A DNA stretch of 56,938 bases from positions 1-56,938 of the forward strand of contig NZ_QLNP01000069.1 in assembly GCF_003261175.1 (NCBI RefSeq), written 5' to 3'. This DNA is from Arthrobacter globiformis (lineage in GTDB: Bacteria > Actinomycetota > Actinomycetes > Actinomycetales > Micrococcaceae). Shown piece after piece: positions 1 to 56,938 of the stretch. Under the pieces are notes generated by a model, which did no database searches, was not told where the DNA came from, and saw nothing but the letters and a program-made list of their open reading frames with translations. The position numbers and the translations under genes are program-made. Every line of letters starts with the position of its first letter. Position 1 is the stretch's first letter.

Positions 1-1137
1 GGTGACGCCACCCTGAACGGGCGTGAGCTTGCCGTTGCTGCCTATTTGAAGGAGCACGTCGCGCAGCTGCTGATCGGGAAGGACCCGCACCGGATCGAGG
101 ACACCTGGCAGTTCCTGTACCGGTCCTCGTACTGGCGCCGGGGCCCGGTGACGATGGCCGCGATCGCCGCGGTGGACATGGCGTTGTGGGACATCAAGGG
201 CAAGCTGGCCGGCATGCCGGTGTACCAGCTGCTCGGCGGGGCGTCCCGGAACGGGCTGCGGGCGTACGGGCACGCGTCCGGTTCGGACATCCCCTCGCTG
301 TTTGACTCGGTCCGGGAGCACCTGGAGCTCGGGTACAAGTCGGTGCGGATCCAGACCGCGGTGCCCGGGATCAAGGCCGTGTACGGGGTGGCCGCGCAGG
401 CCCAGGCGTCGGGGGAGCGGTACGACTACGAACCGGCCGGGCGCGGTGCGTTCCCGGTGGAGGAGGACTGGGACACCCGGGCCTACCTGCGCCACCTGCC
501 GTCGGTGTTCGAGGCGGTCCGGAACGAGTTCGGACCGGAACTGCCTTTGCTGCATGACGGGCACCACCGGATGACGCCGATCCAGGCCGCGAAGCTGGGC
601 AAGGCCCTGGAGCCGTATGACCTGTTCTGGCTGGAGGACTGCACCCCGGCGGAGAACCAGGAGGCGCTGCGCCTGGTCCGCCAGCACACCACCACCCCGC
701 TGGCCATCGGTGAAATCTTCAACACCGTGTACGACTACCAGACCATCATCAAGGAACAGCTGATCGACTACGTCCGGGCAGCCTCCACGCACTTCGGCGG
801 GATCAGCCCTTTGAAGAAGGTCATGGACTTCGCCGCGCAGTACCAGATCAAGTCCGGCTTCCACGGCCCCACGGATATTTCCCCGGTCGGGTTCGCCGCG
901 CAGCTGCACGTGGGCCTGGCGATCCACAACTACGGCATCCAGGAATACATGCAGCACTCGGCCGCCACGAACGAGGTGTTCGAGCAGTCCATGACGTTCA
1001 CCGACGGCTACCTGCACCCGGGCGACAAGCCGGGCATCGGCGTCGAATTCAACGAAGAAGCCGCAGCCGCCTACCCCTATCAGCAGGCCTACCTGCCCTA
1101 CAACCGCCTCGTCGACGGAACCGTCCATGACTGGTGA
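1..1137 (+). CDS. manD: Mannonate dehydratase (ManD/RspA family), 5' partial
   Basis: Enolase-superfamily sugar-acid dehydratase, expected to convert D-mannonate (some relatives also gluconate) to 2-keto-3-deoxygluconate in the cytoplasm. The frame is open from base 1, so the start lies outside the window; 378 residues are visible against about 400 for the family, so only some 25 are missing. Family marks seen in order are the [11 protein letters not shown] loop, [21 protein letters not shown] (metal and acid-base sites) and the late [10 protein letters not shown] block. The last 11 bp overlap the start of the gluconokinase-GH3 gene, so the two are probably co-translated in a sugar-acid catabolic operon. 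Family assignment is firm. The exact substrate is inferred, since mannonate and gluconate dehydratases of this clade look alike. Confidence 0.85.
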
Positions 1138-3412
1138 TTTGAAGCCCCCTGCTCCCGCCGGCCGCCACATTGTGGTGATGGGCGTGACCAGCTGCGGGAA
1201 GAGCACAGTGGGTGCGGCGATAGCGGGACGCATCGGAGCCGAGTTCGTCGACGGTGATTCGCTGCACCCGCAGTCCAATATCGACAAGATGGCCTCGGGT
1301 ACTCCGTTGAACGACGGCGACCGGGCACCGTGGCTGGCTGAAATTGGCAGGCGGTTCGCGGCGTCGGACGCCGGACTGGTGATTGCGTGCAGCGCGCTCA
1401 AGCGCGCGTACCGTGACATCATCCGCAGCGGCGACCCGTCCGTGGTGTTCGTGCACCTGCACGGCACCCGGGAACTGCTCGCCAGCCGGATGGCTGCGCG
1501 GCCGGGGCACTTCATGCCCCTTTCGTTGCTGGATTCACAGCTGGAAACCCTCGAGGAACTGCAGGCCGATGAGGCCGGGGTAGTGGTGGACATTGCCACG
1601 CCCGTCGGCCAGATTGTCGATGAAGCGGTTGCTGCTGTTACAGCCGGTGCCCGAGGCACCGAACCACGCCTTTTCGACGTCGACCTTCAGGCGGCGCCGT
1701 TCAACCTCGACGACAACGCAGTGGCCTGGGTGGAGTCCACGATCGCCGAGATGAGCCTCGACGAGAAAATCGGGCAGCTGTTCATCAACCACAACAACGA
1801 CTACTCCCAGGAGTATTTGGACGAGTTACTGGACAACTACAAGGTGGGTGGCGTGCGTTACCGGCCCGGCCCCTCGGCCGCAGTCCAGGAACACATCCGC
1901 TACGCGCAGTCGAAAACCAAGGTGCCGCTGCTGGTGGCCTCCAACCCCGAAATGGGCGGTTTCGGCAGCTGCGACGACGGAACTTTCGTATCCACACACC
2001 TGCAGGCCGGTTCGCATGCTGACAAGTCAATTGCCCGGCTCATGGGGCAGGTTGCCGGCGTGGAAACCGCGGCGCTCGGCTGCAACTGGGCCTTCGCCCC
2101 GATCGTGGACATCCACTACAACTGGCGGAACACGGTTGTATCCACCAGGGCCTTCGGCAACACGCCGGAGATCGTGGTGGAGCGGGCCAAAGAGTACTTC
2201 GACGGCATCAGCGAGTCACCCACCGTCTGCGCGATGAAGCACTTTCCCGGCGACGGCATGGACGAACGCGACCAGCATGTGGTCACCTCATACAACACCC
2301 TTGGCTACGAGGAGTGGAACAGGACGTACGGCCATGTATACCGGGAAATGATCGGGCACGGCGTGCAGTCCATCATGATCGGACACATCGGCGCCCCGGA
2401 ACTTTCCAGGCACTTCCGCCCCGGGCTCGCGGACAAGGACATCCTGCCGGCGACCCTTGCCCCGGAGCTGCTCCAGGACCTGCTCCGCGGCGAGCTCGGC
2501 TTCAACGGGCTCATCCTCACAGACGCTTCGCAGATGATCGGGCTGACCCAGGCGATGCCGCGCAGGGACCTCGTGCCGGCCACTATCGCCGCAGGCTGCG
2601 ACATGTTCTTGTTCTTCCGCAACCCCGCAGAGGACTTCCAGTACATGCTGGACGGCTACAAGTCCGGCGTCATCACCGAGCAGCGCCTTCAGGATGCCCT
2701 GCGCCGCATCCTTGGCCTGAAGGCCGCACTGGGCTTGCACAGGAAACCCGCTGCGAAGCTTGTCCCCCCGACGGAATCCCTCGGCGTCATCGGCAGCCCG
2801 GCCCACCGGGCCATCGCCGCCAAGATTGCAGACAAGACTGTCACGCTCGTCAAGGACACCGCCAACAACCTGCCCATCACCCCGCAGACGCACAAGCGCA
2901 TTCGCCTGTACGGCATCTCCGGCGGCGCGGACTTCACCCGCACCGATCCGCTGGCTTACCTGGACACAGTAAAGGCCGAGCTGGAGAACGCCGGCTTCGA
3001 CGTGCACGTTTTCAAGACGGCAGCCCAGCGCGAAGCGGAGGGAGAGGCCGGAGTGAACTTCATGTCGGTGATCTCCGAGGAAGCCGCAGGAGACTACGCG
3101 GAGAAGTATGACGCTGCGTTCGTGTTCGCGAACGTGAAGGGCTTTGCGCAGGAAGCCGCCATCCGGATCAAGTGGTCCTCACCGATGGCTGCGGAGATCC
3201 CGTGGTACGTCACCGAGGTTCCCACGGTATTCGTCTCACTCAACCAGCCCAACCACCTGATTGACGTGCCGATGGTGAAAACCGCCATCCACGCCCACGC
3301 CGGAACACCCGAGGCCATTCGGGCGACCATCGAGAAGGTCCAGGGCAAGTCGGAGTTCCACGGAACGTTCAATGAGAACGTCTTCTGTGGCTCGTTCGAC
3401 ACCCGACTCTAG
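1127..3412 (+). CDS. Gluconokinase - GH3 glycosidase fusion
   Basis: A 761-residue protein with two unrelated enzymes in one frame. Residues 1-176 look like a complete GntK gluconokinase (gluconate + ATP to 6-phosphogluconate), with P-loop GVTSCGKST at 19-27 and the typical [11 protein letters not shown] and [11 protein letters not shown] blocks. Residues from about 190 onward are a GH3 hydrolase of the NagZ-like type: the KHFPGDG motif begins at K371, the acid-base Asp-His pair is D382/H384, and the nucleophile is D466 in [10 protein letters not shown]-terminal alpha/beta sandwich domain follows. I see no stop or convincing internal start between the halves. The ATG overlaps manD by 11 bp. 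No signal peptide is visible, so the glycosidase should be cytoplasmic. A natural fusion or a sequencing-related loss of a stop are both possible; the domain calls are firm, the joint role is inferred. Confidence 0.8.
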
Positions 3413-3514
3413 GACCGGCGTTTGCCGATCCGTTTTCGTGTCCCCGGACCTTTTCGCAGCGGCTTTGGGCGCACGCCCTGGGCTCGAACGCCTCGCCCTG
3501 ACCGCACGGTGCTG

Positions 3515-3937
3515 CTATTCCGCAGATGGTCGTTGTCGTTGCCGTTTCGTGGCCGCCCGTTGTTCCTTTGCGGCGAGGCGCCGACGGTTGGAGCCGCGGG
3601 TGGGTTTCGTTGGCCGGCGGCGGGCAGCTTCGGGAGCAAGACCCTCTGCCACGAGGTCAGCGAGCTTGGCGAGGGCGATCTCACGATTGCGTAGCTGCGA
3701 GCGCCGCTCTGAGGCGGTTACGGTGATCACTCCGGCGGTCATTCGTCCGCCGAGACGCGTTAGCAGCATCAGCCGTTGGCCCTCGGAGAGGGCCGCAGAG
3801 TCGCTGACGTTCCAGAACAGCTCGACCCGGCTGTCCGAGGTGTTGACGTGTTGACCGCCCGGCCCGGATGAACGCGAGAACCGCCAGCCGAGTTCCGACG
3901 TCGGAATCGTGAGCCCGGGCGACACTTCCAGATCCAT
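3515..3937 (-). CDS. arfB: Peptidyl-tRNA hydrolase ArfB (release-factor-like ribosome rescue)
   Basis: About 140 residues with the class I release factor GGQ motif (SSGPGGQHVNTSDSRVEL), which hydrolyses peptidyl-tRNA. It lacks the codon-recognition domains of true release factors and ends in a long basic tail rich in Arg and Lys, the part that enters the empty mRNA channel of stalled ribosomes in ArfB/YaeJ. The ATG at 3937 (MDLEVSPGLTIP) is chosen because family members begin this way; an in-frame TTG 14 codons upstream is less likely. It lies convergent to the GH3 fusion gene and just after selB on the same strand, 51 bp from it. Function is well supported by family. Confidence 0.85.
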   Translation of the reverse strand: MDLEVSPGLTIPTSELGWRFSRSSGPGGQHVNTSDSRVELFWNVSDSAALSEGQRLMLLTRLGGRMTAGVITVTASERRSQLRNREIALAKLADLVAEGLAPEAARRRPTKPTRGSNRRRLAAKEQRAATKRQRQRPSAE

Positions 3938-3988
3938 GCAACCAGCTTTGCACAACAAAGGCGGGATCAAAGCCTCCAAACCCCGGGG

Positions 3989-5782
3989 TCAACGCACCAC
4001 GGTGCGGTGACCGGCATCCAGGCGCCGGGTCCAGCCGCGTGCGTCGAGATATTCCAGCAGCGGAACCGCGACCCGTCGTGTTGTGCCGAGCACCTGGCGT
4101 GCCTGGCTCGTGGTGAAGGGCTGCTCCAAGCGGGCCAGCTCGCGCATGGCAAGGGCCGGCGCCGTCGGCAGTAGCACCACCCCGTCGCGCAACCGCAGCA
4201 AGCGCCCGGCGCGCTCGGCGGCAGCCAGCTCGCGCACGCCCAAGCCCAGCGTGCCCAACTCATCGGCTTCCGGGGCATGGAACGCGTCTGCGGCAAACCT
4301 GCGCTCCAACTCGGCGACAGCGGACCCGGCGGCGCCAAGGTTGGCATGGCTGCCGGGCAGCCGGACGTGGCCGCCTTCCTGTTCCAGACCTGCATCGCGC
4401 ACGACGGGGGTAAGAAGCCACTCATCGGGCAGCTTGAGCAGATCCCGCGCCGCACCCTGCGAAAGTCCCGGTGCCAAGGGATCGCGCTCAAGCAGCACCT
4501 CGAGCGCCGTGCGCAGCCGGTGCTGCCATGCCTCGAAGAGGGGAGCATGCACCCACCAGTCGCCGAAAACAAAGACACCGGACGGCGCCTCCGCGTGGTG
4601 CGCAGGCAGCAGCCCGAGCCGACGCAGGTGTTGTTCCTGGACCGCCCCGCGGCCCGCCACTTCACCCAGCACGTCGCCGGTGGCGTCCAAACCTGCGAGC
4701 CGCTCCGCCCAGTGGACACCGTCGCCGCGCCGCCGCAAGGCCGGGGGATCGGCATCGAGGATCTGTGCGCCGCCCAGCACCGAGCGGCTCCCGGGGTCCC
4801 GCAGGATCAGACGGTCCCCGAGAACGAGCGGCAGGCGCCTGCCGAGGACCAGCCGGGCGTGGTCGGGACCAAAGGGACGCAACCGGGCTGGCACGGCCGC
4901 AGTGCCGGCATGCACCATGAGCTGCTCCGGCACATCCGTATAGGGCACACCGGTAGTGCGGTGGATGCCCACAACACCCGTGATGGGCCACGCCTCGGGG
5001 GTAAGCAGAGCGTCTCCGCGGCGGATGTCGGCGGCGGAGACGTCACGCAGGTTCAGCGCCACCCGGTTGACCGGTCCCAGCGAGGAGTATGACGTATCGC
5101 GGCTTTGAAGGCCACGGACCACCACTGGCCGCGAACCATTGTGGCCGAACAGCTGCAGCCGGTCACCCTGAACGAGCGTTCCGGCTGCCAGTGTTCCGGT
5201 CACCACCGTTCCGGAACCGGTGATGGTAAACGAGCGGTCCACCCACAATCGGAGCCGCCCTGAGATGGTGGGGGAAGGCACACCGGCCAGCACGCCGTCG
5301 AGCGTGGCACGCAATTCGGCCAGACCGGTACCCTCGGTCGCAGACACAGCAACTGCGGGCGCGTTCCGCAGACCTGTTCCGGCCAGCTCTCTGCGTGTCC
5401 GGGCGAGCACGTCACCAACCCGCCCCGGCGCCAGGTCCACCCGGCTGAGGACCACGACGCCGTACTCAATTCCCAGCGCAGCGATGGCGTCCCGGTGATC
5501 GCTTGACTGCGCCTGCCAGCCCTCATCGGCGGCGACGACGAAGCAGACGACGGGCGCCGGCCCGATTCCGGCCAGCATGTTGCCGAGGAAGCGTTCGTGG
5601 CCCGGTACGTCCACGAAGGCAACATCCTGCCCGGATGGCAAGATGGTCCAGGCATAACCCAAGTCGATGGTCAGGCCGCGCCGCCGCTCTTCCTCCCAAC
5701 GGTCCGGCTCCATGCCGGTAAGCGCGCGCACCAGCGTGCTCTTACCGCAATCGACATGGCCGGCGGTGGCAACGACATGCAC
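3989..5782 (-). CDS. selB: Selenocysteine-specific elongation factor SelB
   Basis: 597 residues, close to the size of E. coli SelB. The N-terminal GTPase domain shows GHVDCGKST at 8-16, the switch region RRRGLTIDLGYAW and DVPGHERF; the fourth G motif reads SRVD rather than NKxD. Two EF-Tu-like beta-barrel domains follow, then a C-terminal block that should be the winged-helix array binding the SECIS hairpin. SelB delivers Sec-tRNA(Sec) to in-frame UGA codons. The GTG start lies 3 bp after the selA stop codon, so selA and selB are one operon. Its client is visible nearby: the UGA in fdhA. Confidence 0.95.
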   Translation of the reverse strand: MHVVATAGHVDCGKSTLVRALTGMEPDRWEEERRRGLTIDLGYAWTILPSGQDVAFVDVPGHERFLGNMLAGIGPAPVVCFVVAADEGWQAQSSDHRDAIAALGIEYGVVVLSRVDLAPGRVGDVLARTRRELAGTGLRNAPAVAVSATEGTGLAELRATLDGVLAGVPSPTISGRLRLWVDRSFTITGSGTVVTGTLAAGTLVQGDRLQLFGHNGSRPVVVRGLQSRDTSYSSLGPVNRVALNLRDVSAADIRRGDALLTPEAWPITGVVGIHRTTGVPYTDVPEQLMVHAGTAAVPARLRPFGPDHARLVLGRRLPLVLGDRLILRDPGSRSVLGGAQILDADPPALRRRGDGVHWAERLAGLDATGDVLGEVAGRGAVQEQHLRRLGLLPAHHAEAPSGVFVFGDWWVHAPLFEAWQHRLRTALEVLLERDPLAPGLSQGAARDLLKLPDEWLLTPVVRDAGLEQEGGHVRLPGSHANLGAAGSAVAELERRFAADAFHAPEADELGTLGLGVRELAAAERAGRLLRLRDGVVLLPTAPALAMRELARLEQPFTTSQARQVLGTTRRVAVPLLEYLDARGWTRRLDAGHRTVVR

Positions 5783-5785
5783 TGC

Positions 5786-7117
5786 TCAGCCCGCCCTGCC
5801 AGCATCCGCAGGCTCGAGGGTTGCCAGGGCGCGGCGTACCGCGTCGAGAATCCGGTCATCGTCCCCTTCGGGCACGCAGCGCAGATCCACCAGGCAGGAG
5901 CCGCCGTGGACGCGCGGGAGCACGGCCGGGTGGCCGGCACGCAAGGTGCCGGCGAGCTCTTCGGGGAGGCGGAGCGCCCATCCCGGCAGGGGAACACCGG
6001 GCGCTCCGCCGCCGCCGACCCGGCCATCGTGCGCCACGACCGGCACCCGCAGGGCCTCGGCGAGCCGGTCGGTACGATACCGCAGCTGTGCCAGGTCCGC
6101 GTGCAACGCCTGGACAACCGGCGGTGGTCCGCCCGCGAGCGTCGCCTCCAGCGCGGCGAGGGCAAGTTTGTCGGCACGGAGGGCACGGGCAAGCGGGTGG
6201 CGCGCCAACCGGGTGATGACATCCGCGCGACCGAGCAGCAAACCGGCCTGGGGGCCGCCCAGCAGTTTGTCACCGCTGGCGATGACGACGTCGGCCCCGC
6301 TCGCCAGCGCGGTGGCAGCATCCGGTTCTTCGGGCAGGTGCGGATCGGGTGCCAGCAGTCCACTGCCCAGGTCGGCCACGAGTGCAACCCCGTGTGCCGC
6401 GGTCAGCGAGCTTAATTCGCCCAGTGGAACGGCGCAGGTGAATCCGTCCACGCGGAAGTTGCTCGGGTGGACCTTGAGTACGCAGCCGGTGGACGGTCCG
6501 AGGGCGTTGGCGTAGTCCCGCAGGTGCGTCCGGTTGGTCGTGCCCACCTCGTGCAGGGCAGCGCCAGTCGATTCGATGAGGTCCGGCAACCGGAAACCGG
6601 CACCGATCTCAACCAGTTCCCCGCGGCTCACCACGACCTCCCGGCCGGCGGCGAGGGCTGTGGTGGCGAGCACCAGCGCGGCTGCCCCATTGTTGACCAC
6701 CAGCGCGTCCTCCGCAGCGGGACACGCGGCGAGCAATGCAGCTCGGGCACCGGCACCGCGGCGGGAGCGGTTGCCGGTTGCAAGATCGAGTTCCACGTCC
6801 ACGTAGCCGCTGGCTGCGACAAGTGCTTCAACCGCACCGGCGGAAAGCGGGGCGCGACCAAGGTTGGTATGGACTATGACGCCAGTTGCATTGAGCACCG
6901 GGCGCAGGGTTGTCGCGGTACGCGTAGCGACTGCTGCCAGCAGGGCCGGTTCCACCTGGGCGGGAGCGAGCTCACCGCGACGAGCCTGCTCCTGGGCTTC
7001 CTGGACGAGTTCGCGGATGACACGTCCACTCAGGCGCTTCCCGGCTCTGCGGACGGCCGGCAGGGCCAGCAGATCATCGGTGCGCGGAATCAGGCGGCGG
7101 GGATCGACCTGGTCCAC
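5786..7117 (-). CDS. selA: L-seryl-tRNA(Sec) selenium transferase SelA
   Basis: 443 residues of the bacterial SelA PLP enzyme, which converts Ser-tRNA(Sec) to Sec-tRNA(Sec) using selenophosphate. The PLP lysine is K284 in the motif SGDKLLGGPQAG, and the N-terminal helical region that grips tRNA(Sec) is present. The GTG start follows a strong ribosome binding site (AGGAGGAAC). The gene lies 36 bp downstream of the tRNA-Sec gene on the same strand and 3 bp before selB, so tRNA-Sec, selA and selB may share a transcript. Confidence 0.95.
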   Translation of the reverse strand: MDQVDPRRLIPRTDDLLALPAVRRAGKRLSGRVIRELVQEAQEQARRGELAPAQVEPALLAAVATRTATTLRPVLNATGVIVHTNLGRAPLSAGAVEALVAASGYVDVELDLATGNRSRRGAGARAALLAACPAAEDALVVNNGAAALVLATTALAAGREVVVSRGELVEIGAGFRLPDLIESTGAALHEVGTTNRTHLRDYANALGPSTGCVLKVHPSNFRVDGFTCAVPLGELSSLTAAHGVALVADLGSGLLAPDPHLPEEPDAATALASGADVVIASGDKLLGGPQAGLLLGRADVITRLARHPLARALRADKLALAALEATLAGGPPPVVQALHADLAQLRYRTDRLAEALRVPVVAHDGRVGGGGAPGVPLPGWALRLPEELAGTLRAGHPAVLPRVHGGSCLVDLRCVPEGDDDRILDAVRRALATLEPADAGRAG

Positions 7118-7153
7118 AGTTCCTCCTCGTTCCGCCTCGTGCCCGTCGGTGGT

Positions 7154-7248
7154 TGGCGGAGGCGGACGGGAATCGAACCCGCCAGGCCGAGATACTCGGC
7201 CTCACCGGTTTTGAAGACCGGGGGGCCCACCAGGACCCGGACGCCACC
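7154..7248 (-). tRNA. selC: tRNA-Sec (anticodon UCA)
   Basis: A 95-nt tRNA on the minus strand with encoded CCA (bases 7154-7156) and anticodon TCA at 7212-7214 in the loop CTTCAAA. Diagnostic tRNA-Sec traits are a 6-bp D stem (GGGTCC/GGGCCC) closed by a 4-nt loop TGGT, a long variable arm with a 7-bp stem (GGCCGAG/CTCGGCC), and an acceptor strand that would give 8 pairs. The T loop TTCGATT and anticodon stem CCGGT/ACCGG are regular. Two acceptor positions do not pair as read: position 3 is T:T and position 8 is T:C. The identity is clear despite these mismatches, and selA, selB and selD flank it. Confidence 0.95.
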
Positions 7249-7278
7249 GCGTTCAATTTAGCAGATTGCCCACGGGGG

Positions 7279-7284
7279 TACGCT
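7279..7284 (+). promoter_or_regulatory. Candidate -10 box of selD (leaderless)
   Basis: TACGCT ends 6 nt before the GTG of selD and no Shine-Dalgarno sequence is present, which suggests that transcription begins at or next to the start codon. No clear -35 hexamer is seen at normal spacing. Confidence 0.4.
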
Positions 7285-7290
7285 AGGGAC

Positions 7291-8304
7291 GTGAACGAGA
7301 CCCAGACGTCTAATCCACAGCTTCAGGGCGCTGTCCGGCTCACCGGCTATGCCCACGGTGGCGGGTGCGCGTGCAAAATTCCGCCCGGCGAACTCGAAGA
7401 AGCGGTTCGCGGCCTTACCGGCCAACCCGGCGCGGACGTGCTGGTCGGTCTCGACAGCGGCGACGACGCGGCTGCCGTCCTGGTTCGTGATGATCTGGCG
7501 GTGCTCTCCACCGCCGACTTCTTCACCCCCGTCGTCGACGACGCCTTCGACTGGGGTCGGATCGCGGCCGCCAACGCGCTCTCGGACATTTACGCGATGG
7601 GCGGCCGCCCGATCATGGCGATCAACCTCGTCGGCTGGCCCCGCGGCGTGCTGCCACTGGAGTTGATGACTGAAGTCCTCCGCGGCGGTCTTAGCATCGC
7701 GTCCGAGGCGGCGTGCCCGATGATCGGCGGACACTCCATTGACGATCCGGAGCCGAAATACGGCATGGCCGTAACCGGCGTCGCCCACCCCGACCGCTTG
7801 CTGCGTAACGACGCCGCCGTGCCAGGGCTGCCCCTCACGCTGACCAAGCCGATCGGCGTGGGACTGCTCAATAACCGGCACAAGCAGACCGGTGAAGTGT
7901 TCGCCGAAGCGGTGGCGACAATGACGTGCCTCAATCGCGACGCGGCCGCGGATGCGGTGGCGGCCGGCGTGCGTGCGGCCACGGACGTGACGGGCTTCGG
8001 CCTGCTTGGGCACCTGTACAAGATGTGCCGCGCCTCCGGAGTGGGGGCAGTAATCGATCGGAAGGCCGTACCACTTGTCGACGGCGCTCGGCAGGCCCTG
8101 CGGGATGGCTTTGTTTCCGGTGGGACCCGTCGCAATCTTGATTGGGTTCGACCGCAGCTAAGGGTCGCTCCCGGCGTCACCGAAGACGACCTGCTCCTTC
8201 TTGCCGATGCGCAGACCTCGGGTGGCCTGCTCGTCGTCGGCGAGTTGCCCGGGCATCCCGTGATCGGGCATACGGTCGTGGGCCAGGGCATCGAGATCCG
8301 CTGA
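7291..8304 (+). CDS. selD: Selenide, water dikinase SelD (selenophosphate synthase)
   Basis: 337 residues; makes selenophosphate, the selenium donor for SelA. The active-site motif is HGGGCACKIP with Cys26 and Lys29, so this SelD uses Cys, not Sec, at the catalytic position. The AIRS-type ATP-binding core shows GLDSGDDAAAVL and the TADFFTPVVDD block. The GTG at 7291 is chosen: the longer open frame to 7153 runs across the antisense of tRNA-Sec and is not plausible, and the family begins shortly before the YAHGGGCACK block. It is divergent from tRNA-Sec/selA/selB and convergent with the formate dehydrogenase operon. Confidence 0.93.
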   Translation: MNETQTSNPQLQGAVRLTGYAHGGGCACKIPPGELEEAVRGLTGQPGADVLVGLDSGDDAAAVLVRDDLAVLSTADFFTPVVDDAFDWGRIAAANALSDIYAMGGRPIMAINLVGWPRGVLPLELMTEVLRGGLSIASEAACPMIGGHSIDDPEPKYGMAVTGVAHPDRLLRNDAAVPGLPLTLTKPIGVGLLNNRHKQTGEVFAEAVATMTCLNRDAAADAVAAGVRAATDVTGFGLLGHLYKMCRASGVGAVIDRKAVPLVDGARQALRDGFVSGGTRRNLDWVRPQLRVAPGVTEDDLLLLADAQTSGGLLVVGELPGHPVIGHTVVGQGIEIR

Positions 8305-8338
8305 ACCCGCTTAAACCCGCAGAACCAGGGCCGGCCGG

Positions 8339-9427
8339 TCACCCTGCAGTGGTGATCGAATCGCCGGCGATACCGGCCGCACGGCGGGCGGCGAGCCGGT
8401 TCTTCTGCGGTTCGATGGTGTAGCGCGGATCCCTGGCTGAGGAAAGGCCCGCCTCGAACACTCCGAACCGGGTCAGGGCGGAGGCCGCCAGCAGTGCCAA
8501 CCCCGAAGCTGCGGCCACAGCCCGGTTACGTCCGCCGAGCAGTGTCCCCAGCCCGCCCGCGGCGGCCAACCGCTCGCTCCACTTGAGCATGGCGCCTGCT
8601 TTGCCTTGGTGCAGGGGCTCGGCTGCCACCGGGTCCATCCGGTGTTCCATGACTCGCATTGCAGCCACGTCACCTACCACGCCCAGCACGGCAAGGTTCC
8701 GGGCGGGACCCGCCTCGTGCACCGGAGTCGTGATCATGGCGAGCCCGGCAGAGGCGAGGGCCGCCGAACTAACGAAGACGAAGGGCAATTCCTCGTGCCC
8801 GGCGTTCCACGTCGGTGTGGCTGTATCGCCGAGCAGGACCGCCGTGTACGCCGCCAGCGGTCCGGCAAAAAAAGCGGCCCCAAAGCCGGCCGGCCCCTCG
8901 ACCGTTTGCAACACCGTCCGCAACGGGCCCAGCGGCAACCGCGCCCCGCTCATCCGGTCGATTTCCGCTACGGCCGGGACGGCCGCGCCGACGCTGAACG
9001 CGCTCAGAATCCACGAGCCCACACTCATCGGCGAGGTCACCTTGATTGTCCGCAGCATATTCAGAAAGCGTTCCGGCCTGCCGAGGTCCTTCACCAGCGC
9101 AACAGCACCGAGGCTCACCGCTGTCAGGGCACTCAGCCGGGCATTCCGGCGCAGCGTCGGCCGTCGGGTCAGCTGCCCGCCGAGGCCAAGCAGTGCGGAG
9201 CCCGCTGCCAGGCCGCCAAGGAACAGGTAGGCGGCAACCTCGTCACCCCAGGGCGCCGGCTTGACCACCGGACGGCCGTAGTACGAGGTGAATTCCGGCT
9301 CCGGGACCATGGGCATTTCCCGGGAGCCATCGCCGGTGTCACGGCGGCCGGTGCCGCGCTTGCCGCCAGGCCGACGGCGGCGGGTCGGTTCGGGCGGCCG
9401 AAAGCTATCGAACTCGGAGTGGGTCAC
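8339..9427 (-). CDS. Formate dehydrogenase membrane subunit, NrfD-like
   Basis: 362-residue integral membrane protein of the NrfD/PsrC family, with about eight hydrophobic segments after a charged, disordered N-terminus of some 50 residues rich in Arg, Pro and Gly. It should anchor the formate dehydrogenase in the membrane and pass electrons from the iron-sulfur subunit to menaquinone. The start overlaps the stop of fdhB by 4 bp, so it is the last gene of the fdhA-fdhB-nrfD operon. This differs from the cytochrome b556-type gamma subunit of E. coli FdnI, so no haem ligands are expected. The family is firm; the quinone link is inferred from family. Confidence 0.85.
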   Translation of the reverse strand: MTHSEFDSFRPPEPTRRRRPGGKRGTGRRDTGDGSREMPMVPEPEFTSYYGRPVVKPAPWGDEVAAYLFLGGLAAGSALLGLGGQLTRRPTLRRNARLSALTAVSLGAVALVKDLGRPERFLNMLRTIKVTSPMSVGSWILSAFSVGAAVPAVAEIDRMSGARLPLGPLRTVLQTVEGPAGFGAAFFAGPLAAYTAVLLGDTATPTWNAGHEELPFVFVSSAALASAGLAMITTPVHEAGPARNLAVLGVVGDVAAMRVMEHRMDPVAAEPLHQGKAGAMLKWSERLAAAGGLGTLLGGRNRAVAAASGLALLAASALTRFGVFEAGLSSARDPRYTIEPQKNRLAARRAAGIAGDSITTAG

Positions 9428-10434
9428 CTGCGCCCTCCCAGGAACGCCACTGCCGCTGCGGCGACCATGCCCGCTACGGCCATACCGGCCCGCCGGTACA
9501 TCTGCGGCAGATCAGCGGTGGGCACCCTCGGGTCCGGTGGGAGTCCGTAAACCTCCGGTTCATCGAGCAGGAGGAAGACCGCTCCGGTTCCGCCGACGCC
9601 GTCGAGCTCGTTTGCACCATAAAGCCTCGCTTCGGTGAGTCCCTGCGCATGCAGGCCGGCGACCCGTTCCCGGGCCGTCTCCACCATGTCGTCGTGGTTG
9701 CCGAACTTGATGGACGTCGTCGGGCAGGCCTTAGCGCAGGCCGGCGTCTCGTCGGCGACCAAGCGGTCGTAGCACAGCGTGCACTTCTGGGCGACGCCGG
9801 CGTTGGGGACGGCGGGATGTTCGGCGTGCTGCCCGTCCCTCTTGCCGGCGACCTTGACCGTGCCGTCGCTGCGGCGCTCAATCACGCCGAACGGACACCC
9901 GGCCACGCAGGTTCCGCAGCCGTTGCAGACGTCGTCCTGTACGACGACGGTGCCGAACTCCGTGCGGAAGAGCGCCCCGGTCGGGCAGACATCCAGGCAC
10001 CCGGCGTGCGTGCAGTGCTTGCAGACATCGGAGGACATCAGCCAACGGAAGTCGGCCGTGTCCGGGGGTGTCGTATCCACCTGCGCCAGGTCCTGTTCAG
10101 TACGCACTGCCGCGGCGGGAGGACCGATGCGCGGCATGCCAAGGTTGACGAGGGCGCGCCCGGACTCCCGCGCCTCAGTGATGCGTTCCTGGCCCTGTTC
10201 GATGAAGGCGACATGCCGCCAGGTGCTGGCGCCCAGCGCTCCGGTGTTGTCGTAGGAGGATCCGAGCAGTTCCAGGTTTCCGTCTTGCGGATTGTGGTTC
10301 CACTCCTTGCAGGCAACTTCACAGGCCTTGCAGCCGATGCAGATGGAGGTATCAGTGAAGAACCCCTTGCGCGGATGGCTGTGCTCCCAGTGGGCATCGG
10401 CCGTGGGGTCGGTCGGTCCGGACAGCTGGCCCAT
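9424..10434 (-). CDS. fdhB: Formate dehydrogenase iron-sulfur (beta) subunit
   Basis: 336 residues resembling FdnH/FdoH. Four cysteine clusters for [4Fe-4S] centres are visible in order: CIGCKACEVACKEWN from C32, CKHCTHAGCLDVCPTG, CNGCGTCVAGCPFG, and CTLCYDR with CAKACPTT. One C-terminal hydrophobic segment (about 312-332) should be a membrane helix. The protein relays electrons from the molybdopterin subunit to the NrfD-type subunit. A clear ribosome binding site (GGAGG) precedes the ATG. A 104-bp gap separates it from fdhA upstream, and the nrfD-like gene overlaps its stop by 4 bp. Confidence 0.92.
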   Translation of the reverse strand: MGQLSGPTDPTADAHWEHSHPRKGFFTDTSICIGCKACEVACKEWNHNPQDGNLELLGSSYDNTGALGASTWRHVAFIEQGQERITEARESGRALVNLGMPRIGPPAAAVRTEQDLAQVDTTPPDTADFRWLMSSDVCKHCTHAGCLDVCPTGALFRTEFGTVVVQDDVCNGCGTCVAGCPFGVIERRSDGTVKVAGKRDGQHAEHPAVPNAGVAQKCTLCYDRLVADETPACAKACPTTSIKFGNHDDMVETARERVAGLHAQGLTEARLYGANELDGVGGTGAVFLLLDEPEVYGLPPDPRVPTADLPQMYRRAGMAVAGMVAAAAVAFLGGRR

Positions 10435-10538
10435 CTAGTCCTCCAACTCTGAGTCGGTACGGGGAACGGTAGCAGAATGACTCGGCGGCGCGGGCGGGCC
10501 ATGGCGGGGTCCGGTGGGACCGGCAACGAAGATATTCA

Positions 10539-13500
10539 TCATCGCGACCCGCCAGCGGCTCGGCCGTCCTCACCTGGGCCGGGTTCGATGCCTTCCGCCG
10601 TGGGATCGGTGACGGCGCGATTACCGGTCTCAAGGGTGACTCCGGCCCGCGCCTGATATTCAGCAACCAAGGCAAGCAGTTCCTCCCCCCGGGGCCGGCG
10701 GCCCGGACGGATGTCGCAGGAGGCCACCTTGGATTCCTGGATCTGGACGTTGGGATCCAGCGTCACGCCCAGCAGATCGTTGGCCGCGTCACCGCTGACG
10801 ACGGCGTTACTGCCGGCGCCCCAGTGGTAGGGCAGTCCGATCTGATGCACCGTGTGGCCGCCAACGGCCAAGGGCGTCATCCGTTCGGTGACAAGCACCT
10901 TCGCCTCGATGGCGGAGCGGGCCGAAATAATCGTGGCCCACCCGTAGGGCTCAAGGCCGCGCTCAGCCGCCAGTTCGGGCGAAACCTCGCAGAACATCTC
11001 CGGTTGCAGTTCCGACAGGTACGGGAGCCAACGGCTCATCCCGCCGGCCGTATGGTGCTCGGTAAGCCGGTATGTGGTGAAGACATACGGATAGACGTCT
11101 GCGCCACTGGTACCGGCACTTGGCGCGCTGAGATTATCCGCACGGGGGAACACCAGCCGCGCGGGACTCTGCTGTTGCGGGTAAAGCGCGTTGGCCACCG
11201 GCGACTCCTGGGCCTCGTAGTGGGTGGGAAGGGGTCCGTCCATGAGGCCTTTCGGCGCGAACAACCAGCCCTTGCCGTCGGCCTGCATGATGAAGGGATC
11301 ATCTCCGCCGAGGGCGGCAGCGCCACCGAGATCGGGGTCGGGTTGGCTGCCTGGTGCCCGGTCAACCGGGAAGTCGGGAACATCGTCGCCGACCCACCGC
11401 CCCTGCTCCTGGTCCCACCAGATGTATTTCTTCCGCTCGCTCCACGGTTTCCCGGCCGGGTCAGCCGACGCCCGGTTGTAGAGGATCCGGCGGTTGGCCG
11501 GCCATGCCCAGCCCCATTCGGAAGCCGCGGGTCCCTGCTCCTGGCCGGGCTTCCGGTTGGCGGCGTGGTTGATGCCGCCGGCATACACCCCGGTGTAGAT
11601 CCAGCAGCCCGCTGACGTGGAACCGTCGGCACGGAGCTCTGTATATGCAGAAAGGGGTTTGCCCGCATCCGGGCCATTGAGGTGACGGCCGTTGATCTCG
11701 GCAAGCACCGCCTGGGCGTCCGGATCGCCGTGTTCGTCCGTGGGGTAGTCCCAGGTCAGGTCGAGCAACGGACGGTCGCGTTCGTCGTCGGAACCGGCCA
11801 GCTTCTCCCGGATCCGCTGGCCCAGCTTGAAGAAGAACTCCAACTCGCTTTGGCACTCCCCGGGCGGGGCGACCGCCTTGTGCCGCCATTGCAGCAGCCG
11901 CTGGGTCTGCGTGAACGAGCCGGCCTTCTCCACGTGGGTAGCTGCAGGTAGGAAGAACACTTCGGTCTCGATGTCCTCGGTGCGCAGTTCCCCGGATTCG
12001 ATCTCCGGGCCGTCCTTCCACCAAGTGGCCGACTCGATGAGATTCAAGTCACGCACCACCAGCCACTTCAGATGCGACATGCCCAGGCGTTGCATCCGGC
12101 CGTTGGACGAGCCCACGGCAGGGTTTTGCCCGAGCAGGAAGTAGCCCTCCACCTTGTCCTCAAGCATGCCCATTACCGTCTCGTAGGTACCGTGCGCCCC
12201 GGTCAGCCTCGGAAGGTAGTCGTAGGCCCAGTCGTTCTCCGCCCTCGCGGCATCGCCCCACCAGGCCTTCAGCAGGCTGACGGTGTAGGAGTCCGCATCC
12301 GTCCAATAGCCCTTCTGCTTCTTGGACGCGATGGATTCCAGATATTCGGTGAGGGTGTCATGGCGGCCGGCACTGGGCATTGGCAGGTACCCGGGCAGCA
12401 GGTTGAACAGGGTCGGAATGTCGGTGGAGCCCTGGATGCTGGCATGGCCGCGCAGGGCCATGATTCCGCTGCCGGGGCGGCCTACGTTTCCGAGCAGAAG
12501 TTGCAGGATGGCGGCGGACCGGATGAACTGCGTTCCCAGCGAGTGCTGGGTCCAGCCGACGGCGTAGGCAAAGCAGGTTGTCCGTTCGCGCCCCGAGTTT
12601 TCCGTAATGGCGCGGGCCAGATACTCGAAGTCCGTGACGCCAATGCCGCACATGTCCTGGACCATCTCCGGAGTGTAGCGGGCGTAATGACGCTTCAGGA
12701 TCTGGAAGACGGTCCGGGGGTCCTGCAGGGTATCGTCACGCTGCACCTGGGCGTGCTCCAGGGGCGGACCCCCGCTGCCAAACTGGTGGCCAGCGGCACG
12801 AGCCGAGGCATGGGCGCCGTGTTCCGAGTCACCCGCAGGCTCTTGGATGGTGCCGCCGCCCTGTTCCGCGTACGCCCATGACGCCGTGTCGTACGCTCCG
12901 GTCCCCGGATCGAAGCCGGAGAACAGCCCGCCGAGGTCTTCGGCGTCGCGGTAATCGGCGTGGACCAGCGTGGCCGCGTTGGTGTAGGCGCTCACGTACT
13001 CCTTAAACCACAGGTCGTGTGTGATGACGTAGTTAATCAGCGCGCCCAAAAGAACAACGTCGGAGCCGGCCCGGATCGGAATGTGCTTGTCAGCGACCGC
13101 GGAGGTGCGCGTGAACCGGGGATCGACGTGGATGACCTTCGCTCCGCGGGCCTTCGCCTCCGCGACCCACTGATATCCCACAGGATGGCATTCGGCCATG
13201 TTGGAACCCTGAATGATGATGCAGTCGGCGTTGGCCATGTCTTGCAGTGATTGGGTCGCACCACCGCGTCCAAACGAGGCTCCCAAACTGGGAACCGTGG
13301 CGGAGTGTCAAATGCGCGCTTGATTCTCGATCTGCACTGCCCCGGCAGCCGTGAAGAGTTTCTTGATCAGGTAGTTCTCTTCGTTGTCCAGGGTGGCCCC
13401 GCCCAACGAAGCTATGCCCATGGTGCGGCGCAGCAACCGTCCTTTTTCGTCTTCCTGCTGCCACGTCCTGCGGCGCGTATCGACGAACCGATCCGCCACC

Positions 13501-13874
13501 ATCTCGATGGCTGTTGCGAGATCCAGATGCTGCCACTCAGTGGAGCGGGGCGCACGGTAGAGCACTCCGGTCTGCCGGCCCGGAGAGTTTACCAACTGCT
13601 CGCTGGCAGAGCCCTTGGGGCACAGCCGGCCGCGGGAAATGGGCGAATCAGGATCACCCTCGATCTGAACGACTTTCTCGTCCTTGACGTAGACCCGCTG
13701 TCCACAGCCCACGGCACAATAGGGGCACACACTCTGCACAACTCGGTCTGCGGTTGCCGTCCGCGGCGTGATAGCCCTCGTCTGCGGGGAGGTTACTGCC
13801 GGCCCGCGGCCCAGCAGATCGCCCGTACTCAGCTGCCGGACGACCGGCCATTGAAGAAAGCTGCGCCGTGCCAT
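10539..13874 (-). CDS. fdhA: Selenocysteine formate dehydrogenase catalytic (alpha) subunit; UGA = Sec189
   Basis: Molybdopterin bis-MGD formate dehydrogenase of 1111 residues that oxidises formate to CO2. A [4Fe-4S] centre is bound by C50, C53, C57 and C85 (VCPYCAVGCG ... RLCPKG). At 13308-13310 the frame has TGA between NQARI and HSATVPSLGASFGRGG, the exact spot where E. coli FdnG has Sec (NQARVU then HGPTV); reading TGA as Sec189 gives one continuous protein, and a SECIS hairpin follows. The start at 13874 gives MARRSFLQWPVVRQL, as I recall from actinobacterial homologues. It has RRxFL but no hydrophobic region after it, so a working Tat signal is doubtful and the subunit may face the cytoplasm. 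fdhB and the NrfD-like gene follow. Confidence 0.95.
13278..13296 (-). promoter_or_regulatory. SECIS element of fdhA
   Basis: Directly after the UGA at 13308-13310 the mRNA carries an 11-nt spacer and then a hairpin: 7-bp stem GGTTCCC/GGGAGCC (one T-G wobble) with apical loop AGTTT. The loop begins 18 nt after the UGA and has G as its second base. This fits the bacterial SECIS model, where SelB binds a short apical stem-loop just downstream of the UGA. It is inside the fdhA coding sequence. Confidence 0.88.
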
Positions 13875-13880
13875 GGCAGG

Positions 13881-13886
13881 AGCATA
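13881..13886 (-). promoter_or_regulatory. Candidate -10 box of fdhA (leaderless)
   Basis: On the minus strand TATGCT lies 6 nt before the chosen ATG of fdhA and there is no Shine-Dalgarno sequence, so the transcript may start at the ATG. This also supports 13874 as the start rather than the open codons further upstream. Confidence 0.35.
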
Positions 13887-13951
13887 TCCCAACCAAGGCC
13901 GCAGTGGCAGGGACGCGATGAAACTCACCGCGGAGACAGCAATGGCGACCG

Positions 13952-14311
13952 TTGCCCGCACGTCGTGCTCGCCTGCAGGGAGCATTTCTTGTGGCCAATG
14001 GCCTGTGGCCGCTGGTTCATCTGCCCAGCTTCGAGGCTGTCTTTGGAGCGAAGACGGACAGGTGGCTGGTCCGGACTGTCGGTGGGCTCCTTCTCACCAA
14101 CGGCGTGACACAGCTCCGGGCCGGCCGGAGTCCTGAAGCGGCGCACCACGCCAGGAGGCTCGGCATGGGAACGGCAGCAACGCTTGCTGCGGCCGACCTG
14201 GTCTATGTCGGAAACGGAACTCTCAGCAAAATGTACCTCCCGGACGCTTCGGCCCAGCTCTTGTGGATCACCGCCTGGTACCGCCATCAGCGGGCAGAGC
14301 GGGCCAAGTAG
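13952..14311 (+). CDS. Small integral membrane protein, function unknown
   Basis: 119 residues with about three to four hydrophobic segments: one near LVANGLWPLVHL, one near TVGGLLLTNGV, one over the GTAATLAAADLVYVG stretch and one near the C-terminus. I do not recognise a named family beyond a conserved actinobacterial hypothetical with a NGLWPLVH motif. The start is uncertain: TTG at 13952 is the longest choice, and GTG at 13991 would drop 13 residues. It is divergent from fdhA with a 77-bp gap, so the two probably share a promoter region, but a role in formate metabolism is not shown. Confidence 0.6.
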   Translation: MPARRARLQGAFLVANGLWPLVHLPSFEAVFGAKTDRWLVRTVGGLLLTNGVTQLRAGRSPEAAHHARRLGMGTAATLAAADLVYVGNGTLSKMYLPDASAQLLWITAWYRHQRAERAK

Positions 14312-14442
14312 AAGACATCTTCCCTGCGGCCGGGCGGCGCTTCCGAGGCTTTCGCCGGCGCGTATACCGTGCAGGGGAGCCAGGCAGGGCGGACCTACGC
14401 CCCGCTTCAACTATTGCCGCGACCGTGGCAGGCGTCAGCCAT
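14312..14442. other. Non-coding stretch upstream of the TrxR-like gene promoter
   Basis: First part of a 329-bp gene-free gap (14312-14640). I see no gene, RNA or clear terminator here. The promoter described next begins at its right end, and the 169 bp from there to the next start codon appear to be an untranslated leader without recognisable structure. Confidence 0.5.
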
Positions 14443-14471
14443 TTGCCAGAGATAGTAAGTGTGCTTAGTAT
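14443..14471 (+). promoter_or_regulatory. Promoter with internal operator-like palindrome
   Basis: TTGCCA (14443-14448) and TAGTAT (14466-14471) are separated by exactly 17 bp. The inverted repeat TAAG-TGTG-CTTA at 14456-14467 sits between them and overlaps the first two bases of the -10 box, a common place for a repressor site. It would drive the oxidoreductase gene at 14641 with a leader of about 165 nt. No regulator gene is adjacent. Confidence 0.5.
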
Positions 14472-14640
14472 GTTGTCCCATTGGCGCGGTATGCAGATTC
14501 CGTTCCGTTCAGTCCTGCAAGGCGCTTTTCAACCCGCTGGTCCACCACTGGGGCTGGAGGCGAGGAGGGGGATGTCCCCGTGGGGGCGGCCCATTCGGCG
14601 GGCACAGGCACTGCGGGTAGCGAAATTGTTAGGGGATTGC

Positions 14641-15612
14641 ATGACATCGCCAAAGATCTATGACGTCGTGGTGGTCGGAGGAGGAGCGGCGGGCCTCAGC
14701 GCAGCCGTAACTCTTTGCAGATCCCTGCGTTCAGTCCTGGTCATCGACGCCGGGCAACCAAGGAACGGCCGTTCTGCTGGTCTGCACGGATTCCTCTCGC
14801 ATGAGGGTCTGCCGCCTGAGGAACTTCTCGCTGCCGGCCGCGCGGAAGTGCGGGCGCACGGGGGCCAGATTCTGCAAGGACGAGCCGTCTCGGCTCGCGG
14901 AGAAGGGGGCGTTTTCACCATTGAGCTGCAGGACCGGCAGAGTCTGCATTCGCGGCGGCTGCTTATCGCTTCCGGCTTTGAGGATGAACTGCCCGAGGTG
15001 CGCGGCCTCAGGGAGCGATGGGGCCGGGACGTGCTGCACTGCCCGTACTGCCACGGCTGGGAGATTCGCCACAGGGCCATAGGAATACTCGCGACAGAAC
15101 CCGCCGCGGTACAGGAGGCCTTGCTCTTCCGGCAGTGGAGCGGGCACATCATTTTCTTTCAGCACCTTCTGGAGGACCTGGATCCGGGTGAACGTGAACA
15201 GCTCGAGGCCAGGAGTGTCCACGTCGTCCAAGGCCCCGTTGCGTCGCTGGAACTGGCAGGAGACGTCCTCACCGGAGTGCGCCTGGCGACGGGTCAGGTT
15301 GTCGCTTGTGAATATCTCGTCGTGAGCCCCAGGGCCAGGACGGAATCGTCACTGCTGCAGTCCCTCGGGCTGCAGCATACAGGCGAGGCCGGGCAAGGCC
15401 GCCCCGTGAACACAGACGGCGTGGGCCTGACGGCCATGCAAGGTGTGTGGGCCGCCGGCAACATCTGCGACCCGACGGCGCAGGTAATAACGGCAGCCTC
15501 GGCAGGGGTGAAGGCAGCGACGGCCATCAACGCCGATCTTGTCGAGGAGGACACCCGGCGGGCGGTAGAGGCCGCCAGGCGAACCGCCTTCCCCAAAACG
15601 GCGCTGACTTAG
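14641..15612 (+). CDS. Thioredoxin-reductase-like FAD/NAD(P) oxidoreductase
   Basis: 323 residues of the small TrxR-like pyridine nucleotide disulfide oxidoreductase family. An N-terminal FAD-binding fold has VVVGGGAAGLSAAVTL at about 9-24. The redox motif is CPYCHGWE near residue 137, unlike the CATC/CAVC of classical TrxB, and the C-terminal FAD motif is GVWAAGNICDP. The GXGXXA NADP fold of true TrxB is weak (GILATEPAAVQ), so NAD(P)H use may differ. ATG 14641 has ribosome binding site AGGGGA 5 nt upstream; the open frame back to 14263 is not needed. Likely role is thiol redox chemistry in the cytoplasm; the partner is unknown, with no thioredoxin gene beside it. Confidence 0.8.
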   Translation: MTSPKIYDVVVVGGGAAGLSAAVTLCRSLRSVLVIDAGQPRNGRSAGLHGFLSHEGLPPEELLAAGRAEVRAHGGQILQGRAVSARGEGGVFTIELQDRQSLHSRRLLIASGFEDELPEVRGLRERWGRDVLHCPYCHGWEIRHRAIGILATEPAAVQEALLFRQWSGHIIFFQHLLEDLDPGEREQLEARSVHVVQGPVASLELAGDVLTGVRLATGQVVACEYLVVSPRARTESSLLQSLGLQHTGEAGQGRPVNTDGVGLTAMQGVWAAGNICDPTAQVITAASAGVKAATAINADLVEEDTRRAVEAARRTAFPKTALT

Positions 15613-15642
15613 GTTGTGCCCAGTTCCGGGGCGGCCTGCGGA

Positions 15643-16491
15643 CTAAAAGTCATAGGGATCTCGTAGCAGCTCCGCGAGTTCTGCCGGGTGGGTGGCTGGC
15701 CACCAGTGCCCGGCGTCGACAGGGATGACGGTGAGGTCAGGCACCCAGGGTCTTAGTCCGGATGTCAGGTGCGGTGACAGGAAAGGATCCTTGAGCGGGA
15801 CCACGACGCGCACGGGCACACTGATCGGCGTGGGGGCCGTTACCGTGCCCGCAGGGAAGCGGTTGCTGCGGTAGAGGGCCAGCCCGCGGCGGGGGTTATC
15901 GTTGACGCGGCGTCCTGCCGCATTTTCGTAGAGACGAGTAAGGAACAGGCGCCACGCAGCTTCCGGCAGCACCGGGATCTGGAACGCGGCAATGTAGCTG
16001 GAACGAATCAGCTGCGCTGCCAGCTGGGGCCAGCCCCTGAGGGTGCGGGCACGAGAACGCATCCAGCGGAGGAAGTGCCCAAGGTCGGGCCCGGAGATGC
16101 TGGTGAACCGGGAAATGAGACCTGATGCGCGCGGTTCCTGGATCGCCGCCCAGCCCTGGACCGACCCCCAGTCGTGGCCCACGAGGTGGACGTTGACAGC
16201 ATCCGTGAACGCCAGTACAGCGAACAGGTCATCCACTAGGGTATCCACAGTGAAGTCACCAGGCGGTTGCTTCACGAAGGATAACCCGGCGTTGCGCGTG
16301 TCGTAGGCGATCACATGGTGGGTGACGGCCAGCTCGGCAATCACCGGAAGATACAGCCGGTGGTCATCGGGGTATCCGTGCACGAGGAGCAGTGTGGGCG
16401 CGCCGCTGGCTGGAGGCGGACCGTATTCGAACACGGCCAGCTCCGCTCCGGCGGACAGGACAGTACTACGGCGTTCCTCCCGTGCCTGCAT
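15643..16491 (-). CDS. Alpha/beta hydrolase, epoxide hydrolase / dehalogenase type
   Basis: 282 residues with the alpha/beta hydrolase fold. The oxyanion-hole motif is HGYPDD near residue 39 and the nucleophile elbow is GHDWGS, where Asp replaces the usual Ser as in epoxide hydrolases and haloalkane dehalogenases. The acid is probably Asp in PLKDPFL and the base His in DAGHWWP near the C-terminus. No signal peptide, so cytoplasmic. It stands alone on the minus strand, divergent from the metal transporter. Substrate cannot be read from sequence. Confidence 0.8.
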   Translation of the reverse strand: MQAREERRSTVLSAGAELAVFEYGPPPASGAPTLLLVHGYPDDHRLYLPVIAELAVTHHVIAYDTRNAGLSFVKQPPGDFTVDTLVDDLFAVLAFTDAVNVHLVGHDWGSVQGWAAIQEPRASGLISRFTSISGPDLGHFLRWMRSRARTLRGWPQLAAQLIRSSYIAAFQIPVLPEAAWRLFLTRLYENAAGRRVNDNPRRGLALYRSNRFPAGTVTAPTPISVPVRVVVPLKDPFLSPHLTSGLRPWVPDLTVIPVDAGHWWPATHPAELAELLRDPYDF

Positions 16492-16497
16492 CTGCCC

Positions 16498-16503
16498 ACC
16501 CTA
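16498..16503 (-). promoter_or_regulatory. Candidate -10 box of the alpha/beta hydrolase gene (leaderless)
   Basis: TAGGGT on the minus strand lies 6 nt from the ATG at 16491 and there is no ribosome binding site between them. Confidence 0.35.
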
Positions 16504-16620
16504 CAGCTCCTCGGATGCCTGCCGGGAGCGAAGATGAGCAGCTGAAAGTGACCCGTCGCGAACTGCCACCCCTGTTATTCCAGGCCCGTACTCCTGCCAA
16601 GGCATCATTTCCGTCCCGTT

Positions 16621-16633
16621 GGGTACGGTACCC
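16621..16633. promoter_or_regulatory. Palindrome over the -10 region of the CDF transporter gene
   Basis: GGGTAC-G-GTACCC is a perfect 13-bp inverted repeat ending 2 bp before the ATG at 16636. It contains TACGGT (16624-16629), a -10-like hexamer 6 nt from the start codon. A repressor bound here would block a leaderless promoter. A metal-sensing regulator is plausible given the gene, but none is encoded next to it. Confidence 0.45.
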
Positions 16634-16635
16634 CT

Positions 16636-17586
16636 ATGGCGGTATCCGAGAAGCGAGAAGAGCCGAGCTCCACACTGCTGACTGTTATCGTCGCCTTTAC
16701 GGCGAACGCCCTTGTTGCTGCGGCCAAGTCGGTGGCAGCGGTCCTCACCGGATCTGCCTCCATGACCGCAGAAGCCGCGCACTCCTGGGCGGACACCGGC
16801 AACCAGGTGTTCCTCTTCATGGCGGAACGGCGCTCCCGACGCCCGCGGGACAAGAGCCATCCGATGGGCTACGGCCGGGAAGCCTATGTGTGGTCGATGT
16901 TCGCCGCTTTCGGGCTCTTCACCGCAGGGGCTGTGGTGTCCATCATGCACGGCATCCAGCAGATCATCGAACCGGAGCCCGCGTCCGACTTTCTGGTGGC
17001 GTATGTGGTCCTGGCCGCGGCCTTTGTCCTCGAAGGAGTTTCGTTTGTCCAGGCTTTCCGGCAGACCCGGAAGGCAGCCCATGAGCTGGAACGGAGCACC
17101 CTGAAGCAGGTCCTGATTAGCTCCGACCCCACCCTGCGCGCGGTGTTTGCGGAGGACGCTGCAGCGCTCGTTGGCCTCGTGGTCGCGTTTGCGGGGGTGT
17201 TCTTGCGCCAGGTCACCGGATCGCCTCTGCCGGACGCTGTGGGCTCGATAGTTGTCGGCGTTCTGCTGGCGGTTGTTGCCGTTGTGCTGATCGACCGCAA
17301 CCGGCGGTTCCTGGTGGGCCAGGGCGTAACCCCAGATATCGAACGTTCCATGGCGCGGCGGGTGCTCGAACACCGGGTCGTTGCCCGGCTCACCTACCTC
17401 CACCTGGAGTTCGTCGGCCCCCGCAAGCTGTACCTCGTCGCGGCGGTGGACCTGCAGGGCGACCACCCGGAACACGAAGTAGCCGTTGCCTTGCGCAGAA
17501 TCGAGCGCGAGCTGGAGGACCACGAAACGGTGGAGGAAGCCGTGCTGACGCTGGCGACTCCGGACGAAACTGCCTTGCACTTCTAA
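16636..17586 (+). CDS. Cation diffusion facilitator (CDF) metal transporter
   Basis: 316 residues of the CDF/SLC30 family, which export divalent metals such as Zn, Mn or Fe by proton antiport. About five to six membrane segments are visible; the metal site motif is AHSWADTGNQ (HxxxD) near residue 49, with HPMGYGRE after the second helix, and a cytoplasmic C-terminal domain follows from about 205. The second HxxxD half-site in the fifth helix reads AEDAAALVG, with Asp conserved but His replaced by Ala; this is seen in some non-zinc CDF groups. No ribosome binding site is seen upstream; a palindrome overlaps the candidate promoter. Confidence 0.88.
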   Translation: MAVSEKREEPSSTLLTVIVAFTANALVAAAKSVAAVLTGSASMTAEAAHSWADTGNQVFLFMAERRSRRPRDKSHPMGYGREAYVWSMFAAFGLFTAGAVVSIMHGIQQIIEPEPASDFLVAYVVLAAAFVLEGVSFVQAFRQTRKAAHELERSTLKQVLISSDPTLRAVFAEDAAALVGLVVAFAGVFLRQVTGSPLPDAVGSIVVGVLLAVVAVVLIDRNRRFLVGQGVTPDIERSMARRVLEHRVVARLTYLHLEFVGPRKLYLVAAVDLQGDHPEHEVAVALRRIERELEDHETVEEAVLTLATPDETALHF

Positions 17587-17589
17587 GGA

Positions 17590-17606
17590 CGCGCTCAGGA
17601 AGCGCG
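17590..17606. terminator. Hairpin between convergent genes, possible terminator
   Basis: CGCGCT-CAGGA-AGCGCG forms a perfect 6-bp stem with a 5-nt loop in the 31-bp gap between the convergent CDF transporter and lipoprotein genes. It lacks a T tract, so termination is inferred from position only. Confidence 0.4.
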
Positions 17607-17617
17607 CGACGGACCGA

Positions 17618-18433
17618 TCAGGCCTTGGCCCGCGGCAGCACCAGCATGTAGCCGGTCGGCAGATTGCTGCTCCAGCGCCGCGGCTCGCGGACGACGAACT
17701 GCGTCGCCAACTGCTGGGGCGTGAGCAGGGCGTTGGGTGCGGGGGACGGTCCCCACTTGTCATCGCCGTAGGGGTAGAGCGGATCTTGGACCCGAATCCC
17801 GGTGACCGAGAACTCCGGGAACCGGTCGGGATCGCCGAGCGACTTGAAGCCGCTCATCACCCATACGTGACGACCGCGCCACATGACCAGCCCGACCGGC
17901 CGTCTCGTGTCGGCGATGGCACGCGCCGCGGTCTGCAGCGCTTCCTCGTAGTCGGCGATGCTGACGACGGTGTACGGCCCCATCCCGGCCTCATTCAGCA
18001 CCTTCGCCCAACCCAAAGGGTTGGCACCGTTGAACGAGTTGGACGACCGTGCGCGGGCCATCTCCCACAGCTCGCCCTGCTGAACGCGATCGGCCCACGT
18101 GCCGGCCGCCTTGTCCTCGATGAGGTTGTGCATGATCTGGATGCTCGCCGCCACACACCATTCAAAGGTGTACTGCGGAACAAAGTCCCCCTCCTGATAG
18201 AGGTTGAGGGCGAACGCCTTGGGGATTGGGGTCGGCGTGGGAGCCGGTGTCGGGGTGGGGGACTGGGTGCGGTGCGGAGCAGGGATGTTATCGCGTGCGG
18301 CTGGCGGGGCGGAGGAGGTCTGGGTCGGTCGATCGGTGGCGGCCGCATCGGGTCTGATGACGGGCGAGCAGGCCGAGATGAGGGTCGCTAGGCTGACGAA
18401 CCAGGCCAGAAGACGGAGCTTGGCACCGATCAT
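17618..18433 (-). CDS. Lipoprotein with papain-like (C39-type) cysteine peptidase domain
   Basis: About 271 residues. The N-terminus is a lipoprotein signal with lipobox LISAC (Cys22), then a Pro/Thr linker (PTPTPAPTPTP) reaching out from the membrane. The globular part starts near residue 75 and carries a candidate catalytic triad: Cys in FEWCVAASIQIM, His in GRHVWVMSGF and a following Asp in QDPLYPYG, the C39/papain-like pattern. The chosen ATG is at 18433; a TTG two codons earlier is possible, and TAAAAT lies 9 nt upstream of the ATG. It would act at the outer face of the membrane. Whether it is an active peptidase, and on what, is not known. Confidence 0.7.
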   Translation of the reverse strand: MIGAKLRLLAWFVSLATLISACSPVIRPDAAATDRPTQTSSAPPAARDNIPAPHRTQSPTPTPAPTPTPIPKAFALNLYQEGDFVPQYTFEWCVAASIQIMHNLIEDKAAGTWADRVQQGELWEMARARSSNSFNGANPLGWAKVLNEAGMGPYTVVSIADYEEALQTAARAIADTRRPVGLVMWRGRHVWVMSGFKSLGDPDRFPEFSVTGIRVQDPLYPYGDDKWGPSPAPNALLTPQQLATQFVVREPRRWSSNLPTGYMLVLPRAKA

Positions 18434-18560
18434 GATCAAGCCATTTTATCGCGACCCGGCCGGGATGCGTCGAGCGGGGGACGCCACAAACGCGCCTCAC
18501 GGCCTCTTTTCGTTTGTGGCGGGGCGGGACCGCCATTCCCGACCGACGGGGGACGCCTCG

Positions 18561-18566
18561 TAAAGT
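18561..18566 (+). promoter_or_regulatory. Candidate -10 box of the carbonic anhydrase gene (leaderless)
   Basis: TAAAGT lies 7 nt before the GTG at 18574, with no Shine-Dalgarno match at a useful distance. Confidence 0.4.
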
Positions 18567-18573
18567 AAGCAGG

Positions 18574-19188
18574 GTGAGCAAAAGAGTCAGCCCGTACGAT
18601 GCCTGGCAGCGCCTCCTTGAAGGTAATGAGCGTTTCGTCTCGGGAGATTCGATGCACCCGAACCAGAACGCCTCACGGCGCAGCGAGCTGGTGCACACCC
18701 AAAGCCCGTTCGCGGTGATCTTTGGCTGCGCGGACTCCCGTCTGGCCGCGGAAATTATCTTCGACGTCGGACTTGGCGACGTCTTTGTGGTCCGAACAGC
18801 GGGCCACGTGATCGACGACGCCGTTCTCGGCTCACTCGAATACGCCGTCTCGGTGCTCCACGTCCCGCTGATAGTCGTCCTGGGACACGACAACTGCGGC
18901 GCCGTCACGGCCGCCAAAGAGGCTGTGGATACTGGGGAGCTGCCCTCAGGCCACATCCGCGACCTGGTTGAGAGGATTACACCGTCGGTGTTGAGCTCCT
19001 TGCGTGTGGACAAAACGGACGTCAATGAGATGGTGGTCGAACATGCGAAGCAGACCGTGCGCCGGCTGCTGGACAGTTCACGGATGATTTATGACGCCGT
19101 GGACAATTACTCCACCGCGGTGATCGGCGTCGCATACCGGCTCGAAGAGGGCCGGGCGCAGCTCGTATCCACATCGGGGGTCCTCTAA
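18574..19188 (+). CDS. can: Beta-class carbonic anhydrase
   Basis: 204 residues; interconverts CO2 and bicarbonate in the cytoplasm. Zinc ligands are visible as Cys and Asp in FGCADSR, and His and Cys in GHDNCGA; the Asp-Arg dyad of ADSR is intact. The GTG at 18574 gives MSKRVSPYDAWQRLLEGNERF, the usual start of the family just before the LLEGNERF motif; the frame is open 20 codons further upstream but without support. It stands alone between two minus-strand genes. Bicarbonate supply for carboxylases is the expected role. Confidence 0.92.
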   Translation: MSKRVSPYDAWQRLLEGNERFVSGDSMHPNQNASRRSELVHTQSPFAVIFGCADSRLAAEIIFDVGLGDVFVVRTAGHVIDDAVLGSLEYAVSVLHVPLIVVLGHDNCGAVTAAKEAVDTGELPSGHIRDLVERITPSVLSSLRVDKTDVNEMVVEHAKQTVRRLLDSSRMIYDAVDNYSTAVIGVAYRLEEGRAQLVSTSGVL

Positions 19189-19230
19189 GACCGGCTCGGG
19201 AGCGCCGGGCAGGGATAGTCGCGCCGGCTT

Positions 19231-20472
19231 CTAGTCGGGCCTTCCGACGACGACGTGTGACGGGCTGTGAGCGATGTACCCCGTAAGCCAGGAGGAGAGC
19301 GCGCGGACCTTCTGCTGGGCGCCGGGGAGCAGGGCGAGGTGCACCCCGAGCCAGGAGAGAAACGCCAGTGGTCCTTGGAGCTGGATGCGTTTGCGGCCCA
19401 GTTCGGCCACTGCTGCACCACGGCCGACCATGGCCATGTAACCCTTATCCCAATAGGCGAAAGGCTGCCGGGTGCCGCCGGTAAGGTCAGCATGGATGTT
19501 GCGGGCGGCCCATTTCCCGGACTGTTCAGCAACAGAGCCGAGCTGGGGCAGTTTGGCGCCGGTGGCATCGGTGATGTTGGCGGAGTCACCCAGGACGTAG
19601 ACGCCTTCGGTGCCGGGCACGGTCAGGTCCGGCAGCACGTCGATGCGGCCGCCCTTCCCCTGCGGCAGGCCGGATTCGGCGATGATTTTTCCGGCTTTCA
19701 GCCCTCCGGCCCACACGACGATCTGCGCGGGAATGATGGTCCCGTCCGCCAGCGTCACGCCGTCCGCCCGGACCTCGGTAACGCCTTGGCCCATGTGCAG
19801 CTGAACGCCAAGTTTTATCAGCCTGTCCCGCGTGTACGCCTGTGACTTGGCAGAGAAGGGCATGAGCACGTTCGGCAACATATCCACAAGATGGATACGG
19901 CACCGGGCTGCCAGCCCGGGCGAAAAATACTTGGGCACGAGGTACTTGATGTTCTCGGCGAGGGCACCGGCAGTCTCCACACCGGTGGGGCCGCCGCCGA
20001 CCACGACCACCTCTGCGCGGCCGGCGTTCGCGCGGTCCGCCTGGTCCAGGGCTGTAGTGAGTGCAGTGCTCAGGCGCGTGGCGTCGGCCACTGAGTACAG
20101 CGGATAGGCATGTTCTTCGGCGCCGGGAGTGTCGAAGAAGTTCGGTACTGCGCCTGCGGCAATTACCAGGATCTTCGCCTGATAGCGGGATCCGTCGACA
20201 GTGGTGACGGTACGGGTGGCGGAATCAATCGCCGTCACCTCCGCTGTGAGGACCCGGACACTTTCGGTGCTGCGGAACACGGAGCGCAGAGGCCGGGCCA
20301 CCGCGGACACGCCGATCTGCGAAGCAGCCACCTGGTAGAGGAGGGGCTGGAACTGGTGGTAATTGTTCGCGTCAACAAGGAGGACCCGGATCCCCTTGCG
20401 CCCAAGCTGCTCAGCTGCTGCCATTCCGGCAAACCCGCCGCCCACCACGATCACCTGATATGTATCGTCCAT
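19231..20472 (-). CDS. ndh: Type II NADH dehydrogenase-like FAD oxidoreductase
   Basis: 413 residues of the NDH-2 family, which oxidises NADH and reduces menaquinone at the inner membrane face without pumping protons. FAD motif VIVVGGGFAGMAAAEQL at about 6-22, NADH motif VVVVGGGPTGVETAGAL near 160, a quinone-region AEQSGKWAARNI motif and an amphipathic C-terminus. ATG 20472 (MDDTYQVIVVGGG) is chosen; the open frame extends 33 codons upstream without family support and would run into the small gene at 20516. That small gene lies 43 bp upstream on the same strand, so both may be one transcript. Confidence 0.85.
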   Translation of the reverse strand: MDDTYQVIVVGGGFAGMAAAEQLGRKGIRVLLVDANNYHQFQPLLYQVAASQIGVSAVARPLRSVFRSTESVRVLTAEVTAIDSATRTVTTVDGSRYQAKILVIAAGAVPNFFDTPGAEEHAYPLYSVADATRLSTALTTALDQADRANAGRAEVVVVGGGPTGVETAGALAENIKYLVPKYFSPGLAARCRIHLVDMLPNVLMPFSAKSQAYTRDRLIKLGVQLHMGQGVTEVRADGVTLADGTIIPAQIVVWAGGLKAGKIIAESGLPQGKGGRIDVLPDLTVPGTEGVYVLGDSANITDATGAKLPQLGSVAEQSGKWAARNIHADLTGGTRQPFAYWDKGYMAMVGRGAAVAELGRKRIQLQGPLAFLSWLGVHLALLPGAQQKVRALSSWLTGYIAHSPSHVVVGRPD

Positions 20473-20515
20473 TCGTGCAACATACCCTGCCAAGCATCGC
20501 TGCAACAGGGCACCG

Positions 20516-20740
20516 CTAGTGCAGGATGGCGCTGATCTCCGCCCGGACCAGCCGCTCGGCCAGTTCGCCAAGGTCCAGGTTCAGGACGGCTTTGAGGGCG
20601 CGTGCCATGTTGGGGGCGGCGGCAAGGAATTCGGCCAGGGCCGGATCGGATTCCATTTCCCGTCCAAGCCTTTCCCTGACGTCATCCGCCGTCCAGTGGC
20701 TGTCAGTGTGATGACTGGTGAGTACTGTCTTGGCGTTCAT
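20516..20740 (-). CDS. Small conserved-looking protein, unknown
   Basis: 74 residues, acidic and mostly helical in appearance, without Cys motifs or membrane segments; the middle reads DVRERLGREMESDPALAEFL. ATG 20740 is preceded by AAGGGCAGGG, a usable ribosome binding site. I do not recognise it. It sits 43 bp before ndh on the same strand, so it may be co-transcribed. A real gene is likely from the ribosome binding site and spacing, but not certain. Confidence 0.5.
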   Translation of the reverse strand: MNAKTVLTSHHTDSHWTADDVRERLGREMESDPALAEFLAAAPNMARALKAVLNLDLGELAERLVRAEISAILH

Positions 20741-20965
20741 GGCCCTGCCCTTCGTTCGCCCCGTGCATTGGCTTGCCATGAACCACAATGCCGGGCTGGG
20801 CTCAAGAACCGGTCAGGCAGCGGGCCAGATTTGAACAGGTTTTGGCCAAGTTTTGCTAAAGGGTCATACCGGGACTAATTCGGCGCCTGGCACAGTTATG
20901 CGTCTTGGGCCGTCACGGGGCTCCGCGCGCGCACCTCGCTTTGATGACAACGGGAAAGAGATTAA
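20741..20965. other. Intergenic region before the DHA2 efflux gene
   Basis: 225 bp between divergent genes. It contains TTGAAC with TGCTAA 17 bp downstream, around the palindrome TTGGCCAA, which could be the efflux gene promoter with an operator. No gene or stable RNA is seen. Confidence 0.3.
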
Positions 20966-22426
20966 ATGACGACGACGACTGCCGAGGGAGTGGGCTTCCG
21001 TTCCCGGCGGGGACCGATCCTCATCGCCCTAATGCTCTCGACGGGCCTGGTGGCGATCGATTCGACGATCGTCGCAACGGCGGTGCCGTCTATCGTGGCT
21101 GACGTCGGCGGGTTCACATCCTTCCCGTGGCTTTTTTCGGCCTATCTGTTGGCGCAGGCAGTCTCGGTGCCGGTCTACGCAAAACTCTCGGACGTCGTCG
21201 GCCGCAAGCCGATCATCCTTAGCGGCATCGGACTTTTCCTGCTCGGTTCGATCCTCTGCGGCGTGGCCTGGAGCATGCCGGCCCTCATCGCGTTCCGTGT
21301 GCTGCAGGGCCTGGGTGCTGGAGCAGTCCAGCCGGTGGCGATCACCATCGCCGGCGACATCTACACGCTGACCGAGCGGGCAAAGGTGCAGGGCTACCTG
21401 GCCAGCGTATGGGCGGTGTCCTCCGTCGTTGGCCCTACACTCGGGGGTGTCTTCGCCTCACTCGGCATCTGGCGCGGGATCTTCCTGGTGAACATTCCCC
21501 TTTGCCTCCTGGCGGGGTGGATGCTGGTCCGAACGTTCCACGAGAATGTCGAGCGTGCCAAGCACCGGGTGGACTACTTGGGGGCGGCGCTGCTGACAAT
21601 TTCGCTCAGTCTGCTCATTCTTGGTGCCCTCGAGGGCGGTCAGGCGTGGGCCTGGAACTCTCCCATCAGCATCGCCGTCTTCGCCGTCGGAGCTCTCTTG
21701 TTCGCCGCGTTCCTCCTCGTCGAGAGGAGGGCGGCGGAGCCGGTCCTGCCTCCGTGGGTCGTGTCCCGGCGGCTGCTGGCGACGACGGCGATGATCTCGT
21801 TCGGTGTCGGTGCAGTCATGCTTGGCCTCACCTCCTACGTTCCCACGTTCCTCGAAGGAGCCCTCTCGACCTCCCCGATTTTCGCGGGACTCGCCTTGGC
21901 GGCATTGACCATCGGCTGGCCGATTAGCGCGTCCCAGGCGGGCCGGTTCTATCTGCGGATCGGGTTCCGGAGGACCGCCCTGATCGGCGTCACGGTCACG
22001 GTCATCGGAACAGCTGTTCTGGCTCTGACTGCCTCCGCACCCAACATTCTGGTGGCAGCGGCAGGTTGCTTCGTCGTCGGACTTGGACTGGGGCTGGTAG
22101 CGACCCCGAGTCTCATTGCCGCCCAGTCAAGCGTCGAGTGGAACGAGCGCGGTGTAGTCACCGGCACCAATCTTTTTGCGCGTTCCATCGGCAGTTCCAT
22201 CGGCGTCGCTGTTTTCGGGGCAGTGGCCAACGCGATCTACGCCAGTGCCCCCGGCGGCGTTACCGATCCGCAGACAATCGTGTCGGCGTCGAGCGCCGTA
22301 TTCCTGGCTGTACTGGTCTGTGCAGTACTCACCGTTGCCGCCGTTGTCGCGATGCCTGCCGAGGACGCCAAAAGCACGAACCCCGACGCGGCGGCCAAGG
22401 CCAACGCGGCATCCTCACAGGATTAG
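20966..22426 (+). CDS. MFS multidrug efflux transporter, DHA2 (EmrB/QacA-like)
   Basis: 486 residues with about 14 hydrophobic segments. The DHA2 marks are visible: LSTGLVAIDSTIVATAVPSI in the first helix with the membrane Asp, the A motif KLSDVVGRKPI between helices 2 and 3, and the C motif WAVSSVVGPTLGGVF in helix 5. It should export drugs or other amphipathic compounds by proton antiport. The last 4 bp overlap the 3' end of the convergent ftsW-like gene. No TetR or MarR regulator is adjacent, which is unusual for this class. Substrate is unknown. Confidence 0.88.
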   Translation: MTTTTAEGVGFRSRRGPILIALMLSTGLVAIDSTIVATAVPSIVADVGGFTSFPWLFSAYLLAQAVSVPVYAKLSDVVGRKPIILSGIGLFLLGSILCGVAWSMPALIAFRVLQGLGAGAVQPVAITIAGDIYTLTERAKVQGYLASVWAVSSVVGPTLGGVFASLGIWRGIFLVNIPLCLLAGWMLVRTFHENVERAKHRVDYLGAALLTISLSLLILGALEGGQAWAWNSPISIAVFAVGALLFAAFLLVERRAAEPVLPPWVVSRRLLATTAMISFGVGAVMLGLTSYVPTFLEGALSTSPIFAGLALAALTIGWPISASQAGRFYLRIGFRRTALIGVTVTVIGTAVLALTASAPNILVAAAGCFVVGLGLGLVATPSLIAAQSSVEWNERGVVTGTNLFARSIGSSIGVAVFGAVANAIYASAPGGVTDPQTIVSASSAVFLAVLVCAVLTVAAVVAMPAEDAKSTNPDAAAKANAASSQD

Positions 22427-23658
22427 GACCGCACTTTACTCCGGTGTACTGCTTGCGTCGGCTTCTTCGGCCGAATGACTTGAACAGGCTGAGGGCGGGT
22501 GACTGCCAGGATCATGCCGATGCCGGCCAGGGAAGAAACCATCGCTGAGCCGCCGTAGGAGATGAACGGCAAGGGCACGCCGATGACCGGGAGCAATCCG
22601 GTGACCATGGCGATGTTCACAACGGCCTGGCCGATGATCCAGGTAATGACGCTGGAGGAGACAATGCGGGCGAACGTGTCCTGGGTGCGGGCAATCACCT
22701 TGAACACAGCGATGCCGAGGACCGTAAACAGCACGAGCACCAGGAGCGTTCCAGCCAGGCCGAGTTCCTCGCCGAGGATGGTGAAGATGAAGTCGTTGTG
22801 GGCTTCGGGGATCCAGTTCCATTTCTGCCGGCTCTGCCCCAGGCCCACACCGAACCAGCCGCCCGAGGCCAGGGCGTACTGGCCGTGCAGCGCTTGGTAC
22901 CCGACCCCCTGGGAATCGTCCGCGGAACCCGCACCGAGCCAGGAGGAAATTCGGCCAACGCGGTTGCCGCTCGTGGCAGCCAGCACGAGGGCCAACATCG
23001 CGCACAGAATTCCGGCGACACCGAAGACTTTCATCCGTACCCCGCCGTAAAACATCGTGGCGGCGAGGATCATCATGATGATCATGGCCGTGCCCAGGTC
23101 ATGGCCGAGAACGACAAACCCGATAATGCTGACGCCGGCCGGCACCAGCAACGGGACGACGGCGTGCCTCCACTCGTGCAGGAGGGCCTGCTTGCGGGAC
23201 AGGACGGCCGCCGCCCAAATAATGAGGGCGAGCTTGGCGAACTCGGAGGGCTGGACGGTGAATCCGCCGAAGGCCAGCCAGTTCCGGTTGCCGTTTACCG
23301 TCATGCCCAGGGGTGTGAACACCAGCCCGAGGGATACGACGGCGGCCCCCAGAAGCGGCCAGGCAAGCCAGCGGATGTGCTGGGTCCGGAGGCGGGCAAG
23401 ACCGAACATGATGGCTATCCCGGCTGCCGTCCACATGGCCTGCTTAAGAGGAAGATCGTACGGGTTCTTTCCGGCCGCCACCGATTCCACCGACGACGCC
23501 GATGCGACCTCGATGAGGCCGAGTGCCGCCAGAACCAGTACAACTGCCAGGATGACCGGACGGGTGCGGTCCCCCGACTCGTCACCAAGCCAGCGGCCGA
23601 TGCGGAGCAGGACATCGCCGCGACCCGTCATTTTGCTCGGCGGATGCGTGGCGGTCAT
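22423..23658 (-). CDS. FtsW/RodA-type peptidoglycan polymerase (SEDS family)
   Basis: 411 residues, about ten membrane helices, SEDS family, the glycosyltransferases that polymerise lipid II. Marks include NGNRNWLAFGGFTVQPSEFAK, GHDLGTA, the large extracytoplasmic loop ending in EAHNDFIFTILGEELG (the Asp is the proposed catalytic residue) and the C-terminal PFISYGGSA motif. The sequence looks more FtsW-like than RodA-like. No PBP, mur or division gene is beside it, so it is outside the division cluster and probably a second copy. Start 23658 is the longest; ATG 23631 is an alternative. Confidence 0.85.
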   Translation of the reverse strand: MTATHPPSKMTGRGDVLLRIGRWLGDESGDRTRPVILAVVLVLAALGLIEVASASSVESVAAGKNPYDLPLKQAMWTAAGIAIMFGLARLRTQHIRWLAWPLLGAAVVSLGLVFTPLGMTVNGNRNWLAFGGFTVQPSEFAKLALIIWAAAVLSRKQALLHEWRHAVVPLLVPAGVSIIGFVVLGHDLGTAMIIMMILAATMFYGGVRMKVFGVAGILCAMLALVLAATSGNRVGRISSWLGAGSADDSQGVGYQALHGQYALASGGWFGVGLGQSRQKWNWIPEAHNDFIFTILGEELGLAGTLLVLVLFTVLGIAVFKVIARTQDTFARIVSSSVITWIIGQAVVNIAMVTGLLPVIGVPLPFISYGGSAMVSSLAGIGMILAVTRPQPVQVIRPKKPTQAVHRSKVRS

Positions 23659-23782
23659 TTGCTCATCACTGTTTCCTTCCCTCGGGCCGGGCCTGCTCCG
23701 GGCCGTTCCGGGAAGGAGAAACCCGCCGGGAAAAAATCATACGTCCTTATCTGCGGGATCAGGTGCTTTGCCGGGCATGGGG

Positions 23783-24241
23783 TCATCCCATGTAGAGGTG
23801 CCAGCGCCGCGTCTGCCTGACCGGGGGATCGGAGCAGAACTGCTGGAGGTCTGCGACCAGCCGGAAGTACCTGTCGGATTCGAGGGCTGCGAGCGCCATG
23901 TCGTAAGCCGCTTCAAAGGCGGATCCCTGTGCCTTGCCGCGGTCCGGGAGGTTCCAAGGGGTCTGTTCGTGGACAAGTGCGGAATCGCTGAGTGGCCCCA
24001 GGGCTTCGGCAAGCCATGTTAGTTCTGCACGAAGCCTGTCCGCTTCAGTCCTGTCGAAGAGCTTCCGGTCCCCGAGTATTGACCAGACCCGGCCGGCGGC
24101 GGCACTCATGGCCCACGACGCGGCCTGTTCGCCGGATCGCACGCTGGGGTCGTAACAGAGCAGCGCCGCAACCTGATCGAAAAGGAAGGACGATGCGACC
24201 GGTTCGGCCTGTTGGCTGGTTTTCTCAAGAGCTTTTAACAT
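23783..24241 (-). CDS. Degenerate, truncated CHAD-domain protein
   Basis: 152 residues. The stretch FDRTEADRLRAELTWLAEALG near 62-83 matches the CHAD signature, a helical domain that binds polyphosphate through a conserved HxMRVxxRRLRS helix. Here that helix reads as ASWAMSAAAGRVWSIL, so the key His and most of the basic residues are lost. Length is about half a normal CHAD domain of some 280 residues. It could be a decayed remnant or a divergent relative; the frame is intact. No CYTH domain or polyphosphate gene is adjacent. Confidence 0.5.
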   Translation of the reverse strand: MLKALEKTSQQAEPVASSFLFDQVAALLCYDPSVRSGEQAASWAMSAAAGRVWSILGDRKLFDRTEADRLRAELTWLAEALGPLSDSALVHEQTPWNLPDRGKAQGSAFEAAYDMALAALESDRYFRLVADLQQFCSDPPVRQTRRWHLYMG

Positions 24242-24339
24242 TTTCTGTCCCGACTGTTCCGATGCCCGGGCCGGAAGAAGGCCCAGATGACTTCATCGCC
24301 TTCGATACCTTCCATGGTGACGCCAGGACCTGAGACAGC

Positions 24340-24368
24340 CATGAGAAGCCTGTGAGGGTCTTCTCATG
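24340..24368. promoter_or_regulatory. 9-bp inverted repeat in the 24242-24466 intergenic region
   Basis: CATGAGAAG and CTTCTCATG pair perfectly around an 11-nt centre. It lies between the CHAD gene and the RibD_C gene, just upstream of the latter's promoter, and has no T tract. It may be an operator or a transcript hairpin; the function is not known. Confidence 0.35.
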
Positions 24369-24378
24369 CGCGGGGCCG

Positions 24379-24421
24379 TTGGACGCTGTGCCGTGGCTGT
24401 CTATGCTGATGCTTGCAAGCA
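24379..24421 (+). promoter_or_regulatory. Promoter and palindromic site of the RibD_C gene at 24467
   Basis: TTGGAC (24379-24384) and TATGCT (24402-24407) are 17 bp apart. A perfect 12-bp palindrome TGCTTGCAAGCA (24410-24421) begins 2 bp after the -10 box, over the expected start of transcription, a typical repressor position. The TTGC/GCAA words recur as a tandem tract before the aminotransferase gene. Confidence 0.5.
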
Positions 24422-24466
24422 AGCTCACCGCGAGGCGACGGCGGTCGCCATGAGGAGGGTAGAGCA

Positions 24467-25078
24467 ATGACTGAAGGCATGGGCCGGGTGGTCTGCGACA
24501 TCACGGTCACGGCAGACGGATACTCGGCCGGGCTCAACCAGACGGAGCAGCGCCCGTTCGGCGGCGACGGCTTCGGCAATGGGCTGCACGCCCGGATGTT
24601 CGAAACTCCCGACGAGAACCGGGCCGAGATCGACCAGATCGTTGCCGCCAAGGCCTTCATCATGGGCCGCAATATGTTCGGCCCGCTGCGTGGTGAATGG
24701 GACCGGCAGTGGAATGGGTGGTGGGGCGACAGTCCGCCCTTCCACGCCCCGGTCTTCGTGCTCACGCACCACGCGCGCGAACCCCAGCCGATGGACGGCG
24801 GCACGACGTTCCACTTCGTCACCGACGGCATCGAATCGGCGTTGTCCAGGGCGAGCGCGGCGGCCGGCGATGGCGATGTGGCGATCGGGGGCGGGGCCAC
24901 CACCATCAATCAGCTCCTCGCCGCTGGCCTGATCGACGAACTGCGCGTGCACATCGCCCCGCTCACGTTCGGCGCGGGCACGCGACTGTTCGAGGGCGTC
25001 CCGCCGCTGAAGCTCGTGCAGGTGAAGTCGCGGGCAGCGAGCCTCGTCACGCACGTGACATACCGCGTGCAGGCTTAG
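24467..25078 (+). CDS. RibD C-terminal / dihydrofolate-reductase-like protein
   Basis: 203 residues of the DHFR-like RibD_C superfamily, NADPH-using reductases related to the C-terminal domain of riboflavin enzyme RibD. The signature is seen near the end: VAIGGGATTINQLLAAGLIDELRV, with FGAGTRLFEG after it; the N-terminal half has ITVTADGYSAG and KAFIMGRNMFG. No deaminase domain is present. ATG 24467 has ribosome binding site GAGGAGGG. The 3' end overlaps the convergent aminotransferase gene by 4 bp. This superfamily is common and rarely characterised, so a flavin or folate role cannot be claimed from sequence alone. Confidence 0.75.
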   Translation: MTEGMGRVVCDITVTADGYSAGLNQTEQRPFGGDGFGNGLHARMFETPDENRAEIDQIVAAKAFIMGRNMFGPLRGEWDRQWNGWWGDSPPFHAPVFVLTHHAREPQPMDGGTTFHFVTDGIESALSRASAAAGDGDVAIGGGATTINQLLAAGLIDELRVHIAPLTFGAGTRLFEGVPPLKLVQVKSRAASLVTHVTYRVQA

Positions 25079-26388
25079 CTCAGGTACGCGTCTGCCACAG
25101 ACAATGCCTCGTCCAGGATCGCCACGCCCGCGGCCGCATCGGCGTCGGTCACGTTGAGGGGCGGGGCGACATTGACACGGTTGCCTTGGACCAGCGGCAA
25201 AAGCCCCCGGTCCAGGCACGCCCTGGCGACGGCGAACATCGGCGCGATCTCGGCGGAGGTGCCTCCTGCAGGTACGAGCGGCTGTTTCGTCTGTCGGTCG
25301 CGGACCAGCTCCAGGCTCCAGAGGCCGCCAATGCCGCGCACGTCCCCCACAGATGGGTGCCTCCCGGCAAGCTCCCTGAGTCCCGGCTCAAGGACATCTT
25401 TGCCAAGGCGGGCAGCTGCAGCCGCGGTCCCTTCCTCGTGCATCGCATTGATGGCGCCGACGGCTGCTGCGCAGGCAAGCGGGTGGCCGCTGTAGGTCAT
25501 GCCCGCCGGATAGGGGCGTTTGGTGAACGCCTCGTAAATCTTGTCGCCGACCAGCACGCCGCCCAGCGGAACGTACCCGGAGTTAACCCCCTTCGCGAAC
25601 GCCATCAGGTCCGGTGCCACACCAGCGTGGTCCACACCGAACCACGCGCCCGTGCGGCAGAAACCGACCATCACCTCGTCGGCGATGTAGACGATGCCAT
25701 GGCGGTCGCATAGCTCGCGGACGCCGCGGAGGTAACCGGGTGGCGGCACGATGACACCCGAACTGCCGACGACTGATTCCAGGACCAGGCCGGCGATCGT
25801 CGACGGGCCTTCCAGGAGGATCACCTGCTCGAGATGGGCCAGCGCCCGCTCGGATTCTTCCTCCGGCGTCCCTGATCCGAAGGCCGATCGGTACAGGAAA
25901 GGACCGAAGAAGTGGACGGCACCCGCCGCGCCCGTGTCCGAGGCCCAGCGGCGCGGGTCGCCCGTGAGATGGATCGACGTCGTGGTCGAGCCGTGATAGG
26001 AGCGGTAGGCGGCGAGCACCTTGGGCCGTCCCGTGAAAAGGCGCGCCATCCGCACCGCATGCTCGATGGCCTCGGTGCCACCCGTGGTGAACAGTACGTG
26101 CCCGAGGTGCTCCGGCGCGACTTCTATGATCAGCCGGGCCGCCTCGCCCCGCACATCTGAGGCGTGGCCGGGTGCGAGGGTGCACAGGCGGTCAGCTTGC
26201 TCCTTGATCGCGGCGACGATGCGCGGATGCTGGTGACCGAGGTTGGTGAACACCAGCTGTGAGCCGAAGTCCAGGTAGCGCCGCCCGTCGACGTCGACGA
26301 CGTGGCTCCCGGAGCCGCCGACCAGCGTCGGCACCTCGCGCGGCCCCTGGACGGTCCAGGGGTGGAAGACCAGATCGTCGAGATTCAT
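25075..26388 (-). CDS. Class III PLP aminotransferase (omega-transaminase type)
   Basis: 437 residues, fold type I PLP enzyme of class III, transferring amino groups from omega-amino or related donors. Seen are TTGGTEAIEHAVRMAR, YRSYHGSTT, the cofactor Asp in YIADEVMVGFCRTG, and the PLP lysine in FAKGVNSGYVPLGG. ATG 26388 has a strong GGAGG site 5 nt upstream. A (GCAA)7 tetranucleotide tract lies only one base before that site (26400-26427), so repeat changes would alter the leader. Donor and acceptor are unknown. It stands alone on the minus strand, convergent with one RibD_C gene and divergent from the other. Confidence 0.85.
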   Translation of the reverse strand: MNLDDLVFHPWTVQGPREVPTLVGGSGSHVVDVDGRRYLDFGSQLVFTNLGHQHPRIVAAIKEQADRLCTLAPGHASDVRGEAARLIIEVAPEHLGHVLFTTGGTEAIEHAVRMARLFTGRPKVLAAYRSYHGSTTTSIHLTGDPRRWASDTGAAGAVHFFGPFLYRSAFGSGTPEEESERALAHLEQVILLEGPSTIAGLVLESVVGSSGVIVPPPGYLRGVRELCDRHGIVYIADEVMVGFCRTGAWFGVDHAGVAPDLMAFAKGVNSGYVPLGGVLVGDKIYEAFTKRPYPAGMTYSGHPLACAAAVGAINAMHEEGTAAAAARLGKDVLEPGLRELAGRHPSVGDVRGIGGLWSLELVRDRQTKQPLVPAGGTSAEIAPMFAVARACLDRGLLPLVQGNRVNVAPPLNVTDADAAAGVAILDEALSVADAYLS

Positions 26389-26399
26389 GACATCCTCCG

Positions 26400-26427
26400 T
26401 TGCTTGCTTGCTTGCTTGCTTGCTTGC
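26400..26427 (-). repeat. (GCAA)7 tetranucleotide tract in aminotransferase leader
   Basis: Seven perfect GCAA units on the minus strand (TTGC on plus), 28 bp, ending one base before the CGGAGG ribosome binding site of the aminotransferase. Perfect tetranucleotide tracts of this length are uncommon in GC-rich actinobacteria and are prone to slipped-strand changes. Confidence 0.95.
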
Positions 26428-26506
26428 CGGGCTGGTTGATTCCGGGCACTCCGCTTCACTGCTTCACACTGGCACCTTCCGGCGGCAGTTACCAGATGTC
26501 GGGCCC

Positions 26507-26536
26507 TTGAACGGCTGATCGCTCCGTGGCTAGCAT
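26507..26536 (+). promoter_or_regulatory. Promoter of the RibD_C gene at 26606
   Basis: TTGAAC (26507-26512), 18-bp spacer, TAGCAT (26531-26536), about 70 bp before the ATG. The promoter of the divergent aminotransferase gene was not found by eye in the same region. Confidence 0.45.
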
Positions 26537-26605
26537 TGCCGGCACGGGCATCGACGGCGCGGCGTCCCAGCGGCTCCTGACGTCGATCAGACGGAGGAGG
26601 CGGCC

Positions 26606-27241
26606 ATGGGCGAACCAAGTGCAGAAACGTCATCAGCGGAATTGATGGTGGACCTGATCATCTCCCTGGACGGGTATGCCTCTGCCGAGGGATGGCCGGG
26701 CTGGTGGGGTCTGGAGGGGCCGGAATATCTGGCGTGGCTCGAGGAGGAGGGAAAGAAGAATTACACCTTCCTCCTGGGGGCGAACACTTACCGGGTGATG
26801 TCCAGCATGTCTGCGGAAGCATCGGCCGACCGCTCCGGATTCTCCATGGATGAGGGAGCCGCCCTGACCGGCCTTGACGCAGTTCCCAAGGTGGTCTTCT
26901 CCTCCACCCTGCAGGCACCCCTGACCTGGCCCAACTCGGAGCTGGTGACCCGCGACGCCGTCGAGGCCGTGCGGGAAATGAAACGGACGGGAACCAGCAC
27001 CCTAAGTACCCTCGGGAGCTTAAGCCTTTGCCGGTCACTGCTGACTGCCGGCCTCGTGGACCGGTTCAGGCTGGTCGTTTTCCCGGTGATCACGGGTCGC
27101 ACCGGCCGGGAGCGGATCTATGACGGGTATCCGGACGTCTCGCTGGAGATGGTGAACAGCAGGACCTTCGACGGCCGGCTCCAGCTGCTCGAGTACGTCC
27201 CCACCGTGATTGATGGTCCGCCCGGCGGCGGGCAGAAGTGA
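26606..27241 (+). CDS. RibD C-terminal / dihydrofolate-reductase-like protein (second copy)
   Basis: 211 residues of the same DHFR-like superfamily as the gene at 24467 but only distantly similar to it. It begins with the usual MVDLIISLDGYASAEG block and ends with SLSLCRSLLTAGLVDRFRL then VFPVITGRTG. ATG 26606 has a strong ribosome binding site (GGAGGAGG). It lies 102 bp before the RibA-monooxygenase fusion on the same strand; a separate promoter in that gap suggests independent control. An NADPH-dependent reductase role is likely from family; substrate unknown. Confidence 0.75.
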   Translation: MGEPSAETSSAELMVDLIISLDGYASAEGWPGWWGLEGPEYLAWLEEEGKKNYTFLLGANTYRVMSSMSAEASADRSGFSMDEGAALTGLDAVPKVVFSSTLQAPLTWPNSELVTRDAVEAVREMKRTGTSTLSTLGSLSLCRSLLTAGLVDRFRLVVFPVITGRTGRERIYDGYPDVSLEMVNSRTFDGRLQLLEYVPTVIDGPPGGGQK

Positions 27242-27265
27242 GCCGGTCCATTCGTTCGCGGAAAT

Positions 27266-27319
27266 ATTACTTGAAGCTTGAACCAACGAGGAGTACCTTT
27301 GGTTTAAGCTTCAAGTAAT
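27266..27319 (+). promoter_or_regulatory. Large inverted repeat with embedded promoter before the RibA fusion
   Basis: Two 20-bp arms (27266-27285 and 27300-27319) are reverse complements with one mismatch, around a 14-bp centre. Each arm contains a HindIII-like core (TTGAAGCTTGAA and TTTAAGCTTCAA), so each is itself a near palindrome. A promoter fits inside: TTGAAG at 27271-27276, 17 bp, TACCTT at 27294-27299. Repressor bound to both arms would cover the -35 box and the start of transcription. The TTGAAGCTTCAA style resembles MarR-family operators. The start codon of the fusion gene is 24 bp after the right arm. Confidence 0.65.
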
Positions 27320-27343
27320 CTCCCGGAATGTCGAGGACCCCTG

Positions 27344-29200
27344 ATGACCGCTTGTGTTGAAACCGCTGTGCTGGACGCGTCCCTGCCCATTGCTACCGTG
27401 CGCAGCCAGGTGACTGTGCCGCTGCGTTTTCCCGACGGTTTCAGCACGACGGCCGAGGTGCTGACGTTTCGCGGCCTCGCGGACGGCAAGGAGCACCTGC
27501 TGCTCGCTTTGGGCCAGTGGGAGCAGACGCTCCTCGCCCGTGACGTGCCGCTGGTCCGGCTGCACAGTGAATGCATGACCGGCGACGTGTTCGGCAGCCA
27601 GCGCTGTGACTGCGGACCGCAGTTGCGCGAGGCTGTCGAAGAGATCGCCGCAGCGGGCGGATTCCTGCTTTACCTCCGCCAGGAGGGCCGCGGCATCGGC
27701 CTCTATTCCAAGCTCGACGCCTACGCCCTGCAGGACACCGGCCTTGATACCTATGACGCCAACCTGGCCCTTGGCCACGCCGAGGACGAGCGCGACTACA
27801 CTGCGGCCGCACAGATGCTTGGCGCCCTCGGCGCCGCGAGCATCCGCCTTCTGAGCAACAACCCGGACAAGGCTGACCAGCTGACGGCCCTCGGCATCGA
27901 CGTCGCCGAACAGATTCCCACGGGTGTCTACCTCTCGCCGGCCAACCACGCCTACCTGGCGGCGAAGCGGGACCGCACCGCACATACGCTGGAACTTTCC
28001 AGGGCCGACGTCGGGCATGTGCCGCCGGTGCCGGGTGGCACCGTCCCCAGCCACGACGAGATGCTCAGCCGCGTGGACGAGCTGGTTCCCCGGCTGCGGG
28101 ACCGGGAGGAGGAAACCGAGCGGCTGCGCCGCCTCCCGGAAGCCACCATGAATGACCTCAAGGAGGCAGGCGTGTTCCGGATCCTGGCTCCGCTGGAGGT
28201 GGGCGGATACGGCATGGGCGCGGAAACCTACGCTGAGGTCATCCGGCGGCTTGCCCGGGGCTGTGCGTCAACTGCCTGGACCGCCGGACACCTGATCGAG
28301 CACGTCTGGATGCTGGCCCGCTGGCCCCGGCAGGTCCAGGACGAAGTGTTCGCGGCCGGGCCTGCTCCGCTGGCAGCGGCCACGAGTGCTCCCGTAGGCT
28401 CGGCCAGGAAGGTCCCGGGAGGCTTCTCGATTTCGGGCCACTGGAGCTTCGCGTCGGGGGTCATGCATTCGGATTGGGCCCTGCTGTCGGTGCAGTCCGA
28501 CGGCGTCCGCCTGCAGTGCCTGGTCCCCGTGGCCGAGCTGGAGCTGCTCGATGCGTGGCACACGGCCGGACTGCGGGGGACCGGCAGCAACGATCTCCGG
28601 GCGGTGGACGTGTTTGTTCCGGAGTACCGGGCCATGGACTGGGCGCTGCTGAGCGCAGCGGACAATCCCGGCAGCCGAATCCACCCGGATCCGATGATCC
28701 ACACGCCCATGGCAACGCTGCTGAACCTGGTGGCACCCGCTGCCGCGCTGGGAGCCGCCGAGTACGCCGTCGAGGTCTTCCGGGAAAGGATGCTGGTGCG
28801 CAAGGTGAAGAACACCGTTGACAACCGGCAGGCGGATTCACCGCTGGCGCAGGCCCGCTTCTCGCAAGCCTACGGACTGGCGGCCACGGCGCGACTGCAC
28901 TGGCAGGAGGCTCTCAGCATCGTTTCGTCGTCACTTGAGCGCCAGCCGTCAGGTCTGGCTGAAGTCGAGCGGGCCAAGTACCGACTCTCCCTTGCCCTCA
29001 GCGGCGAGGCAGCGGCGGAAGCAGTGCGGCTCACCGTCTCGGGCTCGGGAGGCAGCGTCCACCGGCTTTCGCATCCGCTGCAGCGGATCCAGCGCGACGT
29101 GAATGTCCTCCTCAACCACCCGACCCTGAGCCTGGATCCGATCCTCGAGCAGGCGGGCCGGGGTCTGCTGGGCCTTGGGTTTACAGTGCCGACTTTCTAG
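27344..29200 (+). CDS. GTP cyclohydrolase II (RibA) fused to acyl-CoA-dehydrogenase-fold monooxygenase
   Basis: 618 residues in one frame. Residues 1-215 are a complete RibA: zinc ligands C77, C88 and C90 in HSECMTGDVFGSQRCDCG, catalytic-region Tyr110 and Arg116 in YLRQEGRGIG, and LSNNPDKADQLTALGI. RibA opens GTP to the first riboflavin intermediate. Residues from about 236 to the end have the acyl-CoA dehydrogenase fold of two-component group D flavin monooxygenases (HsaA-like): RLPEATMNDLKEAGVFRI, ASTAWTAGHLIEHVWMLA, GHWSFASGV and a C-terminal helical bundle. These enzymes use reduced FMN or FAD from a separate reductase; none is adjacent except the RibD_C proteins. ATG 27344 has GAGGA 6 nt upstream. 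The fusion may supply flavin precursor to its own oxygenase, or modify a RibA-derived product; both are inference. Confidence 0.85.
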   Translation: MTACVETAVLDASLPIATVRSQVTVPLRFPDGFSTTAEVLTFRGLADGKEHLLLALGQWEQTLLARDVPLVRLHSECMTGDVFGSQRCDCGPQLREAVEEIAAAGGFLLYLRQEGRGIGLYSKLDAYALQDTGLDTYDANLALGHAEDERDYTAAAQMLGALGAASIRLLSNNPDKADQLTALGIDVAEQIPTGVYLSPANHAYLAAKRDRTAHTLELSRADVGHVPPVPGGTVPSHDEMLSRVDELVPRLRDREEETERLRRLPEATMNDLKEAGVFRILAPLEVGGYGMGAETYAEVIRRLARGCASTAWTAGHLIEHVWMLARWPRQVQDEVFAAGPAPLAAATSAPVGSARKVPGGFSISGHWSFASGVMHSDWALLSVQSDGVRLQCLVPVAELELLDAWHTAGLRGTGSNDLRAVDVFVPEYRAMDWALLSAADNPGSRIHPDPMIHTPMATLLNLVAPAAALGAAEYAVEVFRERMLVRKVKNTVDNRQADSPLAQARFSQAYGLAATARLHWQEALSIVSSSLERQPSGLAEVERAKYRLSLALSGEAAAEAVRLTVSGSGGSVHRLSHPLQRIQRDVNVLLNHPTLSLDPILEQAGRGLLGLGFTVPTF

Positions 29201-29226
29201 CCCAGTGTCCTTCTTGCCAGTGCCGT

Positions 29227-30441
29227 CTATCCAGGGCCCGTGTTTGCTTGCAGGCCGGTTAAGCCCGTCGGGTCTGTCACGCTGACGGTCCCGGGTGCCT
29301 GGAAGGAGAGGTGCCGGATCCATTCCGGTTCGTGGTCCCGCAGCTGAATCCCCGGCAACGCCGCCGCGGCTTCCTGGACGATGACGCTGGCTTCCAGTTC
29401 GGCGAGCTTGGCCCCGAGGCAGCGGTGGATCCCCGAACCGAAGATGAGGCCGGTTGAAGACCCGCGCCCAGCCTCGGCATACGGCGACGGGTCCGAAGGC
29501 GTACCGCCTCCTGTGATCCGGTTGCCGGACAGTTCAAGGAGGATCTCGGTCCCGGCCTGGATCCGGTCGCCGCCGAGGTCCGTGTCGTGGGCTGCCACGC
29601 GGCGCCAGGTGGGGACGGACGACTCGGTGGCGAGCACATGCCGTACTGCGGACTTGGCGCCGGCCTCCGAGGCCGCTTCCTTCCAGTCCACGGGCGCGGC
29701 ACCCTCCAGCAGCCGGAACAGCGTGGTGCTGATCAGCTGCGTGGTAGTTTCCTGCCCGGCGATCAGCAGGAAGTAGCCGAGCGAGCACATTTCCGTCCCC
29801 GAGAGGCCATGCCCGGCCAGCGACTTGAACAGGTTGCGTCCGGGAGCTGTCACGGATTCGGCCACGAGCCGGCGCAGCCAGACGTAGAACTCGGCGGCGC
29901 TGCGGGCCAGCTCGAGCTGCCGGTCCCCGTCGGGCCAGCCCCAGAACAGTTCCATGGAGTCCAGGCCCCAGCGCTTGAGGTCCGCAAGATCCCGCACGGG
30001 CAGCCCAAGGAGTTCGAGCATCACGACCGCCGGGGGAAACGCCGCCACCACTTCCACGAGGTCCGCGCGGCCGGTGCGGGCGAGCTGGTCCGCGGCGTTC
30101 TCAGCCGCTTCCCGGGCCAGTTCCCGGATGCGCGGTTCCATGGCGGCGACGGTGACCGGCGTAAAAAAGCCAGCCACCACCTTGCGGATTCCGCCGTGCG
30201 ACTCGGTGTCGTTGCTGGCCAGGACCGGAGGCAACGCAAAGCCCACCCGCTGCAGAGCGCGCAGGGCCGGACCCTCCAGCGGGGTCACCGCCACCAGGGC
30301 ATTCGCGGGACTGAAGTCGGCGGGCCGGTGCAGGACATCCCGGACCGATTCCGGGTCCCGCACCACGAAGTACGGGCACCTGGCTTCGTCGGGAGTTTCC
30401 GCAGGAGCCGGCGCCAGCGCCATGCTGGACGCCGGCATCAT
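29227..30441 (-). CDS. Cytochrome P450, last gene of the biotin operon (BioI-like role)
   Basis: 404 residues, soluble bacterial P450. The haem motif is FGSGIHRCLGAKLA with Cys341, the I-helix oxygen motif is IAGQETTTQLI, and the ExxR-type region of the K helix is degenerate in appearance (SSVPTWRRVA). ATG 30441 is chosen because it overlaps the bioD stop as ATGA, a 4-bp overlap; an upstream ATG at 30462 is also open. This ties it to bioB-bsaP-bioA-bioF-bioD. In Bacillus, P450 BioI cleaves fatty acyl-ACP to give pimeloyl-ACP for BioF. A similar role is inferred here from the operon alone, since no bioC, bioH or bioW lies in this operon. It converges with the RibA fusion gene, 26 bp away. Confidence 0.85.
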   Translation of the reverse strand: MMPASSMALAPAPAETPDEARCPYFVVRDPESVRDVLHRPADFSPANALVAVTPLEGPALRALQRVGFALPPVLASNDTESHGGIRKVVAGFFTPVTVAAMEPRIRELAREAAENAADQLARTGRADLVEVVAAFPPAVVMLELLGLPVRDLADLKRWGLDSMELFWGWPDGDRQLELARSAAEFYVWLRRLVAESVTAPGRNLFKSLAGHGLSGTEMCSLGYFLLIAGQETTTQLISTTLFRLLEGAAPVDWKEAASEAGAKSAVRHVLATESSVPTWRRVAAHDTDLGGDRIQAGTEILLELSGNRITGGGTPSDPSPYAEAGRGSSTGLIFGSGIHRCLGAKLAELEASVIVQEAAAALPGIQLRDHEPEWIRHLSFQAPGTVSVTDPTGLTGLQANTGPG

Positions 30442-31115
30442 GCGGGCAGCCCGTTCAGCCATGCTGCCGCGCCGGTGCGGAAATCGGCCGGGGAGAGTTC
30501 CGAGGCCTGCTCGGGAAGTGCCCCAAGGAGGGGGACCCGCAGTGTCCCGAGCACCTGCCGGTTGCTGTGGTGCACTGCGTCGGGGCTGACGGGCCAGCTG
30601 CCGAGCACGACGCCGAGGACGTCGAGCCCGCGCCTGGACAGCGCCTCGAGGGTCAGCACCGTGTGGTTCAGCGTCCCGAGGCCGGGCCGGGCGACGAGCA
30701 CGAATGCAGCTGCCAGCAGCGAGCCCAGGTCAGCCAGGGTGCCGCCGTTGGAATCCAGTTCCACGAGCAGACCCCCGGCGCCCTCTACCAGGACGTGGTC
30801 GTGGGCCTCGGCGAGTTCACGGATCCGCCCTGCGTGCGCAGCCAGCGCTGACAGCGGAGTCCCGTCGATGGCAGCAGCAGCGACCGGAGCCAACGGCTGC
30901 TGCAGCACGACGCCGGCTTCGGCGGTCAGGGCTCCGGCGAGCCGGACAATTTCGGCCGCGTCGGAATCGCCGTCTGCGGCACCTGACTGGCACGGCTTGT
31001 AAACCGCGACGCTGCGTCCCATTCCGTGCAGGACGGCGGCGAGGGCCGCCGTCGTCATGGTTTTGCCGACGCCAGTGTCCGTTCCGGTGACCAGAATGAA
31101 GGGGGACAGGCTCAT
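30438..31115 (-). CDS. bioD: Dethiobiotin synthetase BioD
   Basis: 225 residues; ATP-dependent carboxylation of 7,8-diaminononanoate to close the ureido ring of dethiobiotin. P-loop GTDTGVGKT at 10-18, KPCQSGA with the conserved Lys, and VEGAGGLLVEL. Start overlaps the bioF stop by 4 bp and the stop overlaps the P450 start by 4 bp, so it is tightly coupled in the biotin operon. Length is typical. Confidence 0.93.
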   Translation of the reverse strand: MSLSPFILVTGTDTGVGKTMTTAALAAVLHGMGRSVAVYKPCQSGAADGDSDAAEIVRLAGALTAEAGVVLQQPLAPVAAAAIDGTPLSALAAHAGRIRELAEAHDHVLVEGAGGLLVELDSNGGTLADLGSLLAAAFVLVARPGLGTLNHTVLTLEALSRRGLDVLGVVLGSWPVSPDAVHHSNRQVLGTLRVPLLGALPEQASELSPADFRTGAAAWLNGLPA

Positions 31116-32281
31116 GGAAGTTCCTCCAAAATGCCGCGCAGCATTGCGCAGCTGTCTTCGATGTCTTCAGGCGTGAGTGTGGCGCGGGAGGTGAGCCGCA
31201 GCCGCGAGATCCCGTCCGGAACGGACGGCGGGCGGAAGCACCCGACCCGGACGCCGGCGCGGCGCGCGGACTCCGCGGCGGCCAGCGCGGATTCCGCGGA
31301 CGGCATGGGGATGGACTGGACGGCCCCGGCCGTCCGGTCGGGGGCGGTGCCGAACCGGGCAAGGGCCGGGGCGAGCCCTGCCGCAAGCGCCGCCGCGTTG
31401 CGGTGGACGGACGCCGACCGCCATGGTTCGTCCCTGATGATCCGCGCCGCGGCGAGGGCCGCTGCCGCGGACGCCGGCGCCAGTCCGGTGTCGAAGATGA
31501 AGCCGCGGGCCCGGTTGAGGAGGTGTTCGCGCAGAAGCGCGGATCCCAGGACGGCGCCGCCCTGGCTGCCCAGGGCTTTCGACAGCGTGGCCGTCACGAT
31601 GACGTTTGCGTGCCCGGCAAGGGCGGTCCCGGCCACCGAGCCGCGGCCCCGGAAGCTGCCGGCGCCGGTGACGCCGAGGCTGTGGGCCTCGTCGATGAGC
31701 AGCACGGCGTCGTGCTGCTCGGCCAGCGCCAGGAGGTCAGCGAGCGGTGCCTCGTCGCCGAGGACGCTGTAGACGGATTCGACGGCGATCATGGCCCGCG
31801 GTTCTTTGCGGCCGGCGAGCAGGCGGCCGGCTTCGCCAACGCTGTTGTGGGCAAATGATTCGGTGCGTGAGCGGCTGAGCCGGAAGCCGTCGATCATGGA
31901 GGCATGGCAGTGTTCGTCCGCGACGATGAGGGTCCCGGGGCCGCCCAGCGCTGTGATCACCCCGATGTTGGCCAGATAGCCGGAGGAGAAGACCAGCGCA
32001 GATTCCATCCCGGCCAGCGCGGCCAGTTCCTGCTCAAGCTCCAGATGCAGCTGGGTGGTTCCGGCGACCAGGCGCGAGGACGTGGCACCCGCGCCCCACC
32101 GCGACGCGGCCTCCGCGGCTGCCCCGGCAACCCGCGGGTCCGTTGAAAGGCCGAGGTAGTCGTTGCTGGCCAGGTCGATGAACTGTTCGTGCGCGGCGCG
32201 GGGGAGCGGGCGGCGGACCTGGCCCCGGCGTTCCCTGACTGCCGCCTGCCGCTCGAGCCACTGTGTCATCGCGCCGCTCAT
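31112..32281 (-). CDS. bioF: 8-amino-7-oxononanoate synthase BioF
   Basis: 389 residues, alpha-oxoamine synthase family, PLP-dependent condensation of pimeloyl-ACP (or -CoA) with alanine. Typical blocks are SNDYLGLSTDPRV, FSSGYLANIGVI, DEAHSLGVTG and the PLP lysine in TLSKALGSQGG. It overlaps bioA upstream and bioD downstream by 4 bp each. Its need for a pimeloyl donor is what makes the P450 at the end of this operon of interest. Confidence 0.93.
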   Translation of the reverse strand: MSGAMTQWLERQAAVRERRGQVRRPLPRAAHEQFIDLASNDYLGLSTDPRVAGAAAEAASRWGAGATSSRLVAGTTQLHLELEQELAALAGMESALVFSSGYLANIGVITALGGPGTLIVADEHCHASMIDGFRLSRSRTESFAHNSVGEAGRLLAGRKEPRAMIAVESVYSVLGDEAPLADLLALAEQHDAVLLIDEAHSLGVTGAGSFRGRGSVAGTALAGHANVIVTATLSKALGSQGGAVLGSALLREHLLNRARGFIFDTGLAPASAAAALAAARIIRDEPWRSASVHRNAAALAAGLAPALARFGTAPDRTAGAVQSIPMPSAESALAAAESARRAGVRVGCFRPPSVPDGISRLRLTSRATLTPEDIEDSCAMLRGILEELP

Positions 32282-33654
32282 GAGGCACTCCCGGAGTGGG
32301 CGGGAACCCGTCCATGGATACCGGCTTCATGAACTTCGGCGACGGCTGCGGTCATTCCAGCCGTGATTTGTGCGGTGTCCGCCGCGGTGCTGATGTACGG
32401 CGGCATGGTGTAGACAAGGTTCCGGAACGGGCGGACCCAGACGCCGTGGCGGATGGCTGCCGCGGTGACGGCGGTGACGTCGACGGCGTCGTGCAGCTCG
32501 ATGACCCCGACGGCGCCAATGGTCCGCACTTCCCGGACGGCCGACAGTTCCCGGGAAGGTGCCAGCCCCAACGCGAGGTCAGCGCCGATCCGGGCGACGT
32601 CGGCCCGCCAGCGGCCGGTCCCGATAATGCCAAGGCTGGCGTTGGCGACGGCACATGCCAGCGGGTTGCCCATGAAGGTAGGGCCGTGGAGCAGGGCACC
32701 GGCCTGGCCGCCGGAGACTGCTGCAGCCACCTCGGCGGTGCAGAGCATGGCGGCGAGGGTCAGGTACCCGCCGGTCAGGGCCTTGCCCACGCACATGATG
32801 TCGGGCACCACGCCGGCGTGATCGGCCGCGAACAGCTCGCCGGTGCGGCCAAAGCCGGTGGCGATCTCGTCGAAGATGAGCAGCAGACCGTGCCGGTCCG
32901 CGACTTCCCGGAGTGCTGTCAGGCATTCGGCCGGGTACGCGTGCATCCCGCCGGCGCCCTGCAGCACGGGCTCGACGACGATCGCGGCCAGTTCCGCGGC
33001 GTGCGTGGCCGCCAGGCCCGCCACGTCGGATGCCCACGCCTGGACAATCTCCGGGGTTGCCGAAGCCGCCGCCGGAGGGCGGGGCGCAAAGAGGTTGCCG
33101 GCGAGCAGCCCGGGGAAGGCCGAGTGCATGCCGTCCACGGGATCGCACACCCCCATGGCCGCGAACGTGTCGCCGTGGTAGCCGCCGCGGAGGCTGAGGA
33201 ACCGCTGCCGCCGCGGGTGGCCGGCCGCGGTCTGGAACTGCACCGCCAGCTTGAGCGCAACCTCGACGGCGACCGAGCCCGAGTCCGCGAGGAACACCCG
33301 CTCCAGCCCGGACCGGCCGGGGGCGCCCGGGGCCATGGCCACCAGGCGCTCGGCCAGTTCCACGGCCGGGGCATGGGTCAGCCCGCCGAACATGACATGG
33401 CTGAACTTCGCCAGCTGCTCTTTGGCGGCGGCATCGAGCACCGGGTTGCGGTAGCCATGGATCACGGACCACCACGAGGACATCGCGTCGATCACCTCGT
33501 GGCGGGTGCCGTCTTCGCTGCGGAGCCGCAGCCGCACGCCGTCGGCCGCCTCAACCTCCCACAGCGGAAGGCCGGGGGATGCCGGCGCGTAGGGGTGCCA
33601 CAGCCGTGCGCGGTCCCGCTGGATGAGGTCAGTCTGCTCCGAATCCGGCGTCAC
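32278..33654 (-). CDS. bioA: Adenosylmethionine-8-amino-7-oxononanoate aminotransferase BioA
   Basis: 458 residues, class III PLP aminotransferase using S-adenosylmethionine as amino donor to make 7,8-diaminononanoate. BioA marks are LWHPYAPA near the start, [42 protein letters not shown] and the PLP lysine in [17 protein letters not shown] 33654 is chosen: it overlaps the bsaP stop as GTGA and gives the family N-terminus; the longer frame to 33777 would lie over bsaP. It overlaps bioF by 4 bp. Confidence 0.93.
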
Positions 33655-33962
33655 GGGACCAGCACCCCGTGGCGGGAACATTCCGCTGACCAGCCCAGCG
33701 GCGTGACCTGGACCTTCATCCGGCGCCGGCAGGCGGCGCAGTAACGCGGCGGTTCCATTGCAAGGCGTGCGCCGCACTCCCGGTGGGCGGACGACGGCGG
33801 CCCGTCGCCGCCGTCGTACGGCTCACCACAGTGGCCGCAATAGGCGGCCCCGCTGGTTGAGCCTGGGGCCACGACCGCCGGGTTCCCTGGCCTAGCCTGC
33901 GAGGTTAGGGGGCGGTTGGGGATCGGAACCCCGCTGGTTGAGCCCGTCGAAACCCCGGTCAT
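33651..33962 (-). CDS. bsaP: Biotin synthase auxiliary protein BsaP, N-terminus extended by a repeat
   Basis: 103 residues. The C-terminal part from about residue 41 ([42 protein letters not shown]) matches the small cysteine-rich protein that assists BioB in actinobacteria, probably through iron-sulfur cluster supply. As read from ATG 33962 it overlaps the bioB stop by 4 bp and carries a low-complexity N-terminus encoded by two copies of an interspersed repeat. GTG 33872 would give 73 residues, nearer my memory of the family length, and would leave the repeat as spacer. The stop overlaps bioA by 4 bp. Identification rests on recalled motifs and operon position. Confidence 0.75.
33848..33957. 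repeat. Two copies of a Micrococcales interspersed repeat motif
   Basis: CCCCGCTGGTTGAGCC occurs at 33848-33863 and 33929-33944; the second continues as CGTCGAAACCCCG to 33957. The reverse complement (GTTTCGACGGGCTCAACCAG) resembles a motif scattered through many Arthrobacter and related genomes as I recall. Here it lies at the bioB/bsaP junction. Confidence 0.7.
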
Positions 33963-35008
33963 AGCGTCTTCTGGAGTTCCTTGATGGGCATGTTCAGCTC
34001 GACCAGCAGGTTGAGGTCGGCCGTAGCTGGCCGGCCAAGCGTGGTGAGGTAGTTGCCGACGATCACGGCGTTGATGCCGCCGAGCAGCCCGTTCCGTGTA
34101 CCGAGGTCGCCGAGGGTGAGCTCGCGGCCGCCGGCATAGCGCAGCACCGTCCGGGGCATGGCGAGCCGGAAGGCGGCGATGGCGCGCAGGGCGTCCTTGC
34201 CGTCCATGATGCCCTGGTTTTCGAGCGGGGTTCCGGGGCGGGGGTTGAGGAAGTTCAGCGGCACCTCGTGGGGTTCGAGGGCGGCGAGCTGGGCTGCAAG
34301 TTCCGCGCGCTGTTCAAGCGTTTCGCCCATGCCGATCAGGGCGCCGCAGCACAGTTCCATGCCGGCTGCCTTGACCATGTTGCAGGTTTCGAGGCGTTCC
34401 TCGTAGCTGTGCGTGGTGACCACTTCGGGGAAGTAGCTGCGCGCCGTTTCCAGGTTGTGGTTGTAGCGGTGCACGCCCCATTCGGCGAGCTGGTCTACCT
34501 GGCGCTGGGTGAGCATCCCGAGCGAGCAGGCGATGTTGATGTCCACGGCTTCGTTGATGCGGTCGATCGCGAACTTGATCTGGTTCATCAGCTTGATGTC
34601 GGGGCCGCGGACGGCGGCGACGATGCAGAACTCTGTGGCTCCGGTGGCGGCGGTTTCCTTGGCGGCTTTGACGAGTTCGGGAATGTCGAGCCACACGCCG
34701 CGGACGGGGGAGTCGAACAGGCCGGACTGGCTGCAGAAGTGGCAGTCCTCGGGGCAGCCGCCGGTCTTGATGGAGATGATGCCCTCCACTTCGACGTCCT
34801 CGCCGCAATGCCTGACCCTGACCTCGTGGGCCAGCTGGAGTGCCGCGGGCAGGGCCTCGTCCGGAAGGCGGAGTACTTCCTCAAGCTGCTCCTGGGTGAG
34901 CCCGATGCCGTCCTCGAGGACCTGCTGCCTGGCGGTTTCGAGGATGGGGAAAATGGCCGGGATGGTCGCGTGGCTTGTGGCTTCGCTCGCGTCTGCCTGA
35001 ATCGTCAT
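33959..35008 (-). CDS. bioB: Biotin synthase BioB
   Basis: 349 residues, radical SAM enzyme inserting sulfur into dethiobiotin. The radical SAM cysteines are in [14 protein letters not shown], and the conserved Asn-His block [12 protein letters not shown] and [11 protein letters not shown] are seen. It is the first gene of the operon bioB-bsaP-bioA-bioF-bioD-P450. ATG 35008; a ribosome binding site (AAAGGAC) is visible upstream. The stop overlaps the bsaP start by 4 bp. Confidence 0.95.
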
Positions 35009-35063
35009 TGATGGGTCCTTTGCGTGTGATGGCTGCGGATATTCCTCCGAACCGACGCTAATT

Positions 35064-35114
35064 CCCCACGGAGGGCAAGATTTTGTGGGGTCCCGACAAG
35101 CAGGTCAGCGGGAC
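35064..35114. promoter_or_regulatory. Inverted repeats upstream of bioB
   Basis: In the 240-bp region between bioB and the divergent amidohydrolase gene, CCCCAC (35064-35069) pairs with GTGGGG (35085-35090), and GTCCCG (35090-35095) with CGGGAC (35109-35114). These adjacent repeats could be operators or leader hairpins of the biotin operon. I do not recognise a BirA or BioQ site, and the promoter is not clear. Confidence 0.3.
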
Positions 35115-35248
35115 ATTAGTCGGGTCCCACTGTGTTTCTCTGCTTGGTGCCATGCCAGCGCTGATCGACTGGGCACCGCGTCGCCCTCCGTGACATCGGA
35201 TACATACTCAATCTAAGGTGGGGCGAACAAGAACAGTTGAGGGCGACC

Positions 35249-36382
35249 ATGACTGACGCGAACGGCCGCAGGATTGACCTGCCCCTGATCGACCACCACT
35301 GCCATGGAGTCGTCGAGACCGAACTGAGCGATGACGGGTTTGGGAGCCTGGCCACCGAATCCGACTGGCCCGCACCGGAAGGCACGGACGGCCTCGATTC
35401 GCCCTTCGGCCTGGCCTTACGGCGTTTCTGTGCCCCAATCCTCGGACTCGAGCCACTTGCGCCACTTGATGAATACCTTGCGCGGCGCAGGAGCATTGGC
35501 GCCGCAGAAGCTAACCGCCTGCTGCTTCGCAGCACAGGCACGTCCGACTATCTTCTCGACACGGGCATACGGGATACCCGCCTGCTGGGGCCCGCTGCCA
35601 TGGCGGCGCGCGCTGAAGCCCGTAGCCGCGAGATCGTCCGCATCGAGAGGGTCGCCGAGGACCTTGCGGCGGAGTCCACGGCAGCCGGCTTCGTTGCGAA
35701 ACTCCCGGCGACGCTGACCGCCAGAAGCCGCGAGGCGGTGGGGCTGAAATCCATCATCGCCTACCGTCATGGCTTCGACATTCCCGCCGAACGGCCATCC
35801 GGACGTGAAGTCCTCAAAGCCGCTGACGAATGGTTCCATACAGCGGAGAGAACCGGGACCTTCCGAGTGACGGACCCGGTCTTGCTGAGGTTCGGGCTCT
35901 GGTCCGGGATCGATGCAGGCCTTCCCATGCAGCTCCACACGGGATACGGCGACGGCGACATTGAGCTGTTCCGGGCTGATCCATCCCGGCTCACCCCGTT
36001 CTTCCACGCCACCAGAACACTGGGCGTCGATTTCATGCTGCTGCATTGCTACCCCTTTATCAGGGAAGCGGGAATCCTGGCCCAGGTCTTCCCGCACGTC
36101 TACCTGGACACGGGCCTGGTATCGCATTACCTGGGCCCGAGTGCCGGCACGGCGATCCGCCAGGCGATGGAGATCGCACCGTTTAGCAAGGTTCTGTACT
36201 CGTCGGACTCGTATGGCCTTGCCGAGCACTACGCCGTCAGCGCCGCCAGCTGGAGAACGGAGTTCGCGGCCCTCGTGGACGAATGGATTGCCTCGGGCTG
36301 GGCAACAGCTAAGGACGCCGAGAGAATTGCCACGATGGTGGCCTCGAAAAACGCCGAGCGTGTCTATAACCTGAGCGCCTAA
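35249..36382 (+). CDS. Amidohydrolase-family protein (FluG N-terminal-like)
   Basis: 377 residues of the metal-dependent amidohydrolase superfamily (amidohydro_2 type). Metal ligands are suggested by IDHHCHG (His17/His19), HTGYG, LLHCYPF and the late Asp in YSSDSYG. The chosen ATG 35249 has ribosome binding site GAGGG; an in-frame TTG at 35237 is less likely. A glutamine-synthetase-like gene follows 55 bp downstream on the same strand. In fungal FluG the same two domains are fused in this order, so the pair probably act on the same gamma-glutamyl or amide compound. Substrate is unknown. Confidence 0.8.
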   Translation: MTDANGRRIDLPLIDHHCHGVVETELSDDGFGSLATESDWPAPEGTDGLDSPFGLALRRFCAPILGLEPLAPLDEYLARRRSIGAAEANRLLLRSTGTSDYLLDTGIRDTRLLGPAAMAARAEARSREIVRIERVAEDLAAESTAAGFVAKLPATLTARSREAVGLKSIIAYRHGFDIPAERPSGREVLKAADEWFHTAERTGTFRVTDPVLLRFGLWSGIDAGLPMQLHTGYGDGDIELFRADPSRLTPFFHATRTLGVDFMLLHCYPFIREAGILAQVFPHVYLDTGLVSHYLGPSAGTAIRQAMEIAPFSKVLYSSDSYGLAEHYAVSAASWRTEFAALVDEWIASGWATAKDAERIATMVASKNAERVYNLSA

Positions 36383-36437
36383 GCGAACCTGAGCGCCTCA
36401 GTCCAGCGCCGGTCGCCCGGACGACGGAAGGAAAGCC

Positions 36438-37784
36438 GTGACTTCAAATCCCAAGGCAGACTTGGATCTCCAGCAAGTCAGGGCTCTTGTCATCTCCCAC
36501 CTGGACAACGCGGGTGTGTCACGGGTGAAGGTTTTGCCGGGACCGCAGGTCGAGGGCGCCTTCCACCATGGTTGCGGCGTCTCAGTCAGCGTCGGTGTCC
36601 TGCTGGCCGCTGACGACCACGTCACCCGGTCGTCCGGGATCGATCCCATAGTCGGTGACCTGCGCGGAATACCGGACCGCTCGGCAGTTGCGGTCATCGA
36701 CAAGGCAAGCGGCCTCGCCTGGGCGCCGGCTGACCTGGTGGACATGCAGGGTGTCCCGTTTCCAACCTGCCAGCGGACGGCACTCAAACGAGTGGCAGCC
36801 GACTGGTCAACGGCCGGGCTGGAGGTGTCGGTAGGCTTCGAGCTGGAGTTCACCGTGTTCAGCGGTACCCGGGATGCGCCTGTCCTGGCGCACGGTGGTC
36901 CCGGCTACAGTGCGGCCGCATTCCTGCAACTGGAAGCGTGGCATCTGGACGTGCTTGCAGCGCTGCTGGATGCCGGCGTTCCGGTGGAACAGATCCACCC
37001 CGAGTATGGCCGGGGCCAGGTGGAAATCGCCCTGGCCCCGAGAAGCCCGGTCCAGGCCGTGGATGATTACCTTCTCGCCCGGTTCATCGTCGCCCGGGTT
37101 TCCTACCGGCATGGATTGTGCGTTTCCTACTCGCCAATGGCGGACTCCAAAACTGCGACCAACGGCTGCCACATCCATTTCTCCGCGAGAAACGGGGACG
37201 GCAACGTCTTCCACGACGCTGCAGCCGCCACGCAGATGAGCAAGGAAGGCGAGAGCATGATCGCGGGCGTGCTAGGCAGGCTGGCCGAAAGCTCGGCATT
37301 GCTGGGCGGAAGCGCCTTGAGCCTGGCCCGGCTACAACCAGAACAATGGGCGGGCAGTTTTATTTGCTGGGGCACCGGCAACCGCGAGGCTGCCGTCCGC
37401 TTCGTGCCGGGGCTGAGGGGCGACGAGGACGGGCAATCGAACGTCGAAGTGAAATGCTGCGACGGATCCGCCAACCAGTACCTTGCCGTAGCAGCCATTC
37501 TCGCCGCCGCGATGGAGGGCTACAGGAATCAGCTGAAACTGCCTGCGGAGGTCACCGTCGATCCTGCGACATTGAGCGAGGCGGAGAGGGAGCGATTGGA
37601 TATCCGGCCGTTTGCGGCCGACATGTTTATGGCCCTGGACGATCTGGAGGGCAGCAGCTTTCTCCGCTCAGCTTTGGGCCATGAATTGCTGGACGCCTAT
37701 GTTGCAGTGCGGCGCGGCGAAGCAGAGCGGTTTGCCAGGCTTGACCGCGAGGCTGTGGTCGCTGCCCTCCGCTGGCGCTACTGA
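36438..37784 (+). CDS. Glutamine-synthetase-like ligase (GlnA family, non-canonical)
   Basis: 448 residues with the catalytic GS fold: FELEFTVFSGTRD, HPEYGRGQVEIALAP, NGCHIHFSARN (the Glu/His metal and ammonia-site region) and KCCDGSANQYLAVAAILAA. The Tyr-adenylylation loop of true GlnA is not seen. Members of this group ligate glutamate to amines (gamma-glutamyl-polyamine or -isopropylamine synthetases). The GTG start has GGAAGGAAA upstream. It is the second gene of a pair with the amidohydrolase at 35249, and they probably form a small catabolic operon. The acceptor amine cannot be told from sequence. Confidence 0.82.
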   Translation: MTSNPKADLDLQQVRALVISHLDNAGVSRVKVLPGPQVEGAFHHGCGVSVSVGVLLAADDHVTRSSGIDPIVGDLRGIPDRSAVAVIDKASGLAWAPADLVDMQGVPFPTCQRTALKRVAADWSTAGLEVSVGFELEFTVFSGTRDAPVLAHGGPGYSAAAFLQLEAWHLDVLAALLDAGVPVEQIHPEYGRGQVEIALAPRSPVQAVDDYLLARFIVARVSYRHGLCVSYSPMADSKTATNGCHIHFSARNGDGNVFHDAAAATQMSKEGESMIAGVLGRLAESSALLGGSALSLARLQPEQWAGSFICWGTGNREAAVRFVPGLRGDEDGQSNVEVKCCDGSANQYLAVAAILAAAMEGYRNQLKLPAEVTVDPATLSEAERERLDIRPFAADMFMALDDLEGSSFLRSALGHELLDAYVAVRRGEAERFARLDREAVVAALRWRY

Positions 37785-37884
37785 CTCCAGCGCTACTGAA
37801 ACTAATCGATCAGGAATCGAGAAGCCGGGCTGCAGCGCCGGACACTAGGGTGGGGAGTGCGATGAATCATGATCAGGAGGGCGC

Positions 37885-38349
37885 ATGCCATACACCGTAG
37901 ACTTCCAGAACGTATCCACCGTCGGCGTGGAATCGTCCCCAGTGGCGGAGCGGCTGGCAGGCCTGCGTGCCAACGAGGCACGCTATTACAAGAACAAGTA
38001 CGACCACGCTTTCACGGTCAGCCCCGCCAGTGAGGCGCCGGAAACGCTCGATTGGATCAACCGCATCCTCTCCGAAGAGCGCAACATCGTCATCTCGTCC
38101 CGTCCGCTCGAGGTTACCTCCTTCGAGGTGGACGGTTTCCGGATGGCGTATGTGTTCTACGAATCCGGCCTCTCAATCAACGTGATGTACGGGATCGAGG
38201 ACGGAGCCAAGCGAGCAGTGGGCTTCAAGCTCTCACAAGGCATGGAAGTTCCCGAGGAACTAGCCTCAAACTTCAAGTTCGCGCGGCAAAAGTCGAAGCT
38301 GGCCGGCGAGATCCGCGGCTCCTATTTCGTGATCAAGGGCCAGTACTAA
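37885..38349 (+). CDS. Hypothetical protein
   Basis: 154 residues with a strong ribosome binding site (AGGAGGG) 5 nt before the ATG. The sequence is soluble and mixed alpha/beta in look, with aromatic-rich stretches (ARYYKNKYDHAF, FRMAYVFYESGLSINVMYG) and a basic C-terminus. No signal peptide, membrane segment or Cys motif. I do not recognise the family. It stands alone downstream of the ligase gene. Confidence 0.65.
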   Translation: MPYTVDFQNVSTVGVESSPVAERLAGLRANEARYYKNKYDHAFTVSPASEAPETLDWINRILSEERNIVISSRPLEVTSFEVDGFRMAYVFYESGLSINVMYGIEDGAKRAVGFKLSQGMEVPEELASNFKFARQKSKLAGEIRGSYFVIKGQY

Positions 38350-38406
38350 GCCTGTAACGCCAAGGCGACCGGCCGCCGTCGTACTTGCCCCGGTTCGGCC
38401 TGACGG

Positions 38407-38994
38407 CTACTCGGCGGCTGGCGCCTTCGTTGCCTTGGCAGCGGCCTTGGCTGCCTGCTTGCTGGCGCGCACCTTCGTCAGCGACTCAGGGTCCACGATG
38501 TCCGCGACCGAGAGGTACGAACCCTCCTCGCCATAGTGGCCGGCGGCCTCGCGCCAGCCCGGCGCCTCGAGTCCGCGCTGCTTGCCGAGCAGCGCCAGGA
38601 AGATCTTGGCCTTCTGCTCGCCGAATCCCGGCAGGGCCTTCAACCTGCGCAGAACTTCCTTGCCGTCGGGTTCGTCCCGGGTCCAGATGGCCGTTGCGTC
38701 GCCGTTCCACTCGCTCTGCACGGCCTCGGCGAGCGCCTGGACGCGGCCGGCCATGGATCCGGGGAAGCGGTGGACTGCCGGGCGCTCCTTGAACACCTCA
38801 ACGAAGCCTGCCGGGTCATGTTCCGCGATGACGGCAGGACTGATGGACCCGATGCGCGTGCGGATCTTTTCGGGTCCGGCGAACGCCGACTCCATGGTCA
38901 CCTGCTGGTCCAGCAGCATGCCGGTGAGCAGCGCGAAAGCGTCATCGCTCAGCAGTTTGTCGGCGTCTGGGTCGCCGGTGATGTGCAGTTCCAT
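38407..38994 (-). CDS. HhH-GPD family DNA glycosylase-like protein
   Basis: 195 residues. LLTGMLLDQQVTMESAFAG near the N-terminus and the helix-hairpin-helix LKALPGFGEQKAKIFLALLG near 110-130 match the actinobacterial uncharacterised HhH-GPD family (endonuclease III fold). The conserved catalytic Asp/Lys positions of EndoIII are not clear, and the Cys cluster of EndoIII is absent. An Ala/Lys-rich tail follows. ATG 38994 with GGGAGG upstream is chosen over the open frame to 39069. It is divergent from the 5'-3' exonuclease gene, 67 bp away, so both may be repair-related. Activity is inferred. Confidence 0.75.
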   Translation of the reverse strand: MELHITGDPDADKLLSDDAFALLTGMLLDQQVTMESAFAGPEKIRTRIGSISPAVIAEHDPAGFVEVFKERPAVHRFPGSMAGRVQALAEAVQSEWNGDATAIWTRDEPDGKEVLRRLKALPGFGEQKAKIFLALLGKQRGLEAPGWREAAGHYGEEGSYLSVADIVDPESLTKVRASKQAAKAAAKATKAPAAE

Positions 38995-39061
38995 GCGCCC
39001 ATCCTCCCACTTCCGGCCCGTGTCACAGGCACCGGGCGGTGAATCCATGTCAGGATCAGTC

Positions 39062-40000
39062 ATGGTCAACCGCCTGATGCTGCTGGATACCGCCTCCCTG
39101 TACTTCCGCGCCTTTTATGGCCTGCCCGACACCATCCGCCGGGCCGACGGAACGCCGGTGAACGCCGTCCGCGGCCTGCTGGACATGATTGCGCGGCTCA
39201 CCACGGACTACGGCGCCACACATCTGGTGGCCTGCTGGGATGACGACTGGCGCCCGCAGTGGCGGGTGGACCTCATCCCGACCTACAAGTCCCACCGGGT
39301 CGCCGAGGTGAGGCAGGCTGCCCCGGACGTGGAGGTGGTGCCGGACGCGCTTGAGGCGCAGATCCCGCTGATCCGCCATGTGCTGGCCCTCGCCGGCATC
39401 GCCGTCGTGGGCGCTCCGGAGCACGAGGCCGACGACGTCGTGGGCACCTACGCCAGCCACGCCAGCCTTCCGGTCGACGTGGTGACGGGGGACCGGGACC
39501 TCTTCCAGCTGGTCGACGATGCCCGGCAGGTGCGCGTGATCTACACCGCCCGGGGCATGAAAAACCTCGAAGTCCTGACCGACGCCGTCGTGGTCGGGAA
39601 GTACCGCGTGCTCCCCGAGCAGTACGCCGACTACGCCACCCTCCGCGGCGATGCGTCGGACGGGCTGCCGGGCGTGGCGGGCATCGGCGAGAAAATCGCC
39701 GCGGCGCTCCTCCTGGAACATGGAACGCTCGACGGGCTGCTCGCCGCGGCGGCGGATCCCGGAGGCGGGGTGTCCGCCTCGGTGCGGTCCAAGCTCGCCG
39801 CCGCCGCGGACTATCTCAAGGTGGCCCCCGCCGTCGTCAACGTGGTGCGCAACCTGGAGCTGCCCTCCCTTGAGGTGGCGGGTGCGGAACTGCATGCCGT
39901 CCGGGATGAGGCGCGGGAAGAACTCGAACGGCTCGCCACCGAGTGGAACCTGGGCGGCTCCGTGCACCGGCTGCTGCAGGCGCTGGACCGCCGCGCCTAG
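39062..40000 (+). CDS. 5'-3' exonuclease (PolI N-terminal / flap nuclease type)
   Basis: 312 residues matching the N-terminal 5' nuclease domain of DNA polymerase I as a stand-alone protein. Metal-site motifs: LLDTASLYFRAFYGLP, WDDDWRPQWR, APEHEADDVVGTYA, VTGDRDLFQLVDD and the H3TH clamp DGLPGVAGIGEKIAAALL. It would trim 5' flaps and RNA primers. ATG 39062 follows AGGATCAGTC; the open frame to 38582 lies over the opposite-strand gene and is rejected. In actinobacteria such a separate copy exists beside polA. Confidence 0.88.
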   Translation: MVNRLMLLDTASLYFRAFYGLPDTIRRADGTPVNAVRGLLDMIARLTTDYGATHLVACWDDDWRPQWRVDLIPTYKSHRVAEVRQAAPDVEVVPDALEAQIPLIRHVLALAGIAVVGAPEHEADDVVGTYASHASLPVDVVTGDRDLFQLVDDARQVRVIYTARGMKNLEVLTDAVVVGKYRVLPEQYADYATLRGDASDGLPGVAGIGEKIAAALLLEHGTLDGLLAAAADPGGGVSASVRSKLAAAADYLKVAPAVVNVVRNLELPSLEVAGAELHAVRDEAREELERLATEWNLGGSVHRLLQALDRRA

Positions 40001-40021
40001 CCTACTTACCCAGACCGACTC

Positions 40022-42178
40022 CTACTTTCCAAGCCCGGCTTCCGCCAGCAGCTCCGTCAGCCATGGCCGGTGTTCGCGGTGGAAGATCAGTCCTTCCGGC
40101 AGACCCTGCACGGACGGCTCGGAACCCGTGATGTCGATGGTGATCCGGCCGCCGCCCATGGGAGCGTTGGTGATGTGCAGGTCGCCGTAGGATTCGGGCA
40201 GCACCGGGTCTATCCACATGCCGCCCCGGGACACATGCGCGTCGTACCGCATCAGGCTGGTCACCAGCATGATCGGCGTGGTGGCCGCCCATGCCTGCGG
40301 GGAGCACGCCGTCGGATACGGCACAGGTTCGGTGACCTGGTCCCGGCTGAAGCCGCAGAACAGTTCCGGTAGGCGTCCGTCGGTGTACTCGGCGGCTTCC
40401 AGCAATGCCGAAGCGATCCGCTGTGCTTCCTCCACGAAGCCGTAGCGCAACAGGCCTGCTGCGATGATGGCATTGTCGTGGGGCCAGACCGAGCCGTTGT
40501 GGTAGCTGGCCGGGTTGTAGGCGCCCATGTCGGTGGCCAGGGTCCGGACGCCCCAGCCGCTGAACATCTCGGGGGACATCAGCCGCTCAGCTACCAGCGG
40601 CAGCTTGTCCTCATCCACAATGCCGTGCCACAGGCACTGCCCCATGTTGGAAGTGCACGCGTCCACCGGCCGCTTGTTGCGGTCCAGTGCGACGGCGTAA
40701 TAGCCGCGGTCCGGCAGCCAGAACTGCTCGTTGAACTTCTTCTTCAGCTCCGCCGCCTCTTCGGTGAGCCGCGCCGCCAAAGGCGCGTCGCCGGCGTCGT
40801 ACGCCATCCATGCCCTGGACAGAAGCGCGCTGTAGACCAGGGCCTGGACTTCGCAGAGCGCGATGGGGGGCTCGGCCAGCGTCCCGTCCGCGAAGTTGAT
40901 GCCGTCCCACGAATCCTTCCAGCCCTGGTTGATGAGGCCCTGGTCGTTGAGGCGCTCGTACTCGACGAACCCGTCGCCGTCCTTGTCGCCGTAATTCCGT
41001 ACCCAGTCCAGAGCGCGGTCGGCATGGGGCAGCAGCGCTGCAATCGTGTCCTTGGCGAAGCCCCAGCGGCTCACCGAACCGAGCGCCATCACGAACTGCG
41101 GGGTGGCATCGACGCTGCCGTAGTAGGCGGATTTGCCGCCCAGCGCCAGCCCGCTTGAGATGCCGAGCCTGACCTCATGCAGGATCTTCCCGGGCTCCTC
41201 CTCGCTCATGACGTCCACCACCTTGCCCTGCCGGTCGGCCAGCGTCTGCAGGGTGCCCAGCGCCAGGGACGGATCCACCGGCAGCGCCATTTCCGAGGCC
41301 CACAGCGAGTCCCGGCCGAACAGCGTCATGAACCACGGTGCACCGGCGGCCACCACGATGCGCTCCGGATGTGCGGGATCCTCGATGCGGAGCGCGCCCA
41401 GGTCGTCATAGCTTCGCCGCAGGGTCCGCTCGATGGAACGGTTTCCCATGTGCAGCTTGGGAATCTTGGCCACCCATTCCTGCCGGCGGCGGTCGCTCGG
41501 GGATACGTCACCGGGCGCGGGACGGATTAACGACGACGGCGGGACCCCGCCGCCGTTGGCGGCAGGCGCGACGCTCACCCGAGAGCTCCAGGCACCGCGC
41601 GGCGGGACCACCGTCCGGAAGGTCAGGGAATCGGCGGTGACCTCGGCGCCATGTGCGTTGACGACGACGCTCTTAACGAGGTCCTGCCAGCCCGCCTTGA
41701 TCACCAGTGCGTCGCCGTCAGGCTGCCGGGATTCTTCCCAGCGCCGCTGGACACGGGCCTCCTTCACCTCAAAAAGATCGGCAAAATCCGATTCAACGCT
41801 GAGTGAAACGATGCACTCGGTCTCCTTCGAGGAGTAGTTCCGAATGGTGATCTCCTCGCGGATGCCGGCACCGACCTCCCGCAGGCGCTCCACGATGAGA
41901 GGACTGTCCGCGTAGCCGTCAGAGCGGGGAACGCGGCCAATAAACAGCGCCCGGTAAGGCTCCTTGGTCTCCGCTGTCAGCGCCTCCAGGGGCAGGCCGT
42001 TCACGGACAGGTTCCAGCGGGAGAGAATGCGGGTGTCCTCATGGAAGACGCCATGCGGATGCTCCGGGTGGATATCCCCGTTCGCCGAGGAGATACAGAA
42101 GGACGACCCCTCCACCAGGGTGACCGTGCCCGACCCCACTGGTCCGGCAGCCGTATCAGCGTTCCAGCCAGCAGCCAT
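40022..42178 (-). CDS. Glycogen debranching-enzyme-like amylo-alpha-1,6-glucosidase (copy 1)
   Basis: 718 residues. The N-terminal GDE_N_bis-like domain has LVEGSSFCISSANGDIHPEHPHG and DTRILSRWNL; the C-terminal (alpha/alpha)6 barrel domain (GDE_C type) shows FMTLFGRDSLWASEMALP, YGDKDGDGFVEY, WKDSWDGINFADG and SVWPHDNAIIAAGLLRYGF. It should hydrolyse alpha-1,6 branches or related glucosides in the cytoplasm. ATG 42178 has AAGGAGG upstream. A paralogue of similar length and domain order is at 52034-54163. It is divergent from the MFS gene at 42328. True substrate is not certain. Confidence 0.85.
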   Translation of the reverse strand: MAAGWNADTAAGPVGSGTVTLVEGSSFCISSANGDIHPEHPHGVFHEDTRILSRWNLSVNGLPLEALTAETKEPYRALFIGRVPRSDGYADSPLIVERLREVGAGIREEITIRNYSSKETECIVSLSVESDFADLFEVKEARVQRRWEESRQPDGDALVIKAGWQDLVKSVVVNAHGAEVTADSLTFRTVVPPRGAWSSRVSVAPAANGGGVPPSSLIRPAPGDVSPSDRRRQEWVAKIPKLHMGNRSIERTLRRSYDDLGALRIEDPAHPERIVVAAGAPWFMTLFGRDSLWASEMALPVDPSLALGTLQTLADRQGKVVDVMSEEEPGKILHEVRLGISSGLALGGKSAYYGSVDATPQFVMALGSVSRWGFAKDTIAALLPHADRALDWVRNYGDKDGDGFVEYERLNDQGLINQGWKDSWDGINFADGTLAEPPIALCEVQALVYSALLSRAWMAYDAGDAPLAARLTEEAAELKKKFNEQFWLPDRGYYAVALDRNKRPVDACTSNMGQCLWHGIVDEDKLPLVAERLMSPEMFSGWGVRTLATDMGAYNPASYHNGSVWPHDNAIIAAGLLRYGFVEEAQRIASALLEAAEYTDGRLPELFCGFSRDQVTEPVPYPTACSPQAWAATTPIMLVTSLMRYDAHVSRGGMWIDPVLPESYGDLHITNAPMGGGRITIDITGSEPSVQGLPEGLIFHREHRPWLTELLAEAGLGK

Positions 42179-42327
42179 TCCCGCCTCCTTCGACGGCCCA
42201 GGGGGAGGCGGCGCTGTGCGGACCGGAGCCGCACTGCCTTTCGCCTCCTACTCCGCTGGGCACGACGCTACGCCCGAACGCCGCCCGATAAAAGGGTCTC
42301 TGGCAGCCCCCGGCGAAGACGACGAGA

Positions 42328-43614
42328 ATGGGTTCCGTGCCCCAACTCCGCGCCGGGACGGACAGCGAGGCGATGAACCCGGCGGCCCGCAAGGTGCAGC
42401 GCATATACCTGACGCTGACACTCGGCAATACCCTTGCGGCGTCGTTCATTTGGGGCATCAACACGCTGTTTCTGCTCGACGCGGGTCTCAGCAACCTTGA
42501 GGCCTTCGCCGCTAACGCCTTCTTCACCGCCGGGATGGTGCTGTTCGAGGTGCCCACCGGCGTGGTGGCCGACGGCTGGGGGCGGCGCGTTTCCTTCCTG
42601 CTCGGCACCGCTACCCTGTCCGTTTCGACGCTCCTCTACTACCTGCTGTGGCAACTTTCCGCGCCGTTCTGGTGGTGGGCAGTGGTGTCCGTGCTGCTTG
42701 GTCTGGGTTTCACCTTCTTCTCCGGCGCCGTGGAGGCGTGGCTCGTGGACGCGCTGCACTTCTCCGGCTACGACGGTGCGCTGGAGACGGTATTCGGGCG
42801 CGGCCAGGTGGTGTCCGGCACCGCCATGCTCATCGGGTCGGTGGCAGGCGGCGTCATTGCCCAGGCCACCGACCTCGGGGTGCCGTTCCTGCTGCGGGTG
42901 GGTGTGCTGTTGGCCATGTTCGGGGTGGCCCTCTGGCTCATGCACGACGTCGGCTTCACCCCCGAACGCTCCGCGCGTCCCCTTCAGGCGACGCGCGCAG
43001 TCCTTTCAGCGTCCATCGAGAACGGCCTGAAAAATCCGCCCGTGCGTTACGTGATGCTGTCCGCGCCGTTCACGGCCGGCGTCGGGATCTATGTCTTCTA
43101 CGCCCTGCAGCCGTACCTGCTTGAGCTGTTCGGCGACCGCAGCGCGTACGCCATCGCAGGTTTGGCCGCGGCCATCGTGGCAGGGGCCGAGGTCCTCGGC
43201 GGCTGGCTGGCGCCGCGCTTCCGGCGCCTGGTCCGCAAACGCACTACGGTGCTGATCCTCAGCGGGTCCGGGAGCGCGCTGATCCTGGTGGCGCTCGGCT
43301 TCACCCGTGAATTCTGGGTGGCCCTCGTGCTACTGGCCGTCTGGGCGCTGGTGGCGGAGGTCGGGACCCCGGTGGGGCAGGCCTACCTCAACGACATGAT
43401 CGACTCCAGGCAGCGGGCCACGGTACTCAGCTTCGCCTCGCTTATGGGTTCAAGCGGCGGCGTGGTGGTGCAGCCGGTGCTCGGCCGGACCGCCGATGTC
43501 TACGGCTACCCGGCATCGGTGGCGCTCAGCGGCGTCATCCAGCTGCTCGCCGTGCCGTTCCTCTACGCCAGCCGGCGGCAGCGCGCCGCGGCAGATGAAG
43601 CACACGGCCGATGA
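42328..43614 (+). CDS. MFS transporter
   Basis: 428 residues with about 12 hydrophobic segments. The A motif reads VPTGVVADGWGRRVSFLLG between helices 2 and 3, and a related motif lies in the second half (GGWLAPRFRRLVRKRTTV). This is a general MFS of the 12-helix type without a diagnosable substrate. Start ATG 42328 is the longest; ATG 42373 (MNPAARKVQRIYL), with a better ribosome binding site (GCGAGG), is equally plausible. ggt follows 84 bp after its stop, perhaps on a shared transcript. Confidence 0.82.
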   Translation: MGSVPQLRAGTDSEAMNPAARKVQRIYLTLTLGNTLAASFIWGINTLFLLDAGLSNLEAFAANAFFTAGMVLFEVPTGVVADGWGRRVSFLLGTATLSVSTLLYYLLWQLSAPFWWWAVVSVLLGLGFTFFSGAVEAWLVDALHFSGYDGALETVFGRGQVVSGTAMLIGSVAGGVIAQATDLGVPFLLRVGVLLAMFGVALWLMHDVGFTPERSARPLQATRAVLSASIENGLKNPPVRYVMLSAPFTAGVGIYVFYALQPYLLELFGDRSAYAIAGLAAAIVAGAEVLGGWLAPRFRRLVRKRTTVLILSGSGSALILVALGFTREFWVALVLLAVWALVAEVGTPVGQAYLNDMIDSRQRATVLSFASLMGSSGGVVVQPVLGRTADVYGYPASVALSGVIQLLAVPFLYASRRQRAAADEAHGR

Positions 43615-43698
43615 ATGTTTGGGCCGTTGAGTGTCTTTCCACTGCGGAGTAGCGTGACAGTACCGTCAACCCGCATTTACTCACACCCGGGAGCGACC

Positions 43699-45525
43699 AT
43701 GCCACACCTAAAAAGCCGAGTAGCTGCCGTCACCACGGCCTTGGCGGTGAGCGTGACGGCGGGCGCCGTCACCACTCCCGCTTTTGCCGATGAGCGGGTG
43801 ACCGAAAAGACCGCGACGGCCACCGGATACGGCGGCGCGGTGAGCACCGTGGACCCGGAGGCTTCCGCCGCGGCCATCGACATCCTCCGCAGGGGAGGCA
43901 ACGCTGCGGACGCCGCGGTGGCGGCAGCGGCCACCCTCGGCGTAACCGAGCCGTACAGTGCCGGGGTCGGCGGCGGCGGGTACTTCCTCTTCTACAGCGC
44001 CCGCACCGGGCGTGTGGGTACCATCGATGGCCGCGAGACGGCACCGGCGGCCATGCCGCATAACGCCTTCATCGACCCGAAGACGGGCAAGCCTTACAAC
44101 TTCACCCCCGAGCTGGTCACCAGCGGCGTGTCGGTGGGTGTTCCCGGCACGCCGGCCACGTGGGAGCGCGCGCTGGACCGGTGGGGTACCAAGGACCTCG
44201 ACGACGTCCTCGAGCCGGCCATCGAGGTTGCGGACCGCGGGTTTGTGGTGGACGGTACCTTCCGGCAGCAGACCCTGGACAACAAGCCCCGCTTCAAGGC
44301 GTTCACCTCAACCAGCAAGCTCTTCCTCCCCGGCGGTGACGCACCCGCCGTCGGCAGTATTTTCAAGAACCCGGACCTTGCTGCAACCTATCGGCTGCTC
44401 GCGGACAAGGGAACACGCGGCTTCTACCACGGGGCGCTCGCAAAGGAGATAGCGTCAACCGTCCAGGCTCCGCCCAAGACCAAGACCACCAAGCTGCCTA
44501 TTCCTGTAGGCCACCTGACAACGGCGGACCTCGCCAAGTACCGCGCGCTGGACCAGTCGCCCACCCACGTGGAATACCGCGGCCTCGATGTCTACGGCAT
44601 GGCCCCGTCGAGCAGCGGCGGTACCACCGTGGGCGAGGCGCTGAACATCCTTGAGCCGTTCAACCTTTCCGGAATGTCCAAACCCAATGCGCTGCACCAC
44701 TACCTCGAGGCCAGCGCGCTCGCCTTCGCTGACCGCGGCAAGTACGTGGGCGACCCCGCGTTCGTCGATGTTCCCACCAGTCGCCTGACGGACCCGTTGT
44801 TCGGCAAGGAACGCTCCTGCGCGATTGATCCGAAGAAGGCGGCCGTGAAGCCGGTGGCCCCTGGTGACGTGGCAAATTACGACGGCGCGTGCCCGGCCGC
44901 CGCGGCGGCGCCCGCCAGCGAGAAGGACACCGAGAACATCTCCACCACCAACATGACCGTCGCGGACAAGTGGGGCAACGTCGTCGAGTACACCCTCACC
45001 ATCGAGCAGACCGGCGGGTCGGGCATCGTGGTGCCCGGCCGCGGGTTCCTGCTGAACAACGAGTTGACCGACTTCTCCACGGTGTACGACCCGAAGGACC
45101 CGAACCGGATTGAGCCCGGCAAACGGCCCCGGTCCTCGATGTCGCCGACGATTATCCTCGAGGACGGCGACCCTTTCCTGGCCCTCGGCTCGCCCGGCGG
45201 CTCGACGATCATCACCACCGTCCTGCAGACCATCCTGAACAGGGTGGACCTGGGGATGAACATCTCCGCTGCCATCGCGGCTCCGCGGGCGGCGCAAAGG
45301 AACGCGGCCAAGGTTACGGCCGAGCCGGCGTTCATCAAGGCGTATGAAAGCCAGCTGAAGCCGTTCGGCCACGAGTTCACCCCGTCCGGTGACGCGTTCA
45401 CTTCGGCAGCGGAGATCGGCGCGGCCACCGCCATCGAGTTCAAGTCCGGCGGACGCATGGTCGCCGCGGCCGAGCCGGCCAGGCGCGGGGGAGGCTCCGC
45501 CATGGTGGTCAAACCAGCCAGATGA
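43699..45525 (+). CDS. ggt: Gamma-glutamyltransferase
   Basis: 608 residues. The N-terminal signal peptide (MPHLKSRVAAVTT then an Ala/Val-rich core) ends at AFA with cleavage after Ala30, so the enzyme is exported. Family marks: EASAAAIDILRRGGNAADAA, GVGGGGYFLF, the autoprocessing and nucleophile site near T416 in ISTTNMTVADKWGNV, and the Gly-Ser block ALGSPGGSTIITT. The usual TTH triad reads TTN here, with His replaced by Asn. It cleaves glutathione and other gamma-glutamyl compounds outside the membrane. ATG 43699 with GGGAG upstream is preferred over the longer open frame. Confidence 0.9.
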   Translation: MPHLKSRVAAVTTALAVSVTAGAVTTPAFADERVTEKTATATGYGGAVSTVDPEASAAAIDILRRGGNAADAAVAAAATLGVTEPYSAGVGGGGYFLFYSARTGRVGTIDGRETAPAAMPHNAFIDPKTGKPYNFTPELVTSGVSVGVPGTPATWERALDRWGTKDLDDVLEPAIEVADRGFVVDGTFRQQTLDNKPRFKAFTSTSKLFLPGGDAPAVGSIFKNPDLAATYRLLADKGTRGFYHGALAKEIASTVQAPPKTKTTKLPIPVGHLTTADLAKYRALDQSPTHVEYRGLDVYGMAPSSSGGTTVGEALNILEPFNLSGMSKPNALHHYLEASALAFADRGKYVGDPAFVDVPTSRLTDPLFGKERSCAIDPKKAAVKPVAPGDVANYDGACPAAAAAPASEKDTENISTTNMTVADKWGNVVEYTLTIEQTGGSGIVVPGRGFLLNNELTDFSTVYDPKDPNRIEPGKRPRSSMSPTIILEDGDPFLALGSPGGSTIITTVLQTILNRVDLGMNISAAIAAPRAAQRNAAKVTAEPAFIKAYESQLKPFGHEFTPSGDAFTSAAEIGAATAIEFKSGGRMVAAAEPARRGGGSAMVVKPAR

Positions 45526-45590
45526 GACCCGCCGTCGTTCTCGGGTAAGCCAGCCCCCGCCTACGGCGAGCCATTACGTCAGGCGAGGCG

Positions 45591-46229
45591 TTAAGAAGTG
45601 CTGTCGCCAGGGCCCGGCAGCAACTGCCCGTTCCTGATCTGCGACGGGCCGAACTCCACCGTGAGCGGACGGATTTCCCAGGAGCCTCTACGTTCCCGTG
45701 AACGGCCGTTCTCTGGGTTGCCCTGCCCGGAATGCTCCTGTGGCTTCGGCTTGCCCACGGCAACGTGGGGCCGCCACCGCGGATACCTGTAGCCCAGGGC
45801 ACGGGAACTGAGGATGAAGTCATCGGGGTTATCCACCAGCAGGTCATCCAGCAGCTCGTGGAGGGCCTGGACGAGGGAGACCTGAAAGTCCCGCACGCCC
45901 TGGGGCACGTCCACATCGAGACCGGACACCCTGCCGCCGCCCAGCAGAACCAGTCGCTCGGCCGTTCCGGAAAAGCCCTCCAGCACGGGAAGGGCGCGCA
46001 GCCAGTCCGCAGTCTTGACGGCGGCAGCGGCAGGATCCGTGGCGCCCTTGGTCCAGTCGGCAACGTCGGCCGCGAAGTCCTCCAGGATGCCGATGTGGAG
46101 CAGGGTCATGTGCAAGCCCTGCGGTCTGCGCAGCCCATCCGCGTAGGCGGCGAGCTGTTCGTAGTCCGCGGGTTTGGCTCCGACGGCGAGCACGGGAACC
46201 TCAACTGTGATGCGCGGAAGCCTCAGCAT
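45591..46229 (-). CDS. 2H phosphoesterase (2'-5' RNA ligase-like)
   Basis: 212 residues with the two HxT/HxV motifs of the 2H phosphoesterase fold: HMTLLHIG near residue 40 and RPHVAVGK near 154. These enzymes cleave or join 2',5'- or cyclic phosphodiesters of RNA or nucleotides. A Shine-Dalgarno GGGGAGG precedes the ATG at 46229. The second motif has Val where Thr/Ser is usual, which may alter activity. It is convergent with ggt. Confidence 0.75.
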   Translation of the reverse strand: MLRLPRITVEVPVLAVGAKPADYEQLAAYADGLRRPQGLHMTLLHIGILEDFAADVADWTKGATDPAAAAVKTADWLRALPVLEGFSGTAERLVLLGGGRVSGLDVDVPQGVRDFQVSLVQALHELLDDLLVDNPDDFILSSRALGYRYPRWRPHVAVGKPKPQEHSGQGNPENGRSRERRGSWEIRPLTVEFGPSQIRNGQLLPGPGDSTS

Positions 46230-46405
46230 CCGGACCTCCCCGTCCTGGTTACCGTCGGAATTCTTCGCCTGCGGATGTTGTCATTATGCGCCTTCCAAGC
46301 TGGCCGAAGTTTTTCCGATGTTCGGCTCCCGTTCCGGTTAATAGCTTTATCAACTCGGCCCGCTTGTGGTGCTCTGTCCAGCCCCTTATTGTCGGAGCCC
46401 CCTGT

Positions 46406-46411
46406 CATGCT
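46406..46411 (+). promoter_or_regulatory. Candidate -10 box of the DUF222/HNH gene (leaderless)
   Basis: CATGCT lies 6 nt before the ATG at 46418, and no ribosome binding site is seen. The hexamer has A2 and T6 but lacks T1, so the match is weak. Confidence 0.3.
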
Positions 46412-46417
46412 GTGGGT

Positions 46418-48007
46418 ATGGATAGCGCGGCAGTTGCGGAGACGTTGGAGGCCATCGGTGCCTCCGCTCTTGCGCTGGCTGCTGAGCTCCGCCGGGTGGC
46501 TGATCCGGGCCGGGCCGGCGCGGATTTGCTGCCGGATGTGGTGGATCCGCTGGGGGATCTGGCGGATGCGTGCCTGGACGGTCTGGCTGGTGTGGCCAGG
46601 ATGGAGGCGCGGCTGGCGGCGGTGAAGGTGAACCTGGTCGCCGGTTACGCGGAGGCGGAGGAGGCCATGACTCCGCCTGGTGCGTCCGTGCAGGACCGCA
46701 CCGTACGGCGGATGTCCGTGACGGCGGAGGTTGCTGGCGCGCTGACTGTGAGTGAGGGGTCGGCGGCACGGTTTCTGGAGGAATCGGCGAGGCTGACCAG
46801 GGATCTGCCGTTGGTGCTGGGCGCCCTTCAGGCAGGGACTCTGTCGTGGCAGCATGTGCGCATTATGTGTGATGAAACCGACGGGCTGGCACCTGAAGCG
46901 GCCGCGGCGTTGGAGGCGCATTTCCTGGACCCAAATGTGCCGGGGTACGCGCGGGGTTGCCCGGCAGGGGAGCTGACACCGGGCCGGTTCCGGGCGAAGG
47001 CGCGGTATTGGCGGGAACGGCATCATCCGGTCAGCATCGAAAAACGCCACGCGAAGAGTGTGAAGGACCGGCGGCTGGAGTATGCCCCGGACCGGGACGG
47101 CATGGCGTGGTTCTCGGCGTATCTGCCGGCGGACCAGGCGGCGGGGATCTGGAACCGCACCACCGTCGCCGCCCGCGCCCTGCAGGGCCCCACCGAAACC
47201 CGGACCCTGACGCAGCTCCGCGTCGACGCCTTCGCCACGTGGCTCCTCAGTCCGGTGCCGGGAGTGGAAGGCGCGACCGAAGGCCGGCCCGCGGATATCC
47301 TGCCCGCGGACTCTACGCGGGCAGGTGATGCGCTGGCTGGTGAGGTGCCGGCCCCGCGGGCGCAGGTGCTGGTCACGGTTCCGGTGTTCTCGCTGCTCGG
47401 CCTGTCCGAGGAGCCGGCCATGCTGGACGGGCACGGTCCCATCCCCGCCAGCATGGCCCGCCGGCTGGTTGACGACGGCGCGACGTCATTCCTCCGGGTG
47501 CTTATCGACCCGCGGGACGGGGCGCCGTTGGAGATCGGACGCACCAGCTACCGCCTAAGGAAACCGATGCGCCAATGGCTGCGGCTCCGCGACGCCAAGT
47601 GCACGTTCCCGAGCTGCAGCAACCACTCACTGGACAACGACGCCGACCACATCCTGGCCTGGGCTGACGGCGGCGGCACAGGCGTCGCCAACCTCGGCCA
47701 ACCCTGCCCGAAACACCACCGGCTGAAACACGCCACGGCCTGGCAACCGGTCGGCGCTACCCGGGACGCGCCGCCCGGCTGGATCTCGCCGACGGGCCGG
47801 TCCTACCAGGCCGAGTACCAGGACTGGGAACCACCCACCTGGCCAGAACCACCACCCGCCCAAGATTCACGGGAACTGCCGGACTGGCAGGATTCCGACG
47901 GATTCGTCGACCCGGATGATTTCGTCGACCCCGACGATTTCGACATCTCGGGTTCACCACTGCCGGTGGATCCGTGGCCCGACTGGGCAGCATACATAGC
48001 TGCTTAG
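46418..48007 (+). CDS. DUF222 / HNH endonuclease signature protein (13E12 type)
   Basis: 529 residues. An N-terminal helical DUF222 domain spans about 20-330, then a C-terminal HNH module: RDAKCTFPSCSNH, DADHILAWADGGG and NLGQPCPKHHRLKH, giving the Cys pairs and His/Asn/His pattern. The tail holds a short acidic repeat (FVDPDD twice). This family is multi-copy in Micrococcaceae and mycobacteria (13E12 proteins) with unknown biological role. ATG 46418 is chosen over the open frame to 46286 because DUF222 proteins begin close to this point. Confidence 0.85.
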   Translation: MDSAAVAETLEAIGASALALAAELRRVADPGRAGADLLPDVVDPLGDLADACLDGLAGVARMEARLAAVKVNLVAGYAEAEEAMTPPGASVQDRTVRRMSVTAEVAGALTVSEGSAARFLEESARLTRDLPLVLGALQAGTLSWQHVRIMCDETDGLAPEAAAALEAHFLDPNVPGYARGCPAGELTPGRFRAKARYWRERHHPVSIEKRHAKSVKDRRLEYAPDRDGMAWFSAYLPADQAAGIWNRTTVAARALQGPTETRTLTQLRVDAFATWLLSPVPGVEGATEGRPADILPADSTRAGDALAGEVPAPRAQVLVTVPVFSLLGLSEEPAMLDGHGPIPASMARRLVDDGATSFLRVLIDPRDGAPLEIGRTSYRLRKPMRQWLRLRDAKCTFPSCSNHSLDNDADHILAWADGGGTGVANLGQPCPKHHRLKHATAWQPVGATRDAPPGWISPTGRSYQAEYQDWEPPTWPEPPPAQDSRELPDWQDSDGFVDPDDFVDPDDFDISGSPLPVDPWPDWAAYIAA

Positions 48008-48109
48008 GAAGCCGCGTGCCGCAAACAGCGCGGGCAGGATCCGAGGGCTGGTGGTCGCCTGCCGGAGCACGACGGCGCACGCGTCCCTGGTGCCGCCCCT
48101 ACCGACCGG

Positions 48110-48115
48110 CACAAT
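48110..48115 (+). promoter_or_regulatory. Candidate -10 box of hrpB (leaderless)
   Basis: CACAAT lies 6 nt before the GTG at 48122. A GGAGGG lies between them but directly against the start codon, too close to act as a normal Shine-Dalgarno site. Confidence 0.35.
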
Positions 48116-48121
48116 GGAGGG

Positions 48122-50878
48122 GTGACTTCCGCACCCCTCCCGCAAGATGCCCCACAGGACGCCCTGGCACGTTCCGCCCCGTTCAGCCTGCAGGCCATAG
48201 GCTCCGGGCTTGTCTTTGCGGAGTCGCTGGCGGAGCTGGCCGGCGTGCTCCAAAAGCAGGGTGACGGCGGAGCAGCGGTGGTCCAGGCCCCGCCCGGCAC
48301 CGGCAAAACGACACTGGTGCCTCCGCTGGTCGCCAACCTGGCACAGGCCGCCGCCAAGGATGGGAAGCCGCGCATCGTGGTGACACAACCGCGCCGGGTC
48401 GCCGCCCGGTCTGCGGCCCGGCGCCTCGCTTCACTCGACGGGACGAAGCTGGGAGACAGGGTGGGGTACACCGTCCGAGGCGAACGGCAGGCCGGTCCCG
48501 GCACCCTGATCGAGTTCGTGACCCCCGGCATTCTGCTGCGCCGCCTGCTGGCTGACCCGGGCCTCGACGGCACGGCTGCGGTGATCCTCGATGAGGTGCA
48601 CGAACGCGGCCTGGAAACCGATCTGCTGCTGGGCCTGCTCGCCGAGGTGCGCCAGCTGCGCGGCGACCTCATGCTTGTTGCCATGTCCGCCACCCTGGAT
48701 GCGCCGCGGTTCGCGGCGCTGCTCGGTGCGGATCCCGGCGGAGAGCAAATCGAGGAGGCCGACGGCGGCGGGCTGGCTCCCGTCGTCGACTGCCCCTCCG
48801 CGCTGCACCCGCTGGAAACGGCATGGGCGCCCGCCCCGGTGGCGCGGCTGGACAGTCGCGGCGTGACGCGCGCCTTCCTCGAGCATGTGGCGGACACCGC
48901 CGCTGCGTCCCACGCGGAAGCCCTTGCCTCGGACGCCGGCACCGACGCCCTGGTATTCCTGCCGGGCGCGTGGGAGGTGTCCCATGTGGCCGCACGCCTC
49001 CGCACCCGGGTGGGTCCCGGCGTCGAAATTCTGGAACTGCACGGCCAGGTCAGCCCCTCGGCCCAGGACCGTGCCGTGTCCGGGCGCCAGCCGGGGGATC
49101 CCGCCCGGATCATCGTGTCCACGGGACTTGCCGAGTCGTCGCTGACGGTGCCCGGCGTCCGGCTGGTGGTCGACGCCGGCCTGTCGCGCGAACCGCGCCG
49201 CGACGCCGGCCGCGGCATGACCGGCCTGGTCACAGTCTCCTGCTCCCGGGCGTCCGCGGAGCAGCGCGCCGGACGTGCAGCGCGGCAGGGGCCGGGGAAG
49301 GTGGTCCGCTGCTATGACCAGAAGACCCTCGGCGCTGCGCCTGCGCACCAGACGCCTGAGATCGCCGTGTCCGACCTGACGGGCGCCGCCCTGATCCTGG
49401 CTTGCTGGGGCGCACCGGGCGGCCGTGGGCTGGCCCTTCCTGACACCCCACCGCAGGCAGCGATGGGCGACGCCGTCGAGGTGCTGCGCGAGCTGGGCGC
49501 TGTGGCGGAGGACGGCCACGCCACGGATTTGGGCAAAGCCCTGGCGCGCATCCCGGCCGATCCGCGCCTGGGACGCGCCCTCCTGGTCGGGTCGGCGCTA
49601 CTGGGAGGAGGTTCCGCCGGCAGAGCCGGTTCCGGGGGTGCCGGTTCCGGAACTGCCGCGGAGGTGGTGGCCGCCGTCGCAGGGGACCAGCGCGCAAACG
49701 GAGCGGACCTGCCCCGGCTGGTGTCGGCGCTTCGCTCCGGCAAGGACCCCGCCTCCAAGCGGTGGGCCGAGGAGGCGCGGCGGCTGGACACCCTGGCACG
49801 CCAGGCGGGGACCGTCGTCGGGCTTCCCTCCGTCGATGTGCCGGTGCTCGCCCTGCCAGTGCTCGCCGTGCCAGCGGGGACCGCCGAACAGATCGGACTG
49901 GTGGTGGCCCTGGCGTTCCCGGACCGGGTGGCCCGCCGGGTCCCCGGGGACGGGCCGGAGCGCTACCTGCTGGCCTCCGGCACCCGGGCCGGCCTTCCCG
50001 CCGGCAGCCCGCTTGCGGGTCACGAATGGCTGGCGGTGGCCGAGGTTGCGCGGACGGACGGGCGGGATGCAGCCGGGACCGGCGCGGTGATCCGCTCTGC
50101 CGCACCGCTGACGACGGACGCAGCCGAGGCCGCCGCGGCTCACCTGCTGCTCGACTCGGTGGAGGCAACGTTCAGCCAGGGCCGGGTGACGGCCCGCCGG
50201 GAGCGGCGGCTGGGCGCCATCTCGCTCTCCTCCACGCCCGTGCGGGCTTCCGCCGGGGAGGCGCGCGCCGCCGTCGCCCGGGCGCTGGAGGAACAGGGGC
50301 TGGGAGCCATCGGATGGTCGGCGGCGGCCGACGGACTGCGCCGCCGTCTCGCCCTGCTGCACCGGGAACTGGGTGATCCCTGGCCGGACATGTCCGAACT
50401 GGCCTTGCTGTCCCGGCTGGATGACTGGCTCGGTCCGGAGCTGGAGGCGCTGGCCGGTGGCGCCGCTACCTCCGGCATCGACCTGACGGATCCCCTGAGG
50501 CGGCTGCTGCCGTGGCCCGACGCCGCCCGCCTCGGCGAGCTCGCTCCGGAATCCCTGGAGGTGCCTAGCGGCTCCCGCGTCCGGATTGACTATCCGGCGC
50601 CCGGGGACGACCGCGGCAGGCCGGTAGTCGCCGTCAAACTCCAGGAATGCTTCGGCTGGGACCGGACGCCGCGGCTCGCCGGCGGACGGGTGGCGGTGCA
50701 GTTCCATCTGCTGTCGCCGGCCCGGCGGCCGCTGGCCGTGACGGACGACCTCGCCTCCTTCTGGTCCGGGCCCTACGCGCAGGTCCGCGCCGAGATGCGG
50801 GGCCGCTATCCGAAGCACCCCTGGCCCGAGGACCCCTGGACCGCGACGGCGACCGCACGAACCAACCCCCGGAAGTGA
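48122..50878 (+). CDS. hrpB: ATP-dependent helicase HrpB
   Basis: 918 residues, DEAH-box helicase of the HrpB group. Motif I is APPGTGKTT near 60, Ia QPRRVAARSAARRL, II ILDEVHERG (DEVH), III MSATLD, and VI EQRAGRAARQGPG. The HrpB-specific C-terminal domain is present with WDRTPRLAGGRVAVQFHLLSPARRPLAVTDDLASFW in part. It is longer than E. coli HrpB, partly through a Gly/Ser-rich insert near residue 500 (GGGSAGRAGSGGAGSG). GTG 48122 is chosen. Cellular role of HrpB is poorly known. It converges with the GT4 gene. Confidence 0.9.
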   Translation: MTSAPLPQDAPQDALARSAPFSLQAIGSGLVFAESLAELAGVLQKQGDGGAAVVQAPPGTGKTTLVPPLVANLAQAAAKDGKPRIVVTQPRRVAARSAARRLASLDGTKLGDRVGYTVRGERQAGPGTLIEFVTPGILLRRLLADPGLDGTAAVILDEVHERGLETDLLLGLLAEVRQLRGDLMLVAMSATLDAPRFAALLGADPGGEQIEEADGGGLAPVVDCPSALHPLETAWAPAPVARLDSRGVTRAFLEHVADTAAASHAEALASDAGTDALVFLPGAWEVSHVAARLRTRVGPGVEILELHGQVSPSAQDRAVSGRQPGDPARIIVSTGLAESSLTVPGVRLVVDAGLSREPRRDAGRGMTGLVTVSCSRASAEQRAGRAARQGPGKVVRCYDQKTLGAAPAHQTPEIAVSDLTGAALILACWGAPGGRGLALPDTPPQAAMGDAVEVLRELGAVAEDGHATDLGKALARIPADPRLGRALLVGSALLGGGSAGRAGSGGAGSGTAAEVVAAVAGDQRANGADLPRLVSALRSGKDPASKRWAEEARRLDTLARQAGTVVGLPSVDVPVLALPVLAVPAGTAEQIGLVVALAFPDRVARRVPGDGPERYLLASGTRAGLPAGSPLAGHEWLAVAEVARTDGRDAAGTGAVIRSAAPLTTDAAEAAAAHLLLDSVEATFSQGRVTARRERRLGAISLSSTPVRASAGEARAAVARALEEQGLGAIGWSAAADGLRRRLALLHRELGDPWPDMSELALLSRLDDWLGPELEALAGGAATSGIDLTDPLRRLLPWPDAARLGELAPESLEVPSGSRVRIDYPAPGDDRGRPVVAVKLQECFGWDRTPRLAGGRVAVQFHLLSPARRPLAVTDDLASFWSGPYAQVRAEMRGRYPKHPWPEDPWTATATARTNPRK

Positions 50879-50910
50879 GGACCGGCGAGGGTCATGGCGA
50901 GCGGAAGCGA

Positions 50911-51942
50911 CTACCGGGCCGAGGTCACAGCGGTCAGCCGGGCGTAGAGGGCCAGATGGGCGTCGACCATGCGCTCGGTGCTGAACCGCTCTTCGGCCTG
51001 GGTCCGGACCGTCCTGCGGTCCAGGTCCGCAGCGCGCACCAGGAGGCGGGCCAGGTCCTCCGGCGCCTCGGCCAGGTAGCCGCTGAGGCCGTCGTCAACA
51101 ATCTCGGGCGCCGACCCCAGGGGTGTGGCCACGACCGGGGTGCCGGTGGCCATCGCCTCGATCATCACCAGCCCGAACGGTTCCATCCACTGGATGGGAT
51201 TGAGCAGGGCGATCGCTTCGCCCAGCAGCTTGTATTTCTCCGCGCCGCCCACTTCGCCCAGGAACTCCACGTCCGGGCCCTCCAGCGGCCCCACCACGTC
51301 GTGGTAATACTGCATTTCGGCAGGTTCCCGCATCTTTGCGGCGATCCGGAGCGGAACCCCGGCCAGTTGGGCCACCTGGATGGCTTCGACGACGCCTTTG
51401 TCGGGGCACATCCGGCCAAGGAAACACGCGTAGCCGCCCTGCCCGTGCCCCACTGGAACCGCGGCCACCTCCATGCCGTGGGGGATGACGGCCGCGACCC
51501 GGTCTGCCAGCACGCTGCTGACCTGGCTCTTGGAGATGGCGATCAGGGTCGTGTCCCGGGCTGCTGCGCCATAAACAGCGGCGAACGACGGGGTGAGTTC
51601 GCTGTGAATTGTGGTCACCACCGGCAGCCCCTCGGGACGTCCGCGGTAGAGCGGACCTGCGAGCGTGTGGTCATGCACCAGGTCCACGGTGCCGTCCATG
51701 CCGGCATACGCGTTGATGACGTGGCTGAGTTCCGAGGAGGTGAATCCAACGAGGTCGGGTTCGGAGGAGCGCATCCCGGGGAGCCGATCCACGGGGCAGG
51801 TACTGTCCGCGGTGGCGGCAAGCAGCACCTCATGGCCCGCCCTGGAAAATCCCCTGGCCAGGGCGTCGACCACCAGTTCGATGCCTCCGTACCCAGCCGG
51901 GGGAATCGGATACCAAGGCCCCGCAATCAAACCGATACGCAT
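50911..51942 (-). CDS. Glycosyltransferase family 4
   Basis: 343 residues, GT-B fold. The N-terminal acceptor-side domain begins MRIGLIAGPWYPIPPAGYGG, the donor side has IQWMEPFGLVMIEAMATG and TPLGSAPEIV, the GT4 nucleotide-sugar site with the conserved Glu (ExFGxxxxEA). ATG 51942 with GGGAG upstream. It lies 91 bp after the debranching-like gene (copy 2) on the same strand, so a joint role in storage-polysaccharide or glucoside metabolism is possible. Donor and acceptor are not known. Confidence 0.85.
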   Translation of the reverse strand: MRIGLIAGPWYPIPPAGYGGIELVVDALARGFSRAGHEVLLAATADSTCPVDRLPGMRSSEPDLVGFTSSELSHVINAYAGMDGTVDLVHDHTLAGPLYRGRPEGLPVVTTIHSELTPSFAAVYGAAARDTTLIAISKSQVSSVLADRVAAVIPHGMEVAAVPVGHGQGGYACFLGRMCPDKGVVEAIQVAQLAGVPLRIAAKMREPAEMQYYHDVVGPLEGPDVEFLGEVGGAEKYKLLGEAIALLNPIQWMEPFGLVMIEAMATGTPVVATPLGSAPEIVDDGLSGYLAEAPEDLARLLVRAADLDRRTVRTQAEERFSTERMVDAHLALYARLTAVTSAR

Positions 51943-52033
51943 CCGCAGCTCCCTTGTCCGGATCTACTGTGACCGTCTAACTACTGAGACCATTCAGTTG
52001 TAGGCGCACCGGAGTTGCGGTGCGGTGTGTTCC

Positions 52034-54163
52034 TTAAGGTGCCATCAGCCGCTCCAGCGGCGGCCGGGGTGCGTGCAGCACTGTCGTGCCCTGCGGCAGG
52101 CCGTCAATGGATCCCTCGCTGCCGGCGGCGCTAATAGTGATCCGGGAATGGTCCATTTGCACGTTGTCCGCGCGGAAGCTGCCGAACTCCGCCGGCAGCA
52201 CCGGTGCCAGGCAGACCTCCGCACGCGGAAGCAGGGGATCAAAGCGCAGAAGGGTCCGCATCAGGTGCACGGGCGCGGCCGAAGCCCAGGCCTGCGGTGA
52301 ACACGACGTGGGGAACGGCACAGGATCAGGGAAATCATCCCGGGAGAATCCGCAGAAGAGTTCCGGCAGCCGCCCGTCGAACTGTTCCGCCGCGTCGAAC
52401 AGGCCCGTGGCGATTTGCGTGGCCTCCTCGACGAACCCGTACCGCATCAGTCCGGCAGCCACCAGCGCGGTGTCGTGCGGCCACACCGAACCGTTGTGGT
52501 AGCTGACAGGGTTGTAGGCACCCATGTCCGAGGCGAGCGTCCGGATTCCCCAGCCCGTGAACATCTCCGGCGACATCAGCCGCTTGGCCACCAGGGGTGC
52601 CTTGTCCGCGTCCACGATCCCCACCCAGAGGCAATGGCCCATGTTGGAGGTGCAGGCATCCACCGGACGCTTGTCCTTGTCCAGGGCCACGGCAAAGTAT
52701 CCCCGCTCCGGGAGCCAGAACTTCTCGTTGAACTCGGCCTTGATATCAGCAGCCCGGCGGTTCCATTTGGCCGCGGTCTCCTCGTCGCCCAGCTGCTGCG
52801 CGAGCAGCGCGCGTCCGAGGTAGGCACTGTAGACGTACCCCTGCACTTCACACAGGGCGATGGGGGCCTCCGCCAACGTGCCGTCGGCGAAGTTGATCCC
52901 GTCCCAGGAGTCCTTCCAGCCCTGGTTCAGCAGGCCGTGCTCGTTGGCGCGCTGGTACTCCACGAAACCGTCGCCGTCGCGGTCCCCGTAGTGCTCCACC
53001 CATTCCAGGGCCCGGTCAGCATGGGGCAGGAGCGAGTCCAGCAGGTCGCCCGCCAGGCCCCAGCGCCCCAGCTCCGCCAGCAGTGTCACGAACAGAGGCG
53101 TCGCGTCCGCGGTGCCGTAGTACGCCTGGCTGCCGCCGAGCGCGAGTCCGGCGGTGACCCCCAGCCGCACCTCGTGCAGGATCCTGCCTGGTTCCTCCTC
53201 GGTGTCCGGATCAACCTTCTGGCCCTGCAGGGAGGCGAGGGTCTGCAGGGTCCCGGCCGCCAGCTTCGGGTCCACCGGCAGCGCCATGTAGGAGGACAGG
53301 ATGGAGTCCCTGCCGAACAGGGCCATGAACCACGGGGCCCCTGCGGCGACGGCTGCCCGCTCCGGGTGGTCGGGATCGAAGATCCGGAGGGCGCCCAGGT
53401 CCTCCTGGCTGCGGGTCAGCACCTTCTCCACGTTCTTGTCCGTCACCGTCAGCCGGGGAACGTGTTCCTCCCAAGCGGCGTAGCGCTGGGCGCCCACGTG
53501 CGGAGCCGACTCATGCGTGAACGGCTGCTCCGGCCCGGCGCCGTCAACCAGCGGGGTGGTGAACACGCTGGCCGTCCACACGCCGCGGGGGGCCAGTTCG
53601 GCGTCGAACATCAGGGCATCCTCGGTGACCGTGGCGCCGTGGGCGCTGATGATCACGCCGCGGTGGACGCCATTGCGCATTGCGTCAATCTGCAGGGCGT
53701 CGGCCCGGACCTGCCGGCTGTGTTCGGCGGAAGGCACCACCTTTCCGCCTTTGACGTCGAACAGGTCGCTCAAGTCCGCGTCCACTTTGATCTGGATGCG
53801 GCAGGCCAGCGGCTGTTCCGAGTAGTTGTGGATTTTGATGTCGTCACGCAGACCGGGCCCGACCTGGCGGCTGTGCTCCACCACCAGCGGGCTCTCCACC
53901 GCCCCGTTGGCCCCGCGGGGCCTGCCGACGAACACCGCGCGGTAGGGTTCGCGGGTCTGGCCGGACAGCGGTTCCAGCGGAACGCCGTCGACCGTCAGCT
54001 GCCAGCGGGACAGAATCCGGGTGTCCTGGTAGAAAGCGCCCTGCGGCTGGCCGGGAAACACGTCCCCGCTCTCGGCGGAGATGCAGAAGGAGGAGCCTTC
54101 CACCACGGTGACCGCCGTCAGGCCGGATGATCCTGCACCGATATTTTCATTCCACGCACTCAT
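52034..54163 (-). CDS. Glycogen debranching-enzyme-like amylo-alpha-1,6-glucosidase (copy 2)
   Basis: 709 residues, paralogue of the protein at 40022-42178 over its whole length: VVEGSSFCISAESGDVFPGQPQG, DTRILSRWQL, FMALFGRDSILSSYMALP, YGDRDGDGFVEY, WKDSWDGINFADG and SVWPHDTALVAAGLMRYGF. The shared blocks suggest the same fold and active site. ATG 54163 has AGGGAG upstream; the open frame to 54250 is not supported. It is upstream of the GT4 gene on the same strand and divergent from EF-G2 with a 250-bp gap. Confidence 0.85.
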   Translation of the reverse strand: MSAWNENIGAGSSGLTAVTVVEGSSFCISAESGDVFPGQPQGAFYQDTRILSRWQLTVDGVPLEPLSGQTREPYRAVFVGRPRGANGAVESPLVVEHSRQVGPGLRDDIKIHNYSEQPLACRIQIKVDADLSDLFDVKGGKVVPSAEHSRQVRADALQIDAMRNGVHRGVIISAHGATVTEDALMFDAELAPRGVWTASVFTTPLVDGAGPEQPFTHESAPHVGAQRYAAWEEHVPRLTVTDKNVEKVLTRSQEDLGALRIFDPDHPERAAVAAGAPWFMALFGRDSILSSYMALPVDPKLAAGTLQTLASLQGQKVDPDTEEEPGRILHEVRLGVTAGLALGGSQAYYGTADATPLFVTLLAELGRWGLAGDLLDSLLPHADRALEWVEHYGDRDGDGFVEYQRANEHGLLNQGWKDSWDGINFADGTLAEAPIALCEVQGYVYSAYLGRALLAQQLGDEETAAKWNRRAADIKAEFNEKFWLPERGYFAVALDKDKRPVDACTSNMGHCLWVGIVDADKAPLVAKRLMSPEMFTGWGIRTLASDMGAYNPVSYHNGSVWPHDTALVAAGLMRYGFVEEATQIATGLFDAAEQFDGRLPELFCGFSRDDFPDPVPFPTSCSPQAWASAAPVHLMRTLLRFDPLLPRAEVCLAPVLPAEFGSFRADNVQMDHSRITISAAGSEGSIDGLPQGTTVLHAPRPPLERLMAP

Positions 54164-54333
54164 CGACCGCTCCCTGGCGACTAGTCGGATGGCATGGGCC
54201 GGCCGTGCGGCCACGGTATCCATCGTCCCCCTACCGGCAGGACGCCGCAACGGTTATTACGTAGCGCCCGGTGCCGGCCCCGGAGAGCCGCGCCGCCGCG
54301 CCGTCGGACTGGCCTTGGGGGGCAGGGACCCCT

Positions 54334-54345
54334 TGCTGATCAGCA
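54334..54345. promoter_or_regulatory. 12-bp palindrome in the divergent debranching/EF-G2 region
   Basis: TGCTGATCAGCA is a perfect palindrome 69 bp before the EF-G2 start, in the 250-bp gap (54164-54413). It could be an operator for either gene. No convincing -35/-10 pair was found beside it. Confidence 0.3.
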
Positions 54346-54413
54346 GCTTTAGGTGTCGAATCGTCTTACCAAGGCCGCTTGGCGGCTCACGACTAGCACG
54401 CCGGGAGATGGTC

Positions 54414-56594
54414 ATGTCGGTAAAGGGCACAAACGGCCGGGGCAAGGGTCCGGGCCGCGGCAGTTCCGATCTCCGGCGGGCGGACGCGTCGGCCGGAGCG
54501 CCGGTGGACAAGCCTGAGGGCATCCGCAATGTCGCGCTGGTGGGACACTCCGGAGCCGGCAAGACCATGCTGCTCGAGGCCCTGCTCGCCGCCTCCGGGA
54601 CCATCCCGCGGATGGGTTCCATCGTTGACGGCAACACAGTCAGCGATGCGGAGCCGTCCGAGATCCACCAGCAGCGCTCCGTGGTGCTTTCTGTGGCACC
54701 CCTGATTTACGACGGCGTCAAGGTGAACCTGCTGGACACACCGGGCTACGGGGACTTCACCGGCGAATTGCGGGCGGGACTGCGCGCTGCGGACGCGGCG
54801 CTGTTCGTGGTGTCGGCCGTGGACGGCATCGACGCCGCCACCACCGCGCTGTGGGCGGAGTGCGCCCAGCTGGACACGCCCCGGGCGGTGGTGATCAGCC
54901 GGCTGGACCACCCGCGGGCGAACTTCGACGCGGCCCTGGCCGCCTGCCAGAGCGCCTTTGGCCAGTCGGCGGTGCCCGCCTACCTGCCGGTCCTCGGGGA
55001 CGGCGGCGCCACGGGACTGCTGGGGCTGCTGTCCGGGCAGGTTTCGGAGTACGACGGCGAGTCCCCGGCACCCGCGGTCCGGGACGCCACTGCGGATGAA
55101 CTCGCATCCGTGGAATCGGCGCGCGGCACGCTGATCGAGGGCATCATCTCCGAGAGCGAGGACGAGTCGCTCATGGACCGCTACCTCGGAGGTAAGGATA
55201 TCGACGCCGACGTCCTGGTGGGCGACCTCGAAACGGCTGTGGCGCGCGGATCGTTCTTTCCCGTCCTTCCAACCTCGGCCGAAAAAGGCGTGGGGATCGC
55301 CGAGCTGCTGGACATGCTGACCCGGGCATTCCCGACACCGCTGGAGGGTGCCGTGCCGGACGTGACGGACCTCGCCGGGGAACCGGCGGGTCCGCTGTCC
55401 TGTGACCCGGACGGGCCGCTGGCCGGTGAGGTGGTGCGCACCACCATGGACCCGTTCCTGGGTCGGGTCTGCCTGGTGCGGGTCTTTTCCGGTACGCTGC
55501 GCGAGGATTCGGCAGTGCACGTCAGCGGCCGCGGCCTGGCCGAACGGGGCCACGAGGACCACGACAGCGACGAGCGCCTGACCCACCTCTACTCCCCAAT
55601 GGGGGCAAACCTGAAGCCGGTGCCGTTCGCGGTGGCGGGCGACATCTGCGCCATCACCAAACTTGGCAGCGCCGAGACCGGCGATACTGTGTCCGCGAAG
55701 GACGCTCCGCTGCTCATCACCGCCTGGGACATGCCGGAGCCGCTCATGCCGGTCGCCGTCGAGGCCGCCACCCGCAGCGACGAGGACGCCCTCGCCAAGA
55801 GCCTGGGCAAGGTGGCCGCCGGCGACCCGACGCTCCGGGTGGAGCGCAACTCGGAAACCCACCAGCTGATCCTGTGGTGCATGGGCGAGGCCCACGGCGA
55901 GGTGGTCCTGGACCGGCTGCGGGACCAGGGCGTGAAGCTGCAGACCGTGCCCGTGGTGACACCGCTGCGAGAGACCTTCGCCGCGCCCGCTGTTGGGCAC
56001 GGGCGCTACGTCAAGCAGTCCGGCGGCCACGGCCAGTACGCCATCTGTGACATTGAGGTGGAGGCGCTCGAACGCGGGGCTGGCTTCGAGTTCGTGGACA
56101 AGACCGTGGGCGGGGTGGTGCCGAACCAGTTCATCGGCTCGGTGGAGAAGGGTGTGCGGTCGCAGATGCAGAAGGGTGTCTCGGCCGGCTTCCCGGTGGT
56201 GGACATCCGGGTGACCCTCGTGGGCGGCAAGGCCCACAGCGTCGACTCCTCGGACGCCGCCTTCCAGTCCGCCGGTGCGCTGGCCCTCCGCGAGGCCGCA
56301 GCCGCCGGCCGCATCCAGCTGCTGGAGCCCGTTTCCGCCGTCACCATCAGCATCCCGGATGAGTACGTGGGAGCCGTCATGAGCGACCTGTCGTCCCGCC
56401 GTGGCCGGCTCACGGGCACGACGTCGTCCGGCGGGGACGCCACGGAGGTCACCGCCGAGGTCCCGGACGGGGAACTCCTCCGGTATGCGGTGCAGCTGCG
56501 GGCGCTGACCGCCGGCACGGGCCGGTTCCGCCGCAGCTACCTGCGGCACGAACCCGTCCCGGGCAACGTGGCACCGGCGGCGGCGCACGCCTAG
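54414..56594 (+). CDS. EF-G-like protein EF-G2 (non-canonical GTPase)
   Basis: 726 residues with the EF-G domain order. P-loop GHSGAGKT at 44-51 is intact, but the switch II motif reads DTPGYGDF where EF-G has DTPGHVDF, so the catalytic His is replaced by Tyr, and the fourth G motif reads SRLD instead of NKxD. Domains II to V follow (VEALERGAGFEFVDKTVGG, then KGVRSQMQKGV). This fits the EF-G2 group known in mycobacteria, which binds GTP but shows little ribosome-dependent GTPase. ATG 54414 is chosen: GGGAG lies 6 nt upstream; the frame is open far upstream over the opposite-strand gene. Role in cells is unknown. Confidence 0.85.
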   Translation: MSVKGTNGRGKGPGRGSSDLRRADASAGAPVDKPEGIRNVALVGHSGAGKTMLLEALLAASGTIPRMGSIVDGNTVSDAEPSEIHQQRSVVLSVAPLIYDGVKVNLLDTPGYGDFTGELRAGLRAADAALFVVSAVDGIDAATTALWAECAQLDTPRAVVISRLDHPRANFDAALAACQSAFGQSAVPAYLPVLGDGGATGLLGLLSGQVSEYDGESPAPAVRDATADELASVESARGTLIEGIISESEDESLMDRYLGGKDIDADVLVGDLETAVARGSFFPVLPTSAEKGVGIAELLDMLTRAFPTPLEGAVPDVTDLAGEPAGPLSCDPDGPLAGEVVRTTMDPFLGRVCLVRVFSGTLREDSAVHVSGRGLAERGHEDHDSDERLTHLYSPMGANLKPVPFAVAGDICAITKLGSAETGDTVSAKDAPLLITAWDMPEPLMPVAVEAATRSDEDALAKSLGKVAAGDPTLRVERNSETHQLILWCMGEAHGEVVLDRLRDQGVKLQTVPVVTPLRETFAAPAVGHGRYVKQSGGHGQYAICDIEVEALERGAGFEFVDKTVGGVVPNQFIGSVEKGVRSQMQKGVSAGFPVVDIRVTLVGGKAHSVDSSDAAFQSAGALALREAAAAGRIQLLEPVSAVTISIPDEYVGAVMSDLSSRRGRLTGTTSSGGDATEVTAEVPDGELLRYAVQLRALTAGTGRFRRSYLRHEPVPGNVAPAAAHA

Positions 56595-56794
56595 GCGTAG
56601 ATGGCTGTTCCCCAAGCCTGCGTGTATCCAAGGCAACCACGCCTCGTGGGCTCAAGGTATCTAGTCGCTGGAATGCCACTGGCGAGGTGGCCGAGCCACG
56701 GCGTATCGCTCACCACTGTAGAAGAGATGTGCATCAGAACAACGACCGGCAAACCCAGAAAGTCACGCGCACCAACTGAACCCGGTGCCGCTGG
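56595..56794. other. Non-coding stretch after EF-G2
   Basis: 200 bp with no gene I can support. Two short perfect hairpins are seen, CCACG-CCT-CGTGG and GTGGC-CGA-GCCAC, neither followed by a T tract. The tandem array begins at its right end. Confidence 0.4.
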
Positions 56795-56938
56795 CGGACA
56801 TTCGGCCGGTCGGGGAGTCGCGTTGCAGTCCGGTGGCAGTGGTGGACATTCGGCCGGTCGGGGAGTCGCGTTGCAGTCCGGTGGCAGTGGTGGACATTCG
56901 GCCGGTCGGGGAGTCGCGTTGCAGTCCGGTGGCAGTGG
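56795..56938. repeat. 48-bp tandem repeat, at least three copies, cut by window end
   Basis: Three head-to-tail units at 56795-56842, 56843-56890 and 56891-56938; units 2 and 3 are identical and unit 1 differs at its first base (C for T). The unit contains GACATTCGGCCGGTCGGGGA and ends GGTGGCAGTGG. At 48 bp it is 16 codons and stays open in more than one frame, so it could be part of a repeat protein running out of the window or a non-coding minisatellite. No unique spacers, so not CRISPR. Confidence 0.92.

Follow-up and report, generated by a model that had tools for sequence, protein, structure and literature searches.

An assembly with a similar list of parts has been described in Rhodococcus. 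In the accessible part of PMC6498646, pathway VIII of Rhodococcus jostii RHA1 and R. ruber is listed with an acyl-CoA dehydrogenase with a type 2 C-terminal domain and a DHBP synthase/GTP cyclohydrolase II, together with an NADH-FMN oxidoreductase and an extradiol dioxygenase, and the substrate of the pathway is given there as unknown. The acyl-CoA-dehydrogenase-type protein is not named as a hydroxylase in that list, which also contains a PheA/TfdB-type hydroxylase. In the C2 oxygenase of HPAH, according to the available text of PMC10696468, His120 stabilises the phenolate and Ser171 hydrogen-bonds flavin N5, stabilising the flavin hydroperoxide, and replacement of Ser146 by Ala is reported to lower hydroxylation. 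A regulatory precedent is offered by the MhqR, YodB and CatR regulons of Bacillus and Staphylococcus, in which a MarR-type repressor and a palindromic operator place ring-cleavage dioxygenases and quinone reductases under joint control (PMC6798810, accessible portion). Gene fusions in vitamin pathways are the topic of PMC4921024, as far as its accessible text goes; its riboflavin list is held in a figure and supplements.

Here we report a gene of Arthrobacter globiformis in which GTP cyclohydrolase II (RibA) and a group D flavin oxygenase form one polypeptide. It lies in a stretch of 56,938 nucleotides (contig NZ_QLNP01000069.1, the whole of which is referred to as the window). The fusion is real, conserved and undescribed in the searchable literature, and it is built from known parts: no description of a RibA-oxygenase fusion was found in the open-licence papers searched, and the accessible portions of PMC7764795 (RosR), PMC9836352, PMC8342789 and PMC12855090 had no direct bearing on it. 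By a modest margin over even odds, we favour the reading that the gene encodes an inducible, MarR-controlled group D hydroxylase of a phenolic or quinone-forming aromatic, whose RibA half would raise flavin synthesis upon induction. The gene and its parts are as follows.

27344..29200, + strand: RibA-oxygenase fusion gene, 618 aa, ATG at 27344, stop TAG at 29198-29200, no internal stop
27407..27997, + strand: GTP cyclohydrolase II (RibA) domain, aa 22-218, from NCBIfam NF001591 and the alignment with 2bz0
27998..28048, + strand: variable inter-domain linker, aa 219-235, from identity, pLDDT and substitution pattern
28049..29176, + strand: group D flavin oxygenase domain, aa 236-611, best chain HsaA 2rfq, and Foldseek

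A first-pass annotation had proposed that one protein joins GTP cyclohydrolase II to a group D-type flavin monooxygenase; its coordinates, strand and single frame proved exact, and Pfam recognises both halves. PF00925 (GTP_cyclohydro2) matches aa 35-192 with E 6e-55 and 185.6 bits (cut-off 23.3), and the acyl-CoA-dehydrogenase-fold domains PF02771 and PF08028 match aa 250-327 and aa 464-593. In an AlphaFold2 model of the fusion (58 rows; mean pLDDT 86.9, pTM 0.65), pLDDT falls below 50 solely at aa 1-12 and at aa 221-231, the latter within the linker, whose mean identity among 34 distinct intact fusions is 0.31 over aa 219-238. Across 193 pairs, chosen with an oxygenase dS between 0.05 and 1, the median dN/dS was 0.13 for the RibA half and 0.17 for the oxygenase half; both are under purifying selection, and in the linker the same analysis found non-synonymous change unrestrained. 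Since the active-site residues described below are invariant and dN/dS is low, we conclude that both halves are retained by selection.

We found neither a stop or frameshift between the halves nor a lack of the pair in relatives, the two findings that by the account of the first-pass annotation would have refuted it: the frame is unbroken, and a search for the domain pair showed that it recurs in relatives. A scan of genome contigs returned 40 loci with the oxygenase half, 35 from Micrococcaceae and five distant ones (Neobacillus and Gammaproteobacteria, 33-34% identity). In 25 of the 35 Micrococcaceae loci a single full-length frame spans both halves, and this recurrence rules out a sequencing or assembly artefact as the source of the fusion. 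Among the remainder, RibA and oxygenase are adjoining separate frames in L043, L059 and L065 (the last with an extra frame change in the oxygenase), and the two halves lie in two frames in L049, a metagenome assembly. L044 has a RibA remnant and L053 lacks RibA, both retaining the oxygenase, and L064, L066, L067 and L068 are interrupted or incomplete in other ways as assembled, real and assembly breaks not being told apart. From all loci collected, filtering left the 34 distinct intact fusions.

The fusion is limited, in the genomes sampled, to one genus-level group, Arthrobacter and its relatives. In one sample of 59 genomes, 37 (our own included) belonged to this group, of which 11 carried the fusion intact and a further one (G030) had it in broken form. 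When the best three candidates per genome were scored in 345 genomes of the family, 15 genomes of the group matched at E 1e-55, 14 of them fused (G387 being counted from a single 614-aa frame) and one, G368, split, and no RibA-oxygenase pair was found at this threshold in other genera. In 394 genomes of the class, with the best four candidates scored, the oxygenase half was detected at E 1e-50 or better in 40; outside the group its best identity was 39%, and none of the 22 loci from outside the group that were read (L199-L220, 1.5-kb flanks) had RibA near the oxygenase. RibA fused to another type of oxygenase would escape these searches. Spread of the fusion on plasmids was also considered and rejected, as none of 534 plasmid records with a match spanned 80% of the protein in one place; among the 30 of these matches listed, RibA of the fusion subtype stands alone.

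A RibA tree of 81 rows sets 17 housekeeping-type rows apart from a clade of 64 rows that includes fusion RibA (support 100/99). Within that larger clade, a 46-row clade with modest support (93/74) contains the fused rows, and here the unfused pairs L084, L059 and L065 group together with a plasmid-borne RibA that stands alone (L101; support 99/93); one intervening branch is weak (80/16), and the tree carries a long-branch warning. Since the unfused group nests inside the fused one, secondary splitting after fusion appears likelier than several fusions.

These split forms bear on whether the covalent link matters at all. It may be of no advantage in itself, with joint expression of the two enzymes as the only thing that counts, a reading compatible with the one we favour, so that the odds of the two overlap. 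The adjoining unfused genes of L059, L065 and G368 (L117/L084), the unconstrained linker and the similar unfused parts listed for Rhodococcus (PMC6498646, accessible part) speak for it; the fused state of 25 of the 35 Micrococcaceae loci speaks against it, as does the nesting of unfused within fused rows, with its one weak branch (80/16), which suggests splitting as the later event. We regard it as a serious contender at somewhat more than one chance in three. A link that does matter, with RibA as a local, feedback-gated valve through which an inducible aromatic oxygenase would govern its own supply of cofactor in a flavin-making assembly, or, more boldly, with its pyrimidine as the substrate of the oxygenase and the source of a new flavin-related metabolite, strikes us as unlikely, at about one chance in five.

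The RibA half scores 253.2 bits against the GTP cyclohydrolase II model NCBIfam NF001591 (cut-off 148) and 185.2 bits against TIGR00505 ribA, below that cut-off of 205.85. Its active-site residues are these.

27572..27613, + strand: zinc cysteines C77, C88 and C90, invariant in 34/34 distinct intact fusions
27722..27793, + strand: catalytic-region residues Y127, D148 and R150, from the 2bz0 alignment, invariant in 34/34 fusions

In the alignment with E. coli GTP cyclohydrolase II (2bz0), the three cysteines fall on those of the motifs HSEC and RCDC, so that the intact zinc cysteines and catalytic region claimed at first pass are confirmed. Y127, D148 and R150 correspond in the same alignment to E. 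coli Y105, D126 and R128, which we take to be the catalytic Tyr, Asp and Arg. With these residues intact, the RibA half probably hydrolyses GTP and so delivers the pyrimidine to which riboflavin synthesis is committed.

The genome holds three RibA domains: that of the fusion, one on C35 within a rib operon read as ribE-ribB-ribA-ribH (ribB by Pfam), and one on C42 that adjoins an acyl-CoA carboxylase gene and groups with the 17 housekeeping-type rows of the tree. A housekeeping ribA, whose presence the first-pass annotation had proposed to check, is thus found in the C35 operon, and the fusion RibA is, on its placement in the tree, a separate paralogue; stand-alone RibA of the fusion subtype was found in other genera. 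With a housekeeping RibA present, activity of the fusion RibA would not be required, and this, together with the TIGR00505 score below its cut-off, would suit a catalytically idle RibA half with a role in assembly or regulation, such as a domain through which GTP binding controls the oxygenase. Invariance of its zinc and catalytic residues and a dN/dS somewhat below that of the oxygenase argue otherwise, and one group of the family has RibA as a separate adjoining gene, an arrangement ill suited to a mere in-chain domain. We hold this reading to be improbable.

The second half had been read at first pass as a full acyl-CoA-dehydrogenase-fold oxygenase of group D, and both sequence and fold bear this out. 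The best solved relatives of aa 236-611 are HsaA (2rfq, E 3.8e-48), HPAH C2 (2jbr) and XiaF (5lvu). Foldseek places 2rfq first (E 2.8e-25, target TM 0.90) with HsaA, XiaF and C2 all at E 2e-22 or better; among the 50 matches listed, the oxygenase half alone is covered. Three residues could be aligned with those of HPAH C2.

28301..28303, + strand: His320, equivalent of HPAH-C2 His120, by alignment, invariant in 34/34 fusions
28454..28456, + strand: Ser371, equivalent of HPAH-C2 Ser171, by alignment, invariant in 34/34 fusions
29117..29119, + strand: His592, equivalent of HPAH-C2 His396, by alignment and the invariance analysis of 34 fusions

HPAH-C2 His396, the counterpart of His592, has a functional role in C2. 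The position of C2 Ser146 is occupied by Ala346 in the fusion, Ser146 being a feature of C2 and not of the group as a whole. Because His320 and Ser371 are retained, the likeliest chemistry is that a flavin hydroperoxide hydroxylates a phenolic ring, and the oxygenase half probably hydroxylates a phenolic or quinone-forming aromatic. Reduced flavin would have to come from elsewhere: the 4.88-Mb genome has six flavin reductase genes (PF01613), none of them within the window, none of the six loci has an operator of the kind described below at 4 or fewer mismatches, and only in L012, L013, L046 and L082 is there an HsaB-type flavin reductase gene at a distance of about 2.5 kb or less from the fusion. 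In our own genome an HsaB-type reductase is encoded on C73.

With HsaA and XiaF as the nearest solved structures, the oxygenase might instead belong to a steroid-like or biosynthetic pathway and not to phenol or quinone detoxification. The fusion clearly misses the cut-off of the HsaA NCBIfam equivalog (222.3 against 450 bits), no steroid or biosynthetic cluster was recognised beside it within the window, and its neighbours differ between genomes; we give such a role low odds, on a par with those of an idle RibA half.

The promoter region contains two operators and a pair of putative promoter boxes.

27267..27286, + strand: operator 1, TTACTTGAAGCTTGAACCAA, a MarR-type palindrome over the -35 box, 3 mismatches to TTACTTGAAGCTTCAAGTAA, with a comparable site in most homologous promoters
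27271..27276, + strand: putative -35 box TTGAAG, read off the sequence, with 17 bp between it and the -10 box
27294..27299, + strand: putative -10 box TACCTT, read from the sequence; TACGGT or TACTGT in many homologues
27299..27318, + strand: operator 2, TTGGTTTAAGCTTCAAGTAA, at and downstream of the -10 box, 3 mismatches to the palindrome TTACTTGAAGCTTCAAGTAA

Homologous upstream regions have a common layout of a -35 box, about 17 bp, a -10 box and two palindromes mostly 32-33 bp apart. A site matching TTACTTGAAGCTTCAAGTAA was present in 28 of 47 upstream regions at 3 or fewer mismatches, in 44 at 4 or fewer and in 46 at 5 or fewer, against 0.02%, 0.04% and 0.06%, respectively, of first-order resampled regions. 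In the 4.88-Mb genome only three sites occur at 3 or fewer mismatches, two at the fusion and one on C74, and a reversed-pattern control gave 0 sites there; a looser pattern adds one unrelated site on C31.

The C74 operator ends 55 bp upstream of a gene for a two-domain VOC dioxygenase-like protein, whose best named match, catechol 2,3-dioxygenase, is weak (39 bits against a cut-off of 320). The C74 20-mer is present in all 11 genomes of the group that were searched, including G001, G010 and G012, which lack the fusion; the gene behind it was read in G000, G002 and G015, and in G290 the gene behind a close variant was read. Operators in other genomes stand upstream of genes for LigB dioxygenases (G161, G013), DoxX (G009, G020), a PIG3-type quinone reductase (G012), SnoaL-like proteins (G161, G290) and NpdG-like proteins (G012, G192, G161, G290, G013), one gene of each kind being checked by Pfam or NCBIfam and the remaining ones assigned by resemblance. 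Some results count against such a regulon. Operator-like sites, whose gene context was read for a part of them, also occur beside unrelated genes (L133, L140, L142, L149, L158, L160, L192, L193). At the stand-alone RibA loci L104-L116 and L120-L122, no site was present at 4 or fewer mismatches; L123, where the contig ends inside RibA, has one. The RibA-less loci L044 and L053 have a weaker operator, with 5 and 4 mismatches respectively.

Of the 35 Micrococcaceae loci, 15 have a divergent MarR gene next to the fusion. Our own window has no such divergent MarR; the nearest homologue of this genome, on C40, is 47-49% identical to the divergent MarR proteins (seven compared), and its gene has no operator of its own, the best site within 200 bp showing 8 mismatches. 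In G012, the site of the NpdG-like gene sits between that gene and a MarR gene whose product is 86% identical to the C40 MarR. Two MarR-type operators in the fusion promoter, with matching sites at genes assigned to aromatic and quinone metabolism, are a new observation as read from these sequences; the first-pass annotation had not noticed this common operator. We infer that the fusion gene is under a MarR-family repressor and is co-induced with the VOC dioxygenase-like gene, and because the operator is common to such genes the fusion looks like an inducible hydroxylase of aromatic or quinone detoxification with RibA-boosted flavin.

In the mechanism that we propose, the polypeptide would act as two enzymes on a flexible tether. 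A MarR-family repressor bound at the two operators around the promoter would keep the fusion gene off, and upon its release the gene would be induced together with the VOC dioxygenase-like gene elsewhere in the genome. The N-terminal RibA half would convert GTP to the committed pyrimidine intermediate, and the C-terminal half, as the oxygenase of a two-component group D monooxygenase, would use reduced FMN or FAD, supplied by a flavin reductase that is encoded apart from it, to turn an aromatic, probably, into a catechol or hydroquinone, whose ring would then be opened by a ring-cleavage dioxygenase. The point of the RibA half would be to let flavin supply rise in step with the oxygenase that consumes reduced flavin.

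The arrangement suggests that flavin supply rises when the oxygenase is switched on, and of the two first-pass proposals the idea that the protein feeds flavin to its own oxygenase is the better supported, though in a weaker form, as flavin synthesis on demand, since RibA performs the first step only. Flavin is unlikely to pass directly from one half to the other, as several enzymes stand between the RibA product and FMN. In engineered yeast, as reported in the available part of PMC10958861, a flavin monooxygenase pathway gave a higher output when RibA and the transporter FLX1 were overexpressed together. The same source calls RibC, RibF and RibH the primary rate-limiting enzymes and describes RibA as inhibited by reduced flavin, which weakens the flavin-supply argument. 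Also weighing against the favoured reading are the TIGR00505 score, the Ala346 at the place of C2 Ser146, the low score of the VOC protein, the distant C40 MarR and the lack of a flavin reductase gene within the window.

Immediately upstream of the promoter lies a second gene with a riboflavin-type domain.

26606..27241, + strand: RibD_C-family reductase gene, PF01872 88.9 bits, 102 bp upstream of the fusion

It is doubtful that this gene belongs with the fusion. A close homologue is found within about 3 kb of the fusion in just four of the 35 Micrococcaceae loci (L035, L037, L044, L063), and near it in other genomes at L012, L077, L078 and L118; because it accompanies a minority of loci, we consider it weak as a pathway partner. 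Two other neighbours agree with the favoured reading. A LigB gene lies downstream of the fusion in L047, L048 and L067, and a gene for an NmrA-type NAD(P)-binding protein, which we presume to resemble the quinone reductase QorB, is near it in nine of the 35. Riboflavin catabolism, suggested by the P450 gene at 29227-30462, was rejected, since that gene is part of a biotin-type set (gene names read from Pfam); the P450 and three further biotin-type genes stand beside the fusion in six of the 35 loci (L034, L035, L037, L042, L046, L064), and the word cyclohydrolase is absent from the accessible text of the riboflavin catabolic gene paper PMC12746152.

Fused enzymes often have an intermediate in common, and the first-pass annotation had suggested that the protein produces a pyrimidine by way of RibA and then oxidises it. 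The oxygenase would on this view act on the RibA product or on a pyrimidine derived from it, so that the protein starts a pathway to a flavin- or pteridine-related metabolite, with the RibD_C reductase as a further step. The closeness of the RibD_C gene agrees with this, as does the company of stand-alone RibA relatives, which overlap a RibD-type deaminase gene in L104 (Pfam) and in L108 and L110 (similarity) or lie beside a RibD_C reductase in L016/L120. We nonetheless regard it as very improbable, because L044 and L053 keep the oxygenase and its weaker operator in the absence of RibA, the oxygenase retains phenol-hydroxylase residues, the operators are common to aromatic and quinone genes, and the RibD_C gene is so seldom a neighbour.

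Cofactor supply commonly counts as a housekeeping matter. In this protein, one polypeptide contains both a flavin-consuming type of oxygenase and the enzyme that commits the cell to flavin synthesis, and, judged by the operators, both are probably also under one switch. If the reading of an inducible hydroxylase with its own boost of flavin synthesis is true, the fusion would be a natural counterpart of the engineered boosts of flavin synthesis that drive flavin monooxygenases, and would make it possible to test cleanly whether induced detoxification is limited by the supply of flavin. A handle is also provided by the operator on a putative aromatic or quinone-response regulon in Arthrobacter.

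Set against known systems, the fusion has the whole domain and the zinc and catalytic residues of RibA and RibBA. In RibBA the partner is DHBP synthase, an enzyme of the same pathway, whereas in Arthrobacter it is an oxygenase of a flavin-consuming type. HsaA, HPAH C2 and XiaF have the same fold, 25-29% identity in structure comparison and equivalents of His120 and Ser171; these solved relatives, as listed, match the oxygenase half alone, and the score of the HsaA equivalog is not reached. With the MhqR-type regulons the Arthrobacter locus has in common an operator found at several detoxification genes. Their operator, TATCTCGAA-aTCGAaATA in the available text of PMC6798810, differs by eye from ours, and the putative Arthrobacter regulon, whose likeness to them is one of sites and genes, adds a flavin monooxygenase. 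A parallel in gene content is offered by Rhodococcus. A plasmid of Rhodococcus opacus (NZ_CP130954.1) encodes an oxygenase with the same Pfam domains, 32% identical to ours, 29 bp before an unfused riboflavin-pathway gene in which a DHBP-synthase domain is recognised but nothing that matches GTP cyclohydrolase. In pathway VIII, as far as PMC6498646 is accessible, the genes are separate and form one cluster, whereas in Arthrobacter RibA and oxygenase are one protein, and the dioxygenase-like gene, at another place in the genome, has the operator in common with them. By this analogy, the Arthrobacter fusion looks like a covalent form of the Rhodococcus-type association between a riboflavin gene and an oxygenase.

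Two RibD_C-family reductase genes, separated by an aminotransferase gene, lie less than 3 kb upstream of the RibA-oxygenase fusion, and a biotin-type gene set stands convergent with the fusion on its other side.

24413-25078 (+), RibD_C-family reductase gene, first of two
26606-27241 (+), RibD_C-family reductase gene, second of two
29227-35008 (-), biotin-type gene set, names read from Pfam matches

By these matches the set encodes a P450, a BioD-like protein, class I/II and class III aminotransferases and a radical SAM protein with a BATS domain; it is retained beside the fusion in 6 of the 35 Micrococcaceae loci.

Several related arrangements were found at other loci.

L118 5779-7581, fusion variant, genome G387
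L002 1429-2070, second housekeeping-type RibA, own genome (contig C42)
L221 10197-11225, DHBP-synthase protein gene, R. opacus plasmid
L102 9959-10624, RibA of the fusion's subtype, Streptomyces plasmid NZ_CP108679.1
L101 11959-12675, lone RibA, Paenarthrobacter plasmid pCZY
L104 4409-5601, L108 4613-5787 and L110 5251-6755, stand-alone RibA with overlapping RibD-type deaminase gene

In the G387 variant a short linker follows RibA, whose C-terminal end looks truncated, and RibA function may be on its way to loss. The second housekeeping-type RibA adjoins an acyl-CoA carboxylase gene. The R. opacus DHBP-synthase gene, whose product lacks a Pfam match in its C-terminal part, directly follows (3') an oxygenase gene with the Pfam make-up of the fusion's oxygenase.

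The Streptomyces plasmid RibA neighbours lantibiotic dehydratase, AMP-binding and condensation-domain genes, in what looks like a biosynthetic cluster. The pCZY region looks catabolic, and its RibA falls among unfused Arthrobacter RibA/oxygenase pairs in the RibA tree. Lastly, the overlapping genes of L104, L108 and L110, in which RibA of the fusion's subtype is unfused, are a predicted accessory partial riboflavin operon.
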